Positions 1 to 64,000 of a stretch of 64,000 bases of DNA are shown here, piece by piece. The stretch comes from Nitratireductor sp. (GTDB lineage: Bacteria; Pseudomonadota; Alphaproteobacteria; Rhizobiales; Rhizobiaceae). The notes under the pieces were generated by a model. The model had not been told where the DNA came from. It saw only the letters and a list, made by a program, of their open reading frames with translations, and searched no databases. The DNA lies in the NCBI RefSeq assembly GCF_017794765.1, contig NZ_CP051236.1, positions 2,497,547 through 2,561,546 on the forward strand, written 5' to 3'. How positions within the stretch are numbered: the first letter of the stretch is position 1; each line of letters starts with the position of its first letter. The translations under genes were made by a program, and so were the position numbers.

Positions 1-77
1 GTTTCGCGCTTGGTGAAGGCATCGAGCGTGAGGAGACCGACTTCGCGGCTGAAGTGGCTGCTGCCGTCAAGTCCTGA
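1..77 (+). CDS. tsf: Elongation factor Ts, C-terminal end only
   Basis: Open from the window edge in the frame starting at base 3, encoding 24 residues that begin FALGEGIEREETDF and end AAVKS before a TGA at 75-77. This matches the usual C-terminus of rhizobial EF-Ts, the nucleotide exchange factor that recycles EF-Tu-GDP. The next gene is pyrH, as expected for the rpsB-tsf-pyrH-frr order. The rest of the gene lies outside the window. Confidence 0.85.
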   Translation, partial: FALGEGIEREETDFAAEVAAAVKS

Positions 78-100
78 GACCGGCGAATAGCTGTTTGAAG

Positions 101-136
101 ACGAAGGGCGCCGCGTGACAACGCGGCGCCCTTCGT
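101..136 (+). terminator. Intrinsic-type hairpin after tsf
   Basis: A perfect 15-bp inverted repeat (101-115 with 122-136, six-base loop) rich in GC. No T tract follows, so it may be a partial terminator, an RNA-stability hairpin or a processing element between tsf and pyrH. Confidence 0.65.
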
Positions 137-168
137 GTAACGCAGGGTCAAATTTGGAGACTTTGAAG

Positions 169-915
169 ATGACTGAGAAACGCTACCGGCGCGTTGTCCT
201 GAAAGCATCCGGCGAGGCCCTGATGGGCGAGCAGGGGTTCGGCATCGATGTGTCTGTGGTGGACCGCATCGCCCGCGATATTCTGGAAGCGCGCAGGTTG
301 GGCGTCGAAGTCGGAGTCGTTATCGGCGGGGGCAACATCTTCCGGGGCGTTGCAGTGGCCTCCAAGGGCGGCGACCGGGTAACGGGCGATCACATGGGCA
401 TGCTCGCCACCGTCATCAATTCTCTGGCGCTGCGCACTTCTCTGGTGAAGATGGGTGTCGATGCCGTGGTCATGTCAGCCATTGCCATGCCCGAGCTCTG
501 CGAGAGCTTCTCACAGCGCCAGGCCACGAGCTACATGAATGCAGGCAAGGTGGTGATTTTCGCAGGCGGCACCGGCAATCCGTTTTTCACAACGGATTCG
601 GCGGCAGCACTCAGGGCGGCGGAGATCGGCGCGGATGCGCTCTTCAAGGGAACACAGGTCGACGGTGTCTATTCCGCCGATCCGCGCAAGGATCCGAATG
701 CGACGCGCTACGAGCGACTCAGTCACGCTCAGGTGATCAGAGATGGCCTGGCCATCATGGATACTGCTGCGATTGCTCTTGCGCGCGAGAACCACATTCC
801 GATAATCGTTTTCTCGATTCATGAAGAGGGCGGGTTCAACGCCATCTTGAAAGGCGGCGGACATTGCACCATCGTGTCCGATGACGCCGAACCAGAACAG
901 CGTGCCGGTGCGTAA
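169..915 (+). CDS. pyrH: UMP kinase
   Basis: Phosphorylates UMP to UDP with ATP, the first committed step from UMP to all other pyrimidine nucleotides; a cytosolic hexamer of the amino-acid-kinase fold. The 248-residue product has the family's KASGEAL (about 12-18), GGGNIFRG (53-60) and DHMGMLAT (73-80) motifs. The frame is open from 115, but the ATG at 169 follows a TTTGGAGA ribosome site at good spacing and gives the family's usual N-terminus, so it was chosen. It lies between tsf and frr, 12 bases ahead of frr, as in most alphaproteobacteria. pyrG, the later CTP-making step, is also in this window. Confidence 0.97.
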   Translation: MTEKRYRRVVLKASGEALMGEQGFGIDVSVVDRIARDILEARRLGVEVGVVIGGGNIFRGVAVASKGGDRVTGDHMGMLATVINSLALRTSLVKMGVDAVVMSAIAMPELCESFSQRQATSYMNAGKVVIFAGGTGNPFFTTDSAAALRAAEIGADALFKGTQVDGVYSADPRKDPNATRYERLSHAQVIRDGLAIMDTAAIALARENHIPIIVFSIHEEGGFNAILKGGGHCTIVSDDAEPEQRAGA

Positions 916-927
916 GGAGATTTGATG

Positions 928-1488
928 ATGGCCGACGGCGTTGATTTTAAAGACCTAAAGCGGCGTATGGACGGGGCGACGAGTGCCTTCCAGCACGACT
1001 TGGCTTCGCTGAGGACGGGCCGGGCTTCCGCCAATCTTCTCGACCCGATTCAGGTGGAGGCCTATGGCTCGGCGATGCCGATCAACCAGGTTGCGACGGT
1101 TTCTGTACCGGAGCCGCGCATGATCTCGGTCGCGGTCTGGGATCAGAGCATGATCAACGCCGTGGACAGGGCCATCCGCGAATCGAATCTCGGTTTCAAC
1201 CCGATCATGGACGGATCGACGCTGCGTATTCCCTTGCCTGAGCTCAATGAGGAGCGTCGCAAGGAACTCGTCAAGATCGCGCATCAATACGCGGAAAACG
1301 CGAAGGTTGCGGCACGTCACGTGCGCCGCGACGGCATGGAGCACCTCAAAAAGGCCGAAAAGGATGGCGACATAAGCCAGGATGAGCTGCACGCGCAGTC
1401 CGATCAGGTGCAAAAGATGACGGATGAGACGATTTCGGCCATCGATAAGCTGCTCGCCGCCAAGGAAGCCGAAATCATGCAGGTTTAG
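928..1488 (+). CDS. frr: Ribosome recycling factor
   Basis: Splits post-termination ribosomes together with EF-G. The 186-residue product has the conserved opening around MDGA and the LRTGRAS segment (about 28-34), a proline-bearing beta segment, and a long helical C-terminal half. Two ATGs stand in tandem at 925 and 928. The second gives the 186-residue length usual in rhizobia and sits 7 bases after the AAGGAGA site, but 925 is also possible. It is 12 bases downstream of pyrH and probably co-transcribed. Confidence 0.96.
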
Positions 1489-1527
1489 CCACTGCAGCGT
1501 GCTCACGAGGCGAGGGGAGAGTAGCAT

Positions 1528-2244
1528 TTGAAGCCGGCGCACATAGCCATAATCATGGATGGAAACGGTCGCTGGGCCGAAGCGCGGGGCCTCCCGCGCC
1601 GGGCCGGGCACCGCGCCGGTGTGGAAGCGCTGCGCAGCGCCGTGCGTTCGGCTGGCGAACTGGGCATTAATTGGCTCACCGTCTACGCTTTTTCGTCGGA
1701 AAACTGGTCGCGGCCGCCTTCTGAGGTCAACGACCTCATGGGGCTTTTGCGCCTGTTCATTCGCCGCGATCTTGCCGAGCTGCATCAGAACGGTGTTCGC
1801 GTGCGCATCATCGGCGACAGGGAGAACCTTGAAAAGGACATCAGGTCGCTGTTGCTGGAGGCGGAAAATCTCACGGCGGAGAACACCAGAATGAACCTGG
1901 TGATCGCCTTCAACTACGGCGCTCGCGACGAGATTTTGAGGGCTGCGAAAGCACTGATGCATGACGTGCAATCGGGCCGACTGGAGGCCGATGCGGTCGA
2001 TCTGGAAGCTTTCGGTGGTTACCTCGATACCGCCGGCATTCCCGATCCGGATCTGATCATCAGAACAAGCGGTGAGCAGCGTCTGTCGAACTTTCTCCTT
2101 TGGCAGGCCGCTTATGCCGAGTTCGTTTTTCTGCCCTGTCATTGGCCGGATTTCGGTCGCGCGGATCTTGAAACTGCCATCACCACCTTCAATGCCCGCG
2201 AACGCCGCTTTGGCGGCGTCGGAGCGCGCGAAGCCGTCCTATGA
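1528..2244 (+). CDS. uppS: Isoprenyl (undecaprenyl) diphosphate synthase
   Basis: Condenses isopentenyl diphosphate with farnesyl diphosphate in cis to make the C55 lipid carrier used for peptidoglycan and O-antigen. The 238-residue protein carries the cis-prenyltransferase signature [10 protein letters not shown] (catalytic Asp at residue 11) and the later [11 protein letters not shown] motif beginning near Arg179 that binds the diphosphate. It starts at TTG 1528 after an AGGGGAG ribosome site; no ATG fits. Its stop overlaps the cdsA start by four bases (ATGA), so translation is probably coupled. Confidence 0.95.
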
Positions 2245-3104
2245 ACGGGCGTGGCGAGGGAGAAATGCCGGCGCCCCGCCGCCCGCGAAGCAATCTGCAA
2301 TTGCGTATCATTTCGGCGGTCGTTCTAGGCTTCGCCGTTCTGCTGATTACCTATTTTGGCGGTTTGCCTTTTCGCCTGATGGGCGCGGCCATGGCCGGCG
2401 CGATTTTCTATGAATGGTGCGCCATGCGCCCGGAGCGAGGCGCCAGCATGCACACCGTTCTCGGTGGTACATTGCTTGCTGCGGTCATGACGTTGATGGT
2501 TTTCGACCAGTCGGCTTCGATGCTGTTTCTTGGTCTGGCGGCCGCACTTTTCATCCTCGCAATGCACGGCTGGGCATCCAGAACCGGCTTTGGAATGGTT
2601 GCAGGGCTTGCCTATGCAGCCGCGCCCACATTGGCGCTTGTTCATCTAAGGGCCGATGACCGGTCGGGGCTGTTTGCGATCCTGTTTCTGTTCGCAGTCG
2701 TCTGGACAACGGACATCATGGCCTATTTTACCGGCCGAACCCTAGGTGGGGCGAAGCTTGCCCCCTCCATCTCCCCGGGGAAGACATGGAGCGGCGCGGT
2801 CGGCGGCACGGTTTTCGCCGTGCTTGCAGGCGGCGCATTCGCACTCCATGAGAGTGCGGCTTATGGCACTGTGTTGATTGCCCTTATCGCACTTGTCCTG
2901 GCGGTGATATCGCAGATTGGCGATCTGTTCGAATCGGCCCTGAAGCGCCGCAGTGGCGTAAAGGATTCCAGCAATCTCATTCCCGGCCATGGCGGGGTGA
3001 TGGACCGGGTGGACGGGCTCATGGCGGCGGCCCTTGCCCTTTATCTTCTGGCGGCGCTGTTGGGCGGAGGAGACTACCCGGCTCACGCTCTTTTCAGGTT
3101 TTAG
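2241..3104 (+). CDS. cdsA: Phosphatidate cytidylyltransferase (CDP-diglyceride synthase)
   Basis: Integral membrane enzyme making CDP-diacylglycerol from CTP and phosphatidate, the branch point for all phospholipids. The 287 residues are largely hydrophobic, with several predicted membrane segments from about residue 20. The C-terminus holds the CDS signature [19 protein letters not shown] followed by a conserved Asp-Arg. Coupled to uppS by a four-base overlap. The next gene is rseP after 193 bases, with no dxr between them, unlike the order in some other alphaproteobacteria. Confidence 0.95.
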
Positions 3105-3297
3105 GAACCCGGAACCATTTGCCTTGGATCTGCCGCGATGGCATGGAGTGTGGGTAAGCCGGGATTCGGGAGGCTCTTTGGGGCACGTGTCCGCGTTAAC
3201 CGGAAACTTATTGGAACAATGCGGCAGACCTTCTGAAAGTCCCGATAGTTTTTCCAGATTGAAACACTGAAGCAAACCGCGATCGAGTGAGACTGAC

Positions 3298-4437
3298 GTG
3301 ATCGACTTTATGACTTCCATTTTCAGCACGAACGGCCTTTTGGTCGGAACGATCATCCCGTTCCTGTTCGTTCTGACTGTGGTCGTGTTCGTTCATGAAA
3401 TGGGACACTATCTCGTCGGCCGCTGGTGCGGCATTGGGGTGAAGGCGTTCTCGATCGGTTTTGGCCCTGAGCTCTTCGGGTTCAACGACCGGCACGGCAC
3501 ACGCTGGAAACTGTCGGCAATCCCCCTCGGGGGGTATGTGAAGTTCACCGGCGACATGTCGGTGACCAGCACGCCCGACCCCGAATCAACCGAGCATCTG
3601 TCGCCCGACGAGTTGCGTGTGGCCTTCCACACCCAGCCTGTATGGAAGCGTGCGGCGACGGTGTTCGCCGGTCCATTCTTCAATTTTCTTCTCACCATAG
3701 CCGTGTTCGCGGTCATGTTTGCTGGCTTCGGTCGGTATGTCATGGAGCCGATGGTCGCCGAAGTGCGCCCTGACACTCCCGCCGCTGTCGCCGGGTTTCA
3801 GCCGGGGGACCGGTTTGTTTCGGTCGACGGAAGCCAGGTGCGCACCTTTGGCGATGTCCAGCGCATCGTTTCGGGCCGCGCAGGCGATGAATTGGCGTTC
3901 ATTGTTCGCCGGGGCGAAGAGGAAGTGGTCCTGAAAGCCACGCCTGAGCTTCTCGAACAGAAGGATGCCCTGGGCAACACAGTGCGGATTGGCGTGATCG
4001 GTGTCGTCAACGATCAGGAGATGGGCCAGCCCCGCCTGATCGAGTTCGGTCCCATCGAGGCGCTCGGTGAAGCGGTGCGTGAAACCGGCTATGTGATCTA
4101 CCGCACCGGCCAGTTTCTCAAGCGCTTCGTGGCCGGTCGGGAAGATCGATGCCAGCTTGGCGGGCCGGTCAAGATCGCGGACATGGCCGGAAAAGCGGCT
4201 CAACTCGGGTTCGAATGGCTGGTGCAACTTGTTGCATTATTGTCAGTCGGGATAGGCGTTCTTAATCTTTTGCCCATTCCCCCCCTTGATGGCGGGCATC
4301 TGGTGTTCTACGCCATAGAAGCTGTGATGCGCCGTCCCGTGTCCGAGAAGGTCATGGACGCGGTTTACCGTGTTGGTCTGTTCGCCGTTCTCGCATTCAT
4401 GGGGTTTGTTTTTTGGAACGACCTGTTTGGATGCTAG
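3298..4437 (+). CDS. rseP: Site-2 intramembrane zinc metalloprotease RseP
   Basis: Membrane protease that cleaves transmembrane segments of anti-sigma factors and leftover signal peptides. The 379-residue product has the zinc-binding HEMGH motif at residues 33-37 in the first membrane helix, a PDZ domain in the middle (around DTPAAVAGFQPGDRF), and the second active-site motif LLPIPPLDGGH near the C-terminus. GTG start at 3298. It precedes bamA, fitting envelope-stress and outer-membrane biogenesis functions. Its physiological target is not encoded nearby. Confidence 0.94.
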   Translation: MIDFMTSIFSTNGLLVGTIIPFLFVLTVVVFVHEMGHYLVGRWCGIGVKAFSIGFGPELFGFNDRHGTRWKLSAIPLGGYVKFTGDMSVTSTPDPESTEHLSPDELRVAFHTQPVWKRAATVFAGPFFNFLLTIAVFAVMFAGFGRYVMEPMVAEVRPDTPAAVAGFQPGDRFVSVDGSQVRTFGDVQRIVSGRAGDELAFIVRRGEEEVVLKATPELLEQKDALGNTVRIGVIGVVNDQEMGQPRLIEFGPIEALGEAVRETGYVIYRTGQFLKRFVAGREDRCQLGGPVKIADMAGKAAQLGFEWLVQLVALLSVGIGVLNLLPIPPLDGGHLVFYAIEAVMRRPVSEKVMDAVYRVGLFAVLAFMGFVFWNDLFGC

Positions 4438-4652
4438 GGAGGCGCGGGAAGGCAAAATGTGTAAAAATTGAGACGATATTTACCATGGCTTTGATTTTGG
4501 CGTGACGCGAATGCCACTAAGCGGTGGTTCGTAAACGCAAATTAACCAGAAGGCTTGCGTGTAGGAAAAATCTGGCTATTAGGTTAGCTGCTTTGCAAGA
4601 TTGTTCCTATTTCTCGCTGCGGGGACAAAGAGAATAGAGGTTTTCAAGCCCA

Positions 4653-7022
4653 ATGAAGGCATCTTCGAGCTTTAAGAACGCCGTTTCGGCAGTGGCCCTC
4701 TCGGCGGGGTTGGCGATGACGGGGACGATCGCCGTCGAGCTGGCCACGATGGAGGCGGCGCATGCTGCCACGGTCAGCCGAATCGAGGTGCGTGGAAACC
4801 GTCGCGTCGACGCGGAAACCATTCGCAATTACATCAACATCCGCCCGGGGCGTTCCTTCTCGCAGGACGATGTCAACGACGCCGTCAAGCGGCTCTTCGC
4901 CACCGGCCTTTTTGCGGATGTGTCGATCAGTCAGTCGGGCGGGGCGCTGGTCGTCACTGTCGACGAGTACTCGATCGTCAATCAGGTGATCTTCCAGGGC
5001 AACAAGAAGATCAAGGACGCGAATCTGGCGCGCGCCGTACAGCTGCAGCCTCGCAAGTCCTTCTCCAATCAGGCGCTTCAGGCTGATGAGGAGACCATCC
5101 GCGAAGCCTATCGTCGCATTGGTCGCGACGACGCGACCGTCAGCGGACGCACCCAGGAACTCGAGGATGGCCGCGTCAATGTCATCTTCGAGGTGCAGGA
5201 AGGTGGACGCACGAAGATTGCCGCGATCAATTTCGTCGGCAACAATGCATTCCGCGATGGCCGTCTGAAAGACGTGATTTCGACGAAGCAGTCGAACTTC
5301 CTTTCCTTCCTGCTGCGCAATGACATCTATGATGACAACCGTCTGCGCGCGGACGAGGAAACGCTGCGTCGTTTCTATTACAATCGCGGCTATGCGGATT
5401 TCCGTGTTATTTCCTCGACTGCCGATCTCGACGAGACCGAGAACGCTTACACCCTGACCTTTACCGTGGAAGAGGGCGAGCGCTATCGCTTTGGCAATAT
5501 CGATGTCGAGAGCACGATCTCCGGCATTGATCCGGAAACCCTGCGTTCGCAGATCGAGACCCGTCAGGGCAGTGTCTACAGCGCCAAGAATGTCGAAGAT
5601 TCCATTATCGCCCTGACCGAGCATGTCGCTGGCATGGGCTATGCGTTTGCGCAGGTCACGCCCCGTGGCAACCGCAATTTCGAAACCCGTGAGATCGATG
5701 TCGTCTATTCGATCGATGAGGGACCGCGCGCCTACATTCAGCGCATCGAAATCCGCGGCAACCAGCGTACGCGCGACTATGTCATCCGCCGTGAGTTCGA
5801 CCTGAGCGAAGGCGATGCCTTCAACCAGGTGCTGGTGCAGCGTGCCAAGCGCCGTCTTGAAGCGCTGAACTTCTTCCAGACGGTCAATATCTCGACCGTT
5901 CCGGGGTCGCAGCCCGATCAGGTCATTCTGGTCGTTGATGTGGTTGAGAAATCGACCGGTGAATTCTCCATCGGTGCTGGCTACTCAACCAGCGGTGGGG
6001 TCGACAGCAGCGGCGGTTTCTCCGTGGAAGGCTCTGTCACGGAGCGCAACTTCCTGGGCCGCGGCCAGTATGTTCGCGTAGCCGCAGGCGGCGGCAAGGA
6101 TTCGCGCGACTATTCGTTCTCGTTCACCGAGCCATATTTCCTCGGTCGCCGCATCTCGGCCGGTTTCGATGTTTATCGCCGCACCCGCAAGTTCGACGAC
6201 AAGTATGAGCGCGACACGACAGGTGCGACGGTTCGCTTCGGTCTTCCGATCACCGAGGCACTGTCCACGCAGCTTGCCTACAACCTCTCTCAGGAGGAAT
6301 ATACGGGCATCGGCAGCTGTGACGCTAATCCGATTGACCCGACGAAATGTAATCTTGCACAAGCTTTGATCGAAGCGATCGGTCAGGAGAAGTGGATCAA
6401 GTCGTCGGTCAGCGGTTCGCTGATCTACAACACGATCGACGATATGAAGAACCCGCATTCGGGTCTTTATGCGAACCTGACGCTCGAGGTTGCCGGTCTC
6501 GGTGGTGATGCCAAGTTCGTGAAGGCAACCGCGCGCGGCACCTATTATCACACCTTGTCGGAAGAGCTTGACCTGGTCGGCCTCTTCACGGTGGGAGCCG
6601 GCCACATTCAGGCGCTTGATGGCGACCTGCGCGTCTTCGACCATTTCTCGAGCAGCGACCGCATCATTCGCGGCTTTGACTACAACGGCATTGGCCCTTA
6701 TCAGAACTCCTCCGGTTCGGGCATCGATCACGTCGGCGGCACGACCTATTTCAATGCCTCCGCGGAAGCGCAGTTCCCGTTCCCGATCCTGCCCGAAAGC
6801 TTCGGTCTTCGTGGCGCGGTCTTTGCCGATGCCGCCACGCTTTACGGCAGCGATGTTGCCGGGGCGATCGGAACCGATATGCAGTGGCGCGCTTCGGTCG
6901 GCGCCGGCCTGATCTGGGCGTCGCCCTTCGGTCCGCTGCGTGTTGATTATGCCTACCCCGTCCTGAAGGAAGAATCCGACGACGTGGAGCATTTCAACTT
7001 CGGTATCTCGACACGCTTCTAA
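4653..7022 (+). CDS. bamA: Outer membrane protein assembly factor BamA
   Basis: Core of the BAM machine that folds and inserts beta-barrel proteins into the outer membrane. The 789-residue precursor has a signal peptide (hydrophobic stretch at about 10-30, cleavage near AHA-A), then POTRA repeats (first beginning VSRIEVRGNRRVD), and from about residue 430 the Omp85 barrel, ending in the Phe (ISTRF) typical of barrel proteins. The 215-base upstream gap is relatively AT-rich and probably holds a promoter for the bamA-lpx genes. A strong hairpin separates it from lpxD. Confidence 0.96.
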   Translation: MKASSSFKNAVSAVALSAGLAMTGTIAVELATMEAAHAATVSRIEVRGNRRVDAETIRNYINIRPGRSFSQDDVNDAVKRLFATGLFADVSISQSGGALVVTVDEYSIVNQVIFQGNKKIKDANLARAVQLQPRKSFSNQALQADEETIREAYRRIGRDDATVSGRTQELEDGRVNVIFEVQEGGRTKIAAINFVGNNAFRDGRLKDVISTKQSNFLSFLLRNDIYDDNRLRADEETLRRFYYNRGYADFRVISSTADLDETENAYTLTFTVEEGERYRFGNIDVESTISGIDPETLRSQIETRQGSVYSAKNVEDSIIALTEHVAGMGYAFAQVTPRGNRNFETREIDVVYSIDEGPRAYIQRIEIRGNQRTRDYVIRREFDLSEGDAFNQVLVQRAKRRLEALNFFQTVNISTVPGSQPDQVILVVDVVEKSTGEFSIGAGYSTSGGVDSSGGFSVEGSVTERNFLGRGQYVRVAAGGGKDSRDYSFSFTEPYFLGRRISAGFDVYRRTRKFDDKYERDTTGATVRFGLPITEALSTQLAYNLSQEEYTGIGSCDANPIDPTKCNLAQALIEAIGQEKWIKSSVSGSLIYNTIDDMKNPHSGLYANLTLEVAGLGGDAKFVKATARGTYYHTLSEELDLVGLFTVGAGHIQALDGDLRVFDHFSSSDRIIRGFDYNGIGPYQNSSGSGIDHVGGTTYFNASAEAQFPFPILPESFGLRGAVFADAATLYGSDVAGAIGTDMQWRASVGAGLIWASPFGPLRVDYAYPVLKEESDDVEHFNFGISTRF

Positions 7023-7053
7023 CGGCCGCGTGTTGCTGAAGCAGTTCCGTTTA

Positions 7054-7076
7054 GCCCGGGCCCTTTGGGTCCGGGC
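7054..7076 (+). terminator. GC-rich hairpin between bamA and lpxD
   Basis: A 10-bp stem (7054-7063 with 7067-7076, one G-T pair, three-base loop) located 11 bases before the lpxD start. It has no T tract; the following GAAAGG probably acts as the lpxD ribosome site. It may reduce read-through or adjust the BamA to LpxD ratio. Confidence 0.5.
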
Positions 7077-7087
7077 GAAAGGTTTCC

Positions 7088-8149
7088 ATGAAGGACCCTG
7101 ATTTTTTTCCTCCCGCACGCCGCATTACGGCAGGCGAGGTTGCCTCGCTGACGGGAGCCGAGCTCGCTCGCCCCGAGTTGGCGGAGGTTATGATCGAGGG
7201 CGTTGCTGCCGCATCTGACGGCGGTGCCGGCATGCTGGTTTTTATTGAGGGCAAGCGCAACGCCGAGCTCGTGCGCAACACGACGGCCGCTGCTGTCTTG
7301 TGCAAGCGCGAGGCGGCGGGGCATTGTCCGGAAACCGTGGCGGTGCTTATCGCCGATAAGCCGCAGGCGGCCTTTGCGCAGATAGCGCGCCTTCTCTTCC
7401 CTCAGGCCATGAGCCCCGGAACGATGACCGGAGAGACCGGAATTTCCAACCGGGCGAGCGTCGCGGCCGATGCCGTTCTCGAGGATGGCGTGATCGTGGA
7501 ACCCGGTGCCGTCATCGGAAGAGGCGTCATGATCGGCCGTGGGACGATCATTGCCCCCAACGCCGTGATCGGAACCTCGACCCGGATCGGCCGGGACAGC
7601 TATGTGGGGCCCGGCGCTTCGGTGCAATGCGCCATGGTCGGCGACCGTGTCATTCTTCACGCTGGCGTCCGGATCGGCCAGGATGGGTTCGGCTATTTGC
7701 CAGGTGCCAGGGGGCTTGAAAAGCTGCCGCAGATCGGCCGCGTCGTCATTCAGGATGATGTCGAGATCGGCGCCAACACCACAGTGGACCGCGGCGCTCT
7801 CGTTGATACGGTTATCGGGCAGGGGACGAAGATCGATAACCTGGTGCAGGTGGCGCACAATGTTCGCATCGGCCGAAGCTGCATCATCGCCGGAAACTGT
7901 GGCCTTTCGGGATCCGTGACGCTCGGCGATTTCGTCATGCTGGGTGGCAGGGTCGGCATTGCTGATCATATCAATATTGGTACCGGTGCGCAGCTTGCCG
8001 CATCCAGCGGCGTCATGAACGACGTGCCGCCGGGCGAGCGTTGGGCCGGTTCTCCCGCCCAGCCGATACGCGAGGCCTTTCGCGAGCTGGCTGCCCTGCG
8101 GGGGCTGGTAGACGGGAAGAGAAAGAAGATGAGGGACGGGGATGAGTGA
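7088..8149 (+). CDS. lpxD: UDP-3-O-(3-hydroxyacyl)glucosamine N-acyltransferase
   Basis: Third step of lipid A synthesis: adds the second hydroxyacyl chain to the glucosamine 2-amino group. The 353-residue protein has an N-terminal substrate-binding domain (about 1-110) and then a left-handed beta-helix of hexapeptide repeats. The VAHNVRIG segment contains the His expected to be catalytic. Its 3' end overlaps fabZ by eight bases. Runs with fabZ, lpxA, lpxI and lpxB in one lipid A operon. Confidence 0.95.
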
Positions 8150-8612
8150 CACCGCTTCGACCACGCTTGAAAGCCTGGATATCATGGATCTGATGCGGTT
8201 ACTTCCGCATCGTTATCCTTTTCTTCTGGTCGACAGGATCATCGAGATTGATGGCGACCGTTCCGCCATCGGCATCAAGAATGTCACCATGAACGAGCCT
8301 CATTTCACGGGGCATTTTCCGACGCAACCGGTGATGCCGGGCGTCCTGATCGTTGAGGCGATGGCGCAGACTGCTGGCGCGATCTGCATCAACAATGCCG
8401 GCGACGACAGTCCCTCACTGGTCTATTTCATGACCATCGATAACGCGAAGTTCCGCAAGCCGGTGGTTCCCGGCGACCGTCTTGAGATCCATGTGACCAA
8501 GGTTAAACAACGCGGGAACATCTGGAAGTTTGATTGCGTCGCCAAGGTGGACGAGGCCAAGGTTGCCGAGGCCGTCATTTCGGCGATGATGTCTGTGGAA
8601 CAGGCGAGCTGA
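8142..8612 (+). CDS. fabZ: (3R)-hydroxyacyl-ACP dehydratase FabZ
   Basis: Dehydrates 3-hydroxyacyl-ACP in fatty acid elongation and so competes with LpxA and LpxD for hydroxyacyl-ACP, which explains its conserved place between them. The 156-residue hot-dog-fold protein shows [12 protein letters not shown] near the N-terminus and [20 protein letters not shown], which contains the catalytic His and Glu. Starts inside the end of lpxD and ends 10 bases before lpxA. Confidence 0.96.
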
Positions 8613-8622
8613 CGGGAATTTC

Positions 8623-9453
8623 ATGCCGCGCGACACTGTCATTCACCCTTCGGCTGTCATTGAACCTGGCGCAGAACTGGGCCAGGGGGTTCGTATCGGA
8701 CCTTTTTGCCACGTATCTTCAGGCGCCCGGCTGCACGATGACGTGGAACTGATCGGCCACGTGACCATCATGGGCGACACGACACTTGGCGAGGCATGCC
8801 AGGTCTATCCGCAGGCCGTTCTTGGTGCCCCCCCGCAAAACTTCAAGCACAAGGGTGGCAAGAGCACGCTCGAGGTCGGGGCGCACTGCGTTATCCGCGA
8901 AGGGGTGACTTTTCATGCCGGCACGGACACCAGTCGCGGAAAGACCAGGGTCGGTTCGCACGGCCTCTTCATGGCCTACTCGCATGTGGCCCACGACAGC
9001 GATGTGGGCAATCATGTCACCATGGCGAATTATGCCGGCCTCGGCGGTCATGCCGAGATTGGCGATCATGTGATCATTTCGGGCTATGCCGCAGTCCATC
9101 AGTTCGTGCGGATTGGCCATCACGCATTTTTGGGCGGCTTTGCCGCCGTGGTGGGCGATGTCATCCCCTACGGAATGGCGGTGGGGGATCGCGCATGTCT
9201 GCGCGGTCTCAATCTCATCGGTCTCAAACGCTCCGGCATGCCGCGAGAGGATATTGCAGCCCTGAGGAAGGCCTACAGGATGCTCTTCGCGGAGGGTAAT
9301 TCGCTGGATGAGAACGCCCGCGCTGTCCGCAGCGCCTATCCCTCTTCACAGCTGATCGGCGATATTGTTGCCTTTGTTGGTGGCCGGGACAAGCGTCACT
9401 TCACCCTCCCGGCGCGTGGCAGAGGCGCCTCCGAGGATGATGATACAGGCTGA
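8623..9453 (+). CDS. lpxA: UDP-N-acetylglucosamine O-acyltransferase
   Basis: First step of lipid A synthesis: transfers 3-hydroxyacyl from ACP to UDP-GlcNAc. The 276-residue trimeric beta-helix protein begins with hexapeptide repeats (IHPSAVIEPGAELGQGV) and has the YSHVAHDSDVG segment carrying the catalytic His, then a helical C-terminal domain. Start ATG at 8623 is 10 bases after fabZ. Its 3' end overlaps the proposed lpxI start. Confidence 0.96.
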   Translation: MPRDTVIHPSAVIEPGAELGQGVRIGPFCHVSSGARLHDDVELIGHVTIMGDTTLGEACQVYPQAVLGAPPQNFKHKGGKSTLEVGAHCVIREGVTFHAGTDTSRGKTRVGSHGLFMAYSHVAHDSDVGNHVTMANYAGLGGHAEIGDHVIISGYAAVHQFVRIGHHAFLGGFAAVVGDVIPYGMAVGDRACLRGLNLIGLKRSGMPREDIAALRKAYRMLFAEGNSLDENARAVRSAYPSSQLIGDIVAFVGGRDKRHFTLPARGRGASEDDDTG

Positions 9454-10336
9454 TAAACAACCGGTTCTGCCGGAGGCCTCCCGCATCGCGGTTGTGGCCG
9501 GCAGCGGAGCACTGCCACGGGATGTGGTCCGCACTCTCGTTAAGGGCGGGCACAGGCCGATTGTCATTGCCATTGAAGGTGAAGCAGACTGGCTCGGTGG
9601 CGAGAATGTCGCCGAGTTCGACCTTTGGCCAGCCCCCGCCGAACGCTTGGCATTGTTCCTGCCAAAGCTGCAACGCGCCGGCGTGACGCATCTCGTGCTT
9701 GCCGGAGGCGTGAGCCGCCGGCCGCCCATTGTGAAAGTCAGGTTGGGATGGGACGTTTTTCGCGCTCTTCCCAAACTCGTGACCGCTTACGCGAAAGGGG
9801 ACGACGGGCTCCTGCGCGCCGTGATAGCGTATATAGAATCCAGGGGAATTCGCGTGTTGGGCGCGCATGAGATTGCGCCGGAGCTTCTCGCGCCGGAAGG
9901 TGTAATGACCCGCATCAGCCCGAAAGCATCGGACAGAATGGATCTGCAGGCCGCCTATGAGGCAGCCCGGGTGATCGGTTCGCTCGACATCGGTCAGGCG
10001 GCGATCGCTGTGGGCGGCCGGGCTGTGGCTCTGGAAGGGATTGAAGGAACTGCAGGGTTGCTTGAGCGTATGCAAGGCATGCGCCACCATGGTCGCCTTG
10101 CGGGAAAGACGGGTGGAGCACTTGTGAAATGCGCCAAGCCGGATCAGGAAAAACGCGCCGACATGCCGACCATCGGCCCTGACACGATAAAGGCGGCACA
10201 TGCTGCCGGGCTCGCCGGTGTCGGGGTCGAGGCCGGACGCTCGCTGATTCTTGATTATGCGACCACGGTCAGACTGGCAGACGAGCACGGCCTGTTCGTG
10301 ATCGGACTTGATCCGGAGGCGAAGGATGAACGCTGA
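9437..10336 (+). CDS. lpxI: UDP-2,3-diacylglucosamine diphosphatase LpxI
   Basis: Cleaves UDP-2,3-diacylglucosamine to lipid X plus UMP. Alphaproteobacteria use this LpxI (former DUF1009) family instead of the unrelated LpxH. Recognised by the opening SRIAVVAGSGALPRDVV, the later KASDRMDLQAA segment, and its place between lpxA and lpxB. The frame is open from 9365, deep inside lpxA. The ATGs at 9437 and 9440, next to a GAGG, give the usual length near 299 residues, so the start is slightly uncertain. Overlaps both lpxA (17 bases) and lpxB (11 bases). Confidence 0.9.
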   Translation: MMIQADKQPVLPEASRIAVVAGSGALPRDVVRTLVKGGHRPIVIAIEGEADWLGGENVAEFDLWPAPAERLALFLPKLQRAGVTHLVLAGGVSRRPPIVKVRLGWDVFRALPKLVTAYAKGDDGLLRAVIAYIESRGIRVLGAHEIAPELLAPEGVMTRISPKASDRMDLQAAYEAARVIGSLDIGQAAIAVGGRAVALEGIEGTAGLLERMQGMRHHGRLAGKTGGALVKCAKPDQEKRADMPTIGPDTIKAAHAAGLAGVGVEAGRSLILDYATTVRLADEHGLFVIGLDPEAKDER

Positions 10337-11501
10337 TCGCCGCCCTTTGAGGATTGCCATTATCGCCGGTGAGGAATCCGGGGATCTTCTGGGGGCAGAC
10401 CTCATAGAGGCGCTGAGCAGGATGAGCGGGGCGAATGTCGAGCTTATGGGGGTTGGGGGGCGAGGACTCATCGCGCACGGTCTGGACTCGATTTTTGATG
10501 CCCAAGAAATCGCCCTGATGGGGATCAGCGCCATTGTGCGCGACCTGCCCAGACTAATACGCCGCATCGGCCAGACGGCAAAGGCCATTGCTGACGCAGA
10601 GCCCGACTGCCTGATCACCATCGACAGTCCGGAGTTCAGCCTCCGCGTCGCAAAGAAGGTGCGCGCGCTCGCACCCTCCATCCCGATTATCCACTACGTG
10701 TGTCCAAGCGTTTGGGCGTGGCGGCCGGGAAGGGCGCCTGCCATGCGCCCGCATGTCGACGAGGTTCTCTGCCTTTTGCCGTTCGAACCGGCGGAACTGG
10801 AACGGCTCGGCGGCCCGACCGGCACCTTCGTGGGCCATCGCCTGGCAAGCGAGCCGAATATTCTGGCTGCGGCGCAGGCGCATCTGTCAGGGGCGGCCAA
10901 AGCGTCTGACGGGCAGCGGTCCCTGCTTCTCCTGCCTGGATCACGCCGTGGCGAGGTCTCGCGTCTTCTCCAGCCTTTTGGAGAAACCGTGCGCCACCTT
11001 CATGACGCCGGTCACGACTTCCGTGTGGTGATGCCCACCGTTCCGCACGTTTCGTCCATGATCGAGGCTGCGGTGAAGGACTGGCCCCAAAAACCCGAGA
11101 TCATCCTCGATCACGAGCGCAAATGGCAGGCCTTCGCCGAGGCAGATGCAGCACTGGCGTGTTCAGGAACCGTCTCTCTGGAGCTGGCTCTCGCGCGCGT
11201 GCCGACGATCCTTTGCTACAAGACGGATTTCGCGGCGCGCGCGCTCATTCCGCTGATCACGGTGTGGTCTGCGGCCCTGCCGAATCTGATCGCCGGTTGG
11301 CCGGTCGTGCCTGAACATTTCAATCAATATATCCGGCCGTCATATCTCGCCCGTCAGGTCACGACATTGTGGGACGAAAAGCCCGCGCGCGCCGCACAGA
11401 TGTCCGGTTTCCAGGAAATCGCCGACGCTCTGGCTACAGAAAGACCCTCCGGCGAGATCGCCGCGCAGGTGGTGCTCCGGCACATCGCACGCGCCGCCTG
11501 A
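10326..11501 (+). CDS. lpxB: Lipid-A-disaccharide synthase
   Basis: GT19 glycosyltransferase joining lipid X and UDP-diacylglucosamine into the lipid A disaccharide, at the inner membrane surface. The 391-residue product opens with the family's IAGEESGDLLGADL, and has the central HYVCPSVWAWRPGRA and the C-terminal LACSGTVSLELAL motif. ATG 10326 follows a purine-rich site and overlaps lpxI by 11 bases; a further in-frame ATG at 10308 is less likely. Last gene of the lipid A operon, followed by a bidirectional terminator facing gltA. Confidence 0.95.
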   Translation: MNADRRPLRIAIIAGEESGDLLGADLIEALSRMSGANVELMGVGGRGLIAHGLDSIFDAQEIALMGISAIVRDLPRLIRRIGQTAKAIADAEPDCLITIDSPEFSLRVAKKVRALAPSIPIIHYVCPSVWAWRPGRAPAMRPHVDEVLCLLPFEPAELERLGGPTGTFVGHRLASEPNILAAAQAHLSGAAKASDGQRSLLLLPGSRRGEVSRLLQPFGETVRHLHDAGHDFRVVMPTVPHVSSMIEAAVKDWPQKPEIILDHERKWQAFAEADAALACSGTVSLELALARVPTILCYKTDFAARALIPLITVWSAALPNLIAGWPVVPEHFNQYIRPSYLARQVTTLWDEKPARAAQMSGFQEIADALATERPSGEIAAQVVLRHIARAA

Positions 11502-11514
11502 ACCAGACCCGCAT

Positions 11515-11550
11515 AAAAAAAAGCCCCGCCTATGACAGCGGGGCATTTTT
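11515..11550. terminator. Bidirectional intrinsic terminator between lpxB and gltA
   Basis: A run of A residues, then GCCCCGC (11523-11529), an eight-base loop, GCGGGGC (11538-11544) and ATTTTT. The flanking A and T runs allow termination from either side, which suits the convergent lpxB and gltA genes. Confidence 0.9.
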
Positions 11551-11565
11551 GTCGTCGATCAGAGC

Positions 11566-12861
11566 TTAGCGCTTGGCGATCGGCACATAGTCGCGCTGGG
11601 TTGCGCCCGTGTAGAGCTGGCGCGGGCGACCGATCTTCTGCTTCGGATCCTCAATCATCTCTTTCCACTGGGCGATCCAGCCGACGGTGCGCGCGAGCGC
11701 AAAAAGCACCGTGAACATGGTGGTGGGGAAACCCAGTGCCTTCAGCGTGATGCCGGAATAGAAGTCGATGTTCGGGTATAGCTTCTTCTCGATGAAGTAC
11801 TCATCTGTCAGCGCGATACGCTCCAGCTCCATGGCGATGTCGAGCTGCGGATCGTCCTTGATGCCCAGTTCGCTTAACACCTCGTGGCAGGTCTTCTGCA
11901 TGATCTTCGCGCGCGGGTCGTAGTTCTTGTAGACCCGGTGGCCAAAGCCCATGAGGCGGAATGGATCGTTCTTGTCCTTGGCGCGATCAATGAACTCGGG
12001 AATGCGATCGACCGAACCGATTTCGTCCAGCATGTTGAGCGCCGCCTCGTTTGCGCCCCCATGGGCAGGGCCCCACAGGCAGGCGATGCCAGCGGCGATG
12101 CAGGCAAACGGATTGGCGCCGGAAGAGCCGGCCAGACGCACCGTCGAGGTGGAAGCGTTCTGCTCGTGGTCGGCATGCAGGATGAAAATCCGCTCCATGG
12201 CGCGCGCCAGAACCGGGTTCACCTTGTATTCCTCGCACGGGACCGAGAAGCACATGTGCAGGAAGTTCGCCGCATAGCCGAGGTCGTTCTTCGGATAAAC
12301 GAAGGGCTGCCCGACGTGATACTTGTAGGCCATCGCCGCAATGGTCGGCATTTTCGCGATCATGCGCAGGCTAGCCACCATGCGCTGATGCGGGTCGGAA
12401 ATATCCGTGGAATCGTGATAGAATGCCGACATGGCGCCCACCACACCGCACATAACCGCCATCGGGTGCGCGTCACGGCGAAAACCGGTGAAGAAGCGAT
12501 TCATCTGCTCATGCACCATTGTGTGGTGCGTCACGCGGTAGTCGAAATCCTCCTTCTGCGCCTTGGTTGGCAGTTCGCCATAAAGCAGCAGATAGCAGGT
12601 CTCCAGAAAATCGCCGTGCTCGGCCAGTTGCTCAATCGGATAGCCGCGGTGGAGAAGGATGCCTTCATCGCCGTCAATATAGGTGATCTTCGATTCGCAG
12701 CTTGCCGTGGAGGTGAAGCCCGGATCGTAAGTGAACATCCCGGTGTCTTTGTAGAGCGAGGTGATGTTGACGACATCCGGGCCCACGCTACCCTTCAAAA
12801 TCTCGAATTCGTGCCCGTTTTCCTGGCCGCCAATTTCCAGCTTCGCAGTTGGTTTGGTCAT
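11566..12861 (-). CDS. gltA: Citrate synthase
   Basis: Condenses acetyl-CoA with oxaloacetate at entry to the TCA cycle. The 431-residue length and N-terminal beta domain match the hexameric, NADH-sensitive type II enzymes of Gram-negative bacteria. Visible motifs include the active-site [13 protein letters not shown], and the [20 protein letters not shown] segment. The frame continues three codons upstream, but ATG 12861 follows GAGAGGTGA and gives the usual [10 protein letters not shown] start. It lies downstream of gltX on the same strand but has a 195-base leader with its own likely promoter. Confidence 0.96.
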
Positions 12862-12942
12862 CGCAATCACCTCTCACTTCAAGGAACTTGGCGCCAGAAA
12901 ACTGTCGCCCAAACAATATTGCCGGCGGTCGAGCGCGCGAAA

Positions 12943-12971
12943 TAGCTAACGCATTTCCCCCGTGGTGCCAA
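12943..12971 (-). promoter_or_regulatory. Candidate sigma-70 promoter for gltA
   Basis: On the minus strand: TTGGCA (12971-12966), a 17-base spacer, then TAGCTA (12948-12943), about 80 bases upstream of the gltA start. The fit to the consensus is fair and was found by eye only. Confidence 0.4.
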
Positions 12972-13056
12972 GCGCGTGCAGCATCTGAATATTGCAGTGC
13001 AGCACACCCCTGGTGATCAAACCCAGTCCGCAAGCCTGATCCTCTGCGGGACGAAG

Positions 13057-14478
13057 CTAGGCAGCCTGATCGCGGATTCGCGCCAAACTCTCCTCTCGCC
13101 CAAGAACGGAAAGAACATCGAAGATGCCTGGCGATGTGGTGCGCCCGACGAGCGCTGCCCTCAACGGTTGGGCGACTTTGCCAAGCTTGCGTTCGGTCTG
13201 TTCCGCGAAAGCGCGGACAGCTGCTTCGATATTCGCAAGGGTCCAATCGTCGACATTTTGCAATACGGGAAGAATTTCCGCAAGCAGTTGACGCGCATTC
13301 TCATCCAGCAGCTGATCGGCTTTTTCATCGATTGAGAGCGGTCTTTCCGCGAACAGAAAGCCCGCGCTATCAACAAGTTCAACCAAGGTTTTGGCGCGCT
13401 CTTTCAAGCCCGGAAGAGCCTGTAAAAACTGGTCTTTCCGCGTCTCGTCCAGAGCGTCGAGGAGTGCTTTTCCTCCTTCGAGATACGGCAGTGTATCGAT
13501 CAGAATGTCGAGCAACCTTGCATCGTCCATCTGCCGCATATGCACGCCGTTGAGCGCTTCCAGCTTCTGGAAGTCGAAGCGTGCGGCGCCCTTGTTCACG
13601 TCGGTGATGTCGAACCAGCGAATCATGTCTTCGTCGGACATGATCTCGTCGTCTCCATGGCTCCAGCCCAATCGTGCCAGATAGTTGCGCAAGGCCGAGG
13701 GAAGGTAACCCATCTCCCTATAAGCCTCGACGCCCAGCGCGCCATGCCGTTTGGAGAGTTTCGCGCCGTCTGGCCCATGAATAAGCGGGATATGGGCCAT
13801 CACCGGCACCTCCCAGCCCATGGCCCTGTAGATCACTGTCTGGCGTGCGGCATTGGTCAGATGATCGTCGCCGCGGATGATGTGTGTGACGCCCATATCA
13901 TGGTCGTCCACCACCACGGCATGCATGTATGTGGGGGATCCATCGGAACGCAGGATAATGAAATCGTCGAGATCCTTGTTGGGAAAGCGCACCATGCCCT
14001 GCACCTGATCCTCGACGACGGTTTCCCCGTCTTGCGGTGTCTTGATACGGATGACCGGCTTGATCCCTTCAGGAGCCTCCGACGGATCACGGTCACGCCA
14101 GGTACCGTCATAGCGGGGTGGGCGCCCCTCGGCGCGCGCCTTCTCACGCATCGCTTCCAGCTCTTCGGGCGAGCTGTAGCAGTAGTAGGCTTCTCCCTTG
14201 GCAACGAGCTCCTCCGCGACCGCGCGGTGCCGGTCTGCCCGCGCAAACTGGGAGACAGGCTCGCCATCGCAATCGAGTCCGAGCCAGGCAAGCCCGTCGA
14301 GGATTGCGGCGGTGGCCTCTTCGGTCGAACGCTGCCGGTCGGTGTCTTCGATGCGCAACAGCATTTTCCCGCCGGTATGGCGCGCATAAAGCCAGTTGAA
14401 TAGGGCCGTTCGCGCACCGCCGATGTGCAAATATCCGGTGGGTGAGGGCGCAAAGCGCGTGACGACGGGTCTGCTCAT
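13057..14478 (-). CDS. gltX: Glutamyl-tRNA synthetase
   Basis: Class I synthetase charging tRNA-Glu. The 473-residue protein has the HIGH-type signature [19 protein letters not shown] at the N-terminus and the KMSKS-type GAKLSKRHG near residue 245, followed by the helical anticodon-binding half. Rhizobia often carry two GltX paralogues, one of which may also charge tRNA-Gln before amidation; the sequence alone does not show which this is. It is divergent from comEC across 109 bases. Confidence 0.94.
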
Positions 14479-14587
14479 GAATCTATCCCGGGATTTGATG
14501 CGGTCTCACGGCCTTTTGAAAGGTATGCGATACCGCAGGTGGTCTTTGGCTGGCTGTCATGTAGCATAGAACGGTCGGGGCGCAAGC

Positions 14588-17029
14588 ATGGCACGGGGAG
14601 GCCAGGCGATGGGGGGCGAACTGGCGGTTGCAGAGAGCGACGAGCGGGCCCAGTTCGCTGTCGGCGCGCAAACGCCGGAAGCTGAAGACGCAACACAGAG
14701 CATTGGAGTGTGGCCGGCGCGCCCCGTGTATGCGCCGGTTGCAGCACGAAAGCTCGTTTTGCTCGCCCCGCTCTGGCAGACGTGGAGTGCAGGGATACAC
14801 GCTGCACTCTCGCAGGAATCATCTAGAGGCACGCTGTTCCTTTGGCTCCCTGTCCTGCTTGGCGGCGGCGCACTTGCATATTTCGCATTGCCGGTCGAAC
14901 CGCCAGCCTATGCTGTCGTCAGCGGTCTGCTCGCGCTCACCCTTGTGGCTTTCCTGGCGTCGGGAAAACCTGTTCTTCGTGTCGCCGCCCTTGCCGCATT
15001 GATCGTTCTTCTCGGGCTTTCATGCGCGAAGGTCGAAACCTGGCGGGCCGCCACACCCATGCTCGGTGCCGACGTGACGACGCGGCTTACGGCCCGCGTG
15101 GTCAGCATTGAGCCGCGAGCGAACGGGCGCTCTCGTTTGACCGTGGATGTGGTTGCCACCGAACGCCCGCACTTGCGCTATGCGCCGGAGCGCGCGCGTT
15201 TGTCGGCACGCTCCATCCCAGACGGATTGAGCCCGGGCGATGGAGTTCAGGGCCTCGTGCGCCTCATGACACCCTCGGGTCCGGTGCGCCCGCACGCCTA
15301 CGATTTTTCGTTTGAGAGCTATTTTGACGGCCTCGGGGCTGTGGGCTTTTTCATGCGGGAGCCGGAGCGTGTCGAGATCGACCGGCCATTCGGAAGAGCG
15401 AAGTGGGCTTTATCCACGCTCCAGGGATTGCGGGAGTCTCTTGCCGAGAGACTTCGCAGCCGGGTGGGAGGAGCGGAAGGAGAGGTGGCTGCGGCGCTGA
15501 TTACCGGGATGAGAGGGGGCATACCGGAACATTACAATGAAGATCTGCGTCGGGCCGGATTGGCGCATGTTCTTGCCATTTCGGGGCTGCACATGGCACT
15601 CGCGGCCTTCACGATAATTGGCGCTGCAAGGCTGGGCTTCGCGTTGTTCCCCGGTTTTTCTTCGCGTCATCCGGTGCGCAAATACGCAGCGGCTGTCGCC
15701 CTGCTTGTCTGTTTCTTCTATTTGCTCGTCTCCGGTGGCGGTGTGGCGGCTCAGCGCAGCTTTCTCATGCTCGCGGTCATGCTCCTGGCCCTGTTGTTCG
15801 ATCGCGCTGCTTTAACCATGCGCAACCTGGCTGTTGCGGCCCTGATCGTGATTGTCACGACGCCCCACGAAGTCGTGGGACCGGGCTTCCAGATGTCTTT
15901 TTCGGCAACTGCGGCACTCATCGCCGGCTATGCGGCGTGGAATGCGCACCGCGCCAAACGGCTCTCCCGAAAACCGTATGTGGAGCGGAAAGGCACTGCG
16001 AGGCTCGTCCATCTCATCTTCATCTCTATCGGCGGTATCGCGCTCACATCGCTGATCGCCGGGACAGCGACAACCCTCTATGGTGTGTGGCATTTCCAGC
16101 GGGCATCGCCACTTGCTCTTGGAGCCAACCTGGCGGCAATGCCCGTGGTTTCTCTGGTGGTGATGCCTTCGGCCGTGGCGGCGATAGCCACAATGCCGCT
16201 CAACCTTGATGGATGGCCATTGGCCTTGATGGGGTGGGGTATCTCGACGGTCATGGGCATCGCCCGGTGGTTTTCTGAGCAAACCCCCTTCGATGCGACC
16301 GGCGCGATACCACTCTCCGCCACGCTGAGCCTGACCGCTGCGCTTGCAATCCTCACCATGACAACGACCAGACTGCGGTTGGCTGCGCTGCCCTTTCTTG
16401 TGTTGGGGCTCATCCTCGTTTCAGCGCGCGGTCTGCCTGATGTTTTCGTATCCGAAGATGCGCGACTGGTGGCTGTGCGCGCGCACGATGGCGCCCTTAC
16501 AGTCAACCGCAAGAGACCCAACGCGTTTTCTCTGGAAAACTGGCTGCGAGCTGCCGGAACAGAAGCAGTCCGCAAACCGGAAGTGTTGAGAGGAGCGGGG
16601 ACGGCCGCGCTCCTCGCCCGGGCGACGACAAATCACTTTCTGTGCAACGATGCTTTCTGCGTGCTGCGCCATGAACGTGGAGCGATCATTGCGCATGTGA
16701 TGAAAACCGAGCTGCCCACGTCCCGCCTGCTTCTTCATGAACTGTGTGGGGCCACGGATCTCATCGTCATCAATGATGCGCGTATCGATCGACCGTGTAA
16801 GGCCGGTCGTGCACAAACAATCACGGCGCGTACCCTGGCTCGACGGGGGAGCGCCGAGATACGGTTAGGACACAATGGTTCTGATCCGTCCCTGATCAGG
16901 ATTGCTTTTGCGATCAGTGAACCCTATCGACCATGGCATGAGCAGCGCCAGTTTTCACGCGCCGCTCGCGGCCTGGGACCATACAAACGCACCCGGAAAA
17001 CTTCCGGGAAACCCGATAAAAACTCGTAA
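14588..17029 (+). CDS. comEC: ComEC/Rec2-family DNA uptake channel protein
   Basis: Predicted polytopic inner-membrane protein of the family that carries single-stranded DNA across the membrane in natural transformation. The 813 residues have an N-terminal membrane region (about 80-150), a DUF4131-like periplasmic domain, then the competence domain with HVLAISGLHMALAAF and many membrane helices. A short Arg/Lys-rich C-terminal tail follows; no full metallo-beta-lactamase domain is obvious. Start at ATG 14588. A second ATG at 14609 is possible. It stands beside gltX as in other rhizobia, but the lexA gene that usually follows is absent. Presence of comEC does not show that the organism is transformable. 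Confidence 0.88.
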   Translation: MARGGQAMGGELAVAESDERAQFAVGAQTPEAEDATQSIGVWPARPVYAPVAARKLVLLAPLWQTWSAGIHAALSQESSRGTLFLWLPVLLGGGALAYFALPVEPPAYAVVSGLLALTLVAFLASGKPVLRVAALAALIVLLGLSCAKVETWRAATPMLGADVTTRLTARVVSIEPRANGRSRLTVDVVATERPHLRYAPERARLSARSIPDGLSPGDGVQGLVRLMTPSGPVRPHAYDFSFESYFDGLGAVGFFMREPERVEIDRPFGRAKWALSTLQGLRESLAERLRSRVGGAEGEVAAALITGMRGGIPEHYNEDLRRAGLAHVLAISGLHMALAAFTIIGAARLGFALFPGFSSRHPVRKYAAAVALLVCFFYLLVSGGGVAAQRSFLMLAVMLLALLFDRAALTMRNLAVAALIVIVTTPHEVVGPGFQMSFSATAALIAGYAAWNAHRAKRLSRKPYVERKGTARLVHLIFISIGGIALTSLIAGTATTLYGVWHFQRASPLALGANLAAMPVVSLVVMPSAVAAIATMPLNLDGWPLALMGWGISTVMGIARWFSEQTPFDATGAIPLSATLSLTAALAILTMTTTRLRLAALPFLVLGLILVSARGLPDVFVSEDARLVAVRAHDGALTVNRKRPNAFSLENWLRAAGTEAVRKPEVLRGAGTAALLARATTNHFLCNDAFCVLRHERGAIIAHVMKTELPTSRLLLHELCGATDLIVINDARIDRPCKAGRAQTITARTLARRGSAEIRLGHNGSDPSLIRIAFAISEPYRPWHEQRQFSRAARGLGPYKRTRKTSGKPDKNS

Positions 17030-17070
17030 AAAAAACCGAGCCTTAAGTCAAAGATCAAAGGCTTTTATTT
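17028..17070. terminator. Bidirectional terminator between comEC and the DUF72 gene
   Basis: An A-rich run, AGCCTT (17039-17044), a loop, AAGGCT (17058-17063), then TTTATTT. It overlaps the 3' end of comEC and could serve both convergent genes. The stem is only six bp, so strength is moderate. Confidence 0.6.
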
Positions 17071-17134
17071 AGCCCGCGCCCCGACCTGTGACCGGTCGCG
17101 CCAAGACTTAAAGAACGGCACTGCCCACGGTGAG

Positions 17135-17935
17135 CTAGCCCGCACGCTCCATGAATGCTCTGGCGGCATGCGGCGCGCGGATCTTTCCTTCATGGATGAA
17201 ATAGACGAACACATCTCGCGGCTCTCTCTCCGGCGTGAAGGCCTGGTCCATGAGAGGCAGGTCGTCTGGCTGGCCGCCCTCGGCCCAAAGCTTCGCGCGC
17301 TTGACCCATGCATCAAGCTCTGTGGGAGCATAAGCTGTCGGAATATCGTCCTCGCCGCGCTGAAGACGGGCATAAACGAAATCACCGGTCACATCGGCGA
17401 CTTCCGGATATGTGTTGTGATGCGCATAGCAGATCGCGGCACCATACTTGCGCACGAGTTGAGGAAACTCCGGCGTACAGAAGGTCTCGTTGCGCACTTC
17501 CAGAACGTGTCGGAGCCGAACCCCGTCGCGCTCGGATGGTAGAAGCTGCAGAAATCCCTCAAAATCCTCCGGGTCGAACTTTTTGGTAGGAGCGAACTGC
17601 CAGACGAGCGGGCCGAGCTTCTCCCCGATCTCGGAAATGCCTGAGCCAAGAAATTTCTCAAGAGATTCAGATGCTTCCGAAAGCACCTTACGGTTCGTCA
17701 CAAAGCGGTTGCCTTTGAGTGAAAACACAAACCCTTCCGGCGCCTCACTCGCCCATTTGGCATAGGTCGCCGGTTTCTGGCTGCCGTAATAGGTGCCGTT
17801 CACCTCGATCGTTGGCACCTGTCGTGAGGCATATTCGAGCTGCCGCTTCTTTGGCAGGTCATCCGGGTAGAATGTTCCTTCCCAAGGCTGAAACGTCCAG
17901 CCGCCCATGCCCGCGCGAATGGTGCCAGTAGTCAT
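17135..17935 (-). CDS. DUF72 family protein
   Basis: A 266-residue member of DUF72 (YecE-like), a TIM-barrel-fold family of unknown biochemical role. Seen features are the opening IRAGMGGWTFQPWEGTFYP, the EVNGTYYGSQKP segment, FVFSLKGNRFVTN, and LGPLVWQFAPTKKF, all typical of the family. It lies eight bases downstream of uvrA on the same strand and is likely co-transcribed with it. This placement hints at but does not prove a link to DNA damage. No catalytic activity can be assigned. Confidence 0.85.
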   Translation of the reverse strand: MTTGTIRAGMGGWTFQPWEGTFYPDDLPKKRQLEYASRQVPTIEVNGTYYGSQKPATYAKWASEAPEGFVFSLKGNRFVTNRKVLSEASESLEKFLGSGISEIGEKLGPLVWQFAPTKKFDPEDFEGFLQLLPSERDGVRLRHVLEVRNETFCTPEFPQLVRKYGAAICYAHHNTYPEVADVTGDFVYARLQRGEDDIPTAYAPTELDAWVKRAKLWAEGGQPDDLPLMDQAFTPEREPRDVFVYFIHEGKIRAPHAARAFMERAG

Positions 17936-17942
17936 GGGTCTC

Positions 17943-20867
17943 TTACTCCGCTGCCTGTGCCTTGCCCGCAGGCCGGCGCTCGAGAAGTTCTTTGAGGAAT
18001 TTGCCGGTGTAGCTGCGCGGTTCCGCCATGATGTCGTCTATGGAGCCCGAGGCAACCAGTTCGCCGCCGCCATCGCCGCCCTCCGGTCCAAGATCGAGAA
18101 TCCAGTCGGCGGTCTTGATGACTTCCAGATTGTGTTCGATCACGACGACCGTGTTGCCCTGATCGACCAGCTCATGCAGCACTTCAAGCAGCTTTGCCAC
18201 ATCATGAAAATGGAGGCCGGTGGTGGGCTCGTCCAGAATGTAGAGCGTGCGTCCAGTGGCCCGTTTCGAGAGCTCCTTGGCGAGCTTGATGCGCTGCGCC
18301 TCACCGCCCGAAAGGGTCGTGGCCTGCTGCCCGATATGGATATAGCCGAGGCCGACACGGGCCAGGGTGACCAGCTTGTCGCGAACGGCGGGCACGGCTG
18401 CGAAAAATTCCACCCCTTCGTCCACCGTCATTTCCAGCACGTCGGCAATAGACTTGCCCTTGAAGGTCACTTCCAGTGTTTCGCGATTGTAGCGCTTGCC
18501 GTGGCAGACATCGCAGGTCACGTAAACATCCGGCAGAAAGTGCATCTCGATCTTGATCACGCCGTCACCCTGGCAGGCCTCGCAGCGACCGCCCTTGACG
18601 TTGAACGAAAAGCGTCCGGGCTGGTAGCCACGCGCCTTTGCTTCGGGCAGGCCCGCAAACCAGTCACGGATTGGCGTGAACGCACCGGTATAGGTTGCCG
18701 GGTTGGAGCGCGGGGTCCGTCCGATCGGCGACTGATCGATGTCGATCACCTTGTCGAGATGTTCCAGGCCTTCGATCCTGTCGTGTTCGGCGGGCTGTTC
18801 CCGTGACCCCATGATCCGCCGAGACGCGGCTTTGAAAACCGTCTCGATGAGAAGTGTCGACTTGCCGCCGCCCGAAACGCCGGTGACGCAGGCAAACGTG
18901 CCGAGCGGCACTTCCGCCGTCACGTCCTTCAAATTGTTTCCACGCGCCCCCACCACGCGGATACGCCGCTTCTTGGGGATTTCCCGGCGCTGCTCGGGCA
19001 TCTTGATCCCCATCGCACCGGTCAGATACTTGCCGGTGACGGAGGCCGGGTTGGCCATGATGTCGCGCGGGGTTCCTTCGGCGATGATCTGTCCGCCATG
19101 AACGCCGGCCGCCGGCCCGATGTCGACCACGTGGTCCGCCGTCAGAATTGCATCCTCGTCATGCTCGACCACGATCACCGTGTTGCCGAGGTCACGCAAA
19201 TGCCTGAGTGTTGCCAGAAGCCGGTCATTGTCGCGCTGATGCAGGCCGATGGACGGTTCGTCAAGCACGTAGAGAACCCCCGTCAGACCCGAGCCGATCT
19301 GCGAGGCAAGCCGGATGCGCTGGCTCTCGCCGCCTGACAGCGTGCCCGAATTGCGCGACAGCGTCAGATAGTCGAGCCCCACATCGTTGAGAAAGCGCAG
19401 CCGCTCGCGGATTTCCTTCAGGATACGAACCGCGATCTCGTTCTGCTTGTCGTTGAGACGTTTTGGCAGATCCTCGAACCATGCACCCGCTTTGCGGATC
19501 GACATTTCTGTGACCTGACCGATATGCAGACCGTCGATTTTCACGGCCAGCGCCTCGGGTTTCAGGCGGTGGCCGCCACAGGCCGGGCAGGGGTGGGCCG
19601 ACATGTAGCGCTCGATCTCCTCGCGCATCCAGGCCGATTCCGTCTCCTTCCAGCGACGCTGGAGATTGACCACCACACCCTCAAACGGCTTCGTGGTGCG
19701 ATAGCTGCGCAGGCCGTCATCATAATCGAAAACGATCTTCTTCGACCCCGTGCCGTTCAGGATCGCATCCTGTCCCTCCGCCGGCAGGTCGCGCCAGCGG
19801 TCGCCGACCTTGAAGCCATATTCACGGCCAAGCGCCTCCAGCGTCTGCAGATAATAGGGCGAGGTCGATTTTGCCCAGGGCGCGATCGCGCCTTCGCGCA
19901 GGATCGCATTGTCGTCCGGAACCACCAGGTTCGGATCGATGGCGCGCTGGCTGCCGAGCCCGTCGCAGGTGGGGCAGGCGCCCGCCGGATTGTTGAACGA
20001 AAACAGACGCGGCTCGATCTCCGGGATCGTGAAACCTGATACGGGACAGGCGAACTTTTCCGAAAAGACGACCCGCTCATGCGTCTCGTTCTTTGACTTG
20101 TTCGCCCCACCGCCCCTGGCCGTTGCCTCGTCGGAAAGCGGCTTGTCGGCAAACTCGGCAATTGCCAGTCCTTCGGCAAGCTTCAGACAGGTCTCAAGCG
20201 AGTCGGCAAGGCGTGTCGCCAGGTCATCGCGTACCACGACGCGGTCAACCACCACGTCGATGTCGTGCTTGTATTTCTTGTCGAGCGCCGGCACCTCGGC
20301 AATTTCGTAGAACGTGCCGTCCACCTTGACGCGTTGAAACCCCTTCTTCTGGAGCTCGGCCATTTCCTTGCGATATTCGCCTTTGCGCCCGCGCACGATG
20401 GGGGCGAGAATATAAAGCCGCGTGCCTTCCTCAAGCGCCATCACCCGGTCGACCATCTGGCTGACCGTCTGGCTTTCGATGGGCAGGCCGGTTGCCGGTG
20501 AATAGGGCACGCCCACCCGCGCGAAAAGCAGGCGCATATAGTCATAGATCTCCGTCACCGTACCAACGGTGGAGCGGGGGTTCTTCGACGTTGTCTTCTG
20601 TTCGATGGAAATCGCTGGTGAAAGCCCGTCGATCTGATCCACATCCGGCTTCTGCATCATTTCCAGGAACTGACGCGCATAGGCCGAAAGGCTCTCCACA
20701 TAGCGCCGCTGCCCCTCGGCATAGATCGTATCGAAGGCGAGCGACGACTTTCCCGAACCCGAAAGGCCCGTCATGACGATCAGCTTCTCGCGCGGCAGGT
20801 CGAGATCGACATTCTTCAGATTGTGCTCACGCGCGCCGCGGATGGTAATGAATTTGTGTTCTGGCAT
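17943..20867 (-). CDS. uvrA: Excinuclease ABC subunit A
   Basis: DNA-damage recognition ATPase of nucleotide excision repair; dimerises and loads UvrB. The 974-residue protein has two ABC ATPase modules, each with a Walker A ([10 protein letters not shown] near residue 35; [10 protein letters not shown] in the second half) and a signature LSGGE motif, and Cys-pair zinc modules ([16 protein letters not shown] with CDVCHGKR). The frame is open 30 codons upstream, but ATG 20867 gives the standard [17 protein letters not shown] start. A LexA box lies about 250 bases upstream, so SOS induction is likely. Confidence 0.97.
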
Positions 20868-21112
20868 GCCCCGTCGCTGCCTGTTTTGAGAAACTGGATC
20901 GGCCGGCCGCATGCCGGTCTGTGCATCATGTAGGAAGCGGCATGCAAATGTCGACATCCGGGCCAGAATGACATCGTGCCGACAGCGCTCCGCCGCGCGC
21001 GTCCGAGCCGCTCTCCGAAATGCTCCCCAATATGCTCAGAAGCATGCTCAAGACGCAGACAAACACGCATCCTCCCTTTAACACGCGTCGCCCGGCCCAC
21101 CGCAAGCAAAAA

Positions 21113-21127
21113 GAACAAAAAACGAAC
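21113..21127 (-). promoter_or_regulatory. LexA (SOS) box upstream of uvrA
   Basis: Reads GAAC-AAAAAAC-GAAC on + (GTTC-N7-GTTC on -), an exact match to the alphaproteobacterial LexA operator consensus. It is 246 bases from the uvrA start codon and presumably overlaps a minus-strand promoter. Confidence 0.75.
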
Positions 21128-21238
21128 GCTCTCCTGACAATTCTGACAGATCTGCGTCCGGCGTTACACAGATCACATTTCAGGGCGCTGCAGGGCATCT
21201 GCTTGACCATAGGAGCCTGAAGGCGCAGTATATTTTAG

Positions 21239-21355
21239 TCAGCGCTCGCGGTTTGGGTGCTCCGCGGAGATGCCGGTGGGCATATCTGCAAGCATGGGCC
21301 GCTTGAGCGGGCTGATGCCGAGCAATTGGCGAAACGCGAAGAAGGAGGAAGGCAT
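21239..21355 (-). CDS. Possible 38-residue small protein
   Basis: A short frame in the uvrA-ssb spacer. Its ATG at 21355 follows a well-placed AGGTGGAG site five bases upstream on the minus strand. The product starts MPSSFFAFRQLLGISPLKRP and ends EHPNRER. No family recognised. The good ribosome site is the main support; length and lack of homology argue for caution. It may be co-transcribed towards uvrA. Confidence 0.3.
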   Translation of the reverse strand: MPSSFFAFRQLLGISPLKRPMLADMPTGISAEHPNRER

Positions 21356-21591
21356 GACTCCACCTGACCGATCCACCGGGCTTCGCCTCGGTCGCGAAGC
21401 CACAGCCGGCTGATCGGTTCGCGACACATTCGCCGCCTGGCGCGGAAAAATGTGTTTCGATACCGGTCCATGGCGAATGGCGTTTCTGGAGAACGCAATC
21501 GCCGGCAGGCACGACAACGCTGGCGGCTGGCTGCCCCCCGAAAACTGAATCTATTTGAAGACAGGGGTGTGATACTTCCCTGCCTTATGAC

Positions 21592-21668
21592 ACCGGTAAA
21601 CCATTCCCGGTATGGAGGGTCTGAAGACCCGGAGCCCCGTGCGACCAACAGGCGGCGGGGCTTTCTCC
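21592..21668 (+). ncRNA. Candidate structured small RNA or leader with terminator
   Basis: Three hairpins follow one another: ACCGG/CCGGT (21592-21596 with 21607-21611), a perfect GGGTCT/AGACCC with two-base loop (21617-21630), and AGCCCCG/CGGGGCT (21633-21662) followed by TTCTCC. The last resembles an intrinsic terminator with a weak T tract. No coding gene on + precedes it, so an sRNA of unknown family whose 5' end lies upstream is a reasonable reading. I see no match to 6S, SRP, tmRNA or RNase P RNA. Confidence 0.4.
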
Positions 21669-21738
21669 ATGAGATCGTTCCCTTTATCTAGGATCCAGTT
21701 CCACTGAACAGGCGGCATTGACGCTGTCGCATGAATGT

Positions 21739-21753
21739 GAACATAATAGGAAC
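21739..21753 (+). promoter_or_regulatory. LexA (SOS) box upstream of ssb
   Basis: GAAC-ATAATAG-GAAC, an exact GAAC-N7-GAAC LexA operator, 106 bases before the ssb ATG. Together with the box at 21113 it gives each divergent gene its own SOS operator. Confidence 0.75.
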
Positions 21754-21858
21754 AAATGAGCTGTGGACGAGAGGCGGGGCACTGCAGGCGGGGAGCGCGC
21801 GGCAGACCGGCTTGCGATAAAGTGCGCGGCAGATTTCGGACAAGCGTGGAGAAGCGTT

Positions 21859-22350
21859 ATGGCGGGCAGCGTCAACAAGGTCATTCTGGTGGGAAATCTG
21901 GGTGCTGATCCCGAGATCCGCCGGCTCAATTCCGGCGATCCGGTGGTCAATATGCGCATTGCGACCTCCGAAACGTGGCGCGATCGCCAGTCGGGTGAGC
22001 GCCGCGAGCGCACCGAATGGCACAATGTTGTGATCTTCAACGACAACCTCGCCAAGGTGGCCGAGCAATATCTGAAAAAGGGCGCGAAGGTTTATATCGA
22101 GGGCCAGCTTCAGACGCGTAAATGGACTGACCAGAATGGTCAGGAACGCTACACGACTGAAGTTGTGTTGCAGAAATTCCGCGGCGAGTTGCAGATGCTC
22201 GACACGCGTGGACAGGGTGGCGACAATCAGGTCGGCTATAGCGGCGGCGGCAGCCGCGGTTCTGATTTCGGCCAGTCAGGCCCGGCCGATAGCGGCGGTG
22301 GCGGCGGTGGCGGCTACTCACAGAACCTGGACGACGAAATCCCGTTCTGA
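21859..22350 (+). CDS. ssb: Single-stranded DNA-binding protein
   Basis: Coats single-stranded DNA during replication, repair and recombination and recruits partner proteins by its tail. The 163-residue product has the OB-fold domain (about 1-110; opening [19 protein letters not shown]), a Gly/Ser-rich linker with a long glycine run, and the acidic tip DDEIPF. ATG 21859 has GGAGAAG upstream and matches the family start; the open frame back to 21763 would add 32 unlikely residues. A LexA box lies upstream. Confidence 0.96.
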
Positions 22351-22379
22351 TCGGATACTTTGATATGTGGAGACCCGGC

Positions 22380-22793
22380 ATGGCCAGCCCGCACCATGGA
22401 GCCAGACATGGTTTTCGGGCGGGCGGTGCAGGCTCCTTTATGTTCGCGCTTATGTTCGCATCGACAGCGTTCGCTGGTGAAGCGGACGTCGTAAATGTCA
22501 ACGTCCTCGCCGAATCAGCCGGAACCTATAGTTTTGAGGTTACCGTCGTGCATTCCGATGAAGGTTGGGAACACTATGCAGACCGATGGGATGTGCTCGA
22601 CGATGCCGGCAATATCCTTGGCTCGCGCAAACTTCTGCACCCGCATGTCAACGAGCAGCCATTCACCCGGAGCTTGTCCGGCATTGCGCTGCCGGGTGGT
22701 CTCACGCATGTCACCGTCCGAGCCCATGACGCGGTTCACGGATATGGCGGCAAGGAGATGAAGGTCTCCATTCCTGGTCGAACAGGGCAATAA
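22380..22793 (+). CDS. Putative exported protein of unknown function
   Basis: A 137-residue product whose N-terminus has Arg/His residues then a hydrophobic stretch (SFMFALMFASTAFAG) with an AFA-G cleavage site, so it is probably periplasmic. The mature part (about 105 residues) is predicted mainly beta and rich in His, Asp and Val, resembling small conserved rhizobial proteins of unknown role; I do not recognise a domain. The open frame starts at 22365; the ATG at 22380 was chosen because it gives a more compact signal peptide. Close behind ssb (29 bases), though an operon is not certain. Confidence 0.65.
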   Translation: MASPHHGARHGFRAGGAGSFMFALMFASTAFAGEADVVNVNVLAESAGTYSFEVTVVHSDEGWEHYADRWDVLDDAGNILGSRKLLHPHVNEQPFTRSLSGIALPGGLTHVTVRAHDAVHGYGGKEMKVSIPGRTGQ

Positions 22794-22837
22794 AACCCCA
22801 TATATTCCGCGCCCGTCGGGTGTTGTGCGCCTTCATT

Positions 22838-22855
22838 CCCCCCCCCCAAAAAAAA
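22838..22855 (+). repeat. Homopolymer tract C10 followed by A8
   Basis: Ten C residues then eight A residues in the space between the exported-protein gene and moeA. It reads T8G10 on the minus strand, just downstream of moeA. Such tracts slip in replication and are also frequent sequencing errors. Confidence 0.9.
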
Positions 22856-22927
22856 CCAGTCACCGGAAGAGAGGCTCCCCACGCCTTGCGTCCTTCCAAG
22901 AGGAACACGTTCGCTCCGGGCCGGAAA

Positions 22928-24136
22928 TCAGCCAAGCATCAGCACTCGGCAACGCGAGCCCGCTTCGGCAGCCGGCGCCCCGGGTTCCCGGACGATAAGG
23001 GCATTGGCCGCGGCCAGTGTCGTGAGCATGGAAGAATCTTGCACGGGAAACGGCGTTGCGATCAGCCCTTCCGGGCCGGCAGCGACAGAAGCGCGAATAT
23101 AATCGCGGCGCTCGTCATTCTCACGCAGCGCCGTCGCCAGAACTGCCGCGCGCAAATCGGGTGTGTGGTTGCGCTGCCCCAACCGGGCAACAAGCGGACG
23201 CAGAAAGAGATGCGCACAGACCAGGCTTGAGACAGGGTTGCCAGGCAGGCCGAGAACGCGCATCTCTCCAAGCTTGCCAAACATCAATGGCTTGCCCGGG
23301 CGCATGGCAATCTTCCAGAAGTCGAGCGACATACCAGCGTCGAGCAGGGACTGCCGTACCAGGTCGCGGGCACCGACCGAAGCTCCGCCAAGGGTGACCA
23401 GGACGTGCGCCCCGGCATCTGCAGCTTTTCGCACAGCGGCTGAAATTGCAGCTGTGTCGTCGCTCACAATACCCAGATCGAGGATTCTGGCACCTTCGTT
23501 CTTCGCCAGTGCTCCAATCGCAAAACCGTTCGAAGCGACAATCTGATCCGGACCGCAAGTCTCTCCCGGTCTCACCAGTTCGTCACCCGTGGCGATGATC
23601 GCAACCAGTGGGCGCCCGGTTACAGAAAGAAACGCATGGCCAGCGGCAGCGGCCAGGCCAATACCGGCGGGCCCAAGCCGGCGCCCCTGCTCAAGGACAG
23701 TGTCACCTTCCTGGAAGTCAAGCCCGGCTTTGCGGATGTGGCGGCCGATCGCCACCGCGCTCGTTGCTTCGATAAAGTCATCGCCCAGAGAGGTGGCGTT
23801 CTCTTGTATCAGAATGGTGTCGGCGCCTTCAGGCACCGGAGCACCTGTAAAAATCCGCACGGCCTCGCCGGCGCCAACAACTCCAGGAAACCGGTTTCCT
23901 GCAGCCGATTCCCCAACCACACGCAACCGCACGGCACGCGGGGTTTGGACATCCTTCGCCCGCACCGCATAGCCGTCCATGGCGGAGGCATGAAAGGGTG
24001 GTTGCGTGCGCATCGCCGAAAGCGGGGTGGCCAGAACACGACCGTCGGCCTCTTCGATGGGTACGCGCTCACCAGGCAGCGCCTTTACGCCGTCGAGAAT
24101 GCGCTCCAGCGCCTCGTCTACCGGCAAGAGGGTCAT
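22928..24136 (-). CDS. moeA: Molybdopterin molybdenumtransferase
   Basis: Inserts molybdate into adenylated molybdopterin in the last step of molybdenum cofactor synthesis. The 402-residue product has the MoeA N-terminal domains ([14 protein letters not shown] near residue 50), the MogA-like domain with [17 protein letters not shown] and [15 protein letters not shown], and a C-terminal beta domain. Start overlaps the moaC stop by four bases (ATGA). Last gene of the ppiD-trpD-trpC-moaC-moeA operon. In many rhizobia lexA follows here; it does not in this genome. Confidence 0.95.
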
Positions 24137-24633
24137 TCAGAAAGCTCCGGAGCCCGCCAGTCGCCCGACTTCCCGCCGGTCTTTTCCAGAAGGCGAATGT
24201 TGCTGATCGTCATGCCCTTATCGAGCGCCTTCGCCATGTCGTAGATCGTCAGGCAGGAAACGGAGACTGCTGTCAGCGCTTCCATCTCCACGCCCGTCTG
24301 ACCGGTGACCCTGACGCGGGCACGCACTTTCAGGCCGGGGAGGGCAGTATCGGGTTCAATCTCGACCACCACTTTTGAAAGGGCCAGAGGATGGCATAGG
24401 GGGATCAGGTCAGATGTTTTCTTTGCGCCCATAATGCCGGCGATGCGCGCAGTGGCCAGCACATCGCCTTTCTTCGCATTGCCTGAAAGAATGGCTTCAA
24501 GCGTCTGCGCCTGCATGAGCACAACGCCTTCGGCGACAGCTTCCCGGCTTGTCTCCTGCTTGCCGCTGACATCCACCATATGCGCTTCGCCGGAAGCGCC
24601 GATATGCGTCAGCTTCCCGGTTTCGCCGCTCAT
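24133..24633 (-). CDS. moaC: Cyclic pyranopterin monophosphate synthase
   Basis: Works after MoaA to form cPMP, the first stable pterin of the molybdenum cofactor path. The 166-residue protein shows the family's HMVDVSGK near the N-terminus, [20 protein letters not shown] in the middle, and [17 protein letters not shown] with the conserved Lys in AKALDKGM. Three bases separate it from trpC and it overlaps moeA, so it sits in a tight operon. Confidence 0.96.
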
Positions 24634-24636
24634 CGG

Positions 24637-25452
24637 TCAGTCCGCCTGATTGGCCGCATCGAGGCCCAACAGAACCCGCGTTGCTGCAGCGACATCATCC
24701 TGACGCATCAGGCTTTCGCCAACCAGAAAAGTGTTCATACCCGCACGCGCCAGGCGACGGCAGTCTTCATTGGTAAAGATGCCGCTTTCGCCGACCACGA
24801 GCCGGTCTGCGGGTACAAGCGGAGCGAGGCGCTCACTGGTCTGGAGGGAGGTTTCGAAAGTGCGGAGATTGCGGTTGTTGATGCCGATGAGCCGCGAGGA
24901 CAGTTTGAGCGAACGCTCAAGTTCCTCTTCATCATGCACTTCTATCAGGCAGTCCATACCGAGTTCGAGCGCGGTGTTTTCGAGGGCGTGCGCTTCATCG
25001 TCGGATACGCTGGCCATGATGATCAGGATCGCGTCAGCACCCCAGCAGCGCGCCTCATACACCTGATAGGGCTCAAACAGGAAGTCCTTGCGCAGCGCCG
25101 GCAATCCACATGCGGAGCGCGCTGCTTCCAGAAAAGCCGGCGCCCCCTGAAAGGATGGGCCGTCAGTCAGCACCGATAGGCAGGAAGCGCCACCTTCCTC
25201 ATAAGCTGCGGCAAGCCGGGGAGGATCAAAATCGGCGCGGATGAGTCCGCGTGAAGGGCTGGCCTTCTTGATTTCGGCGATCAGACCGAACCGTCCCGCC
25301 GCCTGTTTCTGGAACAACGCGTCAGCGAAACCGCGCGGCGCTTCCACATCACGTGTTTTGGCCACAAGCTCGGGCAGGGGCACAACGGACTTGGCGGCTG
25401 CAATCTCCTCGCGCTTGTAGGTTTCGATCTTGCGCAGGATATCGGTCGTCAT
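24637..25452 (-). CDS. trpC: Indole-3-glycerol phosphate synthase
   Basis: Closes the indole ring in tryptophan synthesis, from CdRP to indole-3-glycerol phosphate. The 271-residue TIM barrel has [12 protein letters not shown] (catalytic Lys region), [16 protein letters not shown], and the phosphate-binding VGESGIF near the C-terminus. Single-function, not fused with TrpF. Its start overlaps the trpD stop by four bases. Confidence 0.96.
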
Positions 25453-26486
25453 TGCTCGTGGCCACCCTGGGGGGCTCCCCTGTTCGAAACGTCGATCAGT
25501 TGGTTCAAGGTGGTGAGTGCGTGCCCTTGATCAAGCGATTCAGCAGCCAGCGCAATTCCATCCTTCAGCGTCTTTACACGCCCCGCCACCACCAGCGCGG
25601 CACCGGAATTCAACAGGCAGATGTCACGGTAGGCGTTCTTCTCACCTTCGAGTACCGCTTTCAGCGCTTTCGCGTTGTAAGCTGCTTCGCCGCCTTTCAG
25701 ATCGGCCATGGTAACCCGCTTGAGACCAACGTCTTCGGGCGTGAGTTCGAAATGGCGGATTTCACCGTTTTCCAGGGCTGCAACCTGTGTTGTTCCGGCG
25801 GTTGTCATTTCGTCAAGGCCCGCACCGTGGACGACCCAAGCGGCTTCCGTGCCCAATTGCTTGAGCACATTGGCGATCGGAGCTACCCATTCCGCAGAAA
25901 ACACTCCGATCAACTGGCGTCGGACACCGGCCGGATTGGAAAGCGGTCCAAGAAGGTTGAAGATCGTGCGGGTTCCAAGTTCAACCCGCGACGGCCCCAC
26001 ATGCCGCATGGCAGAGTGATGTGCAGGCGCAAACATGAAGCCGAGCCCTGCCTCGTTGATGCAGTCGGCAATCCCCGGTGGGGTCAGCTCGATATTGATG
26101 CCGAGGGCGGCCAGCGTGTCAGCCGCACCCGAGCGCGATGAGAGCGCCCTGTTTCCGTGCTTCGCCACCGGGACCCCGGCACCCGCAACAATGAAGGCGG
26201 AACAGGTGGACACATTGTAGGAACCGGAAGCATCCCCCCCGGTGCCAACGATGTCCACCGCGTCGTCAGGCGCGGAAACCGGCAGCATCTTGTCGCGCAT
26301 GGTTGCCACTGCACCGGAAATCTCTTCCACGGTTTCCCCACGCACCCGCAAAGCCATCAGAAAGCCACCGATCTGGCTTGGCGTTGCATCACCCGACATC
26401 ATGATGCCGAAAGCCTGCCGCGCCTCGTCAAAGCTCAAAGGTGCACCGGAAGCGACCTTTGCGATGTATGACTTGAAAGCGTTCAT
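25449..26486 (-). CDS. trpD: Anthranilate phosphoribosyltransferase
   Basis: Transfers phosphoribose to anthranilate in tryptophan synthesis. The 345-residue product has the PRPP-binding [14 protein letters not shown] near residue 80, [15 protein letters not shown] with its conserved Lys/Asn/Ser residues, and the C-terminal catalytic half. Nine bases downstream of ppiD and overlapping trpC by four bases, so translated in series. Confidence 0.96.
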
Positions 26487-26494
26487 CGCAGGCC

Positions 26495-28381
26495 TCAGAA
26501 GCTCAGTGCTTCCTGCATGGCGGCCCGGTTCACCGTTACCGGATATTTGCCTTGCAGGCGCGCTACCATCTGGTCGAGCAGATCATCGGCAAGCGCTGAT
26601 CGCATGGCGGCCCGCTGATTGTCGGAAACGCTTTCGGCGGTTGCACTGGCGGGCTCGAACACTTCCGTCACCTTGAACAGGAACTGACCATCCCCTGCAG
26701 GATTGGTAAAAACGCCTGTTCCGTTGCGTGGGACGGAGAACACCGCAGCGACACCAGCCTGTCCCAGATCGGCGTCGTTGGCGTTGCGCTTGAGACCGCG
26801 CTTGATCTGTTTTTCCTGGCCGATTTCCTCTGCGATTTCGTCCAGAGAAGCACCTTCCTCAAGTCGCTTGGCGAACTGAGACGCACGTTCGGCCAGAAGC
26901 CGGTCCGTCTCGGCCTTCCGCCAGTCCTGCGTAACCTGGTCGCGCACTTCATCCAGCGAGCGGTCTCTTTCAGGGGTGATGCCCTCGACCTCATAGAAGA
27001 CAAATCCATTTCCGCCCATGGAGAGAGGGGCGTTTTCAATGCCGGAATCGCTTTCGAACACCTCACGCAGAAGTTCAGCCGAAACGGGGAGATCGCCAAC
27101 GATCGAGCCGTCGGGACGGCGGGCGCTGGCGTCAATGGCTTCAATCGTGCGCATGGAAAGTCTTAGCCTTTCCGCAGCTTCCGCCATCGATGCGCCACCG
27201 GCGCGCGCGTCTTCATAGGCATCATGCACGTCAAGCAGAACCCGGGCAGCCTCTTCCAGCGCCAAGTCCTGACGAAGCTCGCTTTCAACTTCGCTGAGTG
27301 GCTGCACGACCTCCGGCTGGACCTCTGAGACAGAAACGATCACGGGGCCAAAAGCACCGTCGATCACATCGCTGAACTGGTTTGCGTCCAGAGAGAACGC
27401 TGCTTCAGCCACGGCATCATCTGCCACTTCACTACGGGACAGGGTGCCGAGGGCGGTGTCTGCGCTGCTCTTGCCCGCCGATGATGCGACTTCCGTGAAA
27501 CTCTTGCCGTCCAGCAGGTCTTTCAGCGCCGCTTCAGCTGCAGCGCGGTCGGCAAACACGATCTGGTCAATCGTGCGCTTTTCCGGTGTCGTGAATCGAT
27601 CGCGGAGGTCTTCATAGGCCTTCTGCACCTGCGCGTCCGAAATGGCCTCGGGATCGGCGATGTCGGAGGGCTCGAGCTTGACATAGCTGAACTTGCGGTA
27701 TTCGGGAGCCGCGTAGTTGTCCTTGCGCTCGTCGAACCATGCCTGCAAAGCGGCATCATCAGGATCCGCTACCGGCTCCACAAGAGAGCGCGGCACCGCG
27801 AGATATTCGACGGTGCGATCTTCACCGCGATAGAGCGCAAGATTCTTGAACAGCTCATCCGGAACACTCATGCCGTCCGTCGCAGCTTCGACGATCTGCT
27901 GGCGGATGGCCACCTGCTCGCGGTTCTTCAGATAGTCTTCCGGGCGCATGCCGATCTGGCGCAGCACGAAATCAAACTGTTGCCGGTCGAACCGACCGTC
28001 AGGTCCGCGAAACGCGGGATCGTCCGCGGTCAGCTGGGCAAGCTTGTCTCCGGAAAGGCCAAGGCCGAGGCGGCGTGCCTCTTCGTCCAGAAGGGCGCCG
28101 GCGGCGAGCTGCTGCAGCACCTGGTCATCCAGACCGAAGGCAACAGCCTGCTCGCGTGTCACGCGTGTGCCAAGTTGCTGCGACAGCGCATTGATCTGTC
28201 GATCATAGGCGAGACGGAAGTCCAGCATAGAAACGGAGGAATCTCCGGCTGACAGGACGTTGCGGGATTGGTCGTTCAGAACCTGTCCGGAGATGCCCCA
28301 GACAGCGAAGCTCACGACAAGAAGGCCCAGGAGCAGCTTGGCGATCCAGGTGGAGGCGGCATTTCTCAGACTGTCGAGCAT
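26495..28381 (-). CDS. ppiD: Membrane-anchored peptidyl-prolyl isomerase, PpiD/SurA-like
   Basis: Periplasm-facing folding factor anchored in the inner membrane, likely assisting proteins leaving the Sec translocon. The 628-residue protein begins [19 protein letters not shown] with a single membrane anchor at about 12-30, then a SurA-N-like domain, a parvulin-type isomerase domain in the middle (about 250-370), and a long C-terminal region. The open frame extends 39 codons further, but ATG 28381 gives the family start. Heads the trpDC-moaCmoeA operon and is divergent from tpiA. Confidence 0.88.
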
Positions 28382-28556
28382 GGCTTTTCCGAAGTTCCTT
28401 GGTGTGTTTGGGGTAGTGTTCCCAACGAAGCGCAATAGCGTCCCAGACGCCAAGTGTCGATAGCGGAGTGGGAATTGCCACCCCAATTGCTTTTGCATCA
28501 GCCCGTGTTTTTGCTAGGGAAGCTCCCGAGTTTGTTTTTGTTGAGGACATCGACCC

Positions 28557-29303
28557 ATGACGCCCGGAATTCGCCCTCTGATCGCTGGAAACTGGAAAAT
28601 GAACGGCATGAGCGCCGATATCGGCGAGCTGAAGGCAATGGCTGAGGGGGCGTTTGGCGGCGCCGATGCTCTGATCTGTGTTCCCGCCACCCTCATGACG
28701 CGGGCGCGGGAGGCGCTGGATGGCAGGGTTCACCTTGGTGGGCAGGATTGCCACACCGCCGCATCCGGCGCGCATACGGGGGACATTTCTGCAGAAATGC
28801 TGGCGGATGCGGGTGCGACCCATGTCCTGGTCGGCCATTCGGAACGCCGTACCGATCACGGCGAGACCGACGCCCTCGTGTCCGACAAGGCGGAAGCTGC
28901 CTGGCGTGCCGGACTGACGGCGGTGATCTGTATCGGCGAGACAAAGGCGCAGCGCGAAGCGGGCGAAACGCTTTCGGTTCTCTCACGGCAAATTCTCGGG
29001 TCCGTTCCCAAAGGCGCACAGGCGAAAAACACGGTGGTTGCGTACGAACCTGTCTGGGCCATCGGGACCGGCTTGACGCCAACGGTTGAGGACGTTGCTG
29101 AAGCACACAGGCACATTCGTGGCGAACTGGAAAAGCTTTTGGGAGAAGAGGCCGGGACGATGCGGCTTCTTTATGGAGGGTCGGTCAAACCGGGCAACGC
29201 GACGGAACTGCTTTCGGTCGAGCACGTGGATGGCGCGCTCGTCGGCGGGGCGAGCCTGAAGGCGGTGGATTTTCTTGCGATTGCCGCCGCGTGTCCGGTT
29301 TGA
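28557..29303 (+). CDS. tpiA: Triosephosphate isomerase
   Basis: Interconverts dihydroxyacetone phosphate and glyceraldehyde 3-phosphate. The 248-residue TIM barrel has GNWKMNG (catalytic Lys) at the N-terminus, VGHSERR (catalytic His), [11 protein letters not shown] (catalytic Glu) and [10 protein letters not shown] for phosphate binding. Rhizobia often have a second TpiA for erythritol metabolism; this one, next to secG and pyrG, is in the position of the central one. Shares a 175-base divergent spacer with ppiD. Confidence 0.96.
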
Positions 29304-29315
29304 GAGAACAGAAAA

Positions 29316-29338
29316 CGCTTGCGTTGTCACCGCAAGCG
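29316..29338 (+). terminator. Hairpin after tpiA
   Basis: Eight-bp perfect stem CGCTTGCG/CGCAAGCG with a seven-base loop, 12 bases after the tpiA stop. No T tract follows, so termination is likely incomplete or needs Rho. Confidence 0.55.
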
Positions 29339-29351
29339 CCTATGTGAGGGT

Positions 29352-29438
29352 GGGTTTGACGGGAATTCGGGAATTCCGGCGGGTTTGACCGAAAACCGTC
29401 ACAAACGCCTTGAAAACGGTGCATTCTGTCCCGTTTTC
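29352..29438 (+). repeat. Repeats and hairpin in the secG leader
   Basis: GGGTTTGAC occurs at 29352-29360 and 29381-29389, flanking two tandem GGGAATTC units. Downstream, GAAAACGG (29412-29419) pairs with CCGTTTTC (29431-29438). Together they may form a structured secG leader or an operator region. Nothing else is seen in the 257-base tpiA-secG gap. Confidence 0.5.
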
Positions 29439-29560
29439 TGGAAAAACACTCAGGTACCAGGATACGGATTTCTGCCGGTCTTGGAAAATCGGCAAAAGCC
29501 GTGTAATGAGCCGCGTCCGCACAGAGGCGGACGCTTCGAGCCGGAGAGCCGGAAGGAAAC

Positions 29561-29947
29561 ATGCAGACCGTTATCATCGTCATTCATCTGATCGTCGTGG
29601 TCGCGCTGGTTGGCGTCGTCCTCATGCAACGCTCCGAGGGTGGCGGGCTTGGCATCGGCGGCGGTTCCGGTTTCATGTCCGCACGCGGCGCTGCCAATGC
29701 CCTGACGCGCACGACGGCCATTCTGGCGGCAGCGTTCTTCGCGACGTCTCTCGCTCTGTCTCTGATCGCCCGTTACGGCGCGAGCCCCACGGATATCCTG
29801 GATCGCATCCCCGCCGGCAGCGAGCAGACGGAAGGTTCGGGCGGCGTTCTTGACCAGCTGGGCGGTGCGGGCGCTTCCGCGCCTACCGAAGAACCTACGG
29901 TTCCGGCTGACGCTGAGCCTGCAGATCAGGTTCCCACGGGGCAGTAA
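29561..29947 (+). CDS. secG: Preprotein translocase subunit SecG
   Basis: Small membrane subunit of the SecYEG export channel. The 128-residue protein opens with a membrane helix (TVIIVIHLIVVVALVGVVLMQ), the conserved RSEGGGLGIGGG loop, and a second helix near 60-75. A long Pro/Ala/Glu-rich C-terminal tail is typical of alphaproteobacterial SecG. Position between tpiA and pyrG is conserved in rhizobia. A GGAAGG ribosome site precedes the ATG. Confidence 0.94.
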   Translation: MQTVIIVIHLIVVVALVGVVLMQRSEGGGLGIGGGSGFMSARGAANALTRTTAILAAAFFATSLALSLIARYGASPTDILDRIPAGSEQTEGSGGVLDQLGGAGASAPTEEPTVPADAEPADQVPTGQ

Positions 29948-30080
29948 GCCCGGTTCGCGAGGTTGACCGGTCGCTTCGACAGCGGCCGGCTTTGCCAATC
30001 GCAGAACTTATTCACCGCGGTGCGCAAAAAGATTTGCGTCTCGTTATTTTTTGCTGGCGGAATCGCCTGTGTCCGGTTAA

Positions 30081-31721
<1,641 letters not shown>

Positions 31722-31726
31722 TATTC

Positions 31727-31758
31727 TCACCCCGCCGCCGCAGCGGGGTGATCTTTCT
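31727..31758 (+). terminator. Intrinsic terminator after pyrG
   Basis: TCACCCCGC (31727-31735), seven-base loop, GCGGGGTGA (31743-31751), then TCTTTCTT. Strong nine-bp stem with a pyrimidine tail. Confidence 0.85.
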
Positions 31759-31808
31759 TCACCGGTGGAGCACTTGCAAAGCGCCGGGGCTTGGGGCACA
31801 TGCGGTGC

Positions 31809-32714
31809 ATGGTTTCTGAAAACGACGTGACTTCCTCGCGCAATCTCGACCATTGTGTGTTGCCAACCGCTCATCTGGCGGTTGCGCGAGAGCGTTTAAA
31901 GACGCTCGGTTTTACCGTCGCACCCGATGCCGCCCATCCCTTTGGAACCGGTAATTGCTGCGTGTTTTTCAAGGACGGCTCCTATCTGGAACCGTTGAGC
32001 CGCGTCGATCCGAAGGTAGCACGCGAGGCCGAAGAAGCGGGCAACGTCTTCGTCAAGCGCGACCAAGAATTTCGGAAGGTGTTCGGCGACGAGGGCTTCT
32101 CCGCCGTTGTTCTTGGTACCGATGACGCCGACGAGGATCACGAGCGCTTTGTGGATGGCGGAATTTCGGCTGGCGACCCGCTTTCCTTTTCGCGTCCGTT
32201 CCGCGATGCTTCGGGAAAGGAGGCGACCGCATCATTTCGGCTTGCCTTCGCCGCCCCAAAGGATGCTGACGGGCATTTCTTCTTCACCTGCCAGCGTGTG
32301 AACCTGCCTTCGGGCGGGCGCGGCGCGCTGGAAACGCATCTAAATGGCGTTACCGGCACCGCGCGCATCATCCTGCTCGCCGCAAGCCCCGAAACGCATG
32401 CAGGATTTCTGAAGCGGTTCTCCGGCGCATCCCCTGAACCCGTTCAGGGGGACGGGCTCGATCTGCCACTAGGGAATGCGGTTTTGACCGTGATGACACT
32501 GGAACGCTACAAGGCCGATCTTGGCCTCGACCGTGCGGCTCCGCACGGCCAGCTCGATCTCGCGGCGATTGTCTTCCAATGTCCGGATATTGCCGGATTG
32601 CGGTCACACCTTTCCATGCAGGCTGTTCTGTACGCCGAAGACGACGGTCGCATCATCGTGCCGCCGGCAGCCGGGCAGGGCGCAGTTTTTGTCTTTGAGG
32701 AGTCTTCCCCATGA
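31809..32714 (+). CDS. Glyoxalase-like (VOC) domain protein
   Basis: A 301-residue protein with a glyoxalase-like VOC domain: [21 protein letters not shown] at the N-terminus is the typical first beta-alpha unit, and the sequence has a second related half. Members may be metal-dependent lyases or dioxygenases, but substrate cannot be named. The conserved position between pyrG and kdsA is seen in rhizobia. In-frame starts at 31791 and 31800 are also possible. The 3' end overlaps kdsA by four bases (ATGA), so translation is coupled. Confidence 0.8.
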
Positions 32715-33541
32715 AACCCAATCCGCGTGTGACTGTCGGAAAGGTCGTGTTCGGCAATGACGCGCCGCTGGCGCTGATCGCCGGCCCCTGCCAGATGGAA
32801 ACGCGTGAGCACGCTTTCGACATGGCAGGCGCACTCAAGGAAATGACGGACGAACTGGGCATCGGGCTCGTCTACAAGAGCAGCTTCGACAAGGCCAACC
32901 GGACGTCGCTCTCGGGAAAACGCGGGGCGGGGCTGGATGCGGCCATGCCGATCTTCGCCGACATCCGCAAGGAATTCGATGTCCCGGTGATTACGGACGT
33001 TCACACCGAGGAGCAGTGCCGGGTCGTCGCCGAAGTGGTCGATGTACTCCAGATCCCGGCATTTCTGTGCCGCCAGACCGATCTCCTGATCGCCGCAGCA
33101 AAAACCGGCAAGGTGGTGAATGTGAAAAAGGGGCAGTTTCTGGCTCCCTGGGACATGGAAAACGTGATCGCCAAGGTGACGGATTCGGGCAATCCAAATG
33201 TGATGGCGACCGAGCGGGGTACCTCGTTCGGATACAACACGCTTGTTTCGGACATGCGCGGCCTGCCGCAGATGGCGGCTATGGGCGCACCGGTTATCTT
33301 CGATGCGACGCATTCGGTCGCCCAGCCCGGAGGCCGTGGAGGTTCGTCTGGCGGTCAGCGAGAATTTGTGGAAACGCTTGCGCGCGCTGCGGTTGCGGTG
33401 GGTGTCGCTGGCGTTTTCATGGAAACACATCAGGATCCCGACAATGCGCCTTCGGACGGGCCCAACATGGTGCCGCTCCACGAGATGAAAGGGCTTCTTG
33501 AGCGCCTGATGGCGTTCGATCGCATTGCCAAGGCGAACTGA
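32711..33541 (+). CDS. kdsA: 3-deoxy-D-manno-octulosonate 8-phosphate synthase
   Basis: Condenses PEP with arabinose 5-phosphate to KDO 8-phosphate, the precursor of the LPS inner core sugar. The 276-residue TIM barrel has [22 protein letters not shown], and the C-terminal [19 protein letters not shown]. Links to the lipid A genes at the start of the window by function. Coupled to the upstream VOC gene by ATGA overlap. Confidence 0.96.
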
Positions 33542-33608
33542 GACCGGGCGCGACATTGAGTTTTCGTCCGCCTGCGTTATGAAAAGCGCGAACATACCCT
33601 CCCGGTGA

Positions 33609-34922
<1,314 letters not shown>

Positions 34923-34933
34923 AGTCTTCAGGT

Positions 34934-34957
34934 GACCGTAGGGAAATAACGGTCCTT
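34934..34957 (+). terminator. Weak hairpin after eno
   Basis: GACCGT (34934-34939) pairs with ACGGTC (34949-34954), then CTTTAA. A short stem; termination is likely partial. Confidence 0.4.
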
Positions 34958-34972
34958 TAAGCAACATATGGT

Positions 34973-35003
34973 CACATGCGGGAGAAGGGTTTTTCCGCAT
35001 GTG
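34973..35003 (+). promoter_or_regulatory. Hairpin enclosing the ftsB start codon
   Basis: A nine-bp perfect stem CACATGCGG/CCGCATGTG (34973-34981 with 34995-35003). The ftsB ATG (34999-35001) lies in the 3' strand and the GGAGAAGGG ribosome site in the loop. The structure could hold back translation start. Confidence 0.5.
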
Positions 35004-35319
35004 GACACGTCATCACAAACGCCGCAACACTGGCCGTCTGATCGTTCCGACGATCACGGGGCTTTTTCTCGCCTATTTTGGCTTTCACGCCTATCACGGC
35101 GATTATGGCATATACTCGAAATACAGGCTTGAGACACGGATCGCCGAAGCGCAGGCCCGGCTTGATGAACTTGTCGCCAAGCGCAAGGAGCTTGAGCACA
35201 GGGTTGCTCTGGTGAACGATGGCAGTCTTGAAAAGGATATGCTCGACGAACAGGCGCGTCGTGCGCTCAATCTGGCGCGAGAAAATGAGGTCATTATCCT
35301 CATTGGCGCTGATCGTTGA
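34999..35319 (+). CDS. ftsB: Cell division protein FtsB/DivIC family
   Basis: Small bitopic divisome protein that bridges FtsQ, FtsL and the septal synthase. The 106-residue product has a basic N-terminus (RHHKRRN), one membrane helix (about 14-32), then a coiled-coil segment (about 43-70, Leu/Ala/Glu-rich) and the closing RRALNLARENEVIIL typical of the family. Located between eno and pdhA as in other rhizobia. The start codon lies within a hairpin. Confidence 0.88.
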   Translation: MWTRHHKRRNTGRLIVPTITGLFLAYFGFHAYHGDYGIYSKYRLETRIAEAQARLDELVAKRKELEHRVALVNDGSLEKDMLDEQARRALNLARENEVIILIGADR

Positions 35320-35370
35320 ATTAACTGAATTTCACTTAATCAACAATAATATGTGAAAATCCAATCGTTT

Positions 35371-35385
35371 AGCTGCATGGCAGCT
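35371..35385. promoter_or_regulatory. Short palindrome in the pdhA upstream region
   Basis: AGCTGC-ATG-GCAGCT, a perfect six-bp inverted repeat with three-base centre, in the AT-rich 210-base gap between ftsB and pdhA. It could be an operator for the pdh genes or part of a leader. No regulator can be named. Confidence 0.35.
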
Positions 35386-35529
35386 ATGCGGATTTTGAAT
35401 GGCCGAATTTTGCTCCACGTGCTAGCTTCATCTACCATAAGCGGGAGATGACGGGAGGCTCACGGCGCAACCAATGCCTGACTCTACCGTTGCACAAATT
35501 CCCCGGAATGTCAGCTAGGGAGTAGAGGC

Positions 35530-36591
35530 ATGGCGCGAGCCGCAAGCAAGACAAGTGCCGCAAGGTCACGCTCGACCAAGAAAGGGGCGTCAGGGAGTGC
35601 TGTTCAGGCACCCAAGCCACCCAAGCCGGAAGATTTTGACAAGGAACAGGAGCTTCACGCCTATCGTGAAATGCTTCTGATCCGTCGTTTCGAGGAAAAG
35701 GCCGGCCAGCTCTATGGCATGGGCCTGATCGGCGGTTTCTGTCACCTTTATATTGGCCAGGAGGCCGTGGTCGTCGGCATGCAGATGAGCATGAAGGACG
35801 GCGACCAGGTGATTACCGGTTATCGCGATCATGGACACATGCTCGCAACGGGCATGGAAGCGCGCGGCGTGATGGCCGAGCTTACGGGGCGCCGCAACGG
35901 CTACTCCAAGGGCAAGGGCGGCTCCATGCACATGTTCTCCAAGGAGAAGAAATTTTACGGCGGTCACGGCATTGTCGGCGCGCAGGTGCCGCTTGGCACC
36001 GGGCTCGCCTTCGCCAACCGCTATCGGGGCGATGACAGCGTTTCGATCACCTATTTCGGCGATGGCGCTGCCAATCAGGGCCAGGTCTATGAGAGCTTCA
36101 ACATGGCCTCGCTGTGGAAGCTTCCGGTGGTCTACATCATCGAGAATAACCGCTATGCCATGGGCACGGCCGTGGCGCGCTCCTCGGCGGAGACCGATTT
36201 CTCCCATCGCGGTCTTTCCTTCAAGATCCCGGGCATTCAGGTGGATGGCATGGATGTGCGCGCGGTCAAGGCCGCCGGCGATCTGGCCGTGGAATGGTGC
36301 CGTTCGGGCAAGGGGCCGATCATTCTGGAAATGCAGACCTATCGCTATCGCGGCCATTCCATGTCGGATCCTGCCAAATACCGCTCCAAGGATGAAGTGC
36401 AGAAAATGCGCTCCGAACATGATCCCATCGAGCAGGTGAAGCAGCGTCTGGTGGCGAACAAATGGGCTGACGAAGACGAACTGAAGGCCATCGACAAGGA
36501 GGTGCGCGAGATCGTCGGTGATTCGGCCGAATTCGCGCAGACGGATCCGGAACCGGATGTATCCGAACTCTACACCGACATTCTGCTTTGA
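35530..36591 (+). CDS. pdhA: Pyruvate dehydrogenase E1 component, alpha subunit
   Basis: Thiamine-diphosphate-dependent decarboxylation of pyruvate and acyl transfer to lipoyl groups, with PdhB. The 353-residue protein has an Ala/Lys-rich N-terminus (about 1-35), [19 protein letters not shown], the TPP-binding [10 protein letters not shown] with the later IENN, and [13 protein letters not shown]. Heterotetrameric alpha2-beta2 E1 type, usual in alphaproteobacteria. pdhB follows after 13 bases. Confidence 0.97.
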
Positions 36592-36604
36592 GGGGAGGGC
36601 CGAC

Positions 36605-37999
36605 ATGCCAACCGAAATTCTCATGCCCGCGCTCTCTCCGACCATGGAAGAGGGCAATCTTTCCAAATGGATCAAGAAGGAAGGCGATGCCGTCGCGCCC
36701 GGTGACGTGATCGCCGAGATCGAAACCGACAAGGCGACCATGGAAGTGGAAGCCGTGGACGAAGGCACGCTCGGCAAGATCCTGATCGCCGAAGGCACCG
36801 AAGGCGTGAAGGTCAATACCGCCATTGCGCTTCTTCTGGGTGAAGGCGAAAGCGAGGCCGATCTCGACAAGACAGCCTCGAAGCCTGCCTCCGATGCATC
36901 GGGAGACGAAACGGCAAAGACGGAAACGGAAGAAAAACCCTCCGGCGGCGCTTCGGTCCCTGCTGCACCTGAAATTAAAATCGCCGCCGATCCGGACATT
37001 CCCGAGGGCACGGAGATGGTTTCGACCACCGTGCGCGAAGCCCTGCGCGATGCCATGGCGGAGGAAATGCGCCGCGATGGCGATGTTTTCGTCATGGGTG
37101 AAGAGGTGGCCGAATATCAGGGCGCCTACAAGGTGACCCAGGGGCTGCTTCAGGAGTTCGGCGACAAGCGCGTGGTCGACACGCCGATCACCGAGCACGG
37201 CTTTGCCGGCGTCGGCGTTGGTGCGGCCTTTGCCGGGCTGAAGCCGATCGTCGAATTCATGACGTTCAACTTCGCCATGCAGGCGATTGACCAGATCGTG
37301 AACTCCGCAGCCAAGACGCTCTATATGGCCGGCGGCCAGATGGGTGCGCCCATCGTGTTCCGCGGACCGAACGGGGCGGCTGCCCGCGTGGCCGCACAGC
37401 ATTCGCAGTGCTATGCGGCCTGGTACGGCCATATCCCGGGGCTCAAGGTGGTGATGCCTTATACGGCAGCGGACGCGAAGGGGCTTTTGAAGGCCGCGAT
37501 CCGCGATCCGAACCCGGTGATCTTCCTTGAAAACGAGATTCTCTACGGTCAGAGCTTTGACGTTCCGATGATGGATGATTTCGTGCTGCCCATCGGCAAG
37601 GCGCGCATCCACAAGGAAGGCAAGGACGCCACCATCGTTTCCTTCGGCATCGGCATGACCTATGCGGTCAAGGCGGCGGAAGAACTGGCGGGCGAGGGCA
37701 TCGATGTGGAGGTGATCGACCTGCGCACGATCCGCCCGATGGATCTCGATACGGTGATCGAATCCGTCAAGAAGACCAACCGTCTGGTGACGGTCGAGGA
37801 AGGGTTCCCGCAGTCTTCGGTCGGCGCGCATATCGCCAGCCAGGTGATGCAGCGGGCGTTTGACTATCTCGATGCGCCGGTGATCACGGTTGCTGGCAAG
37901 GATGTGCCGATGCCTTATGCGGCGAACCTTGAAAAGCTGGCGCTGCCGAATGTCGCCGAAGTGGTCGAGGCGGTGAAAGCCGTTTCCTATCGCAGCTAA
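36605..37999 (+). CDS. pdhB: Pyruvate dehydrogenase E1 component, beta subunit, with lipoyl domain
   Basis: Beta half of E1. The 464-residue product starts with a complete lipoyl domain (about 1-78; lipoylated Lys within [13 protein letters not shown]), a Ser/Thr/Lys/Glu-rich linker, and then the E1-beta domain ([24 protein letters not shown] onward). An N-terminal lipoyl domain on E1-beta is a known alphaproteobacterial feature. The open frame reaches back to 36518 inside pdhA, but ATG 36605 after GAGGGGAGG is clear. 12 bases before pdhC. Confidence 0.97.
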
Positions 38000-38011
38000 G
38001 GGGAGGACACC

Positions 38012-39337
38012 ATGCCGATCAAAGTCACCATGCCTGCCCTTTCGCCAACGATGGAAGAGGGCAATCTCGCCAAATGGATGGTCAAGGAGGGCGACAGCGT
38101 TGCTCCAGGCGACGTGATTGCCGAGATCGAGACCGACAAGGCGACCATGGAAGTGGAAGCGGTGGACGAGGGCACCGTCGCAAAGCTGGTGGTGCCGGAA
38201 GGCACCGAAGGCGTGAAGGTGAATGCGCTGATCGCGGTTCTGGCCGAGGAGGGCGAGGATGCCAATGCGGCGGCGAAAGCTGCCGAGAGCGGTTCCGACT
38301 CCAAGCCTGAACCCAAGTCTGAAAAGCCTGCAAAGGAAGAAGCGCCCGCTGCCAAATCCGAGGCAAAGCCTGCGGAAGCGAAAGCGGCGCCGGCAGGCGA
38401 TGGCGAGCGTGTGTTTGCCTCCCCGCTCGCCCGCCGTCTGGCGAAGGAAGCCGGGCTCGATCTTTCGGCCATTTCGGGCTCCGGTCCGAAGGGCCGGATC
38501 GTCAAGGCCGATGTGGAAGCGGCTGAAAAGGATGGTGGCGCGAAAGCAGCCGCCGCAGCTTCTGCCGCTCCGTCCGCTCAGCCGGCCATGTCCGACGATC
38601 AGGTGATGAAACTGTTCGAGGAGGGCTCCTACGAGCTCATCCCGCATGACAGCATGCGCAAGACCATCGCCCGCCGACTGGTTGAGGCGAAATCCACCGT
38701 CCCGCATTTCTACCTGACGCTCGACTGCGAGATCGACGCGCTTCTGGCGCTGCGCAAGCAGCTCAACGAGGCCGCGCCGAAGGTGAAGGGTGAGAATGGC
38801 GAGAAGCCGGCTTACAAGCTGTCGGTCAACGACATGGTCATCAAGGCGCACGCAAAAGCGCTCGCCATGGTGCCGGAGGCGAATGTCTCCTGGACCGAGA
38901 GCGCCATGGTGAAACACAAAAACGCCGATGTGGGCGTTGCCGTGTCGATCCCCGGCGGCCTGATCACGCCGATCATCCGCCGCGCCGACGAGAAGACGCT
39001 GTCGGCGATTTCCAACGAGATGAAGGATCTGGCCACGCGGGCGCGCTCGCGCAAGCTGAAGGCGGAAGAGTATCAGGGCGGCAACACGGCCGTTTCCAAT
39101 CTCGGCATGTTCGGCATCAAGGACTTCGCCGCCGTCATCAACCCGCCGCATGCGACGATCCTTGCGGTGGGTGCTGGCGAGCAGCGGCCCGTGGTGAAGG
39201 ATGGCGAGGTGAAGGTTGCAACGGTGATGTCGGTGACGCTTTCGACCGATCACCGCGCGGTGGACGGTGCGCTCGGCGCCGAACTTCTCGCGGCCTTCAG
39301 GAAGGTCATCGAAAACCCGCTGACGATGCTGATATAG
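38012..39337 (+). CDS. pdhC: Dihydrolipoamide acetyltransferase (PDH E2)
   Basis: Core of the pyruvate dehydrogenase complex, passing acetyl from lipoyl to CoA. The 441-residue protein has one lipoyl domain (1-80, near-identical to that of PdhB), an Ala/Lys/Pro linker, a peripheral-subunit binding domain ([20 protein letters not shown], about 132-165), a second linker, and the catalytic domain ending with [15 protein letters not shown] that holds the active-site His and Asp. Part of the pdhABC operon. Confidence 0.97.
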
Positions 39338-39370
39338 GGACCGTATGGACTGCTACCCCGGGGGCAAATG

Positions 39371-40009
39371 ATGAAGACCATCCTGTGCTTTGGCGATTCG
39401 CTGACATGGGGGTATGACCCTGACGGCCCCGGGCGGCACGCCCATGACGTTCGCTGGCCGAGCGTTCTTGAAGCGGAACTTGGCGGCACGGCACGCGTGG
39501 TTGCCGAAGGGCTGAATGGCCGAACTACGGTTTTCGACGACTTCGCCTCGGGCGCCGACCGTAATGGCGCACGCGTTCTGCCCACGCTCCTGACCAGCCA
39601 TGCGCCGCTCGATCTGGTTGTCATCATGCTGGGCACCAACGACATGAAGCCCTTCATTTGCGGCCACGCATTTGGAGCCAAACAGGGCATGCAGCGCCTG
39701 ATCGACATAGTGCGCGGGCATGACTATCCGATGGGAGAACCGGCACCGAAGGTCCTCATCATGTCGCCTCCGCCGGCCTGTGAAACGCCTGATCCCGATT
39801 TCGCGGCTTTGTTTGAGAGCGCTCGTATCGAATCGGCCAAGCTGGCCACCCTCTATGCATCGCTCGCCAGGGAAACCGGTACGGGCTTTTTCGATGCCGC
39901 TTCTGTTGCACGCACAAGCCCGCTTGACGGCGTTCACCTGGACGCGGAAAACACGAGCTCCATTGGCCGGGGGCTCGCCCCGGTCGTGAGAGACATGCTT
40001 GGACTTTGA
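39371..40009 (+). CDS. SGNH/GDSL-family hydrolase
   Basis: A 212-residue esterase-like protein. Block I ILCFGDSLTWGYDP holds the nucleophile Ser, MLGTNDMK is block III with Asn, and the closing DGVHLDAENTSSIG gives Asp-x-x-His. It resembles the arylesterase/acyltransferase branch of SGNH hydrolases. No signal peptide, so probably cytosolic. Two ATGs at 39368 and 39371. It sits between pdhC and lpdA, a placement I have seen for rhizobia, but the substrate is unknown. Confidence 0.85.
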   Translation: MKTILCFGDSLTWGYDPDGPGRHAHDVRWPSVLEAELGGTARVVAEGLNGRTTVFDDFASGADRNGARVLPTLLTSHAPLDLVVIMLGTNDMKPFICGHAFGAKQGMQRLIDIVRGHDYPMGEPAPKVLIMSPPPACETPDPDFAALFESARIESAKLATLYASLARETGTGFFDAASVARTSPLDGVHLDAENTSSIGRGLAPVVRDMLGL

Positions 40010-40025
40010 AAAAGGAGGGTTGAGC

Positions 40026-40577
40026 ATGGCCAACACTTTGGGAAATGAAAGCGTACATGCGTCGTGGGGATGGCTGGCACTGCTTGGAGCAGTCTCTTTG
40101 ATTGGCGGCATTCTGGCGCTTGCCAATCCGTTCGCCGCAACCATGACGGCAGCGATACTCGCGGCCTGGACTTTCGTTCTGTTTGGCGTGCTCCAGATCG
40201 TGCAGGCCTTCCGTGTTCGTGGCTGGGGCGGCTTTTTGTGGGCACTTCTGCTCGGGGCGCTGACGCTTGCCGTGGGCATATCGATCATCGTCAAACCGGC
40301 CGCGGGGATCATATCGCTTACCATTCTGGTCGCGATCATGTTTTTGGTGCTCGGTGTGGTGAAGATCATGTATGCGTTCGCATTCCGGCCGCTCTCCGGC
40401 TGGGGGTGGGTGCTCTTTTCAGGCATCGTCTCGCTGCTGCTTGGTGTGATGATACTGGCGGACATGCCATGGGCTGCAGCGACCATCCTGGGCATTCTGC
40501 TCGCCGTGGAACTGCTTTCCAACGGCGTGTTTCTATTGCTCATCGCTTTTGGTCTGCGCGGGGCTGCGCGGACCTGA
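40026..40577 (+). CDS. HdeD-family (DUF308) membrane protein
   Basis: A 183-residue integral membrane protein with about six hydrophobic helices in three repeated pairs, as in HdeD/DUF308 proteins (acid-resistance membrane protein in E. coli). ATG 40026 follows AAAGGAGGG; the frame is open to 39999. It directly follows the SGNH gene (16 bases). A general stress role is guessed from family only. Confidence 0.82.
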   Translation: MANTLGNESVHASWGWLALLGAVSLIGGILALANPFAATMTAAILAAWTFVLFGVLQIVQAFRVRGWGGFLWALLLGALTLAVGISIIVKPAAGIISLTILVAIMFLVLGVVKIMYAFAFRPLSGWGWVLFSGIVSLLLGVMILADMPWAAATILGILLAVELLSNGVFLLLIAFGLRGAART

Positions 40578-40646
40578 AAACTCTCGGGGCGCGGCCGTTC
40601 CAAAGCTGCGCCCGGACAATGATACGACGACAAGGAGAAACCAGCT

Positions 40647-42092
40647 GTGGCTGAAAATTACGACGTTATCATCATAGGATCGGGACCCGGCGGCTATGTC
40701 ACCGCCGTCCGTGCTGCACAGCTTGGTTTAAAAACGGCAATCGTGGAGCGCGAGCATCTGGGCGGCATCTGCCTGAACTGGGGCTGTATCCCGACAAAGG
40801 CTCTGCTGCGTTCGGCCGAGATCAAGCATTATGCCGAAAACGGCAAGGATTACGGACTGACCATTGAAGGCAAGATTTCGGCCGATGTGGACGCCGTTGT
40901 GGACCGTTCGCGCAAGGTGTCCCAGCGCCTGAATGGCGGTGTCGGATTCCTGATGAAAAAGAACAAGATTGATGTGATCTGGGGCGAGGCGAAGCTTTCC
41001 AAGCCGGGTGAGGTGGTCGTTTCCGAGCCTTCGAAAAAGGCGATGCAACCGCAGCCACCCATGCCGAAGAACACCAAGGGTGCCGGCACCTACAAGGCGA
41101 AGCACATCATTGTCGCCACGGGCGCGCGCCCGCGCGTTCTGCCGGGTATTGAGCCCGATGGCGACAAGATCTGGACCTATTTCGAGGCAATGGTTCCCAA
41201 GACGATGCCGAAATCGCTGGTCGTGATGGGTTCCGGCGCCATTGGCATGGAGTTCGCCTCCTTCTACCGCACCATGGGTGCGGAGGTGACCGTGGTAGAG
41301 CTGATGCCGCAGATCCTGCCGATTGAGGATGCTGAGGTCTCCAAGTTCGCAAAGCGCCAGTTCGAAAAGCAGGGCATCAAGTTCAAGCTTGAGGCCAAGG
41401 TTGCGAAGGTCGAGAAGAGCAGGGACGGGATCACCGCCCATGTGGAGACCAAGGACGGCAAGGTTGAGAAGATTTCGGCCGAAAAGCTGATTTCCGCCGT
41501 TGGCGTGCAGGGCAATATCGAAAATCTCGGCCTCGAATCGCTTGGTGTGAAGACGGATCGCGGCTGCGTGGTCGTTGACGGATACGGGCGCACGAACGTC
41601 GACGGCATCTATGCGATCGGTGATGTGGCAGGCCCGCCCATGCTGGCGCACAAGGCCGAGCATGAGGGCGTGATCTGCATCGAAAAGATCGCCGGTGTGC
41701 CTGGCGTGCATGCTCTCGACAAGGGGCTCATTCCGGGCTGTACCTATTGCCATCCGCAGGTTGCCTCCGTCGGAATGACGGAAGCGAAAGCCAAGGAAGC
41801 CGGTCGCGACATCCGGGTTGGCCGCTACCAGTTCGTCGCCAACGGCAAGGCGATTGCCCTTGGCGAGGATCAGGGCTTCATCAAGACGATCTTCGACAAG
41901 AAGACGGGTGAGCTTCTGGGCGCGCACATGATCGGCGCGGAAGTGACCGAGCTGATCCAGGGCTTTGTCGTTGCGATGAACCTTGAGACCACGGAAGAAG
42001 AGCTGATGCACACCGTCTTCCCGCATCCGACCCTTTCGGAGATGATGAAGGAAAGTGTGCTGGACGCCTATGGGCGCACGCTCAACGCCTAA
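40647..42092 (+). CDS. lpdA: Dihydrolipoamide dehydrogenase (E3)
   Basis: FAD enzyme that reoxidises dihydrolipoyl groups with NAD, completing the PDH reaction. The 481-residue protein has the FAD-binding YDVIIIGSGPGGYV, the redox disulfide CLNWGCIPTK, the NAD-binding VVMGSGAIGMEFA, and a C-terminal dimer domain with HPHPTLSE. GTG start at 40647 after AAGGAGAAA. No lipoyl domain of its own. Clustered with pdhABC and lipA; other E3 copies for OGDH are probably elsewhere. Confidence 0.96.
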   Translation: MAENYDVIIIGSGPGGYVTAVRAAQLGLKTAIVEREHLGGICLNWGCIPTKALLRSAEIKHYAENGKDYGLTIEGKISADVDAVVDRSRKVSQRLNGGVGFLMKKNKIDVIWGEAKLSKPGEVVVSEPSKKAMQPQPPMPKNTKGAGTYKAKHIIVATGARPRVLPGIEPDGDKIWTYFEAMVPKTMPKSLVVMGSGAIGMEFASFYRTMGAEVTVVELMPQILPIEDAEVSKFAKRQFEKQGIKFKLEAKVAKVEKSRDGITAHVETKDGKVEKISAEKLISAVGVQGNIENLGLESLGVKTDRGCVVVDGYGRTNVDGIYAIGDVAGPPMLAHKAEHEGVICIEKIAGVPGVHALDKGLIPGCTYCHPQVASVGMTEAKAKEAGRDIRVGRYQFVANGKAIALGEDQGFIKTIFDKKTGELLGAHMIGAEVTELIQGFVVAMNLETTEEELMHTVFPHPTLSEMMKESVLDAYGRTLNA

Positions 42093-42162
42093 AACGGGCT
42101 GAACCCCTGTTTCCCCCGCACCAACTGGACTATATGCGGGGGAACTTTGAACGAGGAGCAGG

Positions 42163-42450
42163 ATGATGGAAGAAAGCTACGGTCTTCTGGGCATGCCCGG
42201 CGTCGGCTTTTTCGGCCTTCTCGTGATCGGTTTTCTGGCCGGTTACGTGGCCGAGAAAACGATGAACCGCGAGCATGGGTTCTTCACCAACATCCTTGTC
42301 GGCATTGCCGGTTCCTTTGTCGGTGGAACGCTTGCCGGCCTTGTCGGAATTTCGTTCTACGGTTTTCTGGGCAATCTGGTGATCGCCATTGTTGGCGCGA
42401 TCCTGATCCTCTGGGTATTCGGACGCTCGTCTTCCAGCCGGGCGCGATAG
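42163..42450 (+). CDS. GlsB/YeaQ/YmgE family membrane protein
   Basis: A 95-residue three-helix membrane protein with the family's Gly-rich pattern ([25 protein letters not shown]). Formerly called transglycosylase-associated protein; biochemical function unknown, linked to stress in some bacteria. Two ATGs at 42163 and 42166. Sits between lpdA and lipA, eight bases before lipA. Confidence 0.85.
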
Positions 42451-42457
42451 GACAAAC

Positions 42458-43435
42458 ATGGTCACGATTCTCGATACTGTCACTGCCAAGCCGCGTCCGC
42501 GGCACCCTGAAAAGGCGCACCGGCCCGATCAGGAAGTGCTACGCAAGCCCAAATGGATCCGGGTCAAGGCACCGACCTCGCAGGGCTATCTGGAGACCCG
42601 CGAGATTGTGAAGTCCAACAAGCTCGTGACCGTGTGCGAGGAGGCCGGCTGCCCGAATATCGGCGAATGCTGGGACAAGAAGCACGCGACCTTCATGATC
42701 CTCGGGGAGATTTGCACTCGCGCCTGTGCCTTCTGCAATGTCGCGACCGGCATTCCCGGCCCAGTGGACATCAACGAGCCGGAGAACGTCGCCAAGGCCG
42801 TGCGCGAGATGGCGCTCAAGCATGTGGTTATCACATCGGTCGACCGGGACGATCTCGCCGATGGCGGTGCGCAGCACTTTGCCGACGTGATCGGCGCGAT
42901 CCGCGCGGCATCGCCCGAAACGACCATTGAGATCCTGACACCGGATTTCCTGCGCAAGGACGGTGCACTGGAAATCGTGGTTGCGGCAAAACCCGATGTG
43001 TTCAACCACAATCTGGAGACTGTTCCGGGCAACTATCTGAAGGTGCGCCCCGGCGCGCGCTATTTCCATTCGCTGCGCCTTCTCCAGCAGGTGAAAGAGC
43101 TGGATCCGACCATGTTCACCAAATCCGGGATCATGGTGGGGCTTGGCGAGGAGCGCAACGAAGTATTGCAGCTCATGGACGATCTGCGCTCGGCCAATGT
43201 CGACTTCATGACCATCGGCCAGTATCTGCAGCCGACGCGCAAGCACCATCCGGTGAAAAAATTCGTCACGCCCGAAGAATTCAAGTCCTATGAAACTGTG
43301 GCTTACACGAAGGGCTTCCTCATGGTGTCGTCGAGCCCTCTGACACGCTCCTCTCACCATGCGGGCGAGGATTTCGCCAAGCTGAAGGCAGCGCGTGATG
43401 CGCGCCTGAACGCTGTGGGTCCTGCTGCGAACTGA
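42458..43435 (+). CDS. lipA: Lipoyl synthase
   Basis: Radical SAM enzyme inserting two sulfurs into protein-bound octanoyl groups to form lipoyl, needed by PdhB and PdhC upstream. The 325-residue protein has the auxiliary cluster motif [12 protein letters not shown] and the radical [11 protein letters not shown]. Conserved C-terminal [10 protein letters not shown] is also present. Stop overlaps the next gene by one base (TGATG). Confidence 0.97.
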
Positions 43436-43890
43436 TGCCGAAATTCGAGACCGTGCGCCGGGTGGCGCACACGCCTGAAGACATGTTTGCGCTGGTCGCG
43501 GATGTGGAGAAATATCCCGAGTTCGTACCCATGTGCGAGGCACTGACCGTACGCACTCGAAAGGAACGTGACGGGGTGACGCTTCTGGTCGCCGACATGA
43601 CGGTTGGTTACAAGGCGCTGCGCGAGACATTTACGAGCCAGGTCACGCTCAAGCCGCAGGAAGCGGCGATCGATGTCCGCTACGTCGATGGGCCTTTTCG
43701 CTTTCTGAAGAACGAATGGCGCTTTGAGCCGGCCGGTGAGGCCGAATGCGACATCCACTTCTTTATCGAATATGAATTCAAGAGCCGCATGCTCGGCGCG
43801 GTCATGGGCGCCATGTTCGATCGCGCGTTCCGCATGTTTTCCGAAGCCTTCGAGCGCCGTGCCGATGTGGTCTACGGAGCAGCCGCTTAA
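43435..43890 (+). CDS. Coenzyme Q-binding COQ10/RatA-family protein
   Basis: A 151-residue START-like domain protein (SRPBCC fold) with the opening FETVRRVAHTPEDMFALVADVEKYPEFVPMCEAL typical of the COQ10/RatA family. Members bind ubiquinone in respiration (COQ10) or are labelled RatA; the former is more likely here. Translationally coupled with lipA by one-base overlap. Its stop codon shares TTAA with the convergent cinA stop. Confidence 0.85.
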   Translation: MPKFETVRRVAHTPEDMFALVADVEKYPEFVPMCEALTVRTRKERDGVTLLVADMTVGYKALRETFTSQVTLKPQEAAIDVRYVDGPFRFLKNEWRFEPAGEAECDIHFFIEYEFKSRMLGAVMGAMFDRAFRMFSEAFERRADVVYGAAA

Positions 43891-44378
43891 GCGTTCTTCA
43901 GGGATGAAAGCACCAGATTCAGCGCCATTTCCACAGTGGAAGAGCGAACGGCTGCGCGATCCTGACCAGAGAAGATGTGCGATTGTGCAGTGGGCGGACG
44001 TCCCTCAAGCGCCAGACCGAACCAGACGAGGCCAACCGGCTTCTCCTCCGAGCCCCCATCGGGCCCGGCAATGCCGGTGACGGCAACCGCCACGCCTGCG
44101 CGCGAGCGATCAAGCGCGCCGGAGGCCATTTCGAGAGCAGTCTCTTCCGAAACGGCACCATGGGTGGCGAGTGTTTCGGGCAGGACGCCGAGCATGTCCA
44201 TCTTGGCTTCGTTGGAATAGGTGACGTAGCCGCGATCGACGACAGTGGATGAGCCTGCGATGTCGGTGAGGGCTGCGGCGATCATGCCGCCGGTGCAGGA
44301 TTCGGCGGTGGCCAGCATGATGCCGCGCGCTTTGCAGGCGGAAAGAACCGCGCGGGCGCGTTCCTCGTATTCGCTCAT
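43887..44378 (-). CDS. CinA C-terminal domain nicotinamide-nucleotide amidohydrolase
   Basis: A 163-residue stand-alone CinA C-terminal (PncC-type) domain, expected to deamidate nicotinamide mononucleotide in pyridine salvage. Visible are [21 protein letters not shown] and [19 protein letters not shown], the family signatures. The frame is open far upstream but ATG 44378 overlaps the ispDF stop by four bases and gives the usual start. Follows ispDF in many rhizobia. Confidence 0.9.
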
Positions 44379-45634
44379 GCCGGCACCTCGCCGGGATAGA
44401 TCACACTGGCCGTTGCAATGGCCGCTATGCCTTCCTCGCGACCAATGAAACCCATTTTTTCGTTGGTGGTGGCCTTGATGGAGATGCGGTGCGGCGCGAT
44501 GCCGAGCATGGCGGAGAGTGCTGCCGTCATGGCTTCCCGGTGGGGGCCGACTTTTGGTGCTTCGCAAATGATTGTGACATCGGCATTGGCGATGCGTCCG
44601 CCCGCCTCGCGCACGATGCGGGCCGCATGTTCGAGGAAAATGTGCGAGGCAGCACCCTTCCACTGCGGGTCCGAAGGGGGAAAATGCGTGCCGATGTCAC
44701 CGGCGCCACAGGTGGCAAGCAGCGCGTCAGTGAGTGCGTGCAGGCCGACATCGGCATCCGAATGGCCGGCGAGACGCTTCGTGTGTGGGATGCTGACACC
44801 GCACAGAATGACGGCATCGCCATCGGTGAAGGTGTGGACATCATAGCCATTGCCGGTACGCACATCGGGGAATGCGGTCGGGCGGTTCAGGCGCTCATCG
44901 GCCAGAGCAATGTCGCGCGCCCAGGTGAGCTTGATGTTGTCGACGGCGCCGGCAACCAGGCGAACGGGAATCTTTGCCCATTCGGCGATCGACGCGTCGT
45001 CGGTGAAATCCTCGCGACCGAGCTTGTGCGCGCGCTCATGGGCCGCAGCGATCAGCGCGAAAGGAAAGCCCTGCGGGGTCTGGGCGGCATGTAGATCGTG
45101 ACGCGGCACGGTTTCGGCGATGAACCCCGCGGGGCCGGCCCGTTTGACCGTGTCGGCGACGGGCAGGGCGGGCAACGCGCCCTGACCCTCCTCCACCGTG
45201 TTGATTATCCGGTCGATCAGCTCCCGGTCGATGAACGGACGCACACCATCGTGAATCAGGACGGTCTGGGGGGCGGGATCGTAGAGCGCAAGCAGGGCGA
45301 GCCGCGTGGAGGCCTGCCTTGAATGACCGCCATGGATCGCCTGGACACGCTGACTGGAAAGCCCGGCTATCGCCTCCGCAAAGAGAGCCTCGTCATCGGG
45401 ATGGATCGCGACAACGATGCGCCCGATACGGGGATCGGAGAGGAAGGTCTCAAGCGTGTGACGCAGAACCGGCTTGCCACCGATCAGGCGATATTGCTTG
45501 GGTCCCTCGGTGGATTGGCCTGCGCGCTCGCCCCGGCCTGCGGCGACGATGACGGCAGCGACTTCTCCCGCCGAACGCGGTGCCACGGGGTTCGTCTCGG
45601 CAAGGGTCTCGGATTGGTGCATCTGCTTGTCCAT
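44375..45634 (-). CDS. ispDF: Bifunctional IspD/IspF (MEP isoprenoid pathway)
   Basis: N-terminal IspD makes CDP-methylerythritol from MEP and CTP, and C-terminal IspF makes the cyclic diphosphate. The roughly 419-residue fusion has [14 protein letters not shown] and the later [12 protein letters not shown] of IspD, then (from about 260) [11 protein letters not shown] and [16 protein letters not shown] with the metal-binding Asp/His of IspF. The fusion is typical of alphaproteobacteria. Start is uncertain: ATG 45634 and 45622 both lack a clear ribosome site, and the frame is open to 46108 antisense to dusB. Confidence 0.93.
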
Positions 45635-45767
45635 AGGGCAGACGCATAATAAGACACGCCGCGAAAGGCCAGCCGAATTTGCATGCCACCTATTCCGCGC
45701 GAATTGTGTGTTGCAGGCCGGGCTTGAAGTGGCTAAATAATGAGCACAAACAAAAGGTGCTTTAATT

Positions 45768-46766
45768 TTGTGCATCTCATCCACTGAATTTCTTTCGACA
45801 CCGCTCACGATCGGATCCGTGACGATCCGCAACCGGGTGTTTCTGGCGCCGATGTCGGGCGTGACCGATCTTGCCTTTCGTGCGCGGGCCCATGCGCATG
45901 GAGCCGGCCTTGTGGTGTCCGAAATGGTGGCGAGCGGCGAGCTCGCGCGCGGAAAAGCCGAATCGGCCCGCCGTCTGCGCCGTCCGGAGGTGGACGTGCA
46001 CATGGTGCAGCTTGCGGGCAGGGAGGCGCGCTGGATGGTCGAAGGCGCGCGGATCGCGGAAGCTGAAGGCGCCGATATCATCGACATCAATATGGGTTGC
46101 CCCGCCAAGAAGGTGACGGGCGGTTACTCCGGCTCTGCGCTGATGCGTGAACCCGACCATGCGCTGAGCCTGATCGAGGCGGTTGTCGCGGCGGTACGGG
46201 TGCCCGTTACGGTGAAGATGCGGCTTGGATGGGACGAGAATGCGCTGAACGCTCCGGACATCGCCAGCCGTGCCGAGGACGCAGGCGTTGCAATGGTCAC
46301 GGTACACGGACGCACACGCTGCCAGTTCTACAAGGGCAAGGCGGACTGGCGGGCCATTTCGGCGGTGAAGGACGCCGTCGGCATCCCGGTCGTGGCCAAT
46401 GGCGACGTGACCACGCCAGAGGATGCTGCGGGCATCCTGGCCGCATCCGGTGCGGATGCGGTGATGGTCGGCCGTGCGCATTACGGCGCGCCGTGGACGG
46501 CCGGAGCGGTTGCTGCCAATGCCGAACGCCGGCCTGAAAACCTCGCCGACTATGTGATCGATCATTACGAGGCGATGCTCGCCCTTTACGGCATCGAGCA
46601 TGGCACACGGCACGCGCGCAAACATCTTGGCTGGTACATGGACCGGCATCTTGGCGAGATCGATGCAGAAAGCCGCAAGGCGATCATGACGGGGACCGAT
46701 CATCGCGAGGTCTCGCGCCTTCTGCGCGGGCTTTTTCGCAGACACGAGGAGCGTCTGGCCGCATGA
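45768..46766 (+). CDS. dusB: tRNA-dihydrouridine synthase DusB (NifR3)
   Basis: Flavin enzyme reducing uridines in tRNA. The 332-residue TIM barrel has [13 protein letters not shown], the catalytic Cys in [20 protein letters not shown], and [16 protein letters not shown]. First gene of the nifR3-ntrBC region found in many alphaproteobacteria, overlapping ntrB by four bases. The TTG at 45768 gives the start; a few codons either way are possible. Confidence 0.94.
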
Positions 46767-47911
46767 ACAGACAGGAGGAGCCCACACGCATGGAGATCGG
46801 CCCCGCCAGTCTTCTCCTGAACACGCTGAGGCATCCGATGGTGATGATCGACCGCGATGGTTTCATGGTCGAGGTCAATGCGGAAGCGGAGGACTTCTTT
46901 CGCTCGGGCGCCTCCATCCTTGCCCGCAGCCGGCTGGAAGATTTCGTTCCCTTCGGGAGCCCCTTGATTGCGCTTGTGGAACAGGTGCGCGAGCAGCGTG
47001 TGGCCATCAATGAATATCGCGTCGACATTTCCTCGCCGCGGCTGGGGGCGGAGCGCATGGTGGATATCCATGCAGCACCTGTTTCGGAAGTGCCGGGCGC
47101 GGTCGCGCTTCTTCTGCAGGAACGCTCCATGGCCGACAAGATCGACCGGCAGATGGTGCATCGTGGGGCAGCCCGGTCGGTAACGGGATTGGCAGCCATG
47201 CTCGCCCATGAGATCAAGAACCCGCTTTCGGGCATTCGCGGTGCCGCACAATTGCTCGAACACGCGGTTTCCGACGAAGACCGGGCGCTGACACGCCTCA
47301 TCACCGAGGAGACGGACCGGATCGTCGCGCTGGTGGATCGCATGGAAGTGTTCTCAGACGAACGCCCGGTGGAGCGCGACCCGATCAACATTCACCTGGT
47401 GCTTGATCACGTCAAGGCGGTCGCCAAAAGCGGCTTTGCCCGCAAGGTGAGTATTGTCGAGGACTACGATCCCTCCCTGCCGCCCGTATGGGCAAACCGT
47501 GATCAGTTGATCCAGGTGTTCCTGAACCTGGTGAAGAACGCCGCTGAAGCGATCGGCGACAGGGACGATGGCGAGATAAGGCTGACGACCGCGTTCCGGC
47601 CGGGTATTCGTCTGTCAGTTCCGGGCTCACCGGATCGTGTGGCCTTGCCGCTGGAATTCTGCGTTCATGACAATGGGCCGGGGATTCCCGAGGACCTGCG
47701 CCAAATCATCTTCGATCCTTTTGTGACTTCCAAACAGAATGGCTCCGGTCTGGGGCTCGCGCTGGTCGCCAAGATCGTCGGTGCGCATGGCGGCGTCATC
47801 GAGTGCGAATCGTCCGGCCAGCGCGGCACGGTTTTCCGCATCCTGATGCCTGCCTGGCGCGAAGCGCGCCGCAAGGATGTCCTTGTCAATGAAAAGGATA
47901 CGCCCGCATGA
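46763..47911 (+). CDS. ntrB: Nitrogen-regulation histidine kinase NtrB (GlnL)
   Basis: Cytosolic sensor kinase that phosphorylates NtrC under nitrogen limitation, controlled by PII. The 382-residue product has an N-terminal PAS domain (about 10-120), the H-box with His149 in [13 protein letters not shown], and N/G boxes ([26 protein letters not shown]). No membrane segment. Overlaps dusB and ntrC by four bases each, so the three are translated in series. Confidence 0.95.
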
Positions 47912-49350
47912 CCAGCATTCTCGTCGCCGACGACGACGCAGCCATCCGCACTGTGCTCAATCAGGCACTTTCACGCGCGGGTCACGACGTGCGGGTGACC
48001 TCGAACGTGGAGACGCTCTGGCGCTGGGTTTCTGCGGGCGAGGGGGATCTGGTGATCACTGATGTGGTGATGCCCGACGGCAATGCCTTCGACCTGCTGC
48101 CGCGAATCCGCAAGGCCCGTCCCGACCTCCCGGTCGTTGCCATGAGCGCGCAAAATACGTTCATGACCGCGATCCGGGCCTCGGAAGTGGGGGCCTATGA
48201 GTATCTGCCTAAGCCTTTCGACCTGACAGAACTCGTCAACATCGTCGGACGCGCGCTCTCGGAACCGAAATCGAATCAGAAGGAGAGCGCGAGCGCTGAA
48301 GCGCCCGACGCCCTGCCTCTCATCGGTCGTTCGGCTGCCATGCAGGAAATCTATCGCCTGCTGGCGCGCATGATGCAGACCGACCTCACTGTTATGATCA
48401 GTGGAGAGTCCGGCACTGGCAAGGAACTGGTGGCGCGAGCGCTTCATGAGTATGGCCGCAGGCGAAAGGGGCCCTTTGTGGCGATCAACATGGCCGCCAT
48501 CCCGCGCGACCTCATCGAATCCGAGCTCTTCGGACATGAAAAAGGAGCATTTACCGGTGCGCAGGCGCGCTCCTTCGGTCGCTTCGAACAGGCGGAAGGC
48601 GGAACGCTCTTTCTAGACGAGATCGGCGACATGCCAATGGAGGCACAAACACGCCTCCTTCGCGTGCTGCAGCAGGGGGAGTATACGACCGTCGGCGGGC
48701 GCACCCCGATCCGGACCGATGTGCGCATCGTGGCTGCCACCAACAAGGACCCCAGAATGCTGATCGATCAGGGGCTTTTCCGCGAGGATCTGTTTTATCG
48801 GCTCAATGTGGTGCCGCTGCGTCTGCCTCCGTTGCGTGAGCGGGCCGAGGATATACCCGATCTCGTGCGGCACTTTTTTGCGCGGGCCGAGCAGGAAGGA
48901 TTGCAGGCCAAGCGCATTGGATCGGACGGGCTCGACCGGCTTAAAAATTATCGCTGGCCGGGCAATGTGCGTGAACTGGAAAACCTGGTGCGGCGCCTGG
49001 CGGCTCTTTATCCGCAGGATGAAATCTCTGCCGAGATCATTGAACAGGAGTTGCGCGCCGCTGGTGCTTTGCGGGTAAGCCAGCAGGAAGCGCTTCTCGA
49101 AGAAACAACACTGACGCAGGCCGTCGAGCAGCATCTTCAACGCTATTTCGGGCAGTTCGGCGACCAGCTTCCACCGGCCGGGCTGTATCAGCGGGTCCTT
49201 TCCGACGTCGAACAGCCGCTCCTGATCGCTGCACTTACGGCTACCGGTGGAAACCAGCTGAAGGCCGCAGATCTCCTCGGGCTCAACCGCAACACCCTTC
49301 GTAAGAAGATTCGCGACTATGGAATCAACATCTATCGTGGCGCTGGCTAA
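47908..49350 (+). CDS. ntrC: Nitrogen-regulation response regulator NtrC (GlnG)
   Basis: Sigma-54 enhancer-binding protein. The 480-residue protein has a receiver domain with phospho-acceptor Asp52, an AAA+ domain ([15 protein letters not shown] Walker A; GAFTGA loop at 213-218 that contacts sigma-54; FLDEIGDM Walker B), and a C-terminal Fis-type helix-turn-helix ([20 protein letters not shown]). Paired with ntrB. Confidence 0.97.
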
Positions 49351-49420
49351 CAACGCGGGAAAACTCGCCCGCTGACTGTTCTCCGATCCCGCAGATCCCC
49401 ATTTTGCCCCAGCAATGCCG

Positions 49421-49476
49421 CAATGTTGGGAAATGCAACTGTTGCCAGCGGGTGACAGTCGTTGCATATGTGCAAC
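49421..49476 (+). promoter_or_regulatory. Candidate NtrX sites upstream of ntrY
   Basis: CAATGTTG (49421-49428) and CAACTGTTG (49436-49444) each fit a CAA-N2/3-TTG pattern, and GTTGCA-TATG-TGCAAC (49461-49476) is a further inverted repeat. CAA-N-TTG motifs have been reported for NtrX in alphaproteobacteria. They lie 35-90 bases before the ntrY ATG and could mediate autoregulation. Confidence 0.4.
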
Positions 49477-49510
49477 ATTCGGGCGGTGCTGGAGAGCAGA
49501 AGCGGGAGTT

Positions 49511-51763
49511 ATGGTAAGCTTGTCTGAAAGTTCGCCGACGCAGCCTTTTGTTGCGGCTTCGCCTGTGCGGCGTGGGCGTTCGGCCACGTTTTATGTCGGC
49601 GTCGCGGCAGCACTCGGTGCACTTCTGACGGCCGCAGTCTCTTTCACGGTGCTTCTGGGGCTGACGCCTTTTACACCGGATGAGCAGACAACGCTTCTCC
49701 TAATCACGGTGAATTTCGCCTTCATCATGCTTTTGTTCGGGCTGATCGTCCTCGAGGGCCTGCGCATCTACAAATCGCGGAAAGGCCAGAGGGCGGCGTC
49801 TCGCCTGCACGTGCGCATCATCGCGATGTTCTCTCTGGTGGCGGCGATACCCGCGATCCTTGTGGCGGTAATCGCCTCGGTCACGCTTGAACTCGGCCTT
49901 GACCGATGGTTCGAACTCCGCACGAAGGTAATCGTCTATTCCTCGCTCTCGATCGCCGATGCCTATGTGCAGCAGAATGCGCGAAGCCTGCAGGGCACGA
50001 CGGAGAGCATGGGTGTTCGGCTTGATCAGGCGCGCACGCTGTACAATCTCGACCGATATGGCTTCCGCGATTTCATGACGCGCCAAGCCATGCTCCGCGG
50101 GCTGGCGGATGCCGAACTGGTCCGCGAAGACGGTTCTGTGATCATGAGCGCGCAGATGGTGGAAGATATTCCGCTGCCGCGTCCCGGAAGCAAGGCGATG
50201 GAAATCGCCAACAGCTCCCAGATCGCCTTCAATGAAATTGGCGGGACCAATCTGGTGACTGCTGTCTACAAACTTCAGGATATCCCCGACGCCTATCTTT
50301 ATACCGGCGCGCTGCTGGATCCCGAGGTCTTGAAAGCACGACAGATCGTACGCACCAACACGGATGAGTACCGTTCTCTCGAAGGAAATCGCGGCAACAC
50401 ACAAATCGCTTTTGCGCTGTTGTATCTCGTCGTGACACTGGCGATCGTCCTTGCAGCGATCTGGACAGGCATCGCTGTTGCGGACCGCCTGGTGCGTCCG
50501 ATACGCCAGTTGATTGGCGCGGCAGGAGCGGTGTCCACCGGTGATCTCGACGTCACCGTTCCCGTACGATCCTCCGACGGCGATGTCGGTCTCCTCGGCG
50601 ACACGTTCAACAAGATGACGCAACAGCTCAAATCGCAGCGCGATCAGCTCATCGCCGCCAAGGACGTGATTGACGAGCGGCGCCGCTTCACCGAGGCGGT
50701 GCTGTCCGGCGTCAGTGCGGGCGTTATCGGTGTGGAGGCGGACGGTTCGGTTGCCATGGTCAACCGCTCCGCCGAGGCTATGCTCGACATTTCTGCGCAC
50801 GAAGCGGTGAACAGGAATCTCTCGGCTGTTCTGCCGCATCTCGGGCGCGTGTTCGAGACCGGGCGCAAGACGGGCCGACCCGTCTACCGCGAACAGGCTA
50901 CTTTCTTTCGGGGGGGATCGGAACGTACCTTCAACATCCAGATCACGACGGAAGAGGGTGTCAACGAGGACGATGAGCATTCCTACGTGGTAACGGTCGA
51001 CGACATCACTGATTTGATGCAGGCACAACGATCAATGGCCTGGGCGGATGTCGCACGGCGCATTGCTCATGAGATCAAAAACCCGCTGACTCCGATCCAG
51101 TTGTCTGCCGAGCGCATCCGCCGCAGGTTCGGGAAGGTAATCGAACAGGACAGGGAGATCTTCGATCAGTGTACCGATACGATCATCCGGCAAGTCGGTG
51201 ATATCGGACGAATGGTCGATGAGTTCTCGGCTTTTGCGCGGATGCCAAAGCCGGACATCCAGCACCTCGATCTGAGGGAACCGCTGCGCGAGGCTTCATT
51301 TCTGGTGGAGGTCGCCCGCAACGAGATCAGCTTTGAACGACATATCTCGGAGACCCCGCTAATGGGGCGTTTCGACGCTCGTTTGATGGGCCAGGCCTTC
51401 GGGAACGTGATCAAGAACGCCGCAGAGGCGATCGACGCCGCCGAACGAAACAATGGTCAGCCGGGTGCGATCCGTATCAATGCGGGCATGAACGGCCGCT
51501 TTATCCAGGTTGAAGTGATCGACAATGGCAAGGGATTGCCGCGGGAAAACCGCCAGCGTCTGCTCGAACCCTATATGACCACGCGCGAAAAGGGGACGGG
51601 CCTTGGCCTGGCCATCGTGAAAAAGATCATCGAGGATCACGGGGGGCGGCTGGAACTGCACGACGCACCGGCTGATTTCCATGACGGCATCGGCGCGATG
51701 ATCCGCATCATACTTCCCGCCGCCGGAGACGCCGGTGGCACCGCTGAGACGACAAGAAGGTAG
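49511..51763 (+). CDS. ntrY: Membrane sensor kinase NtrY
   Basis: Membrane-bound histidine kinase partner of NtrX, linked to nitrogen, redox and envelope control. The 750-residue protein has several N-terminal membrane helices (about 20-115 and near 310), a periplasmic segment, a HAMP domain, a PAS domain (about 390-490), the H-box with His520 ([18 protein letters not shown]) and a HATPase with GTGLGLAIVKK. ATG 49511 after GCGGGAG gives the usual length; upstream frame to 49415 was rejected. Three bases before ntrX. Confidence 0.95.
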   Translation: MVSLSESSPTQPFVAASPVRRGRSATFYVGVAAALGALLTAAVSFTVLLGLTPFTPDEQTTLLLITVNFAFIMLLFGLIVLEGLRIYKSRKGQRAASRLHVRIIAMFSLVAAIPAILVAVIASVTLELGLDRWFELRTKVIVYSSLSIADAYVQQNARSLQGTTESMGVRLDQARTLYNLDRYGFRDFMTRQAMLRGLADAELVREDGSVIMSAQMVEDIPLPRPGSKAMEIANSSQIAFNEIGGTNLVTAVYKLQDIPDAYLYTGALLDPEVLKARQIVRTNTDEYRSLEGNRGNTQIAFALLYLVVTLAIVLAAIWTGIAVADRLVRPIRQLIGAAGAVSTGDLDVTVPVRSSDGDVGLLGDTFNKMTQQLKSQRDQLIAAKDVIDERRRFTEAVLSGVSAGVIGVEADGSVAMVNRSAEAMLDISAHEAVNRNLSAVLPHLGRVFETGRKTGRPVYREQATFFRGGSERTFNIQITTEEGVNEDDEHSYVVTVDDITDLMQAQRSMAWADVARRIAHEIKNPLTPIQLSAERIRRRFGKVIEQDREIFDQCTDTIIRQVGDIGRMVDEFSAFARMPKPDIQHLDLREPLREASFLVEVARNEISFERHISETPLMGRFDARLMGQAFGNVIKNAAEAIDAAERNNGQPGAIRINAGMNGRFIQVEVIDNGKGLPRENRQRLLEPYMTTREKGTGLGLAIVKKIIEDHGGRLELHDAPADFHDGIGAMIRIILPAAGDAGGTAETTRR

Positions 51764-51766
51764 AAA

Positions 51767-53128
51767 ATGGCTTCCGACATTCTGATCGTAGACGACGAGG
51801 AAGACATCCGTGAACTCGTTGCCGGCATTCTGAGCGACGAAGGCCATGAGACGCGAACCGCTCACGACAGCGACAGTGCGCTCGCCTCGATCTCGGAACG
51901 GGTTCCACGCCTCATCCTGCTCGATATCTGGCTACAGGGATCCAAGCTGGACGGACTGGCGCTGCTCGACAAGATCAAGGAACTGCACCCCCACGTTCCT
52001 GTTGTCATGATTTCCGGTCACGGCACAATCGAAACCGCGGTTTCGGCGATCAAGCGCGGTGCCTATGATTTCATCGAGAAACCGTTCAAGACCGACCGGA
52101 TGATCCTGATCTGCGAGCGGGCACTGGAGATTTCCAAGCTCAAGCGCGAGATGAGCGATCTGAAGAAGCGGAGCGGCGCCTCATACGATCTCGTTGGCGA
52201 GTCCGCGGCACTAAACCATTTGCGCCAGACGATCGAGCGTGTCGCCCCCTCCAACAGCCGGATCATGCTGACAGGACCGTCCGGCTCAGGCAAGGAACTG
52301 GTCGCCAGGGCAATCCATGCCGCCTCACCACGCAGCAATGGACCATTCGTGACGCTGAACGCCGCAGCCATTACGCCTGAGCGTATGGAGATCGAGTTGT
52401 TCGGCACCGAATCCGACGGTGGCGAGAGAAAGGTGGGAGCCCTTGAGGAAGCTCACGGCGGCGTCCTCTATCTCGATGAAGTGGCTGACATGCCGCTCGG
52501 CACGCAGAGCAAGATCCTGCGTGTTCTCGTGGACCAGCAGTTCGAGCGCGTTGGTGGCACACGACGGGTGAGGGTGGACGTACGCATCATCTCATCCACG
52601 GCGCAGAATATTGAATCCCTGATCGCCGAGGGCCGCTTCCGCGAAGATCTGTTCCACCGTCTCGCCGTGGTGCCGGTGGTTGTGCCGCCCCTGGCGGATC
52701 GACGCGAGGACATCCCCCTGCTTGTCGATCATTTCATGCAGCAGATCGGTGAGCAGGCGGGCATCAAGCCGCGTCCGCTGGGCAATGATGCGATGGCCGT
52801 TCTCCAGGCGCACAACTGGCCGGGCAATGTCCGCCAGCTACGCAACAATATCGAGCGGCTGATGATCCTGACGCGGGGTGACGGGCCGGACACACCGATC
52901 ACCGCAGACCTGTTGCCAGCAGAAATCGGCGATGTCATGCCGCGTCTGCCGACGCAGTCGGACCAGCACATCATGGCCCTGCCATTGCGCGAGGCACGCG
53001 AACTCTTCGAGAAGGAGTATCTGCTTGCCCAGATCAACCGCTTTGGCGGAAACATTTCGCGCACGGCAGAATTCGTGGGCATGGAACGCTCTGCGCTTCA
53101 TCGCAAACTGAAATCTCTGGGCGTTTAG
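51767..53128 (+). CDS. ntrX: Response regulator NtrX
   Basis: NtrC-family regulator phosphorylated by NtrY. The 453-residue product has a receiver domain (Asp53), an AAA+ domain with [16 protein letters not shown] and YLDEVADM, and a C-terminal Fis-type helix-turn-helix. Unlike NtrC it lacks GAFTGA: the corresponding segment reads ESDGGERKVGALE. This loss is usual for NtrX and means it probably acts without sigma-54. Confidence 0.96.
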   Translation: MASDILIVDDEEDIRELVAGILSDEGHETRTAHDSDSALASISERVPRLILLDIWLQGSKLDGLALLDKIKELHPHVPVVMISGHGTIETAVSAIKRGAYDFIEKPFKTDRMILICERALEISKLKREMSDLKKRSGASYDLVGESAALNHLRQTIERVAPSNSRIMLTGPSGSGKELVARAIHAASPRSNGPFVTLNAAAITPERMEIELFGTESDGGERKVGALEEAHGGVLYLDEVADMPLGTQSKILRVLVDQQFERVGGTRRVRVDVRIISSTAQNIESLIAEGRFREDLFHRLAVVPVVVPPLADRREDIPLLVDHFMQQIGEQAGIKPRPLGNDAMAVLQAHNWPGNVRQLRNNIERLMILTRGDGPDTPITADLLPAEIGDVMPRLPTQSDQHIMALPLREARELFEKEYLLAQINRFGGNISRTAEFVGMERSALHRKLKSLGV

Positions 53129-53184
53129 ACCCTGCCTTATCCAGGTGTTTTCATGTCACTGGAAAAGCGCTAGTGGTTTGTTCG

Positions 53185-53267
53185 CGCCCTTTGCCTCCGT
53201 CCGGAACGAGCCCGGAGGGAAAGGGCGAAGATCAGAACCGCCGCCGGATACCCCACAATTCCGGCGG
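53185..53267 (+). terminator. Two tandem hairpins between ntrX and trkA
   Basis: First, CGCCCTTT plus CCTCCG pair with CGGAGG plus AAAGGGCG (53185-53227, one mismatch between the helices). Second, CCGCCGG (53241-53247) pairs with CCGGCGG (53261-53267). Neither has a T tract. They may end ntrX transcription or form a structured trkA leader in this 208-base gap. Confidence 0.5.
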
Positions 53268-53336
53268 GGCCTCTCAGGTTTTAGCAGGAGCCTTGCAGAC
53301 CCGTCATTCGGTCATTGTTGAGGCAGGGAACAGGCG

Positions 53337-54713
53337 ATGAAAGTCATTATTTGCGGCGCGGGGCAGGTCGGTTTCGGTATCGCGGAACGGTTGGCGGCAG
53401 AGCAGAACGACGTGTCCGTGATCGATACATCGCCGGAGTTGATTCGCGCCGTTCGCGATACGCTCGACGTGCGTGGCTTTGTCGGCCATGGCGCACATCC
53501 CGACGTGCTCGCCTCTGCCGGCGCAAGCGAAGCCGACATGATCATCGCCGTGACCCTGTTCGACGAGGTGAACATGGTCGCCTGCCAGGTCGCGCATTCG
53601 CTTTTCAATGTGCCGACCAAAATCGCGCGCATTCGCTCGCAGTCATATCTGCAATCGCACTATATGGACCTGTTCTCGCGCGATCATCTGCCCATCGACG
53701 TGATCATCTCGCCGGAAGTGGAAGTTGGCGAAATGGTGATGCGCCGCATCGCACTGCCCGGTGCGACAGATGTGGTGAGCTTCGCCGACGACAAGGTATC
53801 GATGGTAGCGATCGAATGCCTCGAGGAATGTCCGGTCATCAACACGCCGCTGGCACAGCTGACGGAACTCTTCCCCGACTTGCCATCGACCGTGGTGGGC
53901 GTCTCACGCGAGGGCAAGCTGTTCATCCCGCATTCGGGCGATCAGCTCATTGCCGGTGATCTGGCCTATGTGGTGACAACCAAGGATCAGGTGCGACGCA
54001 CGCTTGGTCTCTTTGGGCATGAGGAGCGCGAGGCGACGCGCATCGTCATCGCCGGTGGCGGCAACATCGGCCTCTATGTCTCGCGCGCCATGGAAAAGAA
54101 ACAGAGCCGCACCAAGGTCAAGGTGATCGAGAACACGCGCGAACGCGCAGTTGCGCTGGCCGACAAGCTGCGTCGCACCGTTGTTCTGCATGGAAGCGCA
54201 CTTGACCAAAAGCTGCTTCTGGAAGCCGATATTCAGCATGCCGACCTGATGGTGGCGCTGACCAATGACGATCAGGTCAACATCCTGTCGAGCGTGATTG
54301 CCAAGCGTCTCGGGTGCCGCTCCAATCTGGTTCTGATCAACAATCCGACCTATCACGATTTTGCCAAAACGCTGGGGATTGACGCGCATGTGAACCCGCG
54401 CTCCGTGACAATATCCAAGGTTCTTCAGCATGTCAGACGCGGCCGCATTCGCGCCGTCCACAACATTCAGCGTGGCGCAGCCGAGGTCATCGAGGCCGAG
54501 GCCCTGGAAACATCGCCGCTTGTCGGTCCGCCGCTCAGCGAGGTGGAGTTCCCCGATGGAATGCGCATCGGCGCGGTCTATCGCGACGGTGCGGTGATCA
54601 AGCCGAGCGGGTCTCTGAAGATCAAGCCGAAGGACCGGGTGGTGATCTTTGCACTCGAAAGTGCGGTCCGTCAGGTTGAACAGATGTTCCGTGTCAGCCT
54701 GGAGTTCTTCTGA
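53337..54713 (+). CDS. trkA: Trk potassium transporter regulatory subunit TrkA
   Basis: Peripheral NAD(H)-binding subunit controlling TrkH/TrkG potassium uptake. The 458 residues contain two RCK units, each with a Rossmann start: KVIICGAGQVGFGIAERL at 1-19 and RIVIAGGGNIGLYVSRAME in the second half, each followed by a TrkA-C domain. Downstream of ntrX as in many rhizobia. TrkH is not in this window. Confidence 0.96.
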   Translation: MKVIICGAGQVGFGIAERLAAEQNDVSVIDTSPELIRAVRDTLDVRGFVGHGAHPDVLASAGASEADMIIAVTLFDEVNMVACQVAHSLFNVPTKIARIRSQSYLQSHYMDLFSRDHLPIDVIISPEVEVGEMVMRRIALPGATDVVSFADDKVSMVAIECLEECPVINTPLAQLTELFPDLPSTVVGVSREGKLFIPHSGDQLIAGDLAYVVTTKDQVRRTLGLFGHEEREATRIVIAGGGNIGLYVSRAMEKKQSRTKVKVIENTRERAVALADKLRRTVVLHGSALDQKLLLEADIQHADLMVALTNDDQVNILSSVIAKRLGCRSNLVLINNPTYHDFAKTLGIDAHVNPRSVTISKVLQHVRRGRIRAVHNIQRGAAEVIEAEALETSPLVGPPLSEVEFPDGMRIGAVYRDGAVIKPSGSLKIKPKDRVVIFALESAVRQVEQMFRVSLEFF

Positions 54714-54809
54714 GCTGCTTGAAAAAGCTCCCGCAGAGCGGCAAAACAAACCATTCTTTTTTGCGGCGACGATTCCAGCCGGCAGATTTCATCAGACGGA
54801 GAGTGTGAC

Positions 54810-55676
54810 ATGCCACGCATTGCTTATGTGAACGGGCGTTATGCGAATCACGGTGACGCGATGGTTCACGTGGAAGATCGTGGTTATCAGCTCGCTGACG
54901 GCGTCTACGAGGTGTGCGAGATTTCCCGTGGTTTCATCATCGACATGAAGGGGCATCTTGACCGGCTCGACCGTTCGCTGCGTGAGCTTCGCATGGACTG
55001 GCCAGTCGAGCGCAAGGCGCTGGAATTCATCATGCGCGAAGTTATCCGCCGCAACCATGTGCGCAATGGCATGGTCTATCTGCAGGTGACGCGCGGCGTG
55101 GCCCCGCGTGACCACGCTTTCCCCACCACGCCGGTTCGCTCCGCCCTGGTGGTGACGGCAAAGCGCATGGATCCGAACGCCGCGGCAAAGAAGGCCGAAA
55201 AGGGCATGACGGTCATCACCGTGCCGGAAAACCGCTGGGAACGCGTGGATATCAAGACCATCGGTCTTTTGCCGAACGTTCTGGCACGCCAGGCCGCGGT
55301 CGATGCCGGTGCGCAGGAAGCGTGGTTTGTGGATCCGGACGGAACGGTCAAGGAAGGCGCATCGACCAATGCATGGATCGTTACCAGGGACGGACATCTG
55401 GTGACCCGTCCGGCCGATTTCGGCATTTTGCGCGGAATAACCAGGGCCACCGTGATGAAGGTCGCCGACGATCTCGGGCTCAGGGTCGAGGAGCGTGCTT
55501 TTTCAGTCGAAGAAGCGCAGAACGCCCGCGAAGCGTTTGTGACGAGTGCCACGAGCGTCGTGATGCCGGTGGTCAACATCGATGGGAAACCGGTGGCCAA
55601 CGGACATCCCGGCAGTGTCGCCCGCTCCCTGCGGGACGCGTTTTTTGCGATTGCGGAAAAAAGTCCTAGCTGTTAA
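54810..55676 (+). CDS. dat: D-amino-acid aminotransferase (class IV)
   Basis: PLP-dependent fold-type IV transaminase, interconverting D-alanine and D-glutamate through 2-oxo acids, useful for peptidoglycan precursors. The 288-residue protein has ADGVYEVCEI near the N-terminus, the PLP-binding Lys in DIKTIGLLPN, and EAWFVDPDGTVKEGASTNAW with the conserved Glu. Branched-chain aminotransferases share this fold, but the sequence style and place between trkA and hfq favour D-amino-acid transaminase. Confidence 0.87.
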   Translation: MPRIAYVNGRYANHGDAMVHVEDRGYQLADGVYEVCEISRGFIIDMKGHLDRLDRSLRELRMDWPVERKALEFIMREVIRRNHVRNGMVYLQVTRGVAPRDHAFPTTPVRSALVVTAKRMDPNAAAKKAEKGMTVITVPENRWERVDIKTIGLLPNVLARQAAVDAGAQEAWFVDPDGTVKEGASTNAWIVTRDGHLVTRPADFGILRGITRATVMKVADDLGLRVEERAFSVEEAQNAREAFVTSATSVVMPVVNIDGKPVANGHPGSVARSLRDAFFAIAEKSPSC

Positions 55677-55757
55677 CCAACGCGCATGATGATGCGGCTC
55701 GGTGCAACCGATGAACATAGGCATCAATTGATCATGCAGTCCCTGTCACAGACTTTC

Positions 55758-55786
55758 TTGACAGGAGCGTGTCATATTTGCGCTAC
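55758..55786 (+). promoter_or_regulatory. Candidate promoter upstream of hfq
   Basis: TTGACA (55758-55763), a 17-base spacer and CGCTAC (55781-55786), 39 bases before the hfq ATG. The -35 is perfect, the -10 is poor, so the match is modest. Confidence 0.4.
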
Positions 55787-55824
55787 TGGCTGCCCTGAGG
55801 CAGCGAATGGGTGAAAGACCAAAA

Positions 55825-56073
55825 ATGGCGGAACGAACTCAAAACCTGCAGGACCTGTTCCTGAATACCGTTCGCAAGAGCAAGAACCCTCTGACGATCT
55901 TCCTCATCAACGGTGTCAAACTGACAGGCATTGTTACTTCATTTGATAATTTCTGCGTGCTCCTGCGCCGCGACGGACATTCGCAGCTTGTCTACAAGCA
56001 TGCGATCTCGACGATCATGCCGAGCCAGCCCGTTCAGCTTTACGACGCCGAGGAAAGCAATCGGGACTCCTGA
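55825..56073 (+). CDS. hfq: RNA chaperone Hfq
   Basis: Hexameric Sm-like protein that pairs sRNAs with mRNAs. The 82-residue product has [20 protein letters not shown] and the Sm2 motif [17 protein letters not shown] 55825 gives the standard MAERTQNLQ start; an in-frame ATG at 55807, with its own GAGG, would add six residues. Directly joined to hflX with no gap. Its presence is relevant to the sRNA candidates in this window. Confidence 0.97.
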
Positions 56074-57450
56074 TTGACCGAAAAACGCAAGCCAGACGAA
56101 GCAGCGCGCGACGGCGATCGGTCGACTTTTGGTCCCGACTCCACGCGAGCCGCCGTCATCACGCCTGTCCTCCCGTCGGAGCGCCGTGCCACCGAGAGTG
56201 GTGCGGCTTCTTCGCGCGCGTCTGAAGCACGCCATGAAGAGGCGATCGGTCTTACGGAAGCGATCGACCTCGATGTGGTTTTTGCCGAGATCGTGAGTGT
56301 GCACACACCTCGGCCTGCGACATTGCTCGGCACGGGCAAACTGGAAGAGATCGCTGCGCGGGTGGAAGAGCAGGCGGTGGAAGTGGTGATCATCGATCAT
56401 CCACTCACACCGGTCCAGCAGCGCAACCTCGAAAAGGCGCTCAAGGCCAAGGTTTTGGACAGAACGGGGCTGATCCTGGAGATTTTCGGGCGCCGCGCGC
56501 GTACCAAGGAAGGACGGCTTCAGGTCGATCTGGCCCATCTGGAATATCAACGCGGCCGCCTGGTCCGCAGCTGGACCCACCTGGAGCGGCAGCGCGGCGG
56601 CGGCGGCTTCATGGGTGGTCCGGGTGAGACACAGATCGAAGCGGACAGACGCCAGCTCCAGGAGCGCATCATGCGCCTGAAGAAGGATCTGGAACAGGTC
56701 CGGCGCACGCGCGATCTGCATCGTGCAAAACGAAGGAAGGTACCGTTCCCCATCGTTGCCATCGTCGGCTACACCAATGCTGGCAAGTCGACGCTGTTCA
56801 ACCGGCTCACCGGGGCAAGCGTGATGGCAGAAGACATGCTCTTTGCCACGCTGGATCCTACCCTTCGCCGGGTACAGCTTCCTCACGGCACGACGGTTAT
56901 TCTTTCGGACACGGTCGGCTTCATCTCCGATCTGCCGACCCATCTTGTCGCTGCGTTCCGCGCAACGCTGGAAGAGGTGATCGAAGCGGATCTGATCGTA
57001 CATCTCCGGGATATCGCTGATCCCGATACGGCAGCTCAGGCTATGGATGTCGAGGCCATTCTCGGCGACCTGGGTGTGGACGCCGCGGACCGGACACGCG
57101 TTCTGGAGGTCTGGAACAAGATTGACAGGCTTGATCCGGAACGACGCCGGGCCCTGTTGGAGGGTATGCGCGCCGACGACGCCCCGCTGGCAATCTCCGC
57201 GATCACGGGAGAGGGCATTCCCGATCTCCTGGCGTTGATCGAGGAGCATATTTCCGGACAGATTGTCTTGACCTCGATCGATCTTGCACCGGAACGGATG
57301 TCACTCCTGGACTGGGTCTATCGCAATGGTGACGTCGTCGAGCGCACGAACAATGACGATGGAAGCATCTCACTGAAAGTACGGATGACGGAAGCGGCAA
57401 AGCAGGACATGCAGGAGCAGCTTTCCGGAAACAAGCCCTCCCGGCATTAG
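56074..57450 (+). CDS. hflX: Ribosome-associated GTPase HflX
   Basis: GTPase that binds and splits stalled 50S/70S ribosomes. The 458-residue protein has an N-terminal HflX domain (about 40-200, GTGKLEEIA), a coiled segment with FMGGPGETQIEADRR, and the G domain with G1 GYTNAGKSTLFN, G3 DTVGF and NKID. Starts at TTG 56074 right after the hfq stop; a later start is possible but would still keep the HflX domain. Confidence 0.94.
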   Translation: MTEKRKPDEAARDGDRSTFGPDSTRAAVITPVLPSERRATESGAASSRASEARHEEAIGLTEAIDLDVVFAEIVSVHTPRPATLLGTGKLEEIAARVEEQAVEVVIIDHPLTPVQQRNLEKALKAKVLDRTGLILEIFGRRARTKEGRLQVDLAHLEYQRGRLVRSWTHLERQRGGGGFMGGPGETQIEADRRQLQERIMRLKKDLEQVRRTRDLHRAKRRKVPFPIVAIVGYTNAGKSTLFNRLTGASVMAEDMLFATLDPTLRRVQLPHGTTVILSDTVGFISDLPTHLVAAFRATLEEVIEADLIVHLRDIADPDTAAQAMDVEAILGDLGVDAADRTRVLEVWNKIDRLDPERRRALLEGMRADDAPLAISAITGEGIPDLLALIEEHISGQIVLTSIDLAPERMSLLDWVYRNGDVVERTNNDDGSISLKVRMTEAAKQDMQEQLSGNKPSRH

Positions 57451-57485
57451 ATGCGTCAACGCGTGGTAGCCCTGGTGCTTTAACG

Positions 57486-57506
57486 GCAGCCCCTTCAGCG
57501 GGCTGC
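57486..57506. terminator. Hairpin between hflX and mazG
   Basis: GCAGCCC (57486-57492), seven-base loop, GGGCTGC (57500-57506), overlapping the mazG stop codon. It separates two convergent genes; no long T tract on either side. Confidence 0.5.
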
Positions 57507-58316
57507 AGTCTTAGCGCGCTGCCAAAGCGTTTCCATTTCCTGCAGCTCCGCCTCCTCCAGTGAACGCCCGGCATTTTTGAGTTCACTTTCCACAAAGTCG
57601 AAGCGCTTGCGGAACTTGTCATTTGTGTGGGCGAGGGCGGCTTCCGCATCATAACCCAGATGGCGTCCCAGATTGACCACGGCAAACAGAAGATCACCAT
57701 ACTCCTCTGCCGCGTGAGCGTCATCCTGCTCCTTCAGGGCTTCACGCAGCTCACCGATCTCCTCCTCGATCTTGTCGAGGACCGGACCGTTCTCGCCCCA
57801 GTCAAAACCGACGCGGGCGGCGCGTTGTTGAAGTTTGTGAGCACGCATAAGGGCGGGCAGGGCACGTGGGACATCATCCAGATAGGCCGCAGACTCCTCA
57901 GGGTTGCCATTCTGCAAACGCCGCGCAACACGCTCGGCCTTTTCCTGTGCCTTGATCTCATTCCACATGCCTTTCGCCATCCCGCGGCTCCGCGCCTCGG
58001 CATCACCGAACACGTGGGGGTGACGACGGATCATCTTGCGGGTGATCGCCTCGACCACATCCCCGAAATCGAAATGACCTTCTTCCTCTGCCATGCGTGC
58101 GTGGAATACGACCTGCAACAGAAGGTCCCCCAGTTCCTCGCGCAGGTCGTCTAGATCATTGCGTTCGATCGCGTCAGCGACCTCGTAGGCCTCCTCGATC
58201 GTGTAGGGTGCGATGGAAGCGAAGTCCTGCTCCACGTCCCACGGACAACCGGTCTGTGGGGTGCGAAGTGCTTTCATGATTTCGAGGAGTCTTGCGATAT
58301 CCCTTGAGGGCTGCAT
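57495..58316 (-). CDS. mazG: Nucleoside triphosphate pyrophosphohydrolase MazG
   Basis: Hydrolyses (d)NTPs to monophosphates, cleaning up damaged or excess nucleotides. The 273-residue product has two MazG domains: TGCPWDVEQDFASIAPYTIE with EELGDLLLQVVFHA (Mg-binding Glu/Asp) in the first, and EEIGELREAL with EEYGDLLFAVVNLGRHLG in the second. ATG 58316 gives the usual MQPSRDIARLLEIM start; the frame is open 33 codons upstream. Confidence 0.95.
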   Translation of the reverse strand: MQPSRDIARLLEIMKALRTPQTGCPWDVEQDFASIAPYTIEEAYEVADAIERNDLDDLREELGDLLLQVVFHARMAEEEGHFDFGDVVEAITRKMIRRHPHVFGDAEARSRGMAKGMWNEIKAQEKAERVARRLQNGNPEESAAYLDDVPRALPALMRAHKLQQRAARVGFDWGENGPVLDKIEEEIGELREALKEQDDAHAAEEYGDLLFAVVNLGRHLGYDAEAALAHTNDKFRKRFDFVESELKNAGRSLEEAELQEMETLWQRAKTAAR

Positions 58317-58434
58317 CTTGTGTTCCCGTATTCTGAGCATTCCGTTTATCGTTGACACGCGAAAACGCTCCGACTGACTGTTGTTGCGCATTCGGCATGA
58401 AAAATTGACGTCCATCCCCTGGAATTGCCCCGCC

Positions 58435-59481
58435 TCATCCGATCGTGCGTTCGAGCACGCGCAGCCAGTTGCGCCAGGCGATTTTCTCGATCAACTCCTC
58501 TCCATAGCCATGCACGCGCATGGCCTCGATCAGTTTCGGCAGGCCGGTAACGTCTCCGATTGACCGCGGCACGAGTGCGCCATCGAAATCGGATCCGAGC
58601 GCCACACCCCCTTCACCAAGTGCCTCAAGCATCGCGTCAAGGTGCTTGAGGAGAATGTCGAGACCCGTATTGGCGTTGGTGTCTCCGTCGGGCCGCAGAA
58701 AGCTGACAGAGAAATTGAGACCTGCCAGACCACCTGTCTCACGGATCGCGGACATCTGCCAATCCGTCAGATTGCGGGACTGGGGACAGATGGCATGAAC
58801 GTTCGAATGGCTGGCGACAAGCGGCGCATCGCTGATCGCCTGAACGTCACGAAACCCCTTTTCGTTGAGATGGGAGAGATCGACCAGAATGCCAAGCCGA
58901 TTGCACTTGCGCACAAGCGCCTTGCCGGCCTCGCTTAAACTCTCGCCGATGTCAGGAGAGGAGGGAAAGCGGAACGGAACGCCATGACCGAAAATGTTGG
59001 AACGGCTCCAAACCGGTCCGAGCGAACGCAAACCGGCAGCATAGAGAACGTCTATCAGGTCAAGATCGGGCCCCACCGCTTCCGCGCCTTCGATATGGAA
59101 TACGGCGGCCAAAGTGTCCGAGGCCATCGCCTGACGAATTGAACTCGCATTGCGGCATATGGCCAGGCGGCCCTCAGATGCACGTTCAAGACGCTGCAGC
59201 AATGCAGCCATGGCGAGCGTAGAGGTCAGCGCATCCGACTGCCCAAGCTGAGGAAAGGTTACATCCTGCGGACGTTTTCCGTTCACTTTCATGTTTGAAA
59301 GCGGCGGTGGAAAAATCGCGAAGAGCCCGCCCGCCAGACCTCCCTTTCGGGCTCGCGGAAGATCCACGTGCCCGCCATCCATTCCCTGCAGGAAAAGTTG
59401 TTCGGCATCCCGCCGTCCGCTCTGATAAAGTCTCAGAAGCGCGTCATTGTGACCGTCGAAAACGGGAGTCATGTCTGCCAT
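58435..59481 (-). CDS. Membrane dipeptidase-like (peptidase M19)
   Basis: Amidohydrolase-fold metallopeptidase of the renal dipeptidase family. The 348-residue protein has DGHNDALLRLY at the N-terminus (first metal ligands), HIEGAEAVGPDL, VDLSHLNEKGF, VASHSNVHAICPQSRNL and GSDFDGALVP, all family motifs. No signal peptide, so probably cytosolic; substrates in bacteria include dipeptides, some with D-residues. The frame is open to 59529 but ATG 59481 fits the family start. 118 bases upstream of mazG. Confidence 0.9.
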   Translation of the reverse strand: MADMTPVFDGHNDALLRLYQSGRRDAEQLFLQGMDGGHVDLPRARKGGLAGGLFAIFPPPLSNMKVNGKRPQDVTFPQLGQSDALTSTLAMAALLQRLERASEGRLAICRNASSIRQAMASDTLAAVFHIEGAEAVGPDLDLIDVLYAAGLRSLGPVWSRSNIFGHGVPFRFPSSPDIGESLSEAGKALVRKCNRLGILVDLSHLNEKGFRDVQAISDAPLVASHSNVHAICPQSRNLTDWQMSAIRETGGLAGLNFSVSFLRPDGDTNANTGLDILLKHLDAMLEALGEGGVALGSDFDGALVPRSIGDVTGLPKLIEAMRVHGYGEELIEKIAWRNWLRVLERTIG

Positions 59482-60100
59482 GAAAAAGCTGCCTGTTGGC
59501 GCGCGTGCGCCGGTGAGTCTGCACCTCATTTTTAAGCATGCCCGGCATGGGAAGCAAATCGCTGGCTCTTCTCCCTGGAGGGGCCTGCAACCAAGGCCCC
59601 GGCATCACTCGCGCCATCCTGAATGAAACGAGCTGCCGGCAAGCCGGGGTTGCTCGCAAAAGCGCCAGACCGCGACCGGTGAAATGGTCGAGCGTTTGGA
59701 AGCCCGGAATTGACATTCGGTCAACCACGCAGGCCTTGTTGTGTGCTGTCTCATTTAATCGTTTTGCTTCAGAGCACTGGTGGTGCTTTTTTGTTGCCAG
59801 CCAATTCTTCAGGCGCTCCCGCCGGATTTTTTGGTCAACCCGACTGGAAAGCTCCCCGACTGGAGCTGCATACCAGGCGAAAGGGCGCCTCATTTCGAAC
59901 TCAATGCAGGTAGACCATCAACATCAGGCGCTGCTGACGCCGCAGGTTGTTTTACGCTGCCTTCCAGTTACAAAGTCGGCCAGCGGCCCGGGAAACGCTC
60001 TGCAGGCGAATGGCTATCTCGCCCAAATCAGAAAACTCCTGGATTACGTCACGAAAGAACGGTCGAGCAGGAAGGCGCTCCTCCCGTAGGGAATGCAGCC
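59482..60100. other. Gene-poor spacer, 619 bases
   Basis: Frames on both strands here have no recognisable product and mutually overlap. The only clear signal is a plus-strand intrinsic terminator at 59773-59792, and GC-rich inverted repeats near 59580-59605. A promoter-like TTGACA at 59711 lacks a good -10. Confidence 0.5.
59773..59792 (+). terminator. Intrinsic terminator without an assigned gene
   Basis: AGCAC (59773-59777), five-base loop, GTGCT (59783-59787), continuing as T6. The stem extends by weak pairs. No plus-strand gene precedes it, so it may end a small RNA begun after 59482. Confidence 0.5.
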
Positions 60101-60364
60101 ATGCTTACACGCACAATCAGGTACACAGTTCGGTTTCAGGGGAGTTTTCTTCTGGGTGGCTTCGATCAGCAATTGCCGGCTGGCGAATATCAGGTTGAAC
60201 GAGACGAAGAGATTATAGAGGGGTTGTCCTGGCTCGCTTGGCGAGGTGTATCGACCTTTATTCACCTGCCGGCTGTCGGCACGGAAACCCTCAAAAGCCA
60301 GATGAAGCAGATCGACCCCAGAGAACTCGAAGATGCGCTCGATAGAGATCGGAAACTGTCATGA
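60101..60364 (+). CDS. Conserved small protein of unknown function
   Basis: An 87-residue protein opening MLTRTIRYTVRFQGSF with a beta-rich first half (PAGEYQVERDEEIIEGLSW) and an acidic, Asp-rich C-terminal end (IDPRELEDALDRDR). The sequence resembles small hypothetical proteins widespread in Mesorhizobium and Bradyrhizobium that I recognise by style only. TAGGGA precedes the ATG. Overlaps the next gene by four bases (ATGA), so the two are translated together. No membrane segment or catalytic motif. Confidence 0.7.
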   Translation: MLTRTIRYTVRFQGSFLLGGFDQQLPAGEYQVERDEEIIEGLSWLAWRGVSTFIHLPAVGTETLKSQMKQIDPRELEDALDRDRKLS

Positions 60365-60594
60365 CACGCAGACCCGAAACAAGGTCTCCGCCGGACGACC
60401 TTGATACCTGGGAGAACGAGGGCGGGAAGATTGCCCCCGAAAGGCCCGACGCTGCTTTTGTTCGCAGGGTTGAAGCGGACCATGCCGGCATCGTCGGCAA
60501 GCTTTTCCAAGGTGCGGCGACAGCCAGAAAATTTCGCGCTGGTCTGGAGCGCCATAAGAACGTGAGCTGGCTTCCATCTCTAAAAAGCTGCTGA
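60361..60594 (+). CDS. Small hypothetical protein, coupled to upstream gene
   Basis: A 77-residue, charged, probably soluble protein (MTRRPETRSPPDDLDTWENE onward; Arg and Lys rich at the C-terminus). No family recognised. Its ATG overlaps the stop of the preceding small gene as ATGA, which supports it being real. Composition is similar to neighbours. Confidence 0.55.
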   Translation: MTRRPETRSPPDDLDTWENEGGKIAPERPDAAFVRRVEADHAGIVGKLFQGAATARKFRAGLERHKNVSWLPSLKSC

Positions 60595-60664
60595 TCGCGC
60601 GGTTTCATTCGGGCAATGGCTGGCATGGGTATGGCTCACACCTCTCGCAACGAAAGATGGAATG

Positions 60665-60922
60665 ATGGTGCTGGATTTTCCAAACAAGGCCAGAAGCTAT
60701 GACAGAAACAGACGATGCGTCCGCTTCCTCGGGTATGATGGATTGTTTGAAGTATCTTTTTTTGTTCAGGCCAACGCACTCGTCTCGACAGAGAACGGGA
60801 TAAACGAGGGTGAACTTCTACAGGTCTTTGATGGCGCTCGTGGGACTGTCTACGATGCTGCCAGAAAGGTTTACGCACGCGGTCGCCAAGCGGCATACCT
60901 GGTCACCGCGAAGGACTTCTGA
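60665..60922 (+). CDS. DUF1488 family protein
   Basis: An 85-residue protein with the DUF1488 pattern: FPNKARSYDRNRRCVRFLGY, then GLFEVSFFVQANAL, and the close VYARGRQAAYLVTAKDF. Function of the family is unknown; it is common as one or more small copies in rhizobia. ATGs at 60662 and 60665. Convergent with the next gene across 13 bases. Confidence 0.8.
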   Translation: MVLDFPNKARSYDRNRRCVRFLGYDGLFEVSFFVQANALVSTENGINEGELLQVFDGARGTVYDAARKVYARGRQAAYLVTAKDF

Positions 60923-60935
60923 ACCACGTGGTGGG

Positions 60936-61274
60936 TCAATGTCGGATTGTTTTCCCGCTCAGCATTTTCAGCGCAGCGGCGCCAAGGGAACGCGGACTGC
61001 GCCACACCGACGTCCTCATCGACTTCCCGGTAAGACCGACTGGTCTCTTCTGTCGTTGATTGTTCCGGATCATGAGGTCTGTTGCGACGATGCGCGACAG
61101 GCCAATCGCAGGAACTTCTGCCTGCAGGGCAGGGACGCCGGTGAAGACGTGATAGACTGTCCAGGTGCCGTCGACCTCGATACGCCGCCCGTATTGAGTG
61201 GTCTCTACCTCTTGGGAACCGGCCGGAGTTAGCCGTGGCAGACAATTTTGTTCAATGCCCGGATCAACATGCAT
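60936..61274 (-). CDS. Conserved hypothetical protein
   Basis: A 112-residue product opening MHVDPGIEQNCLPRL with the segment TQYGRRIEVDGTWTVYHVFTG, which I recall from small rhizobial proteins of unknown function. The rest is Arg/Lys rich and does not look conserved, so the true C-terminus or frame may differ. The open frame reaches 61319; ATG 61274 was chosen for the more protein-like start. No ribosome site of note. Confidence 0.55.
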   Translation of the reverse strand: MHVDPGIEQNCLPRLTPAGSQEVETTQYGRRIEVDGTWTVYHVFTGVPALQAEVPAIGLSRIVATDLMIRNNQRQKRPVGLTGKSMRTSVWRSPRSLGAAALKMLSGKTIRH

Positions 61275-61344
61275 CTCGGATATCCTGTTGCGCGAGAGAC
61301 TGAAGCGCCGGCGCGCCACGTGGCACCGCCGTCTGATCCTGAGT

Positions 61345-61458
61345 TTACCAAGTAATGCTGATCAGAACGATGTATGCGAACCATGCACAAATCGAGATCA
61401 TGATGCCGATGGCAACGAACCACGCCGTCTCTGATAGGATAAGGTGAATTGTTTTCAT
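61345..61458 (-). CDS. Predicted 37-residue membrane peptide
   Basis: Reads MKTIHLILSETAWFVAIGIM followed by 17 more hydrophobic residues ending ISITW. Almost the whole chain from residue 12 to 36 is a membrane helix, with a short polar head, typical of small inner-membrane peptides. No strong ribosome site precedes the ATG. A perfect 10-bp hairpin lies 47-70 bases upstream. It is too short for most gene finders. Confidence 0.45.
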   Translation of the reverse strand: MKTIHLILSETAWFVAIGIMISICAWFAYIVLISITW

Positions 61459-61504
61459 GAATTACGATGCGCCTGTTTCGCGCAAAAGTCGAGCTACAAG
61501 ATTT

Positions 61505-61528
61505 TTTTCTTGCCATCCGGCAAGAAAA
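61505..61528. repeat. Perfect 10-bp inverted repeat
   Basis: TTTTCTTGCC (61505-61514), four-base loop, GGCAAGAAAA (61519-61528). Could be a leader hairpin of the 37-residue peptide mRNA (minus strand), or part of a plus-strand transcript ending at 61706. Confidence 0.7.
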
Positions 61529-61683
61529 GGCCCATACGGTTCCAATCAGATGCTGGTCTGGTGCGGAACGTCCTGCAAGATGTGCGGTGAGGTTCTCCGG
61601 TGAACGGCTCTGGATTTGACCTGCAAGACTGTGTGGTGACCATGAAGGTACCGGCACCCGCGTAAGTCTCAGGAACGAAGGGA

Positions 61684-61706
61684 AGCGGGCTCTGGCCCGC
61701 TTTTTT
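61684..61706 (+). terminator. Strong intrinsic terminator without an assigned gene
   Basis: AGCGGGC (61684-61690), TCTG loop, GCCCGCT (61695-61701) ending in T6. Orientation is plus, and the only plus-strand content upstream to 61460 is non-coding or very short frames. It abuts the 3' end of the convergent gene at 61712. Confidence 0.8.
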
Positions 61707-61711
61707 GTTGC

Positions 61712-62128
61712 CTAGCGTGCACTGTCCTTGATCGCCGCGAGCTCAGCGGCAATCCGTGCCCGCTTCAGGCGCTCGGTTTTCTCACGACGCTCCGTGTCTT
61801 CATGCTGCAGGATTTTCCTGGCATTGGTGTTCGTCTCTTCAGCCCGCCGTTCCGATATCGATTGCCTGGCAGGGAGGGCCGAGACGGATTTCATTTTTCG
61901 CTTTTCCGGGCGCCGTAGGCCTGCTGTTCCTTCCGGCGGCGCTTCAGGTAGCCGGGAAGGGGGACCGTCACGTTGACCACTCTCCGGTAATCGGTTCCCA
62001 TTGGCATCAAATCGCTGGCGCGCCGCGCTCATCCATTTATCGCGGAGATCCCAACTCTCGTCGGCCCAACTGCGTCCATTGCTGTCAGTGTAGAGCTTGC
62101 GGGCCAGATTTTCGAGATCAGAAGTCAT
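61712..62128 (-). CDS. Hypothetical charged protein
   Basis: A 138-residue protein, MTSDLENLARKLYTDSNGRS onward, with a polar, low-complexity middle (Pro, Glu, Arg) and a helical, Arg/Glu/Ala-rich C-terminus that is likely coiled-coil. No family recognised and no signal peptide. The N-terminal 35 residues look most protein-like (ARKLYTDSNGRSWADESWDL). No clear ribosome site. Confidence 0.5.
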   Translation of the reverse strand: MTSDLENLARKLYTDSNGRSWADESWDLRDKWMSAARQRFDANGNRLPESGQRDGPPSRLPEAPPEGTAGLRRPEKRKMKSVSALPARQSISERRAEETNTNARKILQHEDTERREKTERLKRARIAAELAAIKDSAR

Positions 62129-62376
62129 TGACCAGCATAGGCACTGTCAGCCGATAATTGCCAACCATTTCTTTCGTAATCCGGCTGAGAACGAGTGGGC
62201 CTTGAATAAGCCATACTCCGGGCACAATCTCGCCTGATCGTTATTAGGGCCTGGCTTGGCTTCGGGCGGCGTCAACCAAACTCGACCCGCCATTCTCGTT
62301 CCTGAAATCGATATTTGTTGCGTCCTGCTGATTGCGGGGCGTGTTCTTCTGGTCGAGATTATAAAGGATCGCCACC

Positions 62377-62583
62377 ATGCCAACGGGCAAAGTAAAATTC
62401 TTCAATGGTCAAAAAGGCTTTGGTTTCATCGAGCGCGACGATGGTGAGAGCGACGTATTCGTTCACATCAGCGCACTGGACCGGGCTGGACTGGGAGGCC
62501 TGGTTGAAGGTCAGTCCCTGACGTTTGATCTTGAGCAGGACAATCGCGGACGCGCGTCTGCTGCAAATCTGCAGGTAAACTGA
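62377..62583 (+). CDS. Cold-shock-domain protein (CspA family)
   Basis: A 68-residue OB-fold nucleic-acid-binding protein with RNP1-like KGFGFIERDDG and RNP2-like DVFVHISAL. Such proteins melt RNA structure in the cold or in stationary phase. Rhizobia carry many paralogues, so no specific letter is given. AAAGGATCG precedes the ATG, and a GC-rich hairpin follows. The 248-base leader is gene-free. Confidence 0.93.
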   Translation: MPTGKVKFFNGQKGFGFIERDDGESDVFVHISALDRAGLGGLVEGQSLTFDLEQDNRGRASAANLQVN

Positions 62584-62603
62584 TCGCTTCTGCGATTTGG
62601 GGG

Positions 62604-62635
62604 AGGCCCGGTTGGCGAATTGCTTTCCGGGCCTT
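62604..62635 (+). terminator. Hairpin after the cold-shock gene
   Basis: AGGCCCGG (62604-62611) pairs with CCGGGCCT (62627-62634) across a 15-base loop; followed by TTCG without a long T run. Nothing else is seen between here and the tRNA apart from very short frames. Confidence 0.6.
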
Positions 62636-62865
62636 CGCACAACGCTCCAGAGCCTGGCCCGCCGTCGTAAGCCTGAGGCACAGTCGCCCAGTCATTATGG
62701 CACCTCATCCTGCGGACGCAGCCCTGATGCATCGTAACAGGTTGACGCCGCAATACGAGGCGCGGTAAAGGCGAAGCCGTAAAAGGCATTCGGTAGCAAA
62801 GTGATCGCATCGCTCTGACCAGGCGATACTGCTGTTCCAAAAAAAAGCTAACGAAATCAATGCCC

Positions 62866-62955
62866 GGAGGGATGGCCGAGCGGTTGAAGGCACCGGTCTT
62901 GAAAACCGGCAGGCGGGTGACCGTCTCGTGGGTTCGAATCCCACTCCCTCCGCCA
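62866..62955 (+). tRNA. tRNA-Ser (anticodon UGA)
   Basis: A 90-base gene with acceptor stem GGAGGGA/TCCCTCC, D-arm, anticodon loop CTTGAAA giving UGA, a long variable arm as in serine tRNAs, T-loop GGTTCGAATCC, and an encoded CCA at 62953-62955. Decodes UCA and related serine codons. Confidence 0.96.
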
Positions 62956-63019
62956 TTATCCTTTGCCGGGATTTCTCATATCTATCAGATAATTTAACAA
63001 CATCATGCCTTTAAGGTAA

Positions 63020-63250
63020 TGTCGCCTTACCGAAATCGAGGATGTGGTGGCGGTCAAGATGGCGCCGTTCAACCGTTATCGGACGCTCGACGCGGTGCGC
63101 GCGGTGATCGACGCGCGAGCGGAAAATCGTATTGCACTCTACACCGGCAATGACGATCGCATCGTCTCCGATTTGATGACGAAGTTCGCATTTAAGCGCG
63201 ACAACGCTCCCGCACATTGGCTTTGCGCAATCTCGGCTTCATGCCTGTAG
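63020..63250 (+). pseudogene. Remnant of a DUF993 (dihydrodipicolinate synthase-like) gene
   Basis: A 76-codon open stretch bounded by stops. Residues such as VAVKMAPFNRYRTLDAVRAV and ALYTGNDDRIVSDL match the C-terminal part of DUF993 aldolase-like proteins as I recall them. After DLMTKFAF the match stops. There is no start, no N-terminal domain and no C-terminal end, so this is a decayed fragment beside tRNA-Ser. Confidence 0.5.
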
Positions 63251-63419
63251 AATTCGCACAACGCGCCCGAGCCGGCTCCCGCAGCAGCAAACAAACGTCG
63301 CGCTGAGGGCGATCATCCTAACAGATTTGCCCGCACCTGCCGGGCCCCAAAACCTCGCCTCCCGCAACATTCTCCCCGGGAGATGGCAGCCATCAAGCCA
63401 CGGCTACCCATAAGCCCCC
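63251..63419. other. Spacer between pseudogene and GntR promoter
   Basis: No gene supported. Short frames only. An AAATCTGTTAGG-like stretch near 63320 on the minus strand suggests a promoter but is not assignable. Confidence 0.4.
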
Positions 63420-63461
63420 TTGACAGAATTTGAGATTCAAGGCTCATTGATCCTACCAATG
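63420..63461 (+). promoter_or_regulatory. Candidate promoter and operator of the GntR gene
   Basis: TTGACA (63420-63425), 17-base spacer, CTCATT (63443-63448), then CATTG-N7-CAATG (63445-63461) overlapping the -10. The inverted repeat is like FadR/GntR half-sites (ATTGATC against ATTGGTA), so autorepression is plausible. Confidence 0.45.
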
Positions 63462-63477
63462 ACGGCAGGGAGGAGCC

Positions 63478-64000
63478 ATGACGTCGCGGGTTGGGTCGCA
63501 ATGGAGGTCGGGAGCCTTCATCACGGCAGAGGCCATCGGTCAGGCAATTGTTGAGGGAGAGTTTTCGGAGGGGCAACGTCTGCCGCTGGAGGCCGAACTC
63601 GCATCACGCTTTGCGGTTTCTCGAAATACGCTTCGAGAGGCAATGAAGCTGCTTGCGGCCAAATCGATGGTGGCCATTGCGCCGCGCCGGGGAACCGTGG
63701 TTCTACCGCGGGCAGAATGGAATGTGCTTGATCCCGATGTGATCGACTGGTTCGGCGCACTGTTTCGCGCCGACTCCGATTTCATGGAGGAACTTGTCCA
63801 GACACGCCAGACGATCGAGCCGGCGGCAGCCTTCGAGGCAGCCCGTTCAGCAGCTCCGAACCAGGTCGAAGCGATCGCCGCGGCCTATCGTGACATGGAA
63901 GAGCAACGCGGCAGCGGCAGCACCGCAGAACAGGTCAGGGTCGACGTCGCTTTCCATCTTGCTGTGGCAGATGCAGCGAACAATCGCTTCATTCAGTCCA
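63478..64000 (+). CDS. GntR-family regulator, FCD (FadR) subfamily, 3' truncated
   Basis: The 174 residues present contain an N-terminal winged helix (GQAIVEGEFSEGQRLPLEAE, then RFAVSRNTLREAMKLL as recognition helix) and the start of the FCD ligand domain (LDPDVIDWFGALF; VQTRQTIEPAAAFEAA; the metal-site style DVAFHLAVADAANN). FCD regulators of this type often control sugar-acid catabolism such as galactonate or rhamnonate, but effector cannot be told here. AGGAG precedes ATG 63478. Cut by the window edge. Confidence 0.85.
   Translation, partial: MTSRVGSQWRSGAFITAEAIGQAIVEGEFSEGQRLPLEAELASRFAVSRNTLREAMKLLAAKSMVAIAPRRGTVVLPRAEWNVLDPDVIDWFGALFRADSDFMEELVQTRQTIEPAAAFEAARSAAPNQVEAIAAAYRDMEEQRGSGSTAEQVRVDVAFHLAVADAANNRFIQS

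What the first reader, a model, noticed from the sequence alone, without database searches (positions are those of the whole stretch)
61345..61528. Tiny membrane peptide gene with an upstream hairpin
A 37-codon minus-strand frame encodes one clean membrane helix and is preceded by a perfect 10-bp inverted repeat. Such peptides can be toxin or regulatory peptides; the hairpin could control its mRNA. Gene finders would skip it.
Basis: seen in the sequence. Interest (0 to 1): 0.5.

Follow-up and report, generated by a model that had tools for sequence, protein, structure and literature searches.

The report
Membrane mini-gene beside stress RNA gene
A 37-residue gene that encodes one membrane helix is real and belongs to an unnamed family often found next to heat- and cold-stress genes, while the hairpin reported with it is part of the start signal of a neighbouring small RNA gene on the other strand.

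Summary
Both features exist. The minus-strand frame 61345-61458 is a real gene: relatives match in 40 of 394 genomes of its GTDB family, and 37 of 41 copies examined have a start codon and exactly 37 codons, with purifying selection. Pfam and NCBIfam give only weak matches. Of 41 copies, 15 lie near cspA and 15 near groEL or its co-gene orf58. Most likely it is a stress-linked single-span membrane peptide; its action is inferred.

The 10-bp repeat (61505-61528) is not that gene's mRNA hairpin. Its left arm holds the -35 box of a plus-strand sRNA gene (about 61544-61706). The promoter stands at the same place in 12 of 12 sRNA copies, the repeat only in the window's. The sRNA occurs in 10 of 10 Nitratireductor genomes and carries the core hairpin of the alpha-r35 sRNAs, which in a wider collection lies within 600 nt 3' of cspA in 70 of 130 copies.

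A toxin-antisense reading gets no support: the sRNA runs away from the peptide gene and shows no special complementarity. Against: only 3 of 10 Nitratireductor genomes hold the peptide gene.

The parts
61345..61458 (-). 37-codon gene for a single-span membrane peptide (family pattern M[RK]Y[LF].R...[ED]P..W, helix, LY.VL[TS]SIT[YFW])
61459..61510 (-). upstream block of the peptide gene, similar to the block upstream of its closest relative (Nitratireductor G009, L004); holds a short CAAGA-A6-TCTTG inverted repeat (CAAAGA-A4-TCTTTG in G009, read by eye)
   Evidence: pairwise alignment; sequences
61505..61528 (.). the reported 10-bp perfect inverted repeat; overlaps -35 box and spacer of the plus-strand sRNA promoter; not conserved as a repeat in the 11 other sRNA copies
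61509..61514 (+). -35 box CTTGCC of the sRNA promoter
   Evidence: [CG]TTG.. with 17-nt spacer at the same distance in 12 of 12 copies (1-nt shift in one)
61532..61537 (+). -10 box CCATAC of the sRNA promoter (CCATAT in 6 of 12 copies)
61544..61706 (+). small RNA gene (start inferred from the promoter, end from the T run); Nitratireductor-type sRNA related to alpha-r35
   Evidence: Rfam ar35 19.4 bits, below gathering 45
61570..61592 (+). conserved 5' domain of the sRNA, GTCCTGCARGATRTGYGGYGAGG
61638..61655 (+). core hairpin GACCATGAAGGTACCGGC shared in form with alpha-r35 and with cspA 3' ends
61683..61706 (+). intrinsic terminator of the sRNA (GC stem, TCTG loop, T6)
   Evidence: sequence; helix 6; not listed by the consensus scan
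61712..62128 (-). K/R-rich ORF (138 aa) convergent to the sRNA; 40 residues resemble the small gene beside cspA/ar35 in G009
62377..62583 (+). cspA-like cold-shock gene
60101..60364 (+). gene of the 'MTTRTT' type (44 of 85 residues identical to the gene divergent from groES in L116)
60662..60922 (+). DUF1488 gene
   Evidence: Pfam PF07369, E 4e-15

Best explanation
Two divergent genes share the spacer at 61459-61545. (1) Minus strand: a 37-residue, single-helix inner-membrane peptide, a diverged member of an undescribed family whose copies often sit beside cspA or groEL in stress-gene clusters. (2) Plus strand: an sRNA with a housekeeping- or RpoH-like promoter, a 5' domain seen in the genus and (by model match) in two other genomes, the alpha-r35 core hairpin and a terminator. 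The reported inverted repeat overlaps the -35/spacer of that sRNA promoter. Most likely mechanism, inferred: under temperature or other stress the peptide inserts in the inner membrane with its basic N-terminus inside and acts by binding a membrane protein or complex, using the conserved C-terminal LY.VL[TS]SIT[YFW] end. The sRNA acts separately, as a stress-induced RNA of alpha-r35 type. Shown: gene family, length conservation, selection, neighbourhood, conservation of promoter and RNA structure. Inferred: expression, topology, partner, stress induction.
For: Family: a match at E 0.001 in 40 of 394 genomes of the GTDB family, and in 2 of 199 drawn from the order, one of them the window's own. 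Of 41 copies, 37 have a start codon (33 ATG, 3 GTG, 1 TTG) and exactly 37 codons. pS/pN 0.31/0.06 and 0.28/0.05 in close pairs; window versus G009 0.67/0.29. One helix. Context: 15 of 41 with cspA within 2 kb, 12 with groEL, 3 with orf58 alone, 11 with neither. sRNA: above 100 bits in 10 of 10 genus genomes plus G057 and G059; structure 94.7% paired, 33 double-changed cells, 0 of 500 shuffles as high; promoter in 12 of 12. Genus named by nine contigs.
Against: Only 3 of 10 Nitratireductor genomes (G000, G003, G009) give a clear match for the peptide. In G008 (N. pacificus) the sRNA, the K/R-rich ORF and cspA are syntenic and no such peptide is seen upstream. G370 has stops in its copy, two G313 copies are 33 aa, and L145 keeps only the C-terminal part. 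11 of 41 copies have neither cspA nor groEL/orf58 found. Some pairs do not show selection: L120-L123 pS 0.08, pN 0.10; L134-L144 0.26/0.35; window against L132, L136, L150 pN at or above pS, with silent sites near saturation. The window copy is diverged: 51% to G009, 19-32% to the other 31, with a weak Shine-Dalgarno and no recognisable promoter (either strand). The Rfam ar35 match is below threshold. No expression data.
Confidence: 0.62

Rival explanations
1. Type I toxin-antitoxin pair: the hydrophobic peptide depolarises the membrane and the adjacent plus-strand sRNA silences its mRNA.
For: Size and hydrophobicity fit type I toxins (recalled); an sRNA gene is adjacent and divergent.
Against: The predicted sRNA does not overlap the ORF and shows no special complementarity (19 of 100 shuffles as good); the sRNA is in 10 of 10 genus genomes, the peptide gene in 3; in 25 of 41 copies the peptide gene lies downstream of orf58 or of cspA on the same strand, unlike an antisense pair; 1 weak PADLOC match among 33 members.
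Confidence: 0.08
2. The window copy is a decaying remnant: the family is real but this copy is no longer expressed.
For: High divergence, weak ribosome site, no clear promoter, patchy presence in the genus.
Against: Intact frame with exact 37-codon length; pN 0.29 against pS 0.67 versus the G009 relative; about 50 nt upstream also align with G009.
Confidence: 0.15
3. The reported hairpin controls the peptide mRNA or is an operator shared by both divergent promoters.
For: The repeat folds strongly on the minus-strand RNA and has CTTGCC on both strands; smrB35 of S. meliloti has a LysR-type inverted repeat upstream (PMC2780559, passages).
Against: As a repeat it is absent from the 11 other sRNA copies (3-6 of 10 pairs) and not seen as such upstream of the G009 peptide gene; frequency near chance.
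Confidence: 0.12
4. The peptide is a small subunit of a respiratory or transport complex, like CydX or KdpF (recalled), rather than a stress peptide.
For: Length conservation and a conserved C-terminus suggest a fixed protein partner.
Against: cspA and groEL recur beside it; no convincing Pfam, NCBIfam or PDB match. Neighbours were not screened for respiratory or transport genes, so this rival is weakly tested.
Confidence: 0.12

Closest known systems
alpha-r35 sRNA family (Rfam RF02346; founder SmrB35 of Sinorhizobium meliloti pSymB)
   Same: Core hairpin GACC(A/G)YGRAKGUACYGGC followed by an intrinsic terminator; SmrB35 carries the core GACCACGGATGTACTGGC (sequence printed; 139 bits). The window's own genome also has an ar35 copy above gathering, 3' of another cspA (L155, 47 bits).
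   Different: The window sRNA has a different 5' domain and scores 19.4 bits against a gathering score of 45.
Small single-span bacterial membrane proteins such as MgtS, KdpF, CydX (named from recall)
   Same: About 30-50 residues, one helix, no other domain.
   Different: No shared sequence family found; linked here to cspA/groEL neighbourhoods.
E. coli yobF-cspC (recalled, not tested)
   Same: A small stress protein gene next to a cold-shock gene.
   Different: Homology not tested; different arrangement.
Type I toxins (Hok, Ibs, TisB type; recalled)
   Same: Short hydrophobic peptide near an sRNA gene.
   Different: No predicted overlap or special complementarity with the sRNA; stress-gene context.

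Membership tests
Protein-coding gene family (37-aa membrane peptide) | intact homologues of the same length in other species | tested here: met
   37 of 41 copies with a start codon and exactly 37 codons; match in 40 of 394 genomes
Protein-coding gene family (37-aa membrane peptide) | synonymous changes exceed non-synonymous | tested here: met
   pooled pS 0.57, pN 0.35 over the 378 of 561 pairs with pS under 0.7; window vs G009 0.67/0.29; a few pairs go the other way
Protein-coding gene family (37-aa membrane peptide) | translated in the cell | not testable with these tools
   no expression data
alpha-r35 sRNA (RF02346) | covariance model score at or above gathering (45 bits) | tested here: not met
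   19.4 bits in the window; seven other copies of this sRNA 21.8-32 bits
alpha-r35 sRNA (RF02346) | core hairpin and terminator | tested here: met
   core 61638-61655, terminator 61683-61706
alpha-r35 sRNA (RF02346) | independent promoter in an intergenic region | tested here: met
   [CG]TTG..-N17-C[CT][AT][CT].. promoter in 12 of 12 copies; by sequence only
Type I toxin-antitoxin | antisense sRNA overlapping or pairing with the toxin mRNA | tested here: not met
   no predicted overlap; duplex energy reached by 19 of 100 shuffles
Type I toxin-antitoxin | peptide toxic on expression | not testable with these tools
   needs an experiment
CydX/KdpF-type complex subunit | match to a described small-subunit family or its operon | tested here: inconclusive
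   only weak Pfam/NCBIfam matches (best E 0.005); neighbours screened only for cspA, groEL/groES, orf58, the K/R-rich gene and MTTRTT-type genes

The most novel reading that the evidence does not exclude
One RNA hairpin with a nearly fixed 18-nt core and a covarying outer stem is a shared regulatory handle of stress genes in this family of bacteria. It lies at the 3' end of cspA mRNAs, upstream of a gene divergent from groES, and in free-standing sRNAs such as alpha-r35 and the window's. It binds one common factor, or one another through the self-complementary GUAC of its loop, and a 37-aa membrane peptide is a further product of the same stress islands.
Probability: 0.25. Interest if true: 0.72.

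Novelty: new variant of a known kind. Interest (0 to 1): 0.5.

Why it matters
It gives an unnamed membrane peptide family of nearly fixed length a place (heat- and cold-stress neighbourhoods) and a testable role. It also suggests that the alpha-r35 sRNA family is one form of a hairpin that more often ends cspA genes, which would make its function testable.

Tried and rejected
Antisense control of the peptide by the sRNA: RNA duplex test, reached by 19 of 100 Markov-type shuffles; the sRNA against the cspA, K/R-rich-ORF and cspA 3' regions of the window: 63, 45 and 23 of 100. DNA search with the ORF region alone: 25 of 100 genomes, own included, have short matches, most of them 20-35 nt in the helix-coding part; I read these as chance matches to membrane-protein coding DNA and did not check them one by one. 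Plasmid collection: no DNA match for the window stretch 60900-62400, no tblastn match for the peptide (the low-complexity filter may hide it), no match for orf58-peptide. Sigma-70 consensus scan: no promoter on either strand; it also did not list the sRNA terminator, and its one terminator-like site lies elsewhere. PDB profile search: two marginal matches, E 0.4 and 0.48. Leaderless or own-promoter readings of the minus strand: looked at by eye, nothing decisive.

Literature: searches for ar35/Smr35B/alpha-r35 names, the core letters and UTR-derived csp sRNAs. I saw no paper describing the cspA 3' position, but only open-licence PMC papers are held, I read passages of ten, and PMC7866481, PMC6337395 and PMC7717549 and PMC8844928 were seen only as listings. 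So I do not claim that it is unpublished. Passages seen: PMC2780559, PMC2573895, PMC3616915, PMC2873474, PMC3441632, PMC4167512, PMC7143759, PMC2848018, PMC5928217, PMC10117765. None was read in full.

Selection notes: the 41 peptide copies (window, and 40 in 39 fetched regions) are 41 of the 52 rows. The 11 rows not fetched had E 0.0046-0.0196 in frames of 142-449 aa; two of those places (G118, G175) became strong with the larger profile. The 33 rows of A4 were chosen at 37 codons, so its lack of gaps is by selection. The hairpin collection (130 unique) joins hits with loci fetched for other reasons, so groES-linked and peptide-linked copies are over-represented; six places were not fetched (G036 C31 and C36, G044 C28 and C47, G018 C26 and C43). 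Its core is fixed by the search pattern, so only the outer stem was free to vary.

Full report
Observation. The frame at 61345-61458 on the minus strand is an ATG frame of 37 codons, and the 10-bp perfect repeat 61505-61514/61519-61528 is there. Among 236 ORFs of 30-45 codons in the window it is the only one with a 19-residue hydropathy of 2.4 or more. Repeats of this kind appear at two distinct places in the window, and 3 of 10 shuffled windows have at least one, so the repeat alone is weak evidence.

Where the window lies. Nine contigs carrying the neighbouring sRNA are named Nitratireductor. NCBI puts that genus in the Phyllobacteriaceae. 'Family' below is the unnamed GTDB family f1 of the genome search, which by recall is the Rhizobiaceae in the broad sense.

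The peptide gene is real. A protein search of 100 relatives found one clear homologue, 51% identical over all 37 residues, in Nitratireductor G009. A profile of three members and then of 33 found matches in 40 of 394 family genomes, and in 2 of 199 genomes drawn from the order, one being the window's own. Of 41 copies extracted, 37 have a start codon (33 ATG, 3 GTG, 1 TTG) and exactly 37 codons. One (L145) keeps only the C-terminal part and has no start at that place, two in G313 have 33 codons, and one (G370) is broken by early stops. The C-terminus LY.VL[TS]SIT[YFW] is the best conserved part. Silent changes exceed replacements in most comparisons: pooled pS 0.57 and pN 0.35 over the 378 of 561 pairs with pS under 0.7; 0.31/0.06 (L116 vs L121), 0.28/0.05 (L116 vs L153) and 0.67/0.29 for window versus G009. 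Some pairs go the other way, such as L120-L123 (0.08/0.10) and L134-L144 (0.26/0.35), and the window against several distant members is saturated. AlphaFold2 gives one helix, residues 2-36, pLDDT 89. Pfam gives only weak matches (best E 0.0051, PLDc_N, in 4 of 33 members), NCBIfam E 0.07-0.08 in single members, PADLOC one at E 0.016, and the PDB E 0.4.

Neighbourhood of the peptide family. In 15 of 41 copies a cspA gene lies within 2 kb. In 13 of these an alpha-r35-like RNA was found behind cspA (L133 and the window are the exceptions) and in 11 a small K/R-rich gene; in 10 the peptide gene is downstream on the same strand and in 5 (L132, L133, L136, L153, window) it is divergent. In 12 copies groEL lies within 2 kb, followed by a 58-aa K/R-rich gene (orf58) and the peptide gene on the same strand; 3 more have orf58 without a groEL match. 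In 11 neither was found, though several of those have DUF1488-like or MTTRTT-like genes near (read by eye). The window fits: an MTTRTT-type gene at 60101-60364 (44 of 85 residues identical to the one divergent from groES), DUF1488 at 60662-60922, the peptide gene, the sRNA, a K/R-rich ORF (16 of 40 residues identical to that of G009) and cspA at 62377-62583.

The hairpin belongs to the other strand. A DNA search of the region found a 150-nt element in the window's genome (two copies) and in all nine other Nitratireductor genomes. Twelve copies were aligned. Upstream, [CG]TTG..-N17-C[CT][AT][CT].. stands at the same distance in 12 of 12 (1-nt shift in one): in the window CTTGCC 61509-61514 and CCATAC 61532-61537. 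Around that -35 box the window has 10 of 10 pairs, the 11 other copies only 3 to 6: the promoter is conserved, the repeat is not. The R. etli heat/salt RNA-seq paper gives cTTGaa-N16-CgATaT as RpoH-like and cTTGAc-N16-cnATAA for SigA (PMC4167512, passages); the promoter here could be either.

The sRNA. Its consensus structure has six helices. 94.7% of cells pair, and 33 cells changed on both sides against a shuffled mean of 13.5 (0 of 500 as high). Pairs with a double change number 12 (2 of 500 shuffles as high), while further pair types are not exceptional (55 of 500); sliding the partners destroys the pairing. It ends in a GC stem and T6 (61683-61706). A covariance model found it above 100 bits in 10 of 10 Nitratireductor genomes and in two others, G057 and G059. 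Rfam's ar35 model matches the window copy end to end but at 19.4 bits against a gathering score of 45, so I do not file it as an ar35 member; it shares ar35's core hairpin and terminator.

The shared core. The pattern GACCRYGRAKGTACYGGC occurs in 50 of 100 genomes, own included; its reversed control has two matches, in one genome. With up to two mismatches allowed to GACCACGGATGTACTGGC, 40 genomes gave 29 exact, 3 one-mismatch and 14 two-mismatch places, against 8 control matches, so the core is close to all-or-none. Of 130 collected copies 108 have exactly those letters. The core is fixed by the pattern, but the outer stem was free, and it covaries: pair -2/19 pairs in 99 of 129 copies against at most 71 in 500 shuffles. 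Of 130 copies, 70 lie within 600 nt 3' of a cspA match on the same strand, 43 of them 18-28 nt behind its end. 15 more lie upstream of an MTTRTT-type gene (13 with groES divergent), 13 have the window-type 5' domain and 32 are other (see the selection notes). The S. meliloti founder SmrB35 has the core (sequence printed) and scores 139 bits as a positive control, but no clear cspA lies within the 11 kb taken. In plasmids of Mesorhizobium terrae and Agrobacterium tumefaciens (pAt2) the hairpin follows a gene annotated as cold-shock protein; the first reaches ar35's gathering score, the second does not. SmrB35 is listed with RpoD and RpoH1/2 promoter predictions (PMC7143759, table passage), gave array signals under oxidative and salt stress (PMC2573895, passage), and gave no signal among Hfq-bound RNAs, which the authors read as absence or low affinity (PMC2848018, passage).

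Links between the two genes. In G009 the closest relative of the peptide gene is also divergent from a transcript with this hairpin (cspA-ar35, L153), and about 50 nt upstream of the ATG align between the two. Against a tight functional pair: the sRNA is in 10 of 10 genus genomes and the peptide gene clearly in 3; in N. pacificus the sRNA, K/R-rich ORF and cspA are syntenic with no such peptide; and there is no special RNA complementarity. I therefore read them as neighbours in a stress island, not as toxin and antidote.

Verdict. The function of both is inferred from context: stress. The peptide family and the position of the alpha-r35 hairpin at cspA 3' ends are the parts worth following.

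Noticed in passing
G000:C1:2264228-2264401 (L034, L091): Second copy of the window's sRNA in the same genome.
   Followed up: partly
L155:4690-4811 (G000:C1 about 1289189-1289310): An ar35 copy above gathering (47 bits) directly 3' of another cspA gene in the window's own genome.
   Followed up: yes
Upstream of groES in L116-L134, e.g. L116 about 1892-1932: The same core hairpin, by eye inside a longer inverted repeat (GGAATGAAC...GTTCGTTCC), upstream of an MTTRTT-type gene divergent from groESL.
   Followed up: partly
32 'other' loci: Core hairpin, 30 of the 32 with a T run downstream, but no cspA within 600 nt; possible further free-standing sRNAs.
   Followed up: no
L124 (G370), L128 and L130 (G313), L145 (G057): Broken, shortened (33 codons) and partial copies of the peptide gene.
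   Followed up: no
window 105-132: A second perfect inverted repeat, 12-bp arms with a 4-nt loop (from the nested hits).
   Followed up: no
window 55807-58415: ORFs that look like hfq, hflX and mazG (names from recall, no domain search run) upstream of this region.
   Followed up: no
window 62866-62955: tRNA-Ser(tga) near the stress cluster; tRNAs also lie near cspA/ar35 in L143, L148 and L149.
   Followed up: no
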